A stretch of 64,000 nucleotides of DNA, taken from assembly GCA_943736015.1 (NCBI GenBank), contig OX031065.1, positions 50,074,992-50,138,991 of the forward strand, in the 5' to 3' direction. Shown in pieces: positions 1 to 64,000 of this stretch. The notes under the pieces are model-generated. The model searched no databases, was not told the origin of the DNA, and saw only the letters and a program-made list of their open reading frames with translations. Each line of letters opens with the position of its first letter. Position 1 is the stretch's first letter. This DNA comes from Tridacna crocea. Lineage: Eukaryota > Mollusca > Bivalvia > Cardiida > Cardiidae. Position numbers and translations under genes: made by a program.

Positions 1-350
1 CTACATGCAAAATTTGGTAGCCCTTGGCCTTATGGTTAGGTACAACTAGATTTTTAAAAAAAACCCAATATGTGACCCCCAGGATGGGGCCAAATTTAAT
101 TCAAGGACAATTTGAGCACCTTTGGTAGACAACCACTTGATAAAGCTAGATGCAAAATTGAGTAGCTCTAGGCCTTATGGCTTGGTACGAGAAGATTTCT
201 GAAGTTTTCCCTATATAAGCCCATATAAAACTTGTGATCCCCGTGACCGAGCCAAATTTGACCCCTGGGCTATTATTTGGGCACTCTGGGTAGAGGTCTA
301 CTAGATTAAGCTACATGCCAAATTTGGTAGCCCTAGGTCCTATAGCTAGC
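1..350. repeat. Tandem array fragment, HINE/pearl-like
   Basis: The phrase ctacatgcaaaatttggtag recurs in variants at 1, about 143 and about 309, a period of about 150-165 bp, with shared text on 'gcc ttatgg' and 'gtgacccc'. It resembles the internal arrays of the elements at 5.9 and 31.3 kb. It is cut by the left edge. Confidence 0.6.
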
Positions 351-799
351 CACTTGTGATACATTTGTACTTTTACAGTTCCCTCTGTAATTGCAATCTT
401 TCACAGACAAAAATTTTCACCACACCTTTTGTCCAAGTGATTCATATAAAAATTTTTAAAAGGTCATATGAAGACAAACATTGGGAAAAAGTGTTACAAA
501 GATTTGTGCTGTGTCAGCAGGGACAGACTAAAAAATCGTTAAAGATTTGTGCTGTGTCAGCAGAGAGAGAGAGAGTAAAAAAAATCATCTTGACAAACCT
601 GAATCAATCACAATTTTTGAAGAATATGCAAAGTCTATAAGATTTCTGATTCCAATAGCCGTCACACCTGTCAGCTCTATCTCATCCAAGCTGGTTTCTA
701 ATAACCCATCTGTGAACATGGCCCTGAAAGAGCATAACTATCACATTATTACATAAATAAAAAGTTTTATAGCAGAAAAGTCACAGACAAAAATCAGAG
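351..799. other. Stretch with a short direct repeat and a GA microsatellite; no gene seen
   Basis: The 23-mer beginning aaagatttgtgctgtgtcag occurs at about 497 and 541, followed by a (ga)n run to about 575. The short open frames here have no recognisable domain. Confidence 0.5.
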
Positions 800-1028
800 T
801 TAACCCATTACCACACAACCCCTACATTTGACGCCCCTGAGAAAGAAGCCTTTAGAAAACATGGTGGGAAAAGGAGAGAATGCTGGTAACCAGCATTTTC
901 TCCTTGTACCACAATGTTTTCTACCCTTCACAAAACAAATTTCAAATTTTCAGTCACTTTTATTTTGTCGTCTGCAAATGCTTTCAATTTGGACTAGTCT
1001 AAATTATTGTCATTTGGTAATGGGTTAA
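800..1028 (-). mobile_element. TTAA-hairpin MITE, subfamily A
   Basis: TTAA at both ends, CCCATTACC at the left and GGTAATGGG at the right. The remaining hairpin centre is gctggtaaccagc. Minus orientation by the internal 'gcaaatgctttcaatttgga' block. Confidence 0.85.
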
Positions 1029-1373
1029 AAGCTCAAAGGGAAAGCAATAATTAATGTGTATATCAATAGGAAAAACATTTTTCTGTAACATGACGAAAAG
1101 CACCTTTGACATTATAACAAATGTTACTCCACACACTTGCTTACCTCTTTACAAAACAACAACTTTTTCACTCATTAAAAATAAAACCTTATGCAGATGA
1201 CAGACTAGACATGACTTGAAAGATGGATTTTTCTTCAAAAGGGTAGAAAACAATGTTGCCATTTGTTGCATTTTCTTCTTTTCCCACAATATTTTAAAGA
1301 GCTGTTTGTTTTTTTCAAGCTGTTAAAACTCAAGATTTTTTGGCAATGTTCTTGGAACTCAATGCCCTCGCTC

Positions 1374-1581
1374 TTAACTCTTTACCTGATATGCCAATTT
1401 GAGGCTCTTCCATTTCAGCAGCAAATAAAGATATGATGTCAAAAATATATGATTGAGTGGAAAACATTGTGGGAAAAGGAGAAATTGCTCGTTACGAACA
1501 ATTTCTCCTTTTCCCACAATGTTTTCAAAAGCTGTCTGTTGTTGATGCGTCAAAATGAGTATCTATGGAGTAACGGGTTAA
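1374..1581. mobile_element. TTAA-hairpin MITE with GAAATTGCTCG core
   Basis: TTAA flanks. The central hairpin is aacattgtgggaaaaggaga, aattgctcgttacgaacaat and the pairing arm. The right end, ggagtaacgggttaa, resembles subfamily C. Confidence 0.7.
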
Positions 1582-1781
1582 CTCTTTACCAAATGAAATT
1601 TTTGGACTTGACCAAATTCAAAGCATCTGCAGGCAACAGATCAAATCTTGTTAATATGAGGATTTCTGGCTTTGATAGGGTGGAAATATTGTGGGAAGGA
1701 GAAATTTCTTTTATTCCCTCAATGTTTTCTATAGGCTTCTTTCTCATGGTCATAAAAAGTTGCGATTGAGTGGTAAAGAGC
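1578..1781 (+). mobile_element. TTAA-hairpin MITE, degenerate
   Basis: It shares the TTAA of the preceding copy. CTCTTTACCAAAT starts it and gattgagtggtaaagag ends it. The hairpin has decayed on one arm. Confidence 0.65.
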
Positions 1782-2082
1782 AATACAGCTTTTGAAACAC
1801 TACACAGAAAAGAGACTTTTTTATTACAAGCAACTGGTCTCTTTCAAACAAAGTTTTCAACATCTTTCAAAAAAGAGAAAATTTGATGTCTTCTGCAAAT
1901 ATTTTCGGTTGGTATGAGCCAAAAATTTGAGACCAACCAGAAAAGCTCAGTACCAAATTTCAGGCCAATTGTGGGTGCGAGATTCATTCTCATGTCTGGC
2001 CAACTAAAAACCTGCTTTTTAATAGTCTTTTGAATAAGTCTTACAACCAGATCCCAAGTGAAGTTGCTACACACAAAGCACA

Positions 2083-2312
2083 TTAACCCTTTACCACACA
2101 ATGCAGACTTTTGAAGACCCTGAGCAGAAAGCCTTTATAAAACATTATGGGAGAAAGATAAAATGCTGGAAACCAGCATTTTCTCCTTTTCCAACAATGA
2201 TTTCTCTCTTCTTTGATACAAATTTAAAATTTTCAGTCACTTTTATTTTGAAGTCTGCAAAATGCTTTCATTTTGGACCAGTCTAAACTTTTGTTGTTTG
2301 GTAAAGAGTTAA
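2083..2312 (-). mobile_element. TTAA-hairpin MITE, subfamily A
   Basis: TTAA-CCCTTTACCACAC at the left and GGTAAAGAG-TTAA at the right, with ctggaaaccagcattttctc at the centre. Confidence 0.85.
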
Positions 2313-2533
2313 ACAACCAGGCATATCACAGGATGGTTTTCATCCTGTATCTTGCATCATACTGCACAACATAACTAACTATCTTATGAAGGCATCACCC
2401 ATATGGGCAACTGGTGGCGACAATAAATAAACCAAAGTAAATTAACTCAAATTCTTTTATTTAGCAAAAAGCTATGAGAATCTATTTCTTTGGTAAAGTA
2501 TTTCTTTATGTATTGGCTATGAATTGTCACAGT

Positions 2534-2760
2534 TTAACCCTTTCCCAAACAACAAATTTTGGACCCTTCCAAACCGAAAGAGTTTGCAGACCACAATTTT
2601 AGATTTGGAGAAAATTGCAAAAAGTTCTCAAAAAGGGCAGAAAACACTGTGGGAAAAGAAGAAATTGCTCGTTACGAGCAATTTCTCCTTTTCCCACAGT
2701 GTTTTTAAAGACTTTTACTGCAGACACGTAAAAACCAGGGCTTGTTTGGGAAAGGGTAAA
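2534..2760 (+). mobile_element. TTAA-hairpin MITE, subfamily B (CCCTTTCCCA ends)
   Basis: Begins TTAACCCTTTCCCAAAC and ends gtttgggaaaggg. The hairpin core is gaaattgctcgttacgagca with perfect pairing, which differs from the GAAAATGCTGG core of subfamily A. Confidence 0.8.
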
Positions 2761-3127
2761 CTCTTTACCACACAAGAAAATTTTACACTGGTCCACATAG
2801 ACTATTGAAAGCATTTGCAGACGACAAAATAAAGGTGATTGAAAAATTGAACTTTGGTCAGGGAGGGGTAGAAAACACTGTGGAAAAGGGAGAAAATGCT
2901 GGTTACCAGCATCTTCTCCTATTTCCAGTGTTTTCAAAAGTCTTCATTCTCAGGGACCTGGGGTGTCAAATGAATGAATGAATGTTGTTTTATGGCGCAT
3001 TGACAACTTTGGTCATTTAGCATGCATATCTGTGTTAAAAGATGATAAAAGTACAGTTGTTTAAATCGAATAAAGTTTGAATACACTAACAGGGGTATCA
3101 AAAGTAGGGATTGTGTGGTAATGGGAT
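2760..3127 (+). mobile_element. TTAA-hairpin MITE interrupted by a short retroelement-like insert
   Basis: The left part is 2760-2967 and the right end 3090-3127 (aagtagggattgtgtggtaa). The insert at about 2968-3089 begins with (atga)n and contains 'tgttgttttatggcgcattg'. It is flanked by ggggtgtcaaa / ggggtatcaaaa, a likely target-site duplication. Confidence 0.65.
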
Positions 3128-3548
3128 ATTGTGTCTTATTTTATTTTATTTCTTGCATGGAGATGGGTACAGATGTCTCATATTTGGTATATAAGACATT
3201 TGAAGCTACCTCATCATTCTCAAATTACATATGTACATATACAATCATCCAAATGTATTCATGTGTCTATAATCATCTGCATTCACCCATTCCCTTCCCC
3301 AAACAAGTCTCCTGCAGGCTAATTTACAAACACCCATGTTAATTTATAGATAACAACATGATTTATACATGAAGACAATTGTGTGAATACATGTACACTA
3401 GAGTTAAAGGGGTAGCAGCTAGAATGCTAGTTACCAGTATTTTCTCCATTTCCTGCATTGTTTACACGAGCTTTTCTTCCTTTAAAGTCCTTGAGGAAAA
3501 GCACTTATACTGAAGGAAGTAACCTCCATACAATCTACGGTATTCATT
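3128..3548. other. AT-rich stretch; only a MITE remnant seen
   Basis: No coding signal was found. A decayed hairpin piece (agaatgctagttaccagtat) lies at about 3420-3450. Confidence 0.4.
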
Positions 3549-3778
3549 CTTTAATCCGATATGAAATGACAAAACTTTAGACTTGACCAAATTGAAAGCA
3601 TCTACAGATATAAATCATTTGTAGCTAAAATGGTAAGTTACGCATTTTATGTTGTAGAAAAGATTGTGAGAAAAGGAGAGAATCCCAGTCACCAGCAATT
3701 TTTCCTTTTCCCATGGAGTAATCCAAACCACCCTGTCCTTGGGTTGTTAAAATCCTCAGCTGTCTGGTAAAGAGTTAA
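3549..3778 (+). mobile_element. TTAA-hairpin MITE, degenerate
   Basis: The block 'gacttgaccaaattgaaagc' and the right end gtctggtaaagagTTAA are clear. The hairpin core is decayed (gaatcccagtcaccagc). Confidence 0.6.
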
Positions 3779-3997
3779 CCCTTTACCACACAATCCTGAA
3801 TTTGATGACCCTGAGACTCAAGCCTAATTAAAATACTGTGGGAAAAGGAGAAAATGCTGGTACATAGCATGTTCTCCTTTCCCCCCATAACGTTTTCTTC
3901 CTCTTCCAAACCAAATTTCAATTTTTGATTCACTTTTATTTTGTTGTGTCCAAAAGCTTTCAATTCAGAGCAGTCTAAACTTTTGTCAAAGAGTTAA
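3775..3997 (-). mobile_element. TTAA-hairpin MITE, subfamily A
   Basis: It shares TTAA with the copies on both sides, forming a head-to-tail cluster. The left end is CCCTTTACCACACAATCC. Confidence 0.7.
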
Positions 3998-4445
3998 CCC
4001 TTCACTACACAATCCCAGGTTTTCACTACCATAACGGTGCAGGATTTTAAAAACACTGACAGAAAACAAGAAAATGCTGGTTACTAGCTTTTTTTTCTTT
4101 TCCTTAATTTTTTTCTTCCCCTTCAAAAAACAACCCCATCAGTTGTTCTTCAACAAACAACAAAATTACAGACTTGAATACAAAATTGAAAATATATGAA
4201 GATGACTAGGATGATAATTCAATGTGGCTTGTATAAATAGGACTTGCCATTGAAAGGTTAGAAAACTTTGGAAAAGAAGAAAATGGCGATTACATGTATT
4301 TAGTAACATTTTTCCTTTTTTATTTTTTACACAATGCTTTCCACAGCTGTCTTTCTTTAGGTGATGGGGTTGGAGGAGATTTATTAGCAAATGCCTTCTT
4401 CAGCTAAAAAGTTTAAAATTTTGCATTCTGGTAAAGAGTTGATGA
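3994..4445. mobile_element. Two overlapping decayed MITE copies
   Basis: Begins TTAACCCTTCACTACACAATCC. Hairpin remnants lie at about 4060-4130 and 4255-4345, and the right end ctggtaaagagttgatg is at about 4428-4444. Confidence 0.5.
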
Positions 4446-4479
4446 TTCAAGAAGGTTTTTGACCTTTCACAAAGTTACT

Positions 4480-4706
4480 TTAACTCATTACCAAATGACA
4501 AAATTTTAGGTTTGTCCAAATCGAAAGCATTTGCAGACGACGAAATAAGTGACTGAAAATTTGAAATTTGTTTTGTAAAGGGTAGAAAACATTGTGGGTA
4601 AAGGAGAAAATGCTGGTTACCAGCATTTTCTCCTTTTCCCACAATGTTTTCAAAAGGCTTCTATCTCGGGGTCGTTAAAAGTCAGGATTGTGTGGTAAAG
4701 AGTTAA
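4480..4706 (+). mobile_element. TTAA-hairpin MITE, subfamily A, well preserved
   Basis: TTAA-CTCATTACC to GTGTGGTAAAGAG-TTAA. The central hairpin is near-perfect with loop ggttacc. Confidence 0.88.
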
Positions 4707-4739
4707 GTTCATAAATTACAAAAAAAGACTGACTCTTCA

Positions 4740-5000
4740 AGGAAATAAATGTACAGACTACTTTTGACGACCCTTGGAAAGAAACCTTTTGAAAACAGTT
4801 TAGCAAACAATACCTGGGTTTTATGATGCTGTGATAAAAGCCTTTTGAAAACAGTATGGTAAAAGAAAAAAATACTGGTATGACAATGTTTTCTACCCTA
4901 TCAATAAACAATTTCACTATTTGAGCCTCATTGAAACTGTTGTCTTCAAATGCTTTTAATTTGGACATGGCTAAAATTTTAATGTCTGGTAAAGGGTTAA
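4740..5000 (-). mobile_element. MITE fragments (two partial copies)
   Basis: 'gacgacccttggaaagaaac' followed by a second start 'ttttgaaaacagtatggtaa'. The right end ctggtaaagggTTAA is at 4997-5000. Confidence 0.55.
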
Positions 5001-5017
5001 CCCTTTCCCAAACAAGT

Positions 5018-5246
5018 TTAACCCCTTACCAAACAGTCCCTGTTTTTAGGACCCTGAAATAGAAGCCTTTTAAACACATTGTTGGAAAAGGAGAAAATGC
5101 TGGTAACCAGCATTTTCTCCTTTTCCCACAATTTTTTCTACCCTCCACAAAACAAATTTCTAATTTTCAGTCACTTTTTATTTTGTCGTCTGCAAATGCT
5201 TTCAATTTCGACCAGTCTAAAATATTGTCGTTTGGTAAAGGGTTAA
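5018..5246 (-). mobile_element. TTAA-hairpin MITE, subfamily A
   Basis: TTAACCCCTTACCAAAC to GTTTGGTAAAGGGTTAA. The hairpin is nearly intact with loop ggtaacc. Confidence 0.88.
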
Positions 5247-5446
5247 GACTTTTTCAAACGATAAAAGTGTGCAGAAAACAAATTTAACAATTCTACTTAC
5301 GAGCTACAGCCCTCTGATAGGGCAAAAAACATTGTGGGAAAAGGAGAAAATGCTGATAACCAGCATTTTCACCTTTTCCTATAATGTTTTCAAAAGTCAT
5401 TTTTTCCAGGGTCGTAAAAACCAGGGACTGTTTGGTAAAGAATTAG
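5243..5446 (+). mobile_element. TTAA-hairpin MITE beside the BTB exon
   Basis: Begins at the shared TTAA and ends ggactgtttggtaaagaatt. It stops about 20 bp from the 5' splice site of the minus-strand BTB exon (donor at 5466-5467). Confidence 0.75.
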
Positions 5447-5467
5447 ACATGAAAATTCAAAACAAAC

Positions 5468-5729
5468 CTGAAATAATCACTGCATGAGGCAAGTACAACT
5501 TTGTGGGCAGGAAACTTCTCATTCTCCACTACAAGAACCACATCAAATAACTGTTCCATGTTGCGCAGTTTGGTCAGACCAGCCAGCACCACGTCTCCAT
5601 GATCTGATGATTCAAACTTCACTTGCGGATCGAAGCCAGATTTATCAACGGCTGCTTGTATCACCATTTTTTAATCCCGTTGTTACAGTGTTATTGAATA
5701 GTGGCATGTAAATATTGTAGAATCAATTT
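5468..5729 (-). CDS. BTB-domain (kelch-like family) protein, first coding exon
   Basis: The coding part is 5468-5667 on the minus strand (66 codons plus 2 bases). The ATG at 5667 has context AAAATGG and an in-frame TAA two codons upstream (5671-5673). Residues about 40-66 read [20 protein letters not shown] followed by ASCSDYFR, the N-terminal half of a BTB/POZ fold: the FDV strand, the HKVVLA helix and the CSDYFR motif typical of KLHL proteins. The exon stops after YFR at a GT donor (complement of 5466-5467, TTCAG/GTTTGT). Upstream, a pyrimidine tract and CAG acceptor (complement of 5730-5732) suggest a 5'UTR part 5668-5729 and an earlier non-coding exon. BTB proteins of this family usually act as homodimeric substrate adaptors for Cullin-3 ubiquitin ligases; that role is inferred. 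The rest of the gene lies left of the window. Which member it is cannot be told from 66 residues. Confidence 0.85.
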
Positions 5730-5888
5730 CTGAAAGAAAAGAAGAGAAACATCTACTATTAACTCATTACCAGACGACAAAATTTTAGGTTTGTCAAAAT
5801 CGAAAGCATTTGCAGACGACAAAATATAAGTGACTGAAAATTTGAAATTTGTTTTGTGAAGGGTAGAAAACCTTGTGAGAAAAGGAGA

Positions 5889-7635
5889 CAAGAGGACCAT
5901 GATGGTCCTATATCGCTCACCTGAGTATATTTGTAACTTATATGGTTTATCAAGGGCAGGCTATTAATTCTTTTCAAATAAGGCATACCCTGGGGTTTGT
6001 CACAAAAATATGTTTACAGATTTTCTTCTTTGTCTTTGACCAGTGGAGCTAAAAGCTGCTGCTTATCATCAATCTTCCTCTTCACAGTGTCTTGTTCCCT
6101 TTTTGACTTGTAGTTTAGCCATTACCAGACGACAAAATTTTAAACCGTTCCAAATTGAAACAAATTGCAGACGACATTTTAAAATGTATCTAAAATGAAA
6201 AATAAGTGATCTATATGGTAGAAAAGATTGTGAGAAAGGAGAAATTGCTTGTTACAAACAATTTCTCCTTTTTAGATGGAATTGATTTTAAAAATTTCCT
6301 TCTATGATTCCATGTGAAATAGTGTGCACCAGGGCACAGAGCCAAAATATGACCCTAAGGAGATAATTTTAATTATTTTTATAAAGGGCCACTAGATGAT
6401 GCTACATGCAAAATATGAATGCTCTAGCCTTTATGGTTTGTCACAAGTAGATTTTTAAAAGATTACCTTCTTTGTTTCTATGTAAAATAGCCCAAATATG
6501 ACCGCAGAGGGATAATTCTAGCAATTTTGGTAGAAGATTATCAGATTTTGCTACATAGCAAATATGAATGCTCTAGCCATTACGGTTTGTCAGAAAAAGA
6601 TTTATTGAAGGTTTCCTTCTTTGTTTCTATGTAAAATAGGGTGTGCCCAGGCAAAGCCCAAATATGACACAAGGGGAATAATTTTAACAATTTTGGTAAG
6701 GGGTCACCCAATAATGCTTCAAACAAAATATGAACGCCCTCCGCCTTATGGTTTGTCACAAGAAGATTTTTAAAGATTGTAAAACAGGGTGCGCCCGGGC
6801 AGAGCCCAAATATGACCGCAGAAGGATAATTTCAACAATTTTGGTAGAAGATCATCAGTTAATGCTACACACTAAATAGGAATGTTCTAGCCATTATGAT
6901 TTGTCACCAGAAGAAGTTTTAAAGATTTCCTTCTAAATTTCTATGTAAAATAGAGTGCGCCCGGGCAAAGCCCAAATATGACCCCATGGGAATGATTTTA
7001 ACAATTTTGGTAAGGGGTCACCCAATGATGTTTCAAACGAAATATGAATGCTCCCAACCTTATGTTTTGTCACAAGAAGGTTTTTAAAGATTTTAAAATA
7101 GGGTGTGCCCGGGCAGAGCCCACATAGGACAGCAGAGGAATAATTTTAACAATTTTGGTAGAGGATCATCAGATAATGCTACATATCAAATATGAATGCT
7201 CTAGCCATTATGGTTTGTCAGAAGAAGATTTTTTAAAGCTTTCCTTCTTTGTTTCTATGTAAAATAGAGTGCGCCCGGGCAAAGCCCAAATGTGACCCAA
7301 GGGAAATAATTTTAACAATTTTGGTAAAGGGTCACCCAATGATGCTTCATACAAAATATGAATGCTCCCGGCCTTATGGTTTGTCACAAGAAGATTTTTA
7401 AAGATTTTTTCCATTTTCAGCCATTTTGTTGCCATGGCAACCAGAGTTTTTGTTGGAATTAAATTCTTTTAACAATTTTTGTAGAGCTTCACCCAAGGAA
7501 CATTCCTGCCAAGTTTTATCAAGATTGGCCTTCTGGTTTTGGAGGAGAAGATTTTTAAAGAAATTGTTAACAGACAGACGGACAGATGGACGGACGGACG
7601 GACGCCAGACGATGACGTTGTGCTCAGGTGAGCTA
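5889..7635. mobile_element. HINE/pearl-like element with about seven internal tandem units
   Basis: The left end carries a small hairpin (aggaccatgatggtcct) and cgctcacctgag; the right end carries ctcaggtgagc, its inverse, after a gacggacggacg microsatellite (7565-7605). Units of about 150-167 bp contain 'gcgcccgggcaaagcccaaa'; the phrase recurs near 6330, 6487, 6640, 6787, 6958, 7108 and 7268. This is the layout of bivalve pearl elements, later viewed as non-autonomous Helentrons (HINEs). No helicase or Rep coding is present. Confidence 0.75.
6114..6285 (+). mobile_element. MITE fragment inside the HINE
   Basis: cattaccagacgacaaaatt through a GAAATTGCTTG hairpin (about 6238-6272). It is embedded in the element that itself sits in a MITE. 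Confidence 0.6.
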
Positions 7636-7767
7636 AAAATGCTGGTAACCAGCATTTCTCCTTTTCCTACAATGTTTTCTAAAGCCTTCTTTCTCAGGGG
7701 CGTCAAAAGTAGGGATTGAGTGGTAATGGGTTAATTACCTCATTTCAGCAAACAACAGAATTTATGT

Positions 7768-7997
7768 GTAGTCTAAATCAACTCTTTACCAGACAATAAA
7801 ATTTTAACCTTGTCCAAATTGAAAACATTTGCAGACAACAATTTCAGCGTGGCTAAAATGGTGCAAATTTTCTTTGATAAACATTGTGGGAAAAGGAGAA
7901 AATGCTGGTTACCAGCATTTTCTTCTTTTCCCACAGTGTTTTCAAAAGGCCTCTTTTCCTGGAGTGTCGAAATTCCGCATTGTGTGGTAAAGGGCTA
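7768..7997 (+). mobile_element. TTAA-hairpin MITE, subfamily A
   Basis: The left flank is TCAA instead of TTAA. CTCTTTACCAGAC starts it and gtgtggtaaaggg ends it. The hairpin is preserved, cacaatg/cacagtg mismatch apart. Confidence 0.8.
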
Positions 7998-8009
7998 CAA
8001 GAATTTATT

Positions 8010-8190
8010 TTGCAGAATGACAAAATAAATAAGTCTCAAAAACTGAAATTTGTTTATGGGAGGCTAAAAAACATTGTGAGAAAAGGAGAAAACGTTTATT
8101 ACTTGAATGCTTTGTGGGGAAAGCATTGTCCTTCCCCTACAATGTTTTTTCAAAGGCTTAGAAAATTTTCTATTGAAAAAATGGGAAAAT
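8010..8190 (+). mobile_element. MITE fragment, decayed
   Basis: The block gcagaatgacaaaataaata, the arms aaaacattgtgagaaaagga and cctacaatgttttt are visible. Ends are missing. Confidence 0.5.
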
Positions 8191-8482
8191 TCTTGAAAAA
8201 GATAGTCAACCCTGGTTTGAACACCACATTTTGCCTCAAGAGGTGTTAAGTCAATAGCTGATACTGTTTTTGGAGGCATAATTTATCTAGATCAACAATG
8301 CATTTATACCTGAATATTCTAAATATCTTCAATTAAATTAAAATATATTTTTGGCAGAGAACATCATGGCAAAAGGTAAAATTGTTAACAATCATTAATA
8401 AAACAAGGAATGGTCAAGATGAGAACAACCAGATGTCAAAACCGTTTGTCCACCATGCAATTCTTTGAAACTGTTTGACCTT

Positions 8483-8660
8483 ACAGGCCCGTAGGAACAG
8501 GCGGGGCTGGGGGGGCTAAGCCCCAACAATAATTTTGACAACCATGGTAATTGAAACTACCCTTTGTCGCCGAGAGTTTCAATTGACGCATAATTTTCCA
8601 AAAAATACAAGTTAGCCCCCCCCCTCCCCCCCCCTCATGAATTTCTTCCTACGTGCCTGC
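8483..8660. mobile_element. Short element with GGCCCGTAGGAA-type inverted ends
   Basis: acaggcccgtaggaa at the left pairs with ttcctacgtgcctgc at the right (13 of 15). It contains a C-rich run (about 8612-8634). No coding. Confidence 0.55.
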
Positions 8661-8940
8661 CTTTTACCAAACAAGAAAATTTTGATCAGTCAATTTTAAA
8701 AGCATTTGCAGATGACAAATACAATCCGACTCAAATTATGAAATATGCCTCAAGAAGGAAGAGAATATTGCTGAAAAGGGAGAAAATGCTGGTTAAAAGC
8801 ATTTTCTGCACATCCCCGATTCCAAATATTTTTAACAGCCATTAAAACTTGTAACTTTCAGCCTACCTCAGACAGAAGACTTTACAAAACACCAAAGGAC
8901 AGAAACGGAAAAAAATGCTGCTAATCAGTATTTTCTCAGT
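8661..8940 (+). mobile_element. Two degenerate MITE fragments
   Basis: taccaaacaagaaaattttg with core aatgctggttaaaagcattt, then a second fragment about 8868-8940 with aatgctgctaatcagtattt. Confidence 0.5.
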
Positions 8941-8942
8941 TT

Positions 8943-9088
8943 TTAACTCTTTGATTTGGAAAGGTTAGAAAACATTGTGGGAAAAAGAGAAAATGCTGGT
9001 TACCAGCATTTTCTCCTTTCCCACAATGTTTTCAAAGGCTTTCTTTCTCAGGGTCGTCAAAAGTCGGGATTGTGTGGTAAAGAGTTAA
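8943..9088 (+). mobile_element. MITE, 5'-truncated, perfect hairpin
   Basis: The hairpin at about 8970-9033 and the right end gtgtggtaaagagTTAA are intact. The left third is missing. Confidence 0.75.
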
Positions 9089-9157
9089 AGCATTTTTTGT
9101 CCTTTGAAACCTTAAGTCCATCATTTGAGCTTCAAACAATCTGTGTTCTGCAACTGC

Positions 9158-9382
9158 TTAACCCTTTACTCAATGGATACTCCTACGCATTGCTTGTAGG
9201 AGCCTTTGGAAAACATTGTGGCTAAAGGTGAAATTGCTCGTGACGAGCAATTTCACTTTTTGTCACAATGTTTTCTATGCTATCAAAAGTTATTATATAC
9301 ATATAAGAAATGGCTTCATCCTTGCTGTTATTCAGGGTCAATTAGAGATACCATTAAAATACCGTAAGGGGTAAAGGGTTAA
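9158..9382 (+). mobile_element. TTAA-hairpin MITE, subfamily C (CCCTTTACTC ends)
   Basis: TTAACCCTTTACTCAATGG to ggggtaaagggTTAA. The core is gaaattgctcgtgacgagca, and the right half carries 'ggcttcatccttgctgttat'. Confidence 0.8.
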
Positions 9383-9414
9383 AGTTTGAGCAAGTCTGTA
9401 TTTTTTTGTGTCTA

Positions 9415-9775
9415 TTAAGGTAAGACCTGTGTAAAGGAAAACAGCTATTTCCACTAAAATATTATCTTGCAAAATTAGCTATAATTAAAAATGAGTATTA
9501 TTGAAGTACTTTCACCGATTCATTTTTTCCTTCTTTGAATGATCATTTATAATTCTAAAACCACTATATTCTCAATTAAAAAATAGATAATAATTACCTC
9601 CCCTTTCAGAAAACTAACAAAAGTACCAAAAAATAGTTTCAAGATAGACATAAACAGAATTTCTGATCCGTTAGAAATGTGCAAAAATATCATTTCTGCA
9701 TAAATCCTTATTTATCCTTATTTATCAACCAATAAGAATTTCCACCTGAAGTGCATTACACAGGTCTTACCTTAA
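9415..9775. mobile_element. Separate MITE family with 16-bp inverted ends and TTAA flanks
   Basis: TTAA-ggtaagacctgtgtaa at the left is mirrored by ttacacaggtcttacc-TTAA at the right. It is 361 bp with no hairpin core and no coding. Confidence 0.75.
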
Positions 9776-9811
9776 GGTTAAACTTTGGAATTTCCTCAAT
9801 ATAAAAAAAAA

Positions 9812-9990
9812 AGTCCATCCAAAGCATTTGCGGATGACACAAGAAAAACATAGATCATACTCTGGGATTTGTCTGACAGGGAAGAATAGTGCAGAAAAGA
9901 AGAAAATGCTGCATACCATGAGCAGCTTTTTTACCTGTTCCCATAATGTTTCAAATGCCTTCTACATCAGTGTCATGAAAACCAATATTA
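9812..9990 (+). mobile_element. Degenerate MITE fragment
   Basis: aaagcatttgcggatgacac and decayed arms agtgcagaaaagaagaaaat / acctgttcccataatgtttc. Confidence 0.5.
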
Positions 9991-10220
9991 TTAACCCATT
10001 ACCAAATGACAATATTTTAGACTGGTCGAAATTAAAAGCATTTGCAGATGACAAAATAAAAGTGACTGAAAATTAGAAATTTGTTTTGTGAAGGGTAGAA
10101 AACACTGTGGGAAAAAGGAGAAAATGCTGGTTACCAGCATTTTCTCCTTTTCCCATAATGTTTTCTAAAGGCTTCTTTCTCGTGAGTGTCAAAAGTAGGG
10201 ATGGTGTGATAATGGGTTAA
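9991..10220 (+). mobile_element. TTAA-hairpin MITE, subfamily A
   Basis: TTAACCCATTACC to gtgataatgggTTAA, with a large hairpin and loop ggttacc. Confidence 0.87.
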
Positions 10221-10422
10221 AACAGCAATGAGGTAATTACTGCTTTAAAATACAGGTTTGTTTGGAAAAAGATTAAAGGAAAATATTTCATTTTACATTA
10301 TTTTGAATACCTTATTACAATTACCATTACAAAATGATTTTTCTCGCATTCCTTTCTTCAATAACACATTGTGTTTTCAATCAGAAAATTGGATTCCTAT
10401 GGTAATTCCCTTACCATGTGTT

Positions 10423-10652
10423 TTAACCCATTACCACTCAATCCCTTCTTTTGACAACCCTGAGAGAGAAGCTTTTAGGAAACATTGTGCAAAAAGGAGA
10501 AAATGCTGGTAACCAGCATTTTTTTCCTTTTCCCACAATGTTTTCTACCCTTCACAAAACAAATTTCAAATTTTCAGTCTGTTTTATTTTGTCATCTGCA
10601 AATGCTTTTTATTTGGAGCACTCTATAAATTTGTTGTTTGGTTATGAGTTAA
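10423..10652 (-). mobile_element. TTAA-hairpin MITE, subfamily A
   Basis: TTAACCCATTACCACTC to tttggttatgagTTAA. The hairpin is present with loop ggtaacc. Confidence 0.85.
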
Positions 10653-11321
10653 TGACCCTGAGGTATACAAACCCTTTCAAAAATATTGTGAAAAAAGGGG
10701 AATATGCTCGTAATAAGCATGTTTTCTTTTACAAGTATGCTTGCTCATTTTCTAAAGACAATTTTCATAATTTCAAGCCATATTTTGTTGTCTACAAAAG
10801 CTACTTTTTTTTTAACAAGACTTACAGTAGTTTTTGTTGCCTAGTAATCATTTATATGTATACTGTAAAATTCAAGTTTTTATTCAATATTTTAGTAACA
10901 AATCAAAGTTATTTGAGAATTTGAAAAATAAAAATGTAACATACCATGAACACAATGACTTCAGTAAAAGGGTGAATTTTTCAGGCATAGACCTCTTCAG
11001 AAAAACTGATCACAAAGGAAACACAGATTTTCAAAATAAAAACGCAGTTAAAATCTTCAACCAAGTAATTGCACTCCAATAACTTTAATTTGTGTATATT
11101 TATAAATAGCCCCCAACTTTGTGATGATGGTGTCACGTTTTATTATTGTATTGATACTATTAATAGTAGCAGGAAATTTTCTTTATTATACGTCAGGTAT
11201 CCACTATGACTTACGTTAATGATTTGTAACTTTTGTTTATTTCTCAGATTCAAATTTCAAAATCTATGAAAAAAAAAAGTTGAGTCTTTCATGATTTAAT
11301 TCTTTTACCAGAGAACAAACT
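10653..11321. other. AT-rich stretch with a decayed MITE; no gene seen
   Basis: A minus-oriented MITE remnant lies at about 10653-10830 (gaccctgag, aatatgctcgtaataagcat). The rest is low complexity without a coding signal. Confidence 0.45.
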
Positions 11322-11550
11322 TTAACCCTTCACCACACAGTCCCAACTTTTGACAACCCTGAGATAGAACCCTTTTGAAAACATTGTGGGAAAAGGAGAA
11401 AATGCTGGTAACCTGCATTTTCTCCTTTTCCCACAATGTTTTCTACCCTGCTGGAAACATATTTCAATTTTTGAGTTAGGTTTATTTTGTCGTCTGCAAG
11501 TGCTTTCATTTTGGACCAGTCTAAAATTTTGTCGCATGGTAAAGTATTAA
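11322..11550 (-). mobile_element. TTAA-hairpin MITE, subfamily A
   Basis: TTAACCCTTCACCACACAG to gtcgcatggtaaagtaTTAA. The hairpin is almost complete. Confidence 0.85.
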
Positions 11551-12009
11551 GACCTTTCTATGTCTTGACACTTATCCAGCTATATAATTAAAATCGAATG
11601 TTTGATTTGATAAATCTATAAAAAAAATTTGAATATTACCTTTTAAAGTCATGTTTTTTGAAATCAATATTTCCTGATCGGACAATGTAGATCACAGATC
11701 AGACTGCACAGAACGTGCAGTCTGATCTTGATATATTCTGTCCGCAAAAGGTCAGTGAATCATGCTTAACAGCCTTAAGGTTGAGCATTTGCAGTAGACC
11801 TATAGGAGTGAAATATCCGTCAAATGATAGGATTTCCCCTCAGAATGGTAAACAATTGGATGGGAAAAGGAGAATATAATGCTAGAAAAAGCAACTTTTG
11901 CTCTTTTTCCGAAAATGTTCCTGGGAGTCTCATAAAGGGTTAATTTGATACCCATGACCCATCTTTATGTTGCTGTAAGATTGTAATATTTTCAAACCTA
12001 CGCATAAAC
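11551..12009. repeat. Dispersed repeat (gcagtctgatctt type) and a MITE remnant
   Basis: A gatcagactgca / tgcagtctgatc inverted motif lies at about 11697-11732. Related text occurs at about 54940. A weak hairpin remnant lies at 11868-11940. Confidence 0.4.
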
Positions 12010-13244
12010 TAGAAGGCCCTGAAGGGCCTCAATATGCTCTACTGGCACAGAGTTTGCATTTATGCTAGCATACATTATGAATTCATGATGCAAAAAGACA
12101 GACTAGATATTCAATCCTTGATGAATCTTCAAAAGAATTGGATCAACACTGTGAACTTCATTGCCTAAACAAGAATTGGAAATTTTCAATTTCAAATGAT
12201 TACATTTCCAAAACTGATTGTCAGATCAATAGAGTTCAAGCTGTTTATAATACAAGCAAATGTGCAAGTTTCGTGAAAATCCAACCAAAACTGCTGACCT
12301 AATTATGAAAACAAGAATTTGAAATTTTGAACTTTAATTGGCTACTGTTCTGATATTGTTTACTGGATTTTTTCAAAATCAATAGTGTTGACACTACTGA
12401 TAGGATAAACGAACTGCGTGATTTTGAAGAAATTTGACAAGAAAAGTAGACATAATCGCATAAACAAGAATAAAAAATTTTCAACTTGAAATGGCTACTT
12501 TTCCCATACTGTTTGTTGGATATTTTTCAAGATCAATAGGCTTGAAGCTATTGATGAGATAAACAAACTGTACAAGTTTCACAAAAATCTGATTACAAAT
12601 GCACATTTCATCACGTAAACAGGAATTTGAAATGTTCAACTTGAAATGGCTACTTTTCCCATACTGTTAGTTGAATTTTTCTCAAAATAAATAGGGTTCC
12701 AACTATTGATGAGATAGCATCAATAGGGTTTCCCATACTGTTTTATTGGATTTTTCTCAAAATCAATAGGGTTGAACTCAATGAAGCTATTGATGAAATA
12801 AACAAACTGTGCAAGTTTCACAAAAACCTGACAACAAATGCAGACTTTATCTCGTAAACAAGAATTGGAAATTTTAAACTTGAAATTGCTACTTTTCCCA
12901 TGTTGGATTTTTCTCAAAATCAACAGGGTTCAAGCTATTGATGAGATAAACAAACTGTGAAAGTTTCAAGAAAATTTGATGACAAATGAAGACATTATCG
13001 CGTAAACAAGAATTTGGAATTTTCAATTTGAAATGGCTACTTTTCCCATACTGTTTGTTGGATTTTTCTAAGAATAAATTCTTGAAGCTATTGATAAGAT
13101 AAACAAACTGAGCAAGTTTCACAAAAATCTGACAACAAATGCAGACTTTAAACAAGAAAAAGACTTACAGATGGACAGACAGACGGACGGCAGACGCCCT
13201 GCCATGACATAAGTTCTGCTGGCTTTCAGCCAGTAGAGCTAAAA
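12010..13244. mobile_element. HINE/pearl-like element with about 170-bp tandem units
   Basis: The left end is a small hairpin, aggccctgaagggcct. The right end is a gacagacagacgg microsatellite (13173-13190), then ctggctttcagccag and agctaaaa. About five units repeat 'aaatggctacttttcccata' and 'gatgagataaacaaactgtg'. Short open frames inside are repeat-derived. Confidence 0.75.
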
Positions 13245-13623
13245 ATATTACAAATCTAGGCAGAAAGAGGAAATTGCTTAGCTGTCATAAATTTCTACAT
13301 TAGAATATCAAATAAAATGACCTGTACTTTGAGAAAAGGGTGTTTAATATAGCTTTACAAAGTAATATGACACCTGTCAAGAAAACTGTCTTTTGTTATG
13401 AATCTGTTGTGTCTAAAAGTTGGCAAATCATGATGCAGAATGGCTCTTTGACATGCAGAAAGTTGACCAATAGCAAATTGTATCGATCCAGGTCAGCCTG
13501 AGTGGACTGTCCAGGTTGACAAGGGTTGGTACTTTCCTCTGATGTATTAATTGAACCACCTTTTCACGAAGTACAACTCTGACCCAGAATTATTTGAGCC
13601 GTGCTCTGTGAAAAGGAGCTTCA
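13245..13623. other. No gene; short dispersed repeat
   Basis: 'gttgaccaatagcaaattgt ... caggtcagcctgagtggact' is related to text at about 34765-34825. Confidence 0.4.
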
Positions 13624-13850
13624 GCTTTTACCACAAAATTCCAACTTTTAACGATCCTGAGAAAGAAGCCATTTGAAAATATTGTGGTAAAAGGAGAAAA
13701 TGCTGGTAACCAGCATTTTCTCCTTTTCCCACAATGTTTTCTACTCTGCTGAAAACAAATTTCAATTTTTGTCTTACATTTATTTTTTTATCTGCAAATG
13801 CTTTCAATGAAGACCCGTCTAAAATTTTGTCGTGTGGTTGAGAGTTATTG
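13624..13850 (-). mobile_element. TTAA-hairpin MITE, subfamily A
   Basis: Left end ttttaccacaaaattcc, right end gtgtggttgagagttat. The hairpin is good with one arm changed (ttgtggta). Confidence 0.75.
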
Positions 13851-14115
13851 CATCTGCAAAAATCATTAACCTGTAATCTACGCAGGCTGATCTGTGCTCA
13901 AATGTTTGCCTTTTGGTAAATTCTCTGAGTGTTATAAGACCAACAGCCCCAATGATTCCGTCATTAGTGGGAGAAAAAGGGTCTTATGGATCCACAATTG
14001 ACCTTACTGTAAACAAGAGTTTGACGGATAAGAAGTTGGTAGACCTGTCAATCAAAATCGGCAGAAAGGTCAATTATATGATTGCTTGCTTGGTATCTTG
14101 GATCATGGAGATGCA
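13851..14115. other. No gene recognised
   Basis: A 68-codon open frame starts at 13913. It has no domain I can name and no splice support. Confidence 0.3.
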
Positions 14116-14341
14116 TTAACTCTTTACCAAATGACAATATTTTAGACAAGTCCAAACTGAAAGCATTTGCAGATGACAATTTCAATGTGGCTCAAATGGT
14201 GCAATTTATCTTTGACAGAGAAAACATTGTGGGAAAAAGAGAAAATGCTGGTTACCAGCATTTTCTCCTTTTCCCACAATATTTTGAAAAGGCTTCTCCG
14301 TCAAGGTCCTATAAAGCTGGGATTGTGTGGTAAAGGGTTAA
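14116..14341 (+). mobile_element. TTAA-hairpin MITE, subfamily A
   Basis: TTAACTCTTTACC to gtgtggtaaagggTTAA with a near-perfect hairpin. The next fragment (14338-14390) shares its TTAA. Confidence 0.87.
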
Positions 14342-14594
14342 CTCTTTATCAAACGACAGAGTTTTTGCTGCATGGTTCAGTGTTAAGCCCCTTTTTTCCA
14401 GAGCAAGGCATCTTTTCATTTTATAAGCTGTGCTTTTATCAACCCTGATTTAGAACTGCAATTAAATTAATGATGTATGATCCAAAAGATGACTTGCAGT
14501 TTTTCATAGGTGATTACCCTTCCTTAGGCTACAAACTAAGACTTCTCTAAATAAAAATCTGCAAATAACAATTCTGGAAAAAAAGTATAAATGC

Positions 14595-14703
14595 ACTTAA
14601 ATTCTCTGTGGAAAGGAGAAAGAATATGCTTGCCAGCATTTGCTACCAGTACTTTTTCCACAGTTTTCAAGGGGCTTCTTCCTCTGGGTTGTTAAAGGAT
14701 TGC
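14595..14703 (+). mobile_element. MITE fragment
   Basis: 3' part of a copy: ggaaaggagaaagaatatgc, decayed core, ggggcttcttcctctgggtt. Confidence 0.5.
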
Positions 14704-14932
14704 TTAACTCTTTACCAAACGACAAAATTTTAGACTGGTTCAAATTGAAAGCATTTGCAGACGACAAAAAAAAGGTGACTGAAAAATTGAAATTTGTTCT
14801 GGGAAGGATAGGAAACATTGTGGGAAAAGGAGAAAATGCTGGTTACCAGCATTTTCTCCTTTTCCTACAGTGTTTTCAAAAGGCTTCTTTCTCAGGGGTG
14901 TCAAAAGTAGGGATTGTGTGGTAATGGGTTAA
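14704..14932 (+). mobile_element. TTAA-hairpin MITE, subfamily A
   Basis: TTAACTCTTTACC to gtgtggtaatgggTTAA. The right arm carries cacagtg... variants against cattgtg on the left. Confidence 0.88.
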
Positions 14933-15815
14933 TAAAGCTCACTATATACTAGTATACACCCATCATTCCAAAATTCTTCTCACTCCGTTCCGAAAATTTC
15001 TTCTGATCGGCCTTGGACTGTGTTCAGATGGATTGGACATATTGGCAACCTTTTACAGTCTGTTTACAAACAGACTGGACAGGTAAAGATGGGAGGGTGC
15101 TCCAGAACTTTGAGCCTGCTCCAAATTCCTTGCCTTCCATCCAGTCCTTTAATTGGACGGAGTGAGAGCTAACTCAAGACGAGATGGACATACTACAAAC
15201 GGAACTGTCGTGCTTCGATCCTAAAAAAGATGCTGTGTAGTCAGGCATCAATTGACACTGCCTATTACCAATGGAAATTTCATATCCTATCCCAACCAAA
15301 CCCCGTATTACGATTTTTGTTGACCGGGGTAAGACTTTTTAAGAACAGGTTTGGGGAAACAGGAGCTTCAGGCATTTTGAAACCTTTTTGAGACCTTTGA
15401 AAACATTGTGAGAAGAGGGAGATATGGTCAACAGGTGGTTTCTACAGTGAAGAATGAGTTTTACTATTTACCACACAATCCATTATTTCCCGCTAGATGA
15501 CATTCTATAAATACGCATCTATCTAATTTGGGCATCAAATTACAGAACCAAACCACTTTCTTATGCAACAACCATTACTTTGCATTTCAAACTAAAATAA
15601 ATGTTTACTCAATAAAACGCTACCTCGTGCGATTCAGCAGTTTAGAGAAATCTGGGGCTAAAACAGGCCTGACTTTTCCTCAAATGTATTGATAAAAACC
15701 ATTTTCTCCATTGCTATTTTATAGCATAATATTACAGTCTGCCCACCTTTGGGGCTTGTGATGCGTCATAAAAGACAGGTCAAATCTTTGAAGAATATGA
15801 CATGCGCAGGCAACA
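14933..15815. other. No recognised gene; MITE scrap and a split short repeat
   Basis: 15395-15430 is a MITE scrap. cccgctagatgacattct at about 15489 and gaatatgacatgcgcaggca at about 15796 are contiguous at 49304-49350, so about 285 bp may be inserted here. 15000-15350 is non-repetitive to my eye but has no open frame. Confidence 0.4.
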
Positions 15816-15816
15816 C

Positions 15817-16141
15817 CACACAATCAAATTTTAGCCTAGTCTTACTCTAAATTAAAAGCATTTGACCAGAGAAATTTGGACCTAGTGATCAGCCCTGTCC
15901 TTTGAAATGGTAGAAAACAATATTGGAAAAGGAGAGACGCTGGTTACCAGCATTTTTTCCTTTTCCCATAATGTTTTCAAAAGCCTTATTCCTTACAATG
16001 GCAACCAGCCTTTTATCCTTTACACATTGTGCTTTTTTTCCTATCAGAAAGCTTAAGTTCATTTGTACTAGTTTTGCATTAATTGTCTGCAGATTGTTTT
16101 AGTTTGAAAAAATGTAAATCTTTGTTGTTTGGTATCGAGTT
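15817..16141. mobile_element. Two degenerate MITE copies
   Basis: A plus-oriented piece to about 15995 (acgctggttaccagc core), then a minus-oriented tail ending gtttggtatcgagttat at 16141. Confidence 0.5.
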
Positions 16142-16536
16142 ATAGGGTAAAAATTAGTTTTATTTCATGCTTTCCGGTAGGATGTCGAGAAAAAGCAGTG
16201 AAAATATTTTTCGATCTTACACTGGTACCACCAGTGAAAATACAGAAATTCACCTTCTTGTAGCCATGGTAAATTGCGCATGCCTCACAACCACATGGGA
16301 AATATGACATCATATACCTTACGTTTCGGGAACACCATTGATAATATCTTCAACCCTGGCTGTGCCACTCATGAAAATATTACTGATGGTGTTCACTTGA
16401 TGAAATAAATTTCAATCTTTCACCAAAAAAAAAAATCCTTTATACGTGTACATTGACTACACCCTCTCATTTTCTTTCATTATGTATTTCACTATATTTA
16501 CTTTTGCCATGGCTCACTGCCTAAATTACCCTCTGC

Positions 16537-16761
16537 ATAACTCTTTACCAAACAATCCCTATTTTTAACAACCCTGAGAAAGAAGCCTTTTGAAAACATT
16601 GTGGGAAAAGGAGAAAATGCTGGTAACCAGCATTTTCTCTTTTTCCCACAATGTTTTCTACACTTCCCATAACAAATTTTAATTTGTGAGCCACATCTAT
16701 TTTGTTGTCTGCAAATGCTTTTAATTTGGACAAGTCCAAAATTTTACTTTGTGGTAAAGTA
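16537..16761 (-). mobile_element. TTAA-hairpin MITE, subfamily A
   Basis: ctctttaccaaacaatccc to tttgtggtaaagtattc. The hairpin is near-perfect with loop ggtaacc. Confidence 0.82.
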
Positions 16762-16765
16762 TTCA

Positions 16766-16950
16766 CGTTTACCAAGTGATGAAACTTTCCACTGGGAAAA
16801 ATTTGAAATACAGTCAATTGAATGTGACTGATATAATTTGTAAAGGTAGAAAACATCGTGGAACATAAAGGAAATTTAATACTGGTAGTAGTTGCCGGCA
16901 TTTTTTACTTTTCCCAAACTCCTTTCAAAAAAGCGTTTTTCATCATGGTT
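16766..16950 (+). mobile_element. Degenerate MITE copy
   Basis: gtagaaaacatcgtggaaca and tacttttcccaaactccttt are decayed arms around ctggtagtagttgccggc. Confidence 0.5.
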
Positions 16951-16973
16951 TAAAAAAAAAAAAATGAGATGTA

Positions 16974-17808
16974 CAGGGTTCGAATTTCATTTTTTTATCC
17001 ACTTGCAAATTTTAGCAAGTAGCTTTTATTTCCACTTGCAAAATTAAAACTGGACTCGCATTACTGTTTTTTAAGCTCAGCTTGCCTACCACTTGTAAAG
17101 AACGAATGGCCGGTACAAACTGTTCAATTCTATTCTATTACGTAACCTGTCAACCCGAGATGCCAACCAAACACAAGGAACGTTAATTGACATTAAAACC
17201 CTCATTTAACAATCAATTCAATTTCAGTTGAATTTCTGTTCTAATGAGAGGTTAAATTTCTACAAAACTTACACTGGTGGACGATTTTGTAAATGAAAAA
17301 CGGACGTGAAAAACATCCGAATATCTGCGTGTCCGGTAACTGGTTTAGCGAGTCCACCACGTCCGACTTGCTTCTCGTTGCTAGTTGTGCGTAATAATTT
17401 ATCTTTTCATGAACGATTGACAAATGATTTTGTCTCAAATCAGAGATTGAATTCGCCTACCGTTTTTTCAGCATAAAAAACGCAAAACCTCAGTATCGGC
17501 TGCGAGTGCAGACGAACGCACTTGCCTCATGAAACTCGGGTAACGAACGACAACTCGGAGGCTTCAATGGCGACATGTAAAATTATCAACATCCGTCGAA
17601 GGGTGTTCTCAGTGCGATATGACCGATGTTTATCCAGAACAAAAAGAATTACCCTTTTTTTGTATTCACATAAAAATTGTAGTACATTTGGTAACTGTTC
17701 TTCAATAATTTGCACTCGCATTTTTTTGCAAGTGCTTGAAATTTCAACTCGCATTTTCCAATTCTGGCTTGCATTTTGCGAGTAAATATATGGGAATTTC
17801 GAACCCTG
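16974..17808. mobile_element. hAT-like non-autonomous element (CAGGGTTCGAA ends)
   Basis: The left end cagggttcgaatttc is mirrored by the right end gaatttcgaaccctg. Subterminal repeats of cttgcaaa/actcgcattt type occur at both ends. It is 835 bp with no transposase. I could not find a clear 8-bp target duplication. Confidence 0.6.
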
Positions 17809-18567
17809 AAACTTCAAAACGATGAAAAATATTACTTTGAATCTGATCTGGATGAATTATGAGGACTGGGATCGGAACACATACACATGTATCTTTTGAT
17901 TGCAGCTTATTTTGTCAAGAACAGAAAAATATTGTCAGCTGTGAACATCCAATAGTAGAATTTCCTTATTTCTTCACATTTATTGTTATTTCGGAATACC
18001 TGACATATCTGGCTTTCTGGACGGCATATATCATCAAATAACTAGTAGTGAGCAAGAAATTACAATTCGCTTTGTAGCATCTTATACTACTATCCTCAGT
18101 ACACAAATTTCTAAAATACAGCTATCCTCGGTACAGCAAGGAACTATCCTCGGTATACCGATGGTAATCTTCTGTGACGTATAACTACATGATAAGTAAT
18201 TCTTGGAACTAAATTTTTGATGTACCTAATACTTAATGTATTACACAAAAATGGCACGCTTCAGAATTTCAATCAAATTCCCTCTTCTGATAATATTCTA
18301 TCATTTTGGCCAGTCAGGTCAAAAATATGCGTGAGCATGACTTTGGGACGACAAATTTACGTCGTAACAAAACTAGTTTTGGTAATTCATCAATAGTAGA
18401 GGACTGATTAACCATTTAGCTTATCAAATCATTACTATATGACACACGAATGTTACAAACACTGGTATAATATATGAATTCTTACCTGTGGTGTGAGCAA
18501 TATTTCTTCCATTTGTAAACATTTACTCAATTACTCTACTATATCCGGTGTACGTGTACCCACCGTG
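17809..18567. other. No gene recognised
   Basis: AT-rich; 'ctatcctcggta' is repeated three times at about 18092, 18122 and 18149. No coding or element ends were seen. Confidence 0.35.
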
Positions 18568-18640
18568 TTGAAATTTCAACTCGCATTTTCCAATTCTGGC
18601 TTGCATTTTGCGAGTAAATATGTGGGAATTTCGAACTCTG
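18568..18640. mobile_element. Solo right end of the hAT-like element
   Basis: Nearly identical to 17736-17808 (aactcgcattttccaattct to tttcgaactctg). Confidence 0.65.
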
Positions 18641-18649
18641 GGTAAAGGA

Positions 18650-18850
18650 TTAACTCTTTACCAAACGACAAAATTCTAAACTGGTCCAAATTGAAAGCAC
18701 TTGCAAACAACAAAATTAATGTGAATCAAAACTTGAAACATGTTCTAGGAAGGATAGAAAACATTGTGGGAAACAATGGCTACAATGTTTTCAAAACTAA
18801 AGGCTTCTTTCTCAAAGATCGGTAAAACTCCAGATTGTTTTGTAAAGTAT
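18650..18850 (+). mobile_element. TTAA-hairpin MITE with centre lost
   Basis: TTAACTCTTTACCAAACGAC at the left, ttgttttgtaaagt at the right. The hairpin centre is reduced to gggaaacaatggctacaatg. Confidence 0.65.
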
Positions 18851-18851
18851 A

Positions 18852-18990
18852 AGCTCATTACCAAAAGGAGAAAATTTATACCTATGTCCTTTGAAAGCAT
18901 TATATTGCAGATGACAAAACAAACGTGAATCAAAATTGAAATTTGCAGAAAGGCCATTTCTGCAGAGACCTGGAGTGGAAAGTCCAAGAT
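18852..18990 (+). mobile_element. Degenerate MITE fragment
   Basis: gctcattaccaaaaggagaa and ttgcagatgacaaaacaaac are recognisable. Confidence 0.45.
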
Positions 18991-19591
18991 AAATGGGAAA
19001 TGATTAAAATCATATTAACTGTGTTGTCCCCAAAGAACAATAAAATTTACTTAACCTTCTTTTTTATGTATTCTATGTTCTCCTTTCTCCGTTCACCTAA
19101 GCGTAAATAAGCTCACAAAATTCACATTTTCGGTCAAAGAATCAGAATTTTTGTGTAATGATCAAATATAAAACCTGAATCAAACTTGTAACTGAAAAAA
19201 GTCACTACAACTTGCACCAAAAGGTTTGATCCAGGGATTTTTTTAAAATAGCTCGCCAACCTGGGTAGTATGGCCACTTTCTCCTTTTTCCATTCATTTG
19301 ATTGAATGTCAAGGCCAGTCACTAAAGACTGATGAATATGCTACACTCTAGTTGAGACGGACTAGCTTATTCATAGTAAAGGGTAAACACAACCCATTTT
19401 GGCATATTTGATGTTGAAAAAACATTGAAAATTTATTTTTTCTTGTATCTATTGAAATATTTTCTTTCAAACTGTGAAAATTACTCTCTTCTGTTGCATT
19501 TTTGTGTCTTATTCGATAGAAAAATAGTATCCATGTAGGATACGATGTTATTCATATTAATATCTGACAGAGTAGAATAGAACGGGTGACA
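18991..19591. other. No gene recognised
   Basis: AT-rich intergenic DNA without a convincing open frame or repeat ends. Confidence 0.35.
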
Positions 19592-20069
19592 GATGTTTCG
19601 GTAACAGACGAGTTCTGTAACAAAGACTTTTAGAGTAAATCAATTGGATGTTTCGGTAACAAAGCAATTATAATGTGTTTCTGTTCTGTGATGTTCTTTA
19701 CACCTAATGTATGGCTTTGTTTTGTTCAAACCTTTTACTTCTGCACTTTTCACCCATTTATCCCTTGATGGATAGGTTCAAATCCTTAATTTTTGTCACT
19801 TTCACCCCTTTTCGCTTGATAGATCTAGGCAATCCACATGGTCAAAGCATACAGCATGGAATGAGGTTAATAACAAAAAAATATTTATAAACATAGTGGA
19901 AATTACAAATTAAGGTTTTAAAAACGAAGGTTTGAATAAAATAAAGTCATGTGTTGTGTGTAAAGAACGTCACGATACATAAACACTACATAATTGGTTT
20001 GTTACCGAAACATCCAATTGATTTACTCTATAAGTATATGTTACTGAACTCGTCTGTTACCGAAACATC
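19592..20069. mobile_element. Foldback element with long inverted arms
   Basis: The left arm gatgtttcggtaacagacga, then gtaaatcaattggatgtttc, is mirrored at 19996-20069. Inner arms gtgatgttctttacac / gtgtaaagaacgtcac extend the pairing. The loop is about 250 bp and non-coding. Confidence 0.7.
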
Positions 20070-20632
20070 CGTAAATCAATAGAACCAGTGTGGAACAAAA
20101 TGCCACAAGCGCTTATTCCTTACGCTTTAATACATGAACGCCATTGAATGGAGAAGCGAGAATGAACGAAGAAATGAGAAAAGGCCATATATTTACCGGT
20201 AATCCATTTCAGACATGCGTTTCGCGTGCATGCTTTTTAGATCTACAGCTGTCACAGCTTATTGGGGTCGAAATGTATTGGGTTCGAATCTCCTTTAAGG
20301 GTTGCGGGCTAAATTTTCACTTTCCATGATTACTCTGCCACCTCATATTTTTTTTATCAAAAATGCTTTACCCTGAGAAGTAGGTGAGAGACTCGCCTGA
20401 GCGAAGAAGCCTGAGAAGGGAATCAAATACGTTCCTGTAAACGCTTTTGTCCAACTGTTGCTATGCGGGAATTATGATTCGGTCATAAATTACGATACAC
20501 CGTTTGTTAGAATTACTTCCCTTGAAAAAACAAACATCGGGAAACACGACAGACTCCAAAAAGAAAACCTTCCTTTGTTATCATTGTAGGTGAAATGAAT
20601 ACTTAGATAAAGTTTCAGTCTTGATTACTTCT
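20070..20632. other. No gene recognised
   Basis: Mixed-composition DNA. A 61-codon frame at 20144 lacks any recognisable domain. Confidence 0.3.
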
Positions 20633-20690
20633 TAACCCTTTACCACACATTCCAATTTTTTCCAATTCTGAAAAAGATTTCTGTCCATGA
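20633..20690 (-). mobile_element. MITE left end, truncated
   Basis: TTAACCCTTTACCACACATTCC. It is cut at about 20690 by the minisatellite that follows. Confidence 0.6.
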
Positions 20691-20932
20691 CGAATTCGCC
20701 CCGTCCCAGTATACTTGGCAAGAGAACTCGTACCCAGGACAACTCGTTATTACTCGAATACGTTGTTTGCGTGAATGACAGACAACTCGCTCCGAAGACA
20801 ACTCGCCCCACCAAACACTCGCCCCACCAAACACTCGCCCCAAGACAACTCGCCCCACATTTAGAAGACAAGTCTCCCCAAAGTAGGGGACAACTCGCCC
20901 TACATCGAAGACAACTCGCCTCAAGTTTATGA
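20690..20932. repeat. Minisatellite of GACAACTCGCCCC-type units
   Basis: About ten irregular copies of gacaactcgccccac or caaacactcgccccac between 20690 and 20932. Open frames on both strands here are by-products. Confidence 0.7.
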
Positions 20933-21018
20933 AAACTCAGACTAGCTCTCAGATTTCTATGAAGTTTGCCCAATGTAAAGAGAATGATCGGCTGATTGAT
21001 TAATTGAAGGACGGCCAG

Positions 21019-21038
21019 ATTGATTGATTGATTGATTG
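21019..21038. repeat. (ATTG)n microsatellite
   Basis: About five tandem copies of attg. Confidence 0.7.
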
Positions 21039-21039
21039 T

Positions 21040-21200
21040 CAAAATTCAACACTTTTCAAAATGAAAGCATTTGAAAAGTATTTGCAGATGACAGAATGAA
21101 TGTCACTCAAAAAGTGAAACTTAATTTGGTAAGGTTTGAAGACCTATTGGGAAAAGAACATGTTGGTTAACAGCGTGATCTTCTTTAATGTTGTAATTAA
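21040..21200 (+). mobile_element. Degenerate MITE fragment
   Basis: aaaatgaaagcatttgaaaa, tttgcagatgacagaatgaa and a decayed hairpin. Confidence 0.45.
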
Positions 21201-21260
21201 ATTTGAATGTCTTGGAAATTCTACAGACCGGTCTGAAATTTGTGTAAATTTAGTAAAACC

Positions 21261-23038
21261 AAGGTTCAAGAATCTAGGCGATTCGGGCGAAGATGTCACC
21301 GAAGCACGCTTGACTTCGCCTTTTTTCGACAGGCAGGCGAAATAAACTTCGCCCTAAAATTTTGGACTAAAAGAAACACAATGCAAGTTCAGTTCGTGTA
21401 TGAAAGTAATTAAAAAAAGGGTGCCTGCCTGACCTGTCCAAACTTTACAATCACTTTTCATTCATGATCAATTAACTGTTATTATGTAATCAATTGCCAT
21501 GTGTGAAAATCGATAATTAGAGCAAGGTCACTCCGGGTGGTCGTCGCTATATACACGCCGTGTAAAGACAGTTAAAGATTGTGACATAATAAGAAACAAG
21601 GCGTGGCTTTACAAATTATGGGCGGTGGATAAATTTCGTTCTTGATTCCTGATTGGTTTTCGGTAAATATTGCGTGAAAATTATGTCAGACTGATGGAGA
21701 TGGCGGCATGGCGATCTCTACATTCGATTCATCACCATATTCCGACATGTATGCATGCATGCAATGTAAAAACTTGGCAAAACACACTCAAGGTCACGCT
21801 TACTGAACCTGTTAGCCAACCGGTCAGTTTATTTGTTTGGGACACTGCCAAGATTTAGACTAGTACCTGTTACTGTCGGGAGGCAGCTAAAATTATGAAT
21901 CTTATCACAGGAAAATGTTGGCGTTTTTGAGTATCGTCGCTGCACACGTGTACGAGGTAACTTTGATCGACGATATTTTAGGATTAAATTGACGACTAGT
22001 AACGTTTTTCTCGTCGTTTGTATGTTAACCGATGATTATGACGAAACCGAGACTATCTCTAGCATAACAACAACCAAGTTCATGACGATATCGTTGAGTG
22101 TCCTTATTCCGTGAGTGTCCTTACACCGATGACAAATACGAGACAAATACGCCACAAATGAGAAAATAAACTAATTATCACATGTTAAAGAAATCGACGT
22201 ATTTTTTCTTGATTTGAGTCGTGTTCCTTCAAAAAAAAAAAAATACAAAGATCATCGACTTTCTGCCGTAATTACTAGGCCTACCGAGCTTACAATATGT
22301 TCTTTATTTATGCACATTGAACATGAAAACAGTTATCGAAGTTATTCTTTTGATATGAAAGTGACCAGAAATGATTGTATTTTGAAGGCAAGTAAATTCT
22401 AGCTCATATTCTGGTCTCAATTCTTAATTACATCAAGTTGTTTCCTTATCATCACGGAATACGGACACTCGAGAGCCCTACTATGTTGGAAAATAAAATA
22501 ATAAATCATCCTTCGTCTTTCTTTAGAATAAAAGGAGTGATAGAATGGTAGAAAATCGACTGGGTAAACCATTTTGAAAGATAAGAATCCTATTTTAAAA
22601 AATAAACCTTTTTTAATTTTTCCACAGAAATTGATGTTTTGGGCTCTTATTGTAACAGCCTTAGGCAGTTTAAATGAGTACCTACAGCATGTTTTTAAGA
22701 AAAATAAAGCAGGTTAACTAAGAAATATCTCTATATACACATCGATTTCCTTCTCCCATTAACACAGTCACAACTTTAAGCATTAGAGGAAGAAGGTCTT
22801 TGAAAACATTGTGGAAAAAAAGAAAATGATAGTAATCAACATTTTCTTCTTATCTTACAATGTTTTCTATTCCATGGAATATAAACTGCGTTCAATTTGA
22901 GCCAGGCTATAATTTTGTTGTCCGACAAAGAATTTCAGTTAGCGAAAAAACTTCTCCCTTGCTCCACAAAACTTCTCCCTAAATTCTCAGGAGGGAGAAG
23001 TCACTTCTCCCTAAATTTCTGGGCTAGCTTGATCCCTG
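21261..23038. mobile_element. 1.8-kb hAT-like non-autonomous element, copy A
   Basis: Ends aaggttcaagaatc and gcttgatccctg form a short imperfect inverted repeat. A perfect 8-bp duplication, gtaaaacc, flanks it (21253-21260 and 23039-23046). Inside are an inverted repeat of 'gtccttattccgtg' type (about 22095 and 22456) and a MITE-like hairpin (about 22790-22875). There is no transposase. A CCAAT-like stretch and a short ATG frame (gatggagatggcggcatggc) may be captured host sequence. Confidence 0.72.
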
Positions 23039-23238
23039 GTAAAACCATTATTAATTCCTTTTAACTGATGTACGATTGAAAAAAACAATCTCTTCAACCT
23101 AGTAAGTAGATAGTAAGACAACCCCTTCTTTTCCTCTCTCTACCCCCTCCCCTCCTTTACATTATTTTTCTCAAACACTGTATAGCCAATTATTTTTTTG
23201 TGCCCTCTTAAATTCTTTTTTCATTTATAATTATGTCC

Positions 23239-25089
23239 AAGGTTCAAGAATCTAGGCGATTCGGGCGAAGTTGTCGCCTAAATGCGCTCGACTTCGCTTT
23301 TTTTCGACAGGCGGGCGAAAAAAACTTCGCCCAAAAATGTTGGACTAAAAGAATCACAATTCAAGTTCCGTGAATGAAAGTGATAAAAAAAAGGGTGCCT
23401 GTCTGACCTGTCGAAACTTTACAATCACTTTTCATCGATTATCAATTAACTATCGTTATGTAATCCATTGCCATGTGTGAAAATCGATAATTAGAGCAAG
23501 TTCACTGCGGGTGGTCGTCGCTATATACACACCGTGTAAAGGTAGTTAAAGAGCGTGACATAATAAGAAACAAGGCGTGGCTTTACAAATATAGGCGGCG
23601 ACTAAATTTCGTTCTTGATTCCTGATTGGTTCTCGGTAAAATATTGCGTGAAAATTATGTCAGGCCATGGAGATGGCGGCATGGCGATCTCTACATTCGA
23701 TTCATTAGCATATTTTGACATGTATGCCTGCACTCAATGTAAAAACTCGCCAAAACACATTCAGTCAAGCTTACTAAACCTGTTAGCCAACTGGTCAGTT
23801 TATTTGTTTGGGACTCTGCCAAGATTTAGACTAGTACACCCGTTACTGTCAGGAGGCAGCTGAATTTATGAAACTTATCAGAGGAAAATCTCGGCGTTTT
23901 TCAGTATCGTCGCTGCATACGTGTACGAGAATGTGTTGGTTACATTGCTGGGTAACTTTGATCGACGAAACTTTAGGATTAAATTGACGACCAGTAACGT
24001 TTTTCTCATCTTTTGTTTGTTAACCGATGATTACGACGAAACCGAGACTAATCTAGCATAACAATGTCAAAAACTAAGTTCAAGACGATTAAATCGTCGA
24101 GTGTCCTCGTTCCGTGAGTGTCCTTAAACCGATGACAAATACAAGACAAATGCGCCAAAAAATAAACTAATTATCACATGTTAAAGAAATCTACGTATTT
24201 TTTCTTGATTTTAAGTCGTGTTCCTTCCCAAAATACAAAGATATCGACTTTCTGCTGTAAATACTAGCCCTACCGAGCTACCGGATTTAGGTCATGCCAT
24301 GTTTGCAGGCCTACGGTATGCTCTTTATTTTTGCACATTCAACAAGAAAATAGTTATCCAAATTATTCTTTTGAAATGAAAGTGACCAGAAATGATTGTT
24401 TTTGAAGGCAAGTAACTTCGGGTTCTAGCTCATATTTTGGTCTCAATTCTTAATTTCATCAAGTTGTATTCTTATCATCACAGAATACAGACACTCGAGG
24501 CAACTGTGTTGGAAAATAGAATAATAATCATCCTTTGTCTTTCTTTAGAATAAAAGGAGTGATAGAAGAAAATCAACTGAGTAAACCATTGTGAAAGATA
24601 AGAATCCTATTTTAAAAAATTATAATTTTGGGGATTTTTTTTTTATTCTTCAACAGAAATTGATATTTCGGGCACTTATTGTAACAGCCTTAGGCTGTTT
24701 AAATGAGTACCTGCAGCATGTTTTTAAGAAAAATAAAGCAAGTTATCTTAAAAATATCTCCAGATACACATAGATTTCCTTTTTCCATTAATACACAGTC
24801 ACAACTTTTAGATTTAGATGAAGATGGTCTTTGAAAACATTGTGGAAAAATAAGAAAATGATTGTAATCAACATTTCCTTCTTATCTTAACCTTTTCTTC
24901 TTATCTTACAATGTTTTCTATTCCATGGAAGACAAACCGCGTTCAATTTGAGCCAGGCTAAAATTTTGTTGTCTGATGCAGAATTTCGGTTAGCAAAAAA
25001 ACTTCTCCCTTGCTCCACAAAACTTCTCCCTGAATTCTCAGGAGGGAGAAGTCACTTCTCCCTAAATTTCTGGGCTAGCTTGATCCCTG
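23239..25089. mobile_element. 1.8-kb hAT-like non-autonomous element, copy B
   Basis: Collinear with copy A end to end, with scattered substitutions and small indels. Its own flanks are tatgtcc (23232-23238) and tatgtct (25090-25096), different from those of copy A. This argues for a separate insertion rather than tandem duplication. Confidence 0.72.
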
Positions 25090-25149
25090 TATGTCTTGAT
25101 TTCAGTAAAGGGAACGAATGAATGAACATATTATATTGTATTATCAAGA

Positions 25150-25217
25150 TTTCCAACACTTTCAGAAGCCTCTCTTTCAGGGCTGTTAAAAATTGGGATT
25201 GTGTGGTAAAGGGTTAA
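25150..25217 (+). mobile_element. MITE right end
   Basis: Right third of a copy ending gattgtgtggtaaagggTTAA. Confidence 0.65.
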
Positions 25218-25335
25218 AGTACCGATTACATTTAACGGCCCTGAAAAACAAGACCTAAGGAAACTTTGTGGTAATAAAGAAAATGCTGGTGATAATTTTT
25301 TTTCTCCTTTACCATATTAATGACTTTTTTTCCAG
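25214..25335 (-). mobile_element. Degenerate MITE fragment
   Basis: acggccctgaaaaacaagac, aatgctggtgataatttttt. Confidence 0.5.
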
Positions 25336-25551
25336 TTAACCCTTTACCACACAACGATCATGAGAAAGAGGCCTTTTGAAAACATTGTGGGAAAAGGAGA
25401 AAATGCTGGAAAGCAGCATTTTCTTCTTTTCCCACACTGTTTTCTACCCTAATAAGCACAACAGGATTTGTTTTAGCTACATTTATTTTGTTGTCTGCAA
25501 GTGCTTTCCATCTGGTCGAGTCATAAATTTGGGCGAGTGGTAAAGAGTTTT
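25336..25551 (-). mobile_element. TTAA-hairpin MITE
   Basis: TTAACCCTTTACCACAC to cgagtggtaaagagttt. The hairpin core is ctggaaagcagc. Confidence 0.78.
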
Positions 25552-25721
25552 TAAACGTCTAATGGGAAAATATGATTCATGTTGCATTTTTGGTGGGTGA
25601 TTTCTCATTTTCTAAAATAATACTTTTCATCTTTACTGATATGCTTTTCCCTCTTTATTTGATCATTTAGGAAGTGATAATTGAAGTGTATTATGGTCTG
25701 TAATGTGTCTGCCGAAGTGTT

Positions 25722-25935
25722 TTAACTCATTACCACACAATCCCTACTTTTGACGCCACTGAGAAAGAAGCCTTTTGAAAACACTGTGGGAAAAGGACAG
25801 CATTTTCTCCTTTTCCCACAGTGTTTTCTACCCTTCCCAGAACAAATTTCAAATTTTCATTCACGTTTATTTTGTCATCTGCAAATGCTTTCAATTTGGA
25901 CCAGTCTAAAATTTTCTCTTGTGGTAAAGAGTTAA
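25722..25935 (-). mobile_element. TTAA-hairpin MITE, hairpin centre deleted
   Basis: TTAACTCATTACCACAC to cttgtggtaaagagTTAA. One arm goes straight from ggaaaagga to cagcattttctcc, so about 17 bp at the centre are gone. Both arms carry CACTGTG/CACAGTG. Confidence 0.82.
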
Positions 25936-26091
25936 GTCACGCTTTGTATGAAAACATGATTATGAATTTGACACATGATTTAACGACCATAATCTTCATT
26001 AAAGGACTAACATATGCAGCATGGGTGCATCAAAAGTAATTTCCTATCAATTATGTCACACTTTGGAAGCAACTTTTTTGAACTATCTAAT

Positions 26092-26200
26092 TAACCCTTT
26101 ACCAAATAACAAGATTTTAGACTTGTCCAAATTTAAAGCACTTGCAGACGACATAATTCATTGTAATTAAAAAATTGAAAATTGTTTCCATGCTTTCCCA
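26092..26200 (+). mobile_element. MITE left half
   Basis: TTAACCCTTTACCAAAT to gaaaattgtttccatg; truncated. Confidence 0.6.
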
Positions 26201-26442
26201 GGTTTTATTTTACAAGTAATATTCTTTTCAAGCCAGTGACTGCTTTCCCACTTAAAAAAAAAAACTTTGTTGTTGTGGCTGAGATATCCGTTTGAGGCAA
26301 ACTTGCTTTATGGTAAATTTTTCTCTTTTATACCAGTTATGGCTGGTAATTTTTCTTGTTCAGTGGTAGCTGATACACTGAATTTCAAACAAAAAATGCC
26401 TTACCTGTCCCTGAAAATATAGTCCACATAAAAGGGTGCCTA

Positions 26443-26670
26443 TTAATCTTTTGCCAGACGACAAAATTTTAGACTAGTCCAAATTCAAAGCATTTGCAGA
26501 CGACAAAATAAATGTAACTCAAAAATTGAAATCTGTTTCCATCAGGGAAGAAAACATTGTGGGAAAAGGAGAAAATGCTGGTTACCAGCATCTTTTCCTT
26601 TTCCCACAATGTTTTCAAAAGGCTTCTATCTCAGGGTTGTAAAAACCAGGGATTGTTTGGTAAAGGGTAA
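26443..26670 (+). mobile_element. TTAA-hairpin MITE, subfamily A
   Basis: TTAATCTTTTGCCAGAC to gtttggtaaaggg, about 95 bp upstream of the SLC66A2 5'UTR acceptor. The hairpin is near-perfect. Confidence 0.83.
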
Positions 26671-26765
26671 AGATAGCAGATATAAAAAACTTTTCTATGA
26701 GGTTGTTTTAGATTTTTGTTCGTTTTATATATTATAAATTAATACAGCCATTATTTCTTCTGTAG

Positions 26766-38883
<12,118 letters not shown>

Positions 38884-38884
38884 A

Positions 38885-38890
38885 AATAAA
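38885..38890 (+). promoter_or_regulatory. SLC66A2: Candidate polyadenylation signal of SLC66A2
   Basis: AATAAA starts two bases after the stop codon. Using it would give an almost absent 3'UTR, so a downstream site is equally possible. Confidence 0.35.
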
Positions 38891-38959
38891 AATCCATTTT
38901 TTACGGGATTATATATGTGCAATTTTAGGGGTTTTTTTTACGGGCTTGATAGTTTTTAC

Positions 38960-39157
38960 TTAACCCTTTACCAAAGAAAAAAATTCAGACTGGTCCAAAT
39001 TGAAAGCACTTGCAGACGACAAAATGAGCATAACTCAAAAATTGATTTTTTTTTCCAGCAGGATAGAAAACTTGGATAACAGAATTTTCTCACTTTTCCA
39101 CAATGTTTTCAAAAGGCTCCTATTTCAGGGTCGTAAACACTAGGGATTGTTTTTACT
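38960..39157 (+). mobile_element. MITE with shortened hairpin
   Basis: TTAACCCTTTACCAAAG. Core reduced to aaaacttggataacagaatt. Confidence 0.7.
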
Positions 39158-39335
39158 TCACCCTTTACCAAACAACAAAATTTGAGACTGGTCCAAATTA
39201 AAAGCATTTGCAGACGACAAAATGAACACAAACTGAAATTTGTTTAGCAGGTTAGAAAACCTGGTTACCAGAATTTTCTCACTTTTCCACAATGTTTTCA
39301 AAAGGCTCCTACCAGTAATGTCAGAGTCATGAAAA
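39158..39335 (+). mobile_element. Second MITE of the same shortened type
   Basis: ttcaccctttaccaaacaac, core aaaacctggttaccagaatt. It is a direct neighbour of the previous copy. Confidence 0.68.
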
Positions 39336-39346
39336 CCAGTTATGAA

Positions 39347-39415
39347 AAAAAGTTATTGACGAGCAAACAAATTTTTTACCCTGGATAATTTGTTTGCTCG
39401 TCAATAACTTTTTTA
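39347..39415. repeat. Perfect 28-bp inverted repeat with 13-nt loop
   Basis: The left arm is 39347-39374 (gttattgacgagcaaacaaa within it) and the right arm 39388-39415. Every base pairs. Confidence 0.9.
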
Positions 39416-39775
39416 TCAGGTGTTGTTTAAAAAATCTAACACATCAAGCAAATCCCCGGAGTCCTTCCGCCTTCTCTGCTTCAAACCAAATTCCAATCGG
39501 TCATGTATTAACGGAATTATTGAAGATTTTCTTACCAGAAGTTGGGGATTTTTTTCAAATAACGGTCATTGTTGTTGCTGTTGTGTCACGTGATCGTCGT
39601 GATGTTGATAAAAGGAGAAAATAATGGTGCCCAGCAAAATGGTCTTATCTTGTCAGAATCACAGCAAATATTACAATATTGAAATCGTCATCCACAGAAT
39701 GATTTTGATATTATCAGTTCTAAAATTTCTTGTTTGGCAAAGGAGTAAAAAATATGGACAAGTAGTGTCTCTTGT

Positions 39776-40004
39776 TTAACCCATCACCACACAATCCTGA
39801 CTTTTAACGACCCTGAGAAAGAAAGCTTTTGAAAACAATGTGGAAAAAGGAGAAAATGCTGGTAACCAGCATTTTCTCCTTTTCTCACAATGTTTTCTAC
39901 CCTTTCCAAATCAAATTTCAAGTTTTGATTCATATTTATTTTATCGTCTGCAAATGCTTTCAATTTGGACCGGTCCAAATTTTTGTCATTTGGTAATGAG
40001 TTAA
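39776..40004 (-). mobile_element. TTAA-hairpin MITE
   Basis: TTAACCCATCACCACAC to catttggtaatgagTTAA. The hairpin is near-perfect. Confidence 0.87.
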
Positions 40005-40324
40005 ACATGTGAGTTGTATATGCATGTATAATAGCAAAGATCTTTGCGACACGATATGGGACCAAAGTGTAATCTTCTTGGATGTTTTATTTATCATAGG
40101 CACAATATAATATTTTTGTAGTTGCTTGTTTTGTGTTACTGTATACATGGATATATTCATGTATTGAAATACATGTATTTGCAAATTACTTATTTACAGA
40201 CATTTTTGAATGGAAATGTTTCCTAATTCTAGGCACTCGTTAGTATATTTCTGGTAAAATACACTCATGGAAAATTTTTAAAATTGCAAAAATTTCCATA
40301 TCCCAAAAATTTCCAATTATACAG
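40005..40324. other. No recognised feature
   Basis: AT-rich intergenic DNA downstream of SLC66A2. Confidence 0.3.
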
Positions 40325-40326
40325 TA

Positions 40327-41183
40327 CAGTCGAGCCGCGTTTATCCGGGCTCCAAATTTCCGGAAATCTCAAGATCCGGAAAGAAACATCAGGGAACGAA
40401 TATTTTCTGTACAAATTTTACTTTTTATTCCGGAAATCCGCGTTACGGAACCAGAATGAAAAAATCGGGAACGAAGGGTTAAAGACTAATACGTATCTTA
40501 TCCGAAACACCGGACATGGCCTGACTGTGTATTACACAATTTAGGCTTGTTATTTTCTCCGGTGTCATAGTAGACTGGTTTCATAAATATCGATACAGTA
40601 AATATTGATCGAGCAGTTGTGGACTGGTTGTTAGTACACGTGAATAACACAAGTGTCAGTCTCGTATCAATAGTTGCAGACAGTTTTCACACGTTTTGAA
40701 AACACACGTGTTAATTAGAAGTGTTTTCCGAAAGTGTTAAATGACTATCGCATGCCATCGTTAAGTTTCAGTTTGACAGACTATCCATACCCGCAGTACT
40801 GACTTTCGTGACAATTTCACGCCTTTGTTGTTTAATTATTACTTGATCAGTAATTATAACTTAAAAATAATTTTACTCCAAGCACACTATAAAGATGATT
40901 AAAAACATGCATGTCTTTTTATGACAATTTATTTCATTATGTATCTGAACAATCGTATAGAAACAAAACATATGTACATGCATACAAGTAATTGTGTAAA
41001 ACATACACTAGCGAAATTCTTACGATGTACGGTGTAAATAATACGCCACCGTAATTCTTACGATGCACGGTGTCCATTATCAACATGGACTCATTTTGGG
41101 TCCTACTTCGTTGATCCGGAGATACGGCTTGTCCGGAAACATCCATAGGGAACAGAAGTGTCCGGATAAACGCTGCTCGACTG
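40327..41183. mobile_element. pogo/Tigger-like non-autonomous element
   Basis: cagtcgagccgcgtttatcc at the left and ggataaacgctgctcgactg at the right are inverse, with TA on each side (40325-40326 and 41184-41185). The ends and TA duplication fit the pogo branch of Tc1/mariner. No transposase frame survives in 857 bp. Confidence 0.78.
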
Positions 41184-41185
41184 TA

Positions 41186-41710
41186 CTTTCACTTGTGGAG
41201 TTAATCTTAGATTGCTTATCACAAGTTTCTTTTGCTGAAAGTGAGACATAATATTGAAATTAATCAGTGTGGATCATAATTTAGTACATATACACATACC
41301 TATAATCTTTCCAGTTCTAATACATGCACTGCAAGTAAATTATCACCCGTGGGGAAAAAATACGAATCTACACAAGGCCAAATATGGTTCCAAATATGGT
41401 TCAAAGTGTGGTTAGATACATAATGTAGGAGACTGCTCACAGTTTTGTTGGGATTTGATTGGTCAAACTTTTTTATGTTATCATTGTTAATTGGTCCCTC
41501 ATGGAAAATGGTTTTGACACTCAGAAATGATACTTGTTTTTAAATCCTTACCATTTTCAAATGAGAATGTCCATAATCGCAAATTTGTTGAAATAGTTTG
41601 TGGGTTTGTAGTAAAAGGAAAAATATGTTGAAGTAATTTTCCTCTATATTTTTTTCTCTAAGTGAGTAAGAGAATTTAAATACTTGGCTTGACCTTACAT
41701 CAGGCAGAAA
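41186..41710. other. No recognised feature
   Basis: No gene or element ends seen. Confidence 0.3.
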
Positions 41711-41939
41711 TTAACTCATTACCAAATGACAAAGTTTTAGACTTGTCCAAATCAAAAGCATTTGCAGACGACAAAATAAAAGTGACTGAAAATTTGAAAC
41801 TTGTTTTGTGAAGGGTAGAAAACATTGTGGGAAAAGGAGAAAATGCTGGTTACCAGCATTTTCTCCTTTTCCTACAATGTTTTCTAAAGGCTTCTTTGTC
41901 AGGGTCATCAAAAGTAGGGATTGTGTGTTAATGGGTTAA
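41711..41939 (+). mobile_element. TTAA-hairpin MITE
   Basis: TTAACTCATTACCAAAT to gtgtgttaatgggTTAA. The hairpin is near-perfect. Confidence 0.87.
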
Positions 41940-41975
41940 ATTTTCCCATGCAGCTTGAAGCAAATGCAAACAGCA

Positions 41976-42111
41976 GGGTCCATATTCACCAACTGTTCTA
42001 AAGAACATTCCTAGTCTTACTTCCAAGAATTTTCAAAATTTGAAAATAACACAAAGTCTGATTGGCTGAAGGAAATGGTTTAGCCAATCAGAACAGTTGG
42101 TGGATACATAC
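41976..42111. mobile_element. Foldback element, 'gtattcaccaac' family, short copy
   Basis: gggtccatattcaccaactg at the left and cagttggtggatacat at the right, with ctgattggct / agccaatcag inside. Same family as 59031-59228. Confidence 0.65.
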
Positions 42112-42736
42112 CCAGGAAAGTTACTTCATCATAATACATGTGTTCTGTATCTGTGTAATTATTAAGGGGTGAGTTAACTGGTGCTGAACTTGTTTTTTTT
42201 TCTGTCTTAATTACCATATATTCCCCACAATGAAGTGGAGGAGGCTATACTGGAATTGCCATGGCTGTCTGTTCATCAGTCAGTAGACACAAATTTGTCA
42301 AGCAAAACACATGTACTTTGATAGTTTTTCAGGTACTGAACTCAAATTTACACACCGTGTTCCTATCTATATGAAGATGAGCAATTTCCGTGAATATTCT
42401 GCTTTTTGTTGTGGAATTATCTCCCCTTGAACTTTTTCCAACTCTTAGTACAAAACCATTCTGCTTTCTGTCATTTCTGTGACAAGAAGCCATGGGGGGG
42501 GAGGGGGGGGGGAAATATGACTATGTTTAGTGATAGCTCAAGTTTTACCTGTATGAACATGATAGATGGAGATTATGCTGTTGTCAAGACACTGAGAATT
42601 TTTGTCAGATGCACTTTTCAGATGTCTGCTTTGTAACATGGAGGAAAGATTTCCATTTTAACAAAACTCTTCACCATACCACAAGTTTAGACTTGTCCAT
42701 ATTCAGACTATTTGTAGACTACACATTAAATGTGGC
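42112..42736. other. No gene; G-rich run
   Basis: A G run with one A interruption lies at about 42494-42512. A 76-codon frame around it has no domain. Confidence 0.35.
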
Positions 42737-42962
42737 TTAACCTTACACTCCATAGATACTCATTTCTATGAATTGCTTGTAGGAGCCTTTGAAAAACATT
42801 GTGGCAAAAGGTGAAATTGCTCGTGAGGAGCAATTTCACCTTTCGCCACAATGTTTTCTACACTATCAAAAGTTGTCATATACACATAAGAAATGGCTTC
42901 ATCCTTGCTGTTATTTAGAGTCAGAGATACCACAGAAATGCCTTATGGGGGTAGAGGGTTAA
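42737..42962 (+). mobile_element. TTAA-hairpin MITE, subfamily C
   Basis: TTAACCTTACACTCCATAG to gggtagagggTTAA. Core gaaattgctcgtgaggagca. Confidence 0.8.
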
Positions 42963-43161
42963 CTCTTTACCAAATGACAAAATTTTAGATTAATCCAAAG
43001 TGAAAGCATTTTGAAACAATTAAATAAAAGGTACTGAAAAATTGAAATTTGATTTTAGAAAGGTAGGTAACAATATAGGAAAAGGAGTAAATGCTGGTTA
43101 CCAGCATTTTCTCCTTTTCTCACAATGTTTTTTATAAAGCCTTGATCTTTGTCATAGTCAT
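42959..43161 (+). mobile_element. MITE, right end truncated
   Basis: Shares TTAA with the subfamily C copy. TTAACTCTTTACCAAAT to ttataaagccttgatctttg. Confidence 0.75.
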
Positions 43162-43389
43162 TTAACTCATTACCAAACGACAAAATTTTAGGCTTGTCCA
43201 AATCGAAAGCATTTGCAGACGACAAAATAAAAGTGATTGAAAATTTGAAATTTGTTTTGTAAAGGATAGAAAACATTGTGGGAAAAGGAGAAAATGTTGG
43301 TAACCAGTATTTTCTCCTTTTCCTACAATGTTTTCTAAAGGCTTCTTTCTCGGGGGCGTCAAAAGTAGGGATTGTATGGTAATGGGTTA
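43162..43389 (+). mobile_element. TTAA-hairpin MITE
   Basis: TTAACTCATTACCAAAC to gtatggtaatgggTTAA. Core aatgttggtaaccagtattt: the loop is inverted relative to its orientation. Confidence 0.85.
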
Positions 43390-44470
43390 AAGTCAGAAAT
43401 TTGTGATAAAGGGTTAAATATTAGAATTTTTCTCAAATGGGCTTATGAAAAATTGACAAAGTAGGAGGAAAGTTGACACAGGTGACCTCCCTTAATGTTA
43501 TTAATTTCCTTTGAATTGCATGTTGGGTTTTAAACAGCTGTCTCTATTAACATTCCTCTTAAAGTATTAAGTTGCTTTTCTGGGTTTGTTCTTGCCATCA
43601 TAGAAGTTTTATTTGTAGAGGAAAGCTTATATCAATGTCTCTAAGAATCTTTATGCAATAAAGTTCTTCATCTCTGTTGATCTTATTAGTTTTGTTGATC
43701 TATTGTTGAAGTATTATAGGCTGAATGAATGAAAACAGCTGTAATCCTAACATTTATTTCATTCTTTTACTAATAACATTTTCTTCTGAAACTGATTAAT
43801 ATCAGTCTAAGTGAGGGCAGATATGGTGGGGCAAAGGGCTGGTATCTGATATCTTGCCAGCTGACAACAAGATATTTGTTCTAAATCTATAGCAACAGAA
43901 CCCTTGTTTGTAAACTAAGGTTCTCGAAACATCCAGTTTGAAAAAAAAAGATGGCTGAATCAGTCTAGCAATCACAAGCAGACAAATTGTATAATCAGTA
44001 AAGACACGCTAAATGGAGAATAGATTGTTGTTGACATGGATTGGGAAAGTTAATCAAGCAAGGCGTGGTGTGGAAAGGCGAGTAGTTCTATGAATTTTAT
44101 CCATTGAGCCAGGGTGACCGAGCCTGATTAAGTTTCGCAATCCAAAGCACCAACCATCTATTCTTATGTAAACACTTTTGTCTGGTGTCTCCCTTTTTCC
44201 TCTACCCTACACTTCTCTGGTTTACCTGAACAGTTGTTTACTTTTTTTCACTCATGACATTGTCTTCATATCCTTTAGTTGTACTTTATGTACCTTCCAA
44301 ACGTAATAAAGAAATAGTCTGTTCTGTTCTATTCTATGGATCCTGTTTCTCATTTATAATGTGTATCATACTAAATTAAATATATGGTTCGGAAAAAACA
44401 CATACGGCCATCATTTTAATTACACATAAATAAAGATGAATCACTATTTATGTAATAGTCATGATCAGTG
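43390..44470. repeat. Intergenic DNA ending in a LINE-like 3' tail
   Basis: aataaagaaatagtctgttc then tgttctattctat (about 44304-44337) looks like the AATAAA plus short-tandem tail of a non-LTR element. No reverse transcriptase coding is visible before it. Confidence 0.4.
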
Positions 44471-44479
44471 ATGCCCAAA

Positions 44480-45770
44480 AAACACTGGTTGCCAAGGCAA
44501 CCAAATGGAATTTTCCATAGAATTCTTTAAAAATCCTCTTTTCTGAAACTGCTGGCAGATACTGAAATTGTTTCACAAAATGTTCCTTGGGTGACCCTTT
44601 TCAAAATTTGTTTGCGAAATTTTGATCCGTAAACAAACATGGCTGTGGTGGTCGGGGGGCCTCTTTGCATGGTATGGACTTAACTCCTTACCAAATGACA
44701 AAATTCAGGCCTAGACCAAATTCAAAGCATTTGCAGGCATCATATTGAATGTAGCTAAACAGACGATTTCTGTATGTGTTATGGTAGAAAACATTGTGGG
44801 AAAAGGAGAAAATGCTGGTTACCAGCATTTTCTCCTTTTCCCACAATGTTTTCTAAAGGCTTCTTTCTTAGGTTCATCAAAAGTAGGGATTGTGTTGTAA
44901 TGGGTTAAAGAAACTTTGATTTTTTCCTCTCTTAAACCACTTGTCAAATTTTCAAATAATTTCACAGAAATGTTCCTTGGGTGCCCCCTTTTGAAAATTT
45001 GTTTGCAAAATTTTGACCCATCAAGAAACATGGATATGGCGGTGGGATGGCTATTTGCGTTAGAGGGACATGAAGAAATTCTTTAAAATTCTGTTCTCCG
45101 CAACCTCTTGTCAGATTTTGAAATAATTTCACAGAAAATTTCAAATTATCGTTATATTATGCCCATTTTAGCTTAGCTGTTTTCGAAATAAATATCGAGG
45201 TACTGTCATAGCCCTAATGTTATCATCTGTGTTGTTGTTGTTGTTGTGCAAAAACTTTGACATTTTCTTATATCTCGTCTTCCACTAAACACATGTACTT
45301 GAAACTTGGAACAATATTATTGTTTACAAGTAAAAAAGCAACCCATGCAAAAGGACAGGTAACTCTTAAATGTTTTGTCCAAATTATGCCAATTTTGCAA
45401 CATAGAATTTTAACTTGCAATCCAGCAGCCAACAGCCGATCATTGGCACCCCCATGCCGAGCTCTACTTTGACTTAATACTTTTAGCAATTATCGGGCAT
45501 GCGCTCTTGTCAATGGCCCTTGGGTGATCTATCCCAAAATTTATTTGCCGAATTCTAATTTGTCAAAAACATGGCTGTGGTAATGATTGCAGGAGTAGTG
45601 ATAGACTTTGAAATGGTTTTTACAGGTGACCTTTTCAAAATGGCTTGGCAAAATGTTTTTGTTTCCAAAATTTCACTACTTTGAAAAAGAAAATTGCTAT
45701 GGTCCTCTCAAGAATTCTGGTGAGTGACCCAGGGCCATTTTTGTCCCTCCTGTCATTTAATAGGGTAGAA
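44480..45770. mobile_element. HINE-like tandem element, interrupted by a MITE
   Basis: Units share 'aaatgttccttgggtg(a)ccc', 'tttgtttgcgaaattttgat' and 'aacatggctgtggtgg'. The terminal phrase ctggtgagtgacccagggcc lies at about 45718-45737. Interrupted by the MITE at 44680-44908. 45160-45500 is unrelated sequence with a (gtt)n run at about 45228-45247. Confidence 0.6.
44680..44908 (+). mobile_element. TTAA-hairpin MITE nested in the HINE-like element
   Basis: TTAACTCCTTACCAAAT to gtgttgtaatgggTTAA. A perfect long hairpin. Confidence 0.87.
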
Positions 45771-45833
45771 AACACTGGGGGAAAAGAAGAAAATGCTGGT
45801 TCTCAGCATTTTCTCTTTTCTGACAATGCTTTA
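45759..45833 (+). mobile_element. MITE hairpin fragment
   Basis: gggtagaaaacactggggga to ctgacaatgcttt. Only the core remains. Confidence 0.6.
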
Positions 45834-46062
45834 ATAACTCTTTACCAAACGACCAAATTTTAGACTGGTTCAAATTGAAAGCATTTGCAGATGACAAAAT
45901 AAGAGTTACTGAAAATTTGCAATTGGTTTTGGGACGAGTAGAAAACATTGTTGGAAAAGGAGAAAATGCTGGTTACCAGCATTTTCTCCTTTTCCAACAA
46001 TATTTTCAAAAGACTTCTTTTTAAGGGTCATTAAAAGTAGGGATTGTGTGGTAAAGGGTTAA
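45831..46062 (+). mobile_element. TTAA-hairpin MITE
   Basis: TTAA-taactctttaccaaacg to gtgtggtaaagggTTAA. The hairpin is near-perfect. Confidence 0.85.
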
Positions 46063-46220
46063 GAAAGTCTCTTTTCCAGGGTTGTTAAAAGTCAACACTG
46101 CATGGTACAATGTTGACTCTTGCGTACACATTCTTTTTTTGATTTCAGTGTCCTAGGGATCATGGGATACTAAAATTGTTGGCTCTGTTTTGCCATCCAA
46201 AAATCATGTTACGTGTATTT

Positions 46221-46445
46221 CAATACTTTATCACGCGATCCCGACTTTCAACGACCCTGAGAAAGAAAGCTTTTGAAAACTTTGTGGGAAAATCAAAAAA
46301 TGCTGGTAACCAGCAGTTTCTCCTTACACAATCTTTTCTGCCCTTCTGAAAATTAATCTTTATTTTTTCATCACATTTGTTATCTGCAAAATTAATGCTC
46401 TCAATTTGAAGAGGTCTAAAGTTTTGTAGTTTGATAAAGAGTTTA
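46221..46445 (-). mobile_element. Degenerate MITE
   Basis: actttatcacgcgatcccga to agtttgataaagagttt. One arm shortened. Confidence 0.65.
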
Positions 46446-46594
46446 CTGGTACCTGTTTGTCTCCTGTGAATGTTGAATAAACAATGGCAAACAATGGATA
46501 TGTATTGTTAGGACAGTGGGCCATGCATTTTTTTAAAATAACAGAGGAGTTCTATACCAATTTTCATTGCGTGCCAAGGATTAATTTCAAACAT

Positions 46595-46808
46595 GTATAG
46601 GAGTTTTAACAAAATCCTGAGTCTTAACGACTGATGGTGAACATTTCGGGGAAGAGAATAAATGCTGGTAACCAGCATCTCTCTTTCTTCCACTATGTTT
46701 TCAAACCTGTTAAAACCATATTTTATCACTGGAACCAGATTTAAATTGTCATCTGCAAATGCTTTTAATGTTAACAAGTCTATATTTTTTGTGTATTGTA
46801 AAGAGTTA
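46595..46808 (-). mobile_element. Degenerate MITE
   Basis: aaatcctgagtcttaacgac to tgtgtattgtaaagagTTAA. Core aatgctggtaaccagcatct. Confidence 0.65.
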
Positions 46809-46834
46809 ACCATTTGCACTCGACACACTGTGCC

Positions 46835-47061
46835 TTAACTCTTTACCAAACAATAAAATTTTATACAGGTCCAAATTGAAGACATTTTCAGGTGATAAAA
46901 TAAATGTCACTCAAAAAATTGAAAGTGGACTTTGGAAAAGAACTTGAGGGAAGAGGAGAAAATGCTGGTTACCAGCATACATGTATTTTTCCTTTTTCCA
47001 TAATATTTTCAGGAGGCTTCCTCCACAGGGGCTTTAAAACTGGGGATTGCTTGGTTAAAGG
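46835..47061 (+). mobile_element. TTAA-hairpin MITE
   Basis: TTAACTCTTTACCAAAC to attgcttggttaaagg, with a short insert (acatgtattt) in the right arm. Confidence 0.75.
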
Positions 47062-47069
47062 TTGCCTTG

Positions 47070-47235
47070 TTAACCCTTTACCAAAGAACAGAATTTTGGA
47101 CTGGTCCAGGTTGAAAGCACTTGCAGATGACAAAATGAACATAATTAAAAAATTAAAATTTGAATCAAGCAGGGTAGAAAACATGCGGGGGGACCAAATT
47201 AGAAATTTGGTGTGAACCAGATCACAATGTTTTGG
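47070..47235 (+). mobile_element. MITE with hairpin replaced by unrelated sequence
   Basis: TTAACCCTTTACCAAAG to agggtagaaaacatgcgggg. The arms are otherwise lost. Confidence 0.6.
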
Positions 47236-47239
47236 TGTA

Positions 47240-47680
47240 CCTCTTTACCAAACGACAAAATTTTATACTGGTCCAAATTGAAAGCATTTGAAAAGGACAA
47301 AGTTAACATGACTAAAAAGTTGGAAGGTCTGGGAGGGTAGAAAACTGTTTTAAACATTGTGGGAAAATGACACCTGGTTCGGCTGATTTCTTTCCCAGGA
47401 CTGATGATAGTCACTGCTACAGGATTCATTTCTCTCCCATCGCTGACCATTGTTTCACAATGATTAAGTGGGAAAGCAGCCAGTGGCTTGGAAAGAAAAT
47501 TGTGCAAAGTACTGGTTAAAAAAAAGGAACGCATGAATAGGTGCACTGGCCACCTAGATATACCTTACATAATGTTGAAAACGGCATTAAACACCAATCA
47601 ATCAATCAACCACAAATTCTACAAAAGGCTTCTTTTTCAGGGTTGTAAAATCCAGGGATTGTTTAGGAAAGGGATACATG
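47240..47680 (+). mobile_element. MITE split by a SINE-like element
   Basis: The left part ends aacattgtgggaaaatga (about 47367). The right part resumes ttctacaaaaggcttctttt (about 47617) and ends ggattgtttaggaaaggg. Confidence 0.65.
47368..47616 (+). mobile_element. SINE-like element
   Basis: The body gtgggaaagcagccagtggc and the tail gcattaaacaccaatcaatc (then aatcaaccac) match the element at 50933-51416. Confidence 0.6.
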
Positions 47681-47734
47681 TGTATACATTAATTATGCTA
47701 AGGGTTGGAAACTATTCTATTTCTTTAGCAGTTT

Positions 47735-47848
47735 ACTCATTTACCACACAGTCATGAGTTTTAACAAGCCTGAGAAGTAGGCCTTTTTAAAACATTGTTG
47801 GAAAAGGACCAATAAGACCCATCCAAAAATTTGTCCTCAAGTGCAAAG
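47735..47848 (-). mobile_element. MITE fragment
   Basis: catttaccacacagtcatga to aacattgttggaaaagga; then lost. Confidence 0.5.
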
Positions 47849-48073
47849 TTAACCCTTTACTCCATAGATACTCATTTGTACGCATATATCTTGTAGGAGC
47901 CTTTGGAAAACATTGTGACAAAAGGTGGAATTGCTTGTTATGAGCATTCCACCTTTTGTCACAATGTTTTCTTCCAAGGGGTGTCATATACACATAAGAA
48001 AAGGCTTCATCCTTGCTGTTATTTAGGGTCTATTAGAGATACCATAGAAATGCCTTATGGGCTAAAGGGTTAA
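47849..48073 (+). mobile_element. TTAA-hairpin MITE, subfamily C
   Basis: TTAACCCTTTACTCCATAG to atgggctaaagggTTAA. Core gtggaattgcttgttatgag, right arm changed (cattccac). Confidence 0.82.
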
Positions 48074-48178
48074 GAGTAAAGACACTCAGAAATATGACTA
48101 AGGCCCTAGTTTAATAGACTCTTTCTAAAACCTTGATAAAACATTCCAAAATAGAGAAAGTATGCTTGTAACCCTTCA

Positions 48179-48484
48179 TGGGCGGATCCAGAGAGGGGAA
48201 CCGTGGGTCCGGACCCCCCCTGGAATTTTGGCAAAAATGTGGTTATCGGACTCGTGAATGGGAATGGTTTGATATTGCACAGCATTTATGTATAGTACAG
48301 TCATAAATTTAAAAAAAAGGTTCTAAATGTGGAGACCTCCTCATGGTTAGAACTGGAAACGTGGACTTTTCTTGTAAACGGTTTACATCCACTGAAATCC
48401 GGAAATCAAAGAATCATATAGATCTAGTAAGACCAGTGCGTTTTCGGTGGCACCCCCACTGAGAAAAATATCTGGATCCGTGCA
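48179..48484. mobile_element. Non-autonomous DNA element with GGATCCAGA ends
   Basis: gggcggatccagag at the left and tatctggatccgtgc at the right are inverse. It contains gtccggacccccc and gcacccccact. About 305 bp, non-coding. Confidence 0.6.
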
Positions 48485-48487
48485 TAC

Positions 48488-48694
48488 CCTTTACCACACA
48501 AAGACGACTTTTGACAACCCTATAGTCAAGAAACCTTTTGAAAATATTGTGGGAAAAGGAGAAAATACTGGTAGCCTTTTCCCACAATGTTTTCTAGCCT
48601 CAAAGAAAAACCATTTGATATGAGCCACATTGAAACTCGTCTGCAAATGCTTTTAATTAGGACTGGTCTAAAATTTTATTGTGTGGTAATGGGT
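48488..48694 (-). mobile_element. TTAA-hairpin MITE, hairpin centre deleted
   Basis: ccctttaccacacaaagacg to gtgtggtaatgggTTAA. Core shortened to aaatactggtagccttttcc. Confidence 0.75.
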
Positions 48695-48739
48695 TAAAAA
48701 CACATATTTGCTCCATTTCCACCAAGGTTGTTTCTTTCC

Positions 48740-49090
48740 ATCGTATCTCACAACCAGACAACAAATCTAGCCTTTTCCAATTTGAAATTAGACAAGACCT
48801 AGAATTCTAGATCTATACGCGGACAACAAATTAAATGAAACTTAAACATGAAATTTTTCCTTCACATGATATAAAGCATAGTGTGAAGAGGAGAAAACGT
48901 AGAGATCTAGACTAGGTCTAGATCTATTGATTTCAAGTGCATAAAACGATATGGGCACACAGACCAAATAGTTTCCAATATTTCTAGATCTAGATCTAAA
49001 TCTAAGTGCAAACAGAAGCTAGATCTATGTAGATCTATATTTTTTTTTTAAAGTATACAGTAGTCTAGATCAAGACTAGATCTATTTATA
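48740..49090. repeat. Decayed MITE and AGATCT-rich low-complexity DNA
   Basis: About fifteen (c)tagatct/agatctag motifs, many palindromic, between about 48800 and 49085, overlapping a worn MITE. Confidence 0.55.
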
Positions 49091-49189
49091 AGTTTTATGA
49101 TGCGAAAAATAATAAATAATGTAAGAAAGCAACCACTTGAATAGCATGCAACTGCTCCGTGAGATGTTGAACTCTGAGTGTTTCGTCAT

Positions 49190-49350
49190 CGGCATCAGGC
49201 CCATTTCCCGCTAGATATAGATCTAGTTCAGCATTTGTCGATAGCATTCTACAATATATCATGCGCACACAACGTCATCATCGGTGCTTCTGCTGCAGTA
49301 TCTCCCGCTAGATGGCATTCTGTCAGAATATGACATGCGCAGACAACGTA
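49190..49350. repeat. Short duplicated motif upstream of the SEL1-repeat gene
   Basis: cccgctagat ... cattct ... catgcgca-acaac occurs at about 49205-49275 and again at 49304-49347. A split copy lies at 15489/15796. It would fall in or near the 5'UTR or promoter. Confidence 0.5.
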
Positions 49351-49442
49351 CTTTCATATACGTAAACGACCGAAGAAGATCGGGTTTCCATGGCGCCGTG
49401 TCAGCATCCAATAGATGGCGTATGAAGCAGCTTGTTTACAAA

Positions 49443-49610
49443 ATGGCTGCATTGGAGACTGAATCGCTACTAACCGGTGAAACTGAAGGACTTAGGCAAA
49501 GATATCAGCCCAACAAAGACCCAGACTGGAATCCTGAATTACCATATGGTGGCAGAGTTTACCTTGCGAGGCGGAAAAAGGCAGACCCAACTCACGTCAG
49601 AATAATTGAG
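49443..49610 (+). CDS. SEL1-repeat membrane protein, exon 1
   Basis: Encodes residues 1-56, the cytosolic-type tail with the ETESLL motif. The donor is ATTGAG/GTAATT at 49611, phase 0. The reading frame stays open upstream to about 49284. Confidence 0.82.
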
Positions 49611-52600
49611 GTAATTAAATCTGCTGAGAGCAAACTTAGACTAGGAATTTGTTCGTTCAAGCCCGCCTTTAGCAACACACATGTTGAATTTTGAGGTTTT
49701 GGATAGTGCAAGGACTGTGATTAGATTTTTTTTTTCGTAAAGAAAACTGCAGTGTTTGCTCTTAGTGTAACTGGTAAGCTCAGATTGAATTGGATAAATG
49801 CCCCCCACAATAATTCTTAGTTTTGTACTCTGCATACTGTATGCCATACTGTATTGTATAGGATATGATACCTGGCAATAATCGATTATGCATGGTATCG
49901 CGTACAGCTTAATGATCAATAAGTCAGTAGCGCATGTGATTGTTGACACAAATTAGCAAATCAATAATTGATTTGTTTTTCTAAAGAGCCTGCAATGCTT
50001 TTTGTGTTAATTAAAGTTTTTTTTTACCTAGCCACTAAGATTCAAGCAGAAATGAAGGAAAATATAAATTTGACATCGTACATATATGACCTAATGAAAG
50101 ATGTGATTTTTGCAGGTTTACAAGATAGGGCTACAGAGAGTGTAACTTCGTACAAATTTCATACAAGTTATAATGTCCTTTGAAAAAAAACCCTTCCACC
50201 CAGCAAAAATTCATAGCGTAAAAGGGTTTTAATTACTATACACCACATAATGTTAACCCTTTACTCCATAGATACTCATTTCTATGCATTGCTTGTTGGA
50301 GCCTTTGGAAAACATTGTGGCAAATGGTGAAATTGCTTATGACGAGCTATTTCACCTTTTGCCACAATGTTTTCTACACTATCAAAAGGTATCATATACA
50401 CATAAGAAACGGCTTCATCCTTGCTGTTATTTAGGGTCATTTAGAGATACCATAGAAATGCCTTGTGGGCTAAAGAGTAAAATGATCTACATTATTCACT
50501 GAAAGAAAAATATCAAGACAAACTTGAGGTCAATAATCAGAGCTTTGAGATAGTTTATTTTTTAGAAAATACCCTGAAATAAGAAACCTAGCTTCTCACT
50601 TAGTGTTTAGATGTAGGTTTACACTTTTTTGAGAACATATTCACCAGTCTTTGATGTTGGTAGAAAGACATTTTATAAAACTGCAAGCAAAGAAAAAAAT
50701 AATGAAAAGAAAAAAAATATTTATTTCAGGCTTTGGTATTCTGTGCAACAGTTGCATTTGCATTGTATGCCTATTTTTACTATGATCATCTACATTTCCA
50801 TGTTACACATGCATATGCATCACTGGGATACTCATCAGCCCAGCATCAGGTTGGACAACGATACCTACATGGTAAGAACCTTTGCTGTTTTTTTATGGCA
50901 GGCTTTATGATCCGCACATACATGTACACAGAGCCCTGGTAGCTCAGTCTGGTCCCCAGCTTGGCCAGTTTCTGTCCAAGGGTTGATGATCAGGTTGATG
51001 ATCAGGACAGGTTTCATTCCTCTCTCACGGCATAGTATTGTTTGTGTGGGAAAGCAGCCAGTGGCTTTGAAAGAATATTGTGCAGAGCACTTGTTAACTC
51101 TTTACCAAACTACAAAATTTTGGACCAGGCCAAATTGAAACCATTTGCAGATGACAAAAGATGTGAGTCAAAAATTGAAATTTGATTTGGAAAGGGTAGA
51201 AAACATTGTGGGAGAAGGAGAAAATGCTGGTTACCGGCATTTTCTCCTTTCCCATAATGTTTTCAACCTAGTCTTTCTTTCTCAGGGTCGTTAAAGGTCG
51301 GGATTGTGTGGTAAAGAGTTAAAGAAATTCCAGGAAAGCAAGAATGGGTGTACTTGCTGTGATATAACTAGAATAATGTTGAAAACAGTGTTAAACATCA
51401 ACAAAAACAATCAATTAAAAGCACATTCAAACACAGTTGCCATCAATATTTTTGAAATTTAATGTTTCAGCATAAGATAGTATTTGACAATACTGTGGTG
51501 TTACAAGTAATATTTTTTTCCCAAGTGTTTTATTTCTGTTTAGAAAAATTTTCTCCGTTCACATAAACTAGTTTTCAAAAGTTTTCTCAGTTACTTTACA
51601 ACTAAACTTCAGAGCTCTTTTGAAAACATTTTGGGCAAACGAGAAAATGCAAGTAATCAGAATTTTCTCCTTTTCCAACAGTGTCCTTTTAAGAAGAAAT
51701 TCCATCATTTGATCCACATTTAAGTTGTTCACTGACAATGTATTTGATGGGGCAGGCAAGAAATTTAGGTGTGAGTGACCTATTATTTCAGGTAAAGGAG
51801 TAGAGAAACATGATGGAAAAGCCATGGAATGGTTCAGGTAATTTTCTTCACCCTAATCTCACATTTCTCTTGTGGTTTAAAACAGTCTTTTATCTAATCT
51901 GACACACTTGGAAAGATGAAGGTGAATTTTGCAAAGGATATTTTAACTCTATACCAAATGACAAAATTTTAGACTGGTTCAAATTGAAAGCACTTGCAGA
52001 CGGCAAATTAAACATAATCCCCAAAATTGAAATATGTTTCTAGGAGGGTAGAAAACATTGTAGGAAAAGGAGAAAATGCTGGTTACCAGCATTTTCTCCT
52101 TTTCCCACAACATTTTCAAGAGGCTTCTGTCTTAGGGTCATAAAAACCAGGAATTGTTTGGCAAGGGTTAATCAGAGAGAAAAACACTGATAGAATAATA
52201 AATATTGAAACTAGAAGTACTGGTACTGTTGGCAAAAGAAAGTTTAGTTTTAACCTGTGGCCAAACAGCATATTAATTCTCCACTGGTCCAAATTCAATG
52301 CATTTGTAGACTACAAATTAAAAGAGGCGAAAATGACAAAATTTGTTCTCGATAGAGTAGAAAACATTGGGGAGAAAAGGAGAAAAATGCTGGTAACCTC
52401 CTTTTCCCACAATGTTTTCAAAAGCCTTCTTCCTCAGGGTCATTGTAAGTTGGATTGTGTGGTAAAGGGACAACTGTTCTGTTAGTGACTGGAGCGTTGA
52501 CTAGTGCACTAAAACAAGCCGTCAGACTTTCGATAATCTCCATTTTTTTAATTGTTGTATGTATGACTGAAATATTCATACTCATATTAAGTGATACATC

Positions 52601-54730
52601 TACATTTCAGAAAAGCCTCTGATCAGGGGCATCCTCATGCTGCCTATAATCTAGCCATTGGACATCTAAAAGGGATGAAAACTGATGTTAAACCAGGGTA
52701 ATGAAATCATGCTCTTTTCGTTTTGTCTTCTGTGTAATTTTAATTTGTTTTCTTTCAGTGATTTGTAAAGAAAAAAGGGATGTGATATTTTTATTTACTG
52801 TAGAAGGTTTTCAGTCTTTAACCCTTTCCCAAACAATCCCTTGTTTTTACATGTCTGCTCTGCAGTACAAGTCTTTTGAAAACACTGTGGGAAAAGGAGA
52901 AATTGCTTGTAACAAGCAATTTCTCCTTTTCCCGCAGTGTTTTCTACCCATTTGGAGAACTTTCTGCCATTTTTCTCAAATTTGAAATTGTCGTCTGCAA
53001 ACTCTTTGAGTTTAGAAGAGTCTAAAATATATCGTTTGGGAAAGGGTTAAAAGTTGAAACCTTTGCTACCAAAATTAACCCTTTCCCAAAACAAGCCCTG
53101 GTTTTTACGCGTCTGCAGTAAAAGTCTTTTGAAAACACTGTGGGAAAAGGAGAAATTGCTCGTAACGAGCAATTTCTCCTTTTCCTACAGTGTTTTCTAC
53201 CCTTTTTGAAAACTTTCTACCATTTTCTCAAAATCTAAAACTGTAGTCTGCAAACTCTTTCAGTTTGGAAGAGTCCAAAATTTCTCGTTTGGGAAAGGGT
53301 TAAATATGAAGGAGAAAGCAGTATCTCATTGCAGAAAAATGTGGAGAAAATTTTAGTGGTTGCTTTAAAAAATGCTAATGAATTTGAAGATGTATGGTTG
53401 TTCAGTTGACACTTTCTTTTTGTGAGTTTGAGGCTTGTATCATCTAAAAGTCATGCAATGGTTAACTTTTAACAGGCAGCTGTAGAATATTGATTTTTGC
53501 AATGAGCACTCACAGGCTCAGAAAATCAAGCTGATTGGTCTCATGAGATGGAGTGTTGCCTATCCCTGTGTATGAATTTAGAGTCCCTGGCAGTAGAAAG
53601 TCAATGATTTTGTATATCAGAAGTGGCCTTACTTTCTAAAACTAGATTAACCCATTACCACATAATCCTTACTTACGACGACCCTGAGAAAGAAGCCTTT
53701 AGAAAACATGGTGGGAAAAGGAGAAAATGCTGGTAACCAGCATTTTCTCCCTTTACCACACTGTTTTCTACCCTTCACAAAACAAAGTTAAAATTTTCAG
53801 TCAATTTTATTTTGTCGTCTGCAAATGCTTTCAATTTAGAAAAACCTAAAATTTTGTCATTTGGTAAAGAGTTAACCCATTACCACACAATCCCTACTTT
53901 TGACACCCCCGAGACAGAAACCTTTAAAGATGCCTGTCTACAGCCGGTGAGCAGAAACGCTGTTAAATTTCGAAAAGAAAAATAAAATGGTACAGAAATC
54001 TGTCCTTTGTGTACACAAGGATAAATTACTGACATATTTCGTGTAAATGAAGAAAGAAACACGGGGGTTTTTGTGAAAACCCGAAAATTGGCCAGAAGAA
54101 AACTGGCTGACGATCGAAACTGTAAACACTGGCCGTGACTCACGGAAATTTATCGTTGGTTTCAGCCTAGAGTCAGATACGGTGTAACTTACATATAGGC
54201 CTCGATCTCCGTCTAAAAATAGAGGCTGCAACAGAGAAGCATCCATTTTCCTTTATTTACCGCATCAAGGCCAAGGTCAAATATAGTCACGTTACAGTAT
54301 GCATGATCATCATACGAATCTACCCGAGTGTATAACAGATATCGAAAATCTTCGATTCAAAATCCGGAAACGACCAGTCTGTTTACATTGAAGGCTGCAA
54401 GTCCGTGAAATGCATTTTCTATCAGGCGTAATCTAAGCAACCTTGCAACCGTCAGGCGCAATATTTGGCATAGATATATTAGAATGACTATATTTTGATA
54501 AAATAAAAACAAAATGAGTTAAAACTGGCTTAAAATGAGTATTATTGCCTCTTTAAATATACCTGTAGTTAGTGAATCTGGGCCTTGGATACTATGTGAC
54601 ACTGTATAACATGTATACGTATATGTCTCATTTCAGGGAAGCACACAAGTTAATTCACCATGCTGCATCAAAGGGTGTAAAACAAGCCCATAAAGTCCTG
54701 AATCAAGTCTGTTCCAGAGGAGGATGTTAA
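49443..54730 (+). CDS. Small single-pass membrane protein with SEL1-type repeats, complete gene with five coding exons
   Basis: Coding exons are 49443-49610, 50730-50871, 51792-51837, 52611-52697 and 54637-54730. All introns are GT-AG, phases join (0,1,2,2) and the total is 537 nt, 178 residues plus TAA. Residues 5-10 (ETESLL) form an [DE]xxxL[LI] acidic dileucine motif. A basic stretch (ARRKK) follows, then one membrane segment at about 57-74 (ALVFCATVAFALYAYFYY). From about 84 come two SEL1-like repeats, with A-x-x-x-L-G-x-x-x-A-Q spacing, YLHGKGVEKHDGKAMEWFRK and DQGHPHAAYNLAIGHLKGMK, ending EAHKLIHHAASKGVKQAHKV. SEL1 repeats are alpha-alpha protein-protein interaction units; an endosomal/lysosomal location is inferred from the dileucine motif. 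I chose the ATG at 49443 (AAAATGG). In-frame ATGs at 49422 and 49335 are alternatives, but the latter lies in repeat-like DNA. I do not recognise a named orthologue. Confidence 0.88.
50253..50483 (+). mobile_element. TTAA-hairpin MITE, subfamily C, in intron 1 of the SEL1-repeat gene
   Basis: TTAACCCTTTACTCCATAG to ttgtgggctaaagagta. Core gaaattgcttatgacgagct. Confidence 0.82.
50730..50871 (+). CDS. SEL1-repeat membrane protein, exon 2
   Basis: The acceptor TTATTTCAG ends at 50729 and the donor GTAAGA starts at 50872. The exon encodes the membrane segment and the first half of the first SEL1-like repeat (AYASLGYSSAQHQVGQRYLH). Confidence 0.9.
50933..51416 (+). mobile_element. SINE-like element split by a MITE, intron 2 of the SEL1-repeat gene
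   Basis: The head gagccctggtagctcagtct has a tRNA A-box look. The body gtgggaaagcagccagtggc is followed by the MITE 51094-51322, then gcaagaatgggtgtacttgc and the tail cagtgttaaacatcaacaaa. Confidence 0.65.
51094..51322 (+). mobile_element. TTAA-hairpin MITE inside the SINE
   Basis: TTAACTCTTTACCAAAC to gtgtggtaaagagTTAA. Core gctggttaccggc. Confidence 0.85.
51600..51750 (-). mobile_element. MITE fragment
   Basis: cttttgaaaacattttgggc to cactgacaatgtatttga. It ends about 40 bp before exon 3. Confidence 0.55.
51792..51837 (+). CDS. SEL1-repeat membrane protein, exon 3 (46 nt)
   Basis: The acceptor TATTTCAG ends at 51791. The exon encodes GKGVEKHDGKAMEWFR, the second helix of a SEL1 repeat. 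The donor is TTCAG/GTAATT at 51838. It joins its neighbours in phase 1 and 2. Confidence 0.85.
51943..52171 (+). mobile_element. TTAA-hairpin MITE in intron 3 of the SEL1-repeat gene
   Basis: TTAACTCTATACCAAAT to ttgtttggcaaggGTTAA. The hairpin is near-perfect. Confidence 0.85.
52249..52472 (+). mobile_element. MITE with hairpin centre deleted
   Basis: TTAACCTGTGGCCAAAC to gtgtggtaaaggga. Core aaaatgctggtaacctcctt: the right arm start is lost. Confidence 0.68.
52611..52697 (+). CDS. SEL1-repeat membrane protein, exon 4
   Basis: The acceptor TACATTTCAG ends at 52610. The exon encodes KASDQGHPHAAYNLAIGHLK and GMKTDVKPG, the classic G-x-x-x-A-x-x-x-L-(G) repeat. The donor is GTAATG at 52698. 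Confidence 0.9.
52818..53050 (-). mobile_element. TTAA-hairpin MITE, subfamily B
   Basis: TTAACCCTTTCCCAAAC to gtttgggaaagggTTAA. Core gaaattgcttgtaacaagca: both arms carry the same change relative to the 53075 copy. Confidence 0.87.
53075..53303 (-). mobile_element. TTAA-hairpin MITE, subfamily B
   Basis: TTAACCCTTTCCCAAAA to gtttgggaaagggTTAA. Core gaaattgctcgtaacgagca. Confidence 0.87.
53647..53875 (-). mobile_element. TTAA-hairpin MITE
   Basis: TTAACCCATTACCACAT to catttggtaaagagTTAA. Confidence 0.87.
53872..53923 (-). mobile_element. MITE left end cut by a 0.6-kb element
   Basis: TTAACCCATTACCACAC to gagacagaaacct. The remainder is not found beyond the insert. Confidence 0.7.
53928..54552. 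mobile_element. 0.6-kb TTAA-flanked element, copy 1
   Basis: TTAA at 53924-53927 and 54553-54556. Ends agatgcctgtctacagcc and tattgcctct. Nearly identical to 61994-62587. A minus-strand frame (54246-53938, 102 codons) ends SVSAHRL and stays open in both copies. Confidence 0.75.
54637..54730 (+). CDS. SEL1-repeat membrane protein, terminal exon 5
   Basis: The acceptor CTCATTTCAG ends at 54636. The exon encodes EAHKLIHHAASKGVKQAHKV, LNQVCSRGGC and TAA at 54728-54730. Confidence 0.9.
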
Positions 54731-55331
54731 AGAAAAAAGGGACTTTGGCCACCATGTAAAGCTACATGTATATGTATGTGTATAATCATGGACAGACTTA
54801 CGTCTTATCTGTACGTAGTTAACACTTCATTTCAAAGAGTTCAAACTCTTGTTCATTTTAGATTAATCTTGCAAGTGATGTATGTGAAGATCAGACAGAC
54901 CATATTGGAGGGTGTCAATCAATATCTAATTCCATAGAACATGCAGTCTGATCTTGAATTTACACTGTCTGTTATTTTGTTAAATCTTTTGACAAGTAAA
55001 CCATTGACATTGCAATGTTTTGGTCTTCTCTCCAGATAAAAAAAAATAATTTGATTTGTTTAGCCTTTTATATTCTTATTCATTGAATATTGAAAACATT
55101 GAAATGTATCTTTTTCCAGTTTGGAACAAAAGCCTAGACTATACAATACCGATATTGTTTTTGGCTACAATATTTCACAAAATAGTGGAAATTGTGGATC
55201 AAAGATCAGACTGGAGGCCCACAGCAGTCAGTTTAAATTTCTACTGTTGGTAAAAGGGAAACTTAATTACATTTAATTACATGTATGTTGATGTTCAAAA
55301 GTAAAGTTAAGCATACAATTCCATGATTTGT
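54731..55331. other. 3' flank of the SEL1-repeat gene
   Basis: Probable 3'UTR followed by intergenic DNA. A 'catgcagtctgatcttg' repeat lies at about 54940. No clear AATAAA was found soon after the stop. Confidence 0.4.
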
Positions 55332-55357
55332 GGGGGGGGGGGGGGGGGGGGGGGGGG
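55332..55357. repeat. Uninterrupted run of 26 G
   Basis: A homopolymer followed by tgtgtgg. A second G run lies at about 55387-55397. Confidence 0.9.
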
Positions 55358-55406
55358 TGTGTGGAGAATTCCATGATTGGGTTTTTGGGGGGGGGGGAGG
55401 GAATGT

Positions 55407-55635
55407 TTAACTCTTTACCTCTCACAGTTCCAACTTTTAGGGACTTTGAAAAAGAAGCCTTTTTAAAACACTGTGGGAAAATTAGAATGCTGGCAATCAG
55501 TATTTCTCCTTTTTCCCACATTTTTTTCTACTGTATCAAAGAGAGAAATCATCATATAAGCAACATTTTATATGTCAGCTGCAAATGCATTCAATTTGGG
55601 CTTGTCTAAAATTTTCTTGTTTTGTAAAGAGTTAA
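55407..55635 (-). mobile_element. TTAA-hairpin MITE, somewhat decayed
   Basis: TTAACTCTTTACCTCTC to cttgttttgtaaagagTTAA. Confidence 0.78.
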
Positions 55636-55848
55636 ACCATTACCACACATTCCCTACATTTGACGACCCTGAGAAAGAAGCCTTTAGAAAATATGGTGGG
55701 AAAAGTAGAAAATGCTGGTACCCAGCATTTTCTCCTTTTCCCATAATGTTTTCTACCCTTAACAAAACAAATTCCAAATTTTCAGTTGTCGTCTGCAACT
55801 GTTTTCAATTTGGACCAGTCTAAAACTACACCGTTTTGTAAAGGTTTA
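55632..55848 (-). mobile_element. TTAA-hairpin MITE
   Basis: TTAAACCATTACCACAC to ccgttttgtaaaggTTTAA. Core gctggtacccagc. Confidence 0.78.
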
Positions 55849-56530
55849 ATACATCAGATAAAAATATGGACCAGGTCAGCTCGCATAGTCTAAGCTTTTT
55901 GCTTTTGGAAAATTTTGTGCATATCAAAGGGCCATTCTGCCAAATGATCAGCTGGTTGTCAAACAAAATACCAGTAGATGGTATGGATCCAATATTATTT
56001 GAAGATTTGCTTGGTACAATGTATTACAGAGATGCATCAAACTACCTTGTCCAAGATGACCACCCATATTTTCTTTCTTGGACCTGAAGAATAAGTGTTT
56101 TGAGTTGTCTCCATCTTCACGAGCCAAGTTTACAATCACTACATGGATCTTACCTTGGCTGATTGAGCCCGATTTCGAGATTCCTGCGATGTGCCCTCTA
56201 TTGGATGCTGCTTATTACCCCCCTTTCCATCATATTTCTGACAACCAATGAAATATCGTTTTACAAACCGCTTACGAATACAATTATTCAACATGAAGCG
56301 ATAAGCAGACATCCTCGTGCGTTTCCATGTTCACCTTCTATTCGAAAGGTTGCGACCTTATTCTATTTTTATCAAAGATGAAATGCTATGAGTGATTTCA
56401 TTCGTTGCAGTTAGAGCTGGCTGCATCTAATGAAAAAGTGTATCAGGGGAATGTAAAAATCAAGCTTGACCCGCCTAGGGTAGAGTAGCTTAGTGAATCG
56501 TCAGCCTTGGCTTGTGAAGATGAGTTGTCT
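55849..56530. other. No gene recognised
   Basis: Open frames of about 70 codons at 55866 and 56163 have no recognisable domain or splice context. Confidence 0.35.
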
Positions 56531-56591
56531 TAGACTAAAAAGGATAATTATGGTAACCAGCAATTTTCCACGTTTGCAACAATGTTCCCTT

Positions 56592-56793
56592 TTAACTCCT
56601 TACAAAAAAACAATATTTTAGGCTTGCCCAAATCGAAAGCATTTGCAGATTACAAAATATAAAGTGACTGAAAATTTGGAATTTGTTTTGTGAAGGGTAG
56701 AAGGGTTACCAGCATTTTTTCCATTTCCCACAATGTTTTCTGAGGGCTTTTTTCTAAGGGTTGTCAAAAGTAGGGATTGTGCGGTAATGGGTT
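56592..56793 (+). mobile_element. MITE with left hairpin arm deleted
   Basis: TTAACTCCTTACAAAAA to gtgcggtaatggg. gggtagaa is joined to gggttaccagcattttttcc. Confidence 0.72.
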
Positions 56794-57210
56794 TACCCTT
56801 TACCACACATTGGCGACTTTTATTAACTTACAGACAAAAGAAATGTGGAATAAATAGCATTAACAGATGATATAATCAGTGTGGCTGGAATTATTGTTTT
56901 GTGGGGAAAAAGGAAAAATGCTGCAAACCAACAACCATATTCCTCAGTCAGAATTGTGTTGCAAAAGGTTATCCTGTGCAAAACAATTGTTGACTCTTTC
57001 ACATGGAAGTTAATCAATCACAGAAAACAACTACAAGTTGAAATAATTGAGCTTTGATAGGGTAAAAAAAAATTGTCAGGGTAAGAAGAAAACAGTGTCA
57101 TAAAAAGTGAAAATGCTGGTTATCAGCATTAACTTTATTCCTTTTCCACACTGTTTTCAGAAGACTTCTTCCACAGGGTTTTTAAACTCTGGATTGTGTT
57201 AAGATGTTAC
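56794..57210. mobile_element. Several decayed MITE fragments
   Basis: accctttaccacacattggc, then worn hairpins at about 56910 and 57105-57170. Confidence 0.45.
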
Positions 57211-57405
57211 AATGTTAAATCTTGCCACACAATATGGATATTCATGTACACTGCATTCTTTTGACAAAAAAAAAATGTGTGATAATACGGTAAAGTAAAT
57301 TTAGTTTTCAGATCTTTGTGTAGCATTGCATAAAATGTATTGTGTTACATTTTACTCATAAATCTTTGAAGGCTAAATGAATGATTAGTTTGCTTGTATT
57401 GGAAT

Positions 57406-57841
57406 TAACCCTTTGCCAACCGACCGAATTGTAGACTTGTCCAACTTGAAAGCATTTGCAGAAAACAGAATAGGTATGTCATGAAATTTGAAATTTGTTT
57501 TGGGAAGGGTAGAAAAAATTGTGGGAAAAAGAGAATTTTTCTTTTTTTAAACTTTATTTCCACTCTCTACATAACATACAATGCAAAACATCATACATGT
57601 ATATAAGAATTGTTTATAATTGTTTACTTTAGTAATGATAAAATATCTTAAGTTAATACATAGCAGAGAAAAGTTGAAAGTATAGAGGCATCCACTGCAC
57701 ACATACTTTTGCATTTTCTTTTGTGATGAATTTTTTTTTGTCAGATTATGGACTTAAGACTTTTTTTTAAATTTTTTTTTTAGCATTTTCTCCTTTTCCC
57801 ACAATGCTTTTCTACAAGCTTCTTTCTTAGTAATGGGTTAA
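57406..57841 (+). mobile_element. MITE interrupted in its hairpin
   Basis: The left part, TTAACCCTTTGCCAACC to gggaaaaagagaa (57534). The right part resumes tagcattttctccttttccc (57781) and ends gtaatgggTTAA. Confidence 0.7.
57536..57780 (-). mobile_element. Reverse-oriented retrocopy-like insert
   Basis: On the minus strand the left edge reads ggaaataaagtttaaaaaaa, an AATAAA-like signal plus A tract. The body has no coding. The right edge is T-rich. Confidence 0.4.
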
Positions 57842-58020
57842 TGGTTTAGTGGTAATGGGTTAAACGGTGAAGGTCAAATCACAGTAGTAAGACCACCAAT
57901 GTGTGCGTTTCTGGATTTCACACAACAGTACTGACACAGCTTTCTTTCCAAACCACAGACTACTTTTCTAACATGCATCAGGGGTGAGACACTAACTAAA
58001 TACATGAAATGCAAATGTCC

Positions 58021-58026
58021 TTTATT
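58021..58026 (-). promoter_or_regulatory. Candidate polyadenylation signal of the BACK-domain gene
   Basis: TTTATT on the plus strand reads AATAAAGG on the minus strand, about 1.46 kb past the stop codon. It would give a 3'UTR that contains a foldback repeat (59031-59228). Another TTTATT lies at 58371. Confidence 0.3.
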
Positions 58027-58104
58027 CAAAAATCAAACAAACAAAAAACAATTGCTTGAAATGAAGAAAAATATTACAAAGGCAGTTCAGATGACCCTAC
58101 ATAC

Positions 58105-58305
58105 CCTTTCACATTTAACCAGACAATCCCGTGTATTATGGACCAAGACTTAAAAGCTTCTGAAAAAGATGACGGAAAAAGTAGAAAATACTATCAAATG
58201 ACATTATTTACTTTTCCAGCACCGATTTCAAGACTTTCAAATAAACATCCAGAAGATTAAAACCACGAAGTTGGATGTTGTAAGTTACTTGGTGTGGTAA
58301 AGTCT
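58105..58305 (-). mobile_element. Degenerate MITE
   Basis: catttaaccagacaatcccg to ttggtgtggtaaagtcttt. Hairpin worn. Confidence 0.55.
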
Positions 58306-59030
58306 TTACTTGATGAAAAATATTTTTACCGAACTGTGTTAGTAGTAGTGGCAGGATGCAGCCATCCTTTTATTTCTGTTACCTCACATTAAAATAAAAA
58401 CGATCTCTCTGATCTTCTATCGGTTAAACATATTTGTTATATATCGATCAAGAAAAAGGTTTTTGCTACTTGTACTAATCTCTCTCGATTCTGCTTCCTG
58501 GGAATTAGGTTGAAAACCACAATCAGGTATACAGCACGGGACTTTCTTTTATAGATCGAAAAAAAAAAACACAACACGAAAATATCGACAATATTTAAGA
58601 AAAACGACTCCAAACAGCCTGAACTTCCAATAATTTTCATTCCATAATTTCTTAACAGGATGAAGGGAGGGAAAAAAACTTCTTTACATTTACAAAAAAA
58701 CATAAAATAGAGGATCATTATATAGCCATTTCGCACGCGTCTTAATATTTTCCACTGCCAAAGTTGACTTTGAGTTTCGAAGTCAAAGTGAAGTGAAATG
58801 GACTGAATGAGCTGCTTTACAGCATTTATAGAATTAAGCACAGGAAGCCAGTAAACTGGCATCAGGCATCTGCATGCTTATCATGCAAGTACGACATAAT
58901 AGCACATGTATTTCCAATCAAATACTAGTAACTTATTTGGATTAAAAAAAGAGTAAAAGTAGTACGGCCTTTAAACCTTAAAATACAGCGGTGTTTCTCT
59001 TCTATTTGAAACCTCAGGGCTTCATCAGCA
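58306..59030 (-). other. Probable 3'UTR of the BACK-domain gene
   Basis: A 141-codon minus-strand frame (58862-58437) has hydrophobic runs but no recognisable domain. I do not call it a gene. Confidence 0.35.
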
Positions 59031-59228
59031 GGGTCCGTATTCACCAACCATTCTTAAGAACGTTCTTTGTCTAAATCTTCAAGATTTTCTGACTGTGAAA
59101 GTAACAGGACTTCTGATTGGCTAAACCAATTGGTTTAGCCAATCAGAAGTTCTGTTACTTTCACATTGACAAAATTCTGAAGAATAAGCCTAGGAATGTT
59201 CTTAAGAACGGTTGGTGAATACGGAGGA
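59031..59228. mobile_element. Foldback element with about 90-bp arms
   Basis: gtccgtattcaccaaccatt at the left and cggttggtgaatacgg at the right, with ctgattggctaaaccaattg / gtttagccaatcag at the centre. It lies in the likely 3'UTR of the BACK-domain gene. Confidence 0.75.
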
Positions 59229-59483
59229 CTTTTACACTTCAGTATGTTTTCGTCTTTTGAATCAATACTAATATTAAGTTCAGCAACAGTTTAAGCAAGT
59301 TTTGCGGAAGCATACAGAGCATACATACTACAACATTTTGTATGTAAAAGTGACTGACTGAATCGATCTACATGGAAAATTTTCACTAAATCTAGCTTTA
59401 CAGCAAGTAAACGAAGTATGACATCGTGGCCTATAATGACAAGCTAGAGCAAAAAGTAACTATTTAACAGGTTTAGTTAAGTT

Positions 59484-61160
59484 TCAGTCACTATCAAACT
59501 GAGTATCACTGTCATAATATGGTCGGAAATCATGACAGCCATAAGACAAGTCCTCATAGGAGTTTACATCATCATCACTATAAGAGTTTTCACTATGATC
59601 ATAATACAAATATCCTCTATCATTTTGACTTCTCTGTTTGCAATGTGGGCAATTCAGTGCACAGGAAAGTTTTCTTGTCGGCAATGAAATCTGAAACACG
59701 TTTGAAGGAGCGGACACATACCCAGCTTGATTTATTGGAATTGACTCCCATAATTCCACCTGACTGCTCTTATCACCAACCGCCTGACTTTGATGTGCAC
59801 GCAGCTTTTCATGCGAGGTATATGAGATACATAACAAACGTGACCCAGCATAGCTTCTCTTGTAACGAAACCATTTATTCTCACAACAAAGGTACCTTTC
59901 AATGTATCGCTCTTCGTCTTTTATTGAACAGAAACTAGATTTGCTTGTCAACCATTTGCGAGACAAACATGGACCTATTTGTTTTACCACATTTATGCAA
60001 CACTTTTTGTCGTAAACCACAAAACCTGATCCTGAGGTTGACATCATACTCATATTCATCGTAATGCTGTTGTAAATATTCTTTATGGACAACGCGTCAA
60101 GTGAATAATCTATTTTGTTGAATAAATACAATTCAGCAGCATCTTTGGACAACATAGCAATAGTTGTACCATTGGAACAGACCTTAGATATTTCTTTTCT
60201 CAAACAGAGTATGGCTGTAAGTTCAGTAGTTTCATCTTCTATTTGTCCGACGTACAAAACAGAGACTGAAAAGTTCTTTTTAATAGCAAGTCTCGAATTT
60301 ATTTTCGCACATGCAGTCATTCTGTCTATTGGAGTTAATTGAGGTAAATCATCCGAGCCTAACTTCTCATATTCAACAAGCTTTTTTGATACTAGGACGA
60401 GTTCATGATCGTGAATGTACTGTTCTGTTAGTTTCAATATATCTCCATCATTTCCTGTTTTCACTTTAATCTTTGATTTTTTTACTATGTTTGTTTCTAA
60501 GTTTAAAATGCATATAGATCTTTGTGTTCTACTGTCGATATAGGTGTTCTTGAACATGTACACATTTGAATGTAGTCGTCCTTGGACACCTTCAATACTC
60601 TTCACCATTTGTTTGTAAAACCCATCAGGTACTGGTTCCACGGTATCAACACTGACGGAACACCATCGCCTCCGTGTTATATCAAAACACTTAAGTATAC
60701 CATCCTGGTATAAATTTGGAAAAAGTAAAACATCATGAGTACTGAGGCTGTCAATGGATCTAAGTTCAGCAATAAAGCTGGGGCTACATGCTTCATGCAC
60801 TAGGGGCTCACGTAGGACAACATTTTGTATAAAATCAGCTTCGGAATCTTCAAAATTGAGGCACTGCAATAGACGCTCAAATTCCCCTTTTCTTTTCATT
60901 TGGCTCTTCGTCCAGCGAACAAGAAAAGAAAACTTATCTTGAATTCCCACATAGGACAGCCGAGGATCCTGTAAGAGGTACAGAACAGACTCTGGTGTGA
61001 TACTTAGCATCTCATCTTTCAACATCATTTCTATTATATGGCCTTCCATATACTCTTCACAGGATGATAAAAAGAAGTCGTAAAGGCTTGCTAATTTTAC
61101 CATTGTCATGCAGTTATCCTCTGTTACTTTTGTACGTTTTATCCATCTCACACATTCAGC
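59484..61160 (-). CDS. BTB-BACK (kelch-like family) protein, 3'-terminal coding exon
   Basis: A 558-codon open exon on the minus strand, entered at a CAG acceptor (complement of 61161-61163, TAATTTCAG/GCTGAATG) in phase 0 and ending at TGA (59484-59486). It begins AECVRWIKRTKVTEDNCMTM. Residues about 1-115 look like the BACK domain that follows BTB in kelch-like proteins: NCMTMVKLASLYDFFLSSCE, then LSITPESVLYLLQDPRL and a VRWTK segment. The next roughly 350 residues have only weak kelch character (DGILKCFDITRRRWCSV) and the canonical double-glycine blades are not obvious. The C-terminus has a CPHCKQ motif and an acidic, tyrosine-rich tail (SDDDVNSYEDLSYG ... YDSDTQFDSD). The BTB exon must lie beyond 64000. 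A Cullin-3 adaptor role is inferred only. It cannot be the partner of the 5.5 kb BTB exon, because on this strand 5' exons lie to the right. Confidence 0.85.
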   Translation of the reverse strand, partial: AECVRWIKRTKVTEDNCMTMVKLASLYDFFLSSCEEYMEGHIIEMMLKDEMLSITPESVLYLLQDPRLSYVGIQDKFSFLVRWTKSQMKRKGEFERLLQCLNFEDSEADFIQNVVLREPLVHEACSPSFIAELRSIDSLSTHDVLLFPNLYQDGILKCFDITRRRWCSVSVDTVEPVPDGFYKQMVKSIEGVQGRLHSNVYMFKNTYIDSRTQRSICILNLETNIVKKSKIKVKTGNDGDILKLTEQYIHDHELVLVSKKLVEYEKLGSDDLPQLTPIDRMTACAKINSRLAIKKNFSVSVLYVGQIEDETTELTAILCLRKEISKVCSNGTTIAMLSKDAAELYLFNKIDYSLDALSIKNIYNSITMNMSMMSTSGSGFVVYDKKCCINVVKQIGPCLSRKWLTSKSSFCSIKDEERYIERYLCCENKWFRYKRSYAGSRLLCISYTSHEKLRAHQSQAVGDKSSQVELWESIPINQAGYVSAPSNVFQISLPTRKLSCALNCPHCKQRSQNDRGYLYYDHSENSYSDDDVNSYEDLSYGCHDFRPYYDSDTQFDSD

Positions 61161-61163
61161 CTG

Positions 61164-61640
61164 AAATTATGATTAAAACCAAGGCTCACATAATAATTAT
61201 GATAAACATGGTAATTCAATCCCAGATAATTCAAACAATTACATTAATATTCTATTGCTACAAATGATTCATTCAAAAGCCCATGCTGTATGTACTAACA
61301 TAGACTATCAGGTGATAGGCTGCTGGTTGTATATAGCTTTCAGGTTCAAGTTAACGTGACCACACAATGTTTGAAGATCTATATAAAAAGAAATGCAAGG
61401 GCTCTTTAACCAAATAAAAGCAACAAAATTTTATGATAACAACTTGCAATATTACATGTTCACAAAAGTCTCTCATGATCCTTTTAAAAATGACATTTAG
61501 TGAAATAAATATAAAATCTAAGGTTCAGTGCCTGTCTACACTTCAAATGTTTTCTTGAGAACAACCAGTTTATTAAAGAATGGAATTTTGAACTTAATCA
61601 GTTTGAAAGAGTAGTAAAAAAACATCGGTGGATGGCCGTT
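61164..61640. other. Intron of the BACK-domain gene, no recognised feature
   Basis: AT-rich. No BTB-coding exon was found here on the minus strand. Confidence 0.4.
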
Positions 61641-63440
61641 TCAGACTGATATCTTTTCCTCTGAAACCGCTCGTCAGAATTTGAAATAATTTCATAGAAA
61701 TGTTCCTTGGACGACCCTTTCCTATAACTATTCGCGAAATTTTAATACGCCGAAAAACATGGCCATAGTTGTTGTGGTGGTGTGGGGTGTGTGTGTTTGT
61801 GTGTGTAGAGGGGGGAACGTTTTGCAATGTCAACAGTTCTTTAAACATTTAAACATCCTAACATCCTAAACCGCTGGCCCAAACTTGGCTGGACTGTTCC
61901 TTGGGAGGTCCGCTTTGGTAAGTGTTCACAGAATTTGATTCCATCAAAAACTATGTTTCCCATCGCAACCAAGTGGAATACCAAATTCTTTAAAGATGCC
62001 TGTCTACAGCCGGTGAGCAGAAACGCTGTTAAATTTCAAAAAGAAAAATAGAATGGTACAGGAATCTGTCCTTTGTGTACACAAGGATAAATTACTGACA
62101 TTTATCGTGTAAATGAAAAAAGAAACACGGGGGTTTGTGTGAAAAACCGAAAATTGGCCAGAAGAAAACTGGCTGACGATCGAGGCTGTAAACAATGGCG
62201 GTGACTCACGGAAATTTATCGTTGGTTTCCGCCTAGAGTCGGATACGGTGTAACTTACATATAGTTTTGATCTCCGTCTAAAAATAGAGGCTGCAACAGA
62301 GAAGCATCCAAGGCCAAGGTCAAATATAGTCACGTTACAGAATGCATGATCATCATACGAATCTACTCGAGTGTATAACGGATATCGAAAATCTTCGATT
62401 CAAAATCCGGAAACGACCAGTCTGTTTACATTGAAGGCCGCAAGTCCGCGAAATGCATTTTCGTAATCTAAGCAACCTTGCAACCGTCAGGCGCAATATT
62501 TGGCATAGATATATAAGAATGACTATATTTTGATAAAATAAAAACAAAATGAGTTAAAACTGGCTTAAAATGAGTATTACTGCCTCTTTAAAGATATTCT
62601 GTGAAGAAACCGCTGGTCAGATTTTGAAAAAAATAAAAAAAGAAAAATGTTCCTTGGGTGACCATTTCTAAAACTTGTTCGCAAAATTTTGACCCGTAGA
62701 AAAAAAAGATGGCCGTGTTGGATTTGGGAGGGGGGGAGTCTTTGCACTGAATGGACATAAAGAATTTCTTTGAAATTCTCATTCTCTTAAACCCCTTGTC
62801 AGATTTTGAAATAATTTCACACAATTTTTCTTTTGGTGCCCCTTTTGAAAATGTATTCGCGAAATTTTGATCTGTCCAGAAAAATGGCTGTAATGGTGGT
62901 GATGGTGGAGGCTATTCGCACAATACAGACATGAAGAAATTTAATTTTCATCAAAAAACTGTGTAGGTATTTTGATAAAAAGGGCTATTTCAGATGTCAA
63001 CCTATACCAGGTGAGTGCACTGGTGAGAAATGCTGAAATACACACATTCTACTAGATGTATTTGATAGCTATGTATTATTGCAAGAGGTAATATAAAACT
63101 TATCTTTGGAATACATGAACATGCATAATAGTTCACCACTTATCAAAAGGGCCTCTATCTGGGTGTTCATTGCCTTCTTTTTTACCATTTTTGTACCATA
63201 TGACGGATCGTTTTCTAAATTCTATATAAGCCTTATTTGCAGAGTTCTGATTCGTCAAGGACATGGATGTGGTGATGATTGTAGGAGTGGTGACAAGTTT
63301 TTAAATGATTCTTATGGGTGACCTTTTCAAAATGGCAAAATAATAATTTTATTTCTAGATTTCATTACTTAAAAAGATGGCTATGGTCCTCTAAAAAATT
63401 CAGGTGAGCGATCCAGGTCCCTCATGAAGCACTTGTTTTT
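61640..63440. mobile_element. HINE-like tandem element, interrupted
   Basis: Units repeat 'gaaatgttccttgg(g)tgacc', 'ttcgcgaaattttgatc' and 'aaaaacatggcc' near 61700, 61890, 62650, 62840 and 63320. The right end phrase is aggtgagcgatccaggtccc (63403-63422). Contains the 0.6-kb element at 61994-62587. Confidence 0.6.
61994..62587. mobile_element. 0.6-kb TTAA-flanked element, copy 2
   Basis: TTAA at 61990-61993 and 62588-62591. Collinear with 53928-54552. The matching minus-strand frame is 62333-62004 (109 codons, ending SVSAHRL). Confidence 0.75.
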
Positions 63441-64000
63441 CTCTGTGTTACCCATGCGCGTTGCATGTATCTGAACCGAAAATCTTTCGAGTATATAATT
63501 AACTTCTTAAAGATAAAAATTAAAAGTTGTCGGCATTGATTGGTCAAACGGTATATACTTGTACAACGCTTTATTTCTCAACTGCCATTCGTAAAAACAC
63601 TTAAGTATTAGCCACTGCATCACTGTATGTTGTAAATGTTGTTAACCATTTTCAAAAACCAGTCGGCAATTGCAAAATGTTGTTGTTGGCATTAGAAGGT
63701 ATACACTAAGCCGCATACGAATCTCGCTGCCCAGGAAAATTTTGACATTTCGCTTTACGATCTGGCTTGCGCGGTCATCAAATATCCTCACACTGCCCGA
63801 ATCGAATATGATTAACAGGAAGTTAAAGTACATGTATTACAGCACGGTAATCCGTGTGTAATAAATGTCGGCAACACGGTGAATCGATGCCGCGCTATTT
63901 TGAGATAAGGTGACAACTACGATTTCTGACATCATAAACAAGCTCCTTCCTCATATTTCATCACTTTATACTTGTGTCTAAAATTACTTTGCACTGTGTT
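63441..64000. other. No recognised feature
   Basis: Right-edge DNA, probably intron of the BACK-domain gene. No BTB exon visible. Confidence 0.35.

Follow-up and report, generated by a model that had tools for sequence, protein, structure and literature searches.

Covariation in the internal palindrome of a TTAA-flanked MITE from Tridacna crocea lies between element families and is absent within the largest one

Introduction

The CMITE families of Acropora corals are TTAA MITEs with a conserved interior (PMC2872659), and in the part of that account on which we draw they share with the elements described here a TTAA target duplication, CCCTTT-type ends, the occurrence of neighbouring copies, and an interior more conserved between families than the ends. 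They differ in being 96–108 bp long with a different 75-bp interior, and the same part of PMC2872659 does not describe a long palindrome in them. Palindromes are known from another quarter, as the excerpted account of the piggyBac and piggyBat transposases has a dimer of cysteine-rich domains binding palindromes near the ends (PMC11707139); these are likewise palindromic motifs internal to the element, although they are 14–19 bp long and near the ends, whereas the palindrome of the present family is 67 bp long and lies 55 and 107 bp from the ends. Template switching between the arms of inverted repeats is known from yeast genes (PMC8604942) and from RNA genes (PMC8794818), and in the sections of these papers that concern us it resembles what we propose here in homogenizing arms, with simultaneous paired changes, and in inverting spacers. 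The settings differ, as there it operates in yeast coding DNA (PMC8604942) and RNA genes (PMC8794818), and here it is proposed for a MITE from few events.

The elements were found in a stretch of 64,000 nucleotides of Tridacna crocea DNA (contig OX031065.1), which we refer to as the window and to which all coordinates and counts apply.

Results

A TTAA-flanked element with a long internal palindrome

Two neighbouring elements in the same orientation, at 52818–53050 and 53075–53303, are copies of a non-coding MITE, a non-autonomous DNA transposon, that measures about 230 bp, is flanked by TTAA, has piggyBac-like ends and contains a 67-bp palindrome. They are 89% identical over the 193 bp compared, their palindromes have 33-nt arms that are 97% complementary about a 1-nt spacer, and both have the ends CCCTTTCCC.../...GGGAAAGGG; CCCWTTACC is present in many copies of a related family, family A. 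The elements and palindromes referred to individually are these:

52818–53050, + strand: family B element, first of the two neighbouring copies, TTAA to TTAA (start TTAA at 52818, end TTAA at 53047–53050)
52878–52944, + strand: palindrome inside 52818–53050 (33+1+33, one arm mismatch, pair 31 T:A)
53075–53303, + strand: family B element, second neighbouring copy, TTAA to TTAA (start TTAA at 53075, end TTAA at 53300–53303)
53131–53197, + strand: palindrome inside 53075–53303 (33+1+33, one arm mismatch, pair 31 C:G)
2533–2758, − strand: third full family B element (B profile, 235 bits)
53647–53875, + strand: family A element adjoining the two copies, query for the A profile
33047–33113, + strand: family A palindrome, both arms of which carry two substitutions and a one-base insertion (insertion read from the sequence)
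9159–9382, + strand: family C element (C profile), query for the C profile
42738–42962, + strand: family C element (C profile, 147 bits)
47850–48073, + strand: family C element (C profile, 132.5 bits), palindrome 47906–47971 with private paired changes at pairs 13 and 23
50254–50481, + strand: family C element (C profile, 157 bits)

A blastn search of the window with the palindrome gave 98 matches, of which 76 were aligned and 75 kept (that at 3423 was dropped), the rest being short or one-armed; 66 of the 75 belong to family A, five to B and four to C. The elements are thus small, homogeneous and present in high copy, as MITEs are, with 75 palindromes in 64 kb. Exact TTAA is found near both ends in 31 of the 47 elements counted as full length by our own cut on profile matches, both neighbouring copies among them, and the inverted repeats carry the terminal CC(C/T)T motif that the relevant part of PMC2872659 gives for TTAA or piggyBac-like MITEs. 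The consensuses of all three families have a common layout of 55 + 67 + 107 bp. The three subfamily cores reported in an earlier note on this DNA, A (GAAAATGCTGG), B (GAAATTGCTCG) and C (GTGAAATTGCTCGTGACG), each occur in the window, and GGAGAAANTGCT is matched 169 times with at most two mismatches, against a mean of 22 over 100 shuffles.

Membership of the CMITEs was rejected because their interior was not found in the window, the best match to the 60-nt internal consensus given in the part of PMC2872659 used here being 12–13 nt (E 0.15). The two papers listed for four 14-nt core strings have unrelated titles, and none of the literature matches listed describes this family; the exact core-A pattern had no match in viral_contigs or genome_contigs, which hold viral and prokaryotic DNA and are little informative. 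We file the elements, on their sequence features, as a putative new family of TTAA or piggyBac-like MITE with a long internal palindrome, a kind already known.

Some copies are further rearranged. A partial A left end at 53872–53930 starts at the right TTAA of 53647–53875, so that two elements seemingly abut at one TTAA. In the A palindromes at 25777–25828, 48540–48594 and 52360–52419, between 9 and 15 bp are missing from the centre or right next to it (alignment gaps of 15, 12 and 9 columns), losses that might be hairpin-prompted deletions.

Family consensuses differ by changes in both arms

When the consensuses are compared without gaps, A and B share 61 of the 67 bases of the palindrome and 87 of the 136 of the flanks, and A and C share 57 bases in each of these two regions; by these counts the palindrome is far more conserved between families than the flanks. 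The initial 13 bp are identical at 11–12 positions in all three comparisons. Once the copies are oriented according to the matches of their elements, 57 of 66 family A copies and all five of B have A as the central base, and of the four C copies three have G there and one T.

The pairs at which both arms of a consensus are altered are position 8 (in B), 14 and 21 (in C), and 26 and 31 (in both B and C). Position 13 of the C consensus, a 2:2 tie on the right arm, was left out, giving five paired and no unpaired consensus differences against 9 paired and 166 unpaired changes within A copies (Fisher p 1.3e-6); five is a small number, two of the five are common to B and C, and the B and C consensuses rest on three and four elements respectively. 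Pair 8 is not cleanly fixed, being T:A in two of the five copies of B and, in family A, C:G in some copies. Four of the five consensus changes are complement flips, compared with 38 of the 198 changes counted in A copies (p 0.006). Complement flips have no G-U intermediate.

Covariation is absent within family A

The earlier note had proposed a covariation test across copies, and the outcome depends on which copies are included. In a mixed set of 40 indel-free palindromes (33 A, 4 B and 3 C) doubly changed cells number 26, compared with 6.2 in shuffles, and the covariation score is 0.117 against 0.066 shuffled. Double changes occur at 7 pairs, against 4.6 in shuffles, and 7 is matched or exceeded in 62 of 500 shuffles, and the doubly changed cells lie mostly at pairs 8, 14, 21, 26 and 31, which separate the families; the signal stems mainly from a few pair changes common to whole families.

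In the 33 indel-free copies among the 66 of family A there is no excess of either kind: doubly changed cells number 3 where shuffles give 2.6, and the share of paired cells is 92.5%, compared with 92.4%. Pairs were also counted in the 47 of 66 A copies that score at least 90 and have no more than three gaps, some of which contain small indels; the 47 have 166 single-arm changes, 9 paired changes and 6 double but unpaired changes. The 9 paired changes compare with 4.3 in shuffles (sd 2.0), and true partners have a co-occurrence ratio of 1.61, with values of up to 1.59 when the partners are slid. Alternative cuts give paired to single ratios of 12:246 (56 copies), 4:119 (39 copies) and 3:86 (33 copies). 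Covariation is therefore real between families only, and the proposition of the earlier note that both arms change together holds for the family consensuses and fails for variation among family A copies. Mismatches read on the + strand have no significant G-U bias (51 G-U against 44 A-C, p 0.54), and a family A copy has on average 3.7 arm mismatches.

Spread variants are scarce in the family A palindrome

We compared variants shared among copies with those private to one, using 37 A elements that score 95 bits or more, with CpG columns removed and, for the palindrome and flank rates given next, an indel-rich stretch of the right flank removed as well. Single-copy variants are equally frequent per site in the palindrome (0.82) and the flanks (0.81), but variants in at least three copies number 0.18 per site in the palindrome and 0.60 in the flanks (p 2e-4), and those in at least four copies 0.06 and 0.39. 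The inner 25 bp have 0.04 variants per site in at least three copies and the TIRs 0.50. Because single-copy rates are equal and shared variants are depleted, we read the palindrome as constrained during amplification, in the copies that multiplied, and little or not at all after insertion.

Other counts are less clear-cut. Of 12 palindrome alleles present in at least three A copies, eight never occur with their complementary partner, which selection for pairing in source copies would not predict unless these are recurrent mutations. A tree built on all columns assigns 103 terminal and 13 internal changes to the palindrome and 418 and 101 to the flanks, a weak contrast (p 0.044), and terminal changes per site are also lower in the palindrome (1.54 against 2.96); with a tree built on flanks only p is 1e-5, but such a tree is biased in favour of the effect.

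Individual copies consistent with arm-to-arm copying

The palindrome at 33047 has three changes present in both arms, and its exact strings CTCCCTTTCC and GGAAGGGAG are found nowhere else in the window. It fits arm-to-arm copying, although it could alternatively be a member of a subfamily otherwise absent from the window. The palindrome at 47906 has two private paired changes, and at the family A centre the base is changed from A to T in seven copies and from A to G in one, as spacer inversion would give, with several of the A-to-T copies poorly preserved. Together with the complement flips, these copies are consistent with template switching between the arms. The conversion between arms during transposition that the earlier note had offered as an explanation is supported as far as the copying goes, with 33047 a clear case and 47906 a less clear one, and the tie to transposition itself is putative.

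Arm correction after insertion was rejected as the cause of the low divergence of the palindrome, because such correction would be expected to erase changes about as often as it duplicates them, and we count 9 paired against 166 single changes.

Other features of the window

A Pfam search with seven ORFs identified a BACK (BTB/Kelch) domain in one and a PQ-loop repeat in two. The BACK domain is in a 560-codon open frame at 59484–61166 (− strand), the longest of the 53 listed ORFs of at least 90 aa. The ORFs at 53938–54252 and 62004–62399 (both − strand) encode peptides that are similar over a long stretch and thus reveal a further dispersed repeat; that at 53938–54252 has no Pfam match at E 0.001. 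There is a tandem array at 6286–7408 (314-bp unit, 3.6 copies, with subunits alternating between 166 and 148 bp), and arrays of a 52-bp unit occupy two stretches, each of about 7.5 copies, within 27851–28662. A separate 72-bp palindrome with no spacer at 59094–59165 is unrelated in sequence to the MITE palindrome, and an inverted repeat of different sequence with 31-nt arms and a 7-nt spacer is at 39346–39414.

Discussion

The reading we favour, with a probability of roughly 0.45, is that template switching yields the paired changes and that symmetric palindromes are favoured in amplification. Resident palindromes drift with no sign of structural upkeep; variants that have spread are scarce in the palindrome, and the family consensuses are symmetric. 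Paired changes would arise when one arm is copied from the other by template switching at a hairpin during DNA synthesis, and only copies with a symmetric palindrome would be amplified further, because the dyad would be used in mobilisation, either as a symmetric site bound by transposase or by a host factor, or through a possible role as a hairpin. By analogy with known transposon ends, a symmetric site that serves mobilisation would be retained in source copies and free to decay later.

The earlier note had raised selection on a structured nucleic acid, and for resident copies this could take the form of an RNA hairpin transcribed from the elements, such as a small-RNA precursor. A long and very stable RNA hairpin is indeed predicted, the folding energy of 52818–53051 being −100.8 kcal/mol where shuffled sequences average −45.8 (z −11.5), and the mixed-family covariation score is in its favour. 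Covariation beyond shuffles within a single family, the mark of such selection, is nonetheless missing from family A (3 against 2.6 cells), where unpaired changes dominate and the arm mismatches accumulated per copy also argue against it; the wobble test is negative (51 against 44) and no Rfam match at gathering score is present in the window. Selection on RNA structure in resident copies is largely refuted and we regard it as very improbable. A stronger contender, though still an unlikely one, is shared ancestry with rare events only, whereby the palindrome is functionless, was reset once per family at its birth by arm-to-arm copying, and seems conserved through being younger than the flanks or exchanged among elements. 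The disappearance of covariation within family A and the copying displayed at 33047 agree with this, as does the poor correlation of palindrome and right-flank distances (r 0.12, Mantel p 0.20). Palindrome and left-flank distances are however correlated (r 0.33, p 0.013), and the agreement between left and right flanks (r 0.37) is as good as that between the two halves of the right flank (r 0.38), so we see no sign of exchange round the palindrome and reject it; yet recent exchange is what this explanation must invoke for the depletion of shared variants in the A palindrome.

The difference between the two neighbouring copies is a separate matter. The earlier note described it exactly, as gcttg/caagc in the first and gctcg/cgagc in the second, and it falls at stem position 31, where both arms of the B and C cores have a CpG. 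It could reflect two separate CpG decays that kept the pair by chance and are unrelated to the core changes between families, an account we consider a realistic one at somewhat under even odds. Among the nine B and C copies both arms are changed in two (6221 and 52878) and the left arm only in two (47906 and 50308), so that two of four departures are single-arm, and the window, at 35% GC, has a CpG observed/expected ratio of 0.47; independent decay in each arm is thus possible, although 6221 and 52878 have an identical two-arm state that may be one shared event. Since it lies at a CpG and has single-arm as well as two-arm states, the pair-31 change is weak evidence alone.

Returning to template switching with amplification of symmetric copies, the lack of excess paired substitutions that the earlier note would have counted against its proposal is what we see within the large family A, but it does not extend to the source lineages, because the consensus differences are 5:0 against 9:166 and shared variants are depleted in the palindrome. 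A more specific version, which we put forward as doubtful, is that the palindrome would be a cis-acting part of mobilisation whose dyad source copies must keep, that arm copying would reach new symmetric states with no broken intermediate, and that families would thereby swap symmetric cores on a fixed 55 + 67 + 107 layout.

For transposon families in general, a covariation test on a mixture of families can look strongly positive from a few inherited changes. The common view of MITEs is that their movement depends mainly on the ends; in the spreading lineages of this family the interior appears more constrained than the ends, yet unconstrained after insertion, and it is this pattern of interior constraint that distinguishes selection for mobility from selection by the host.
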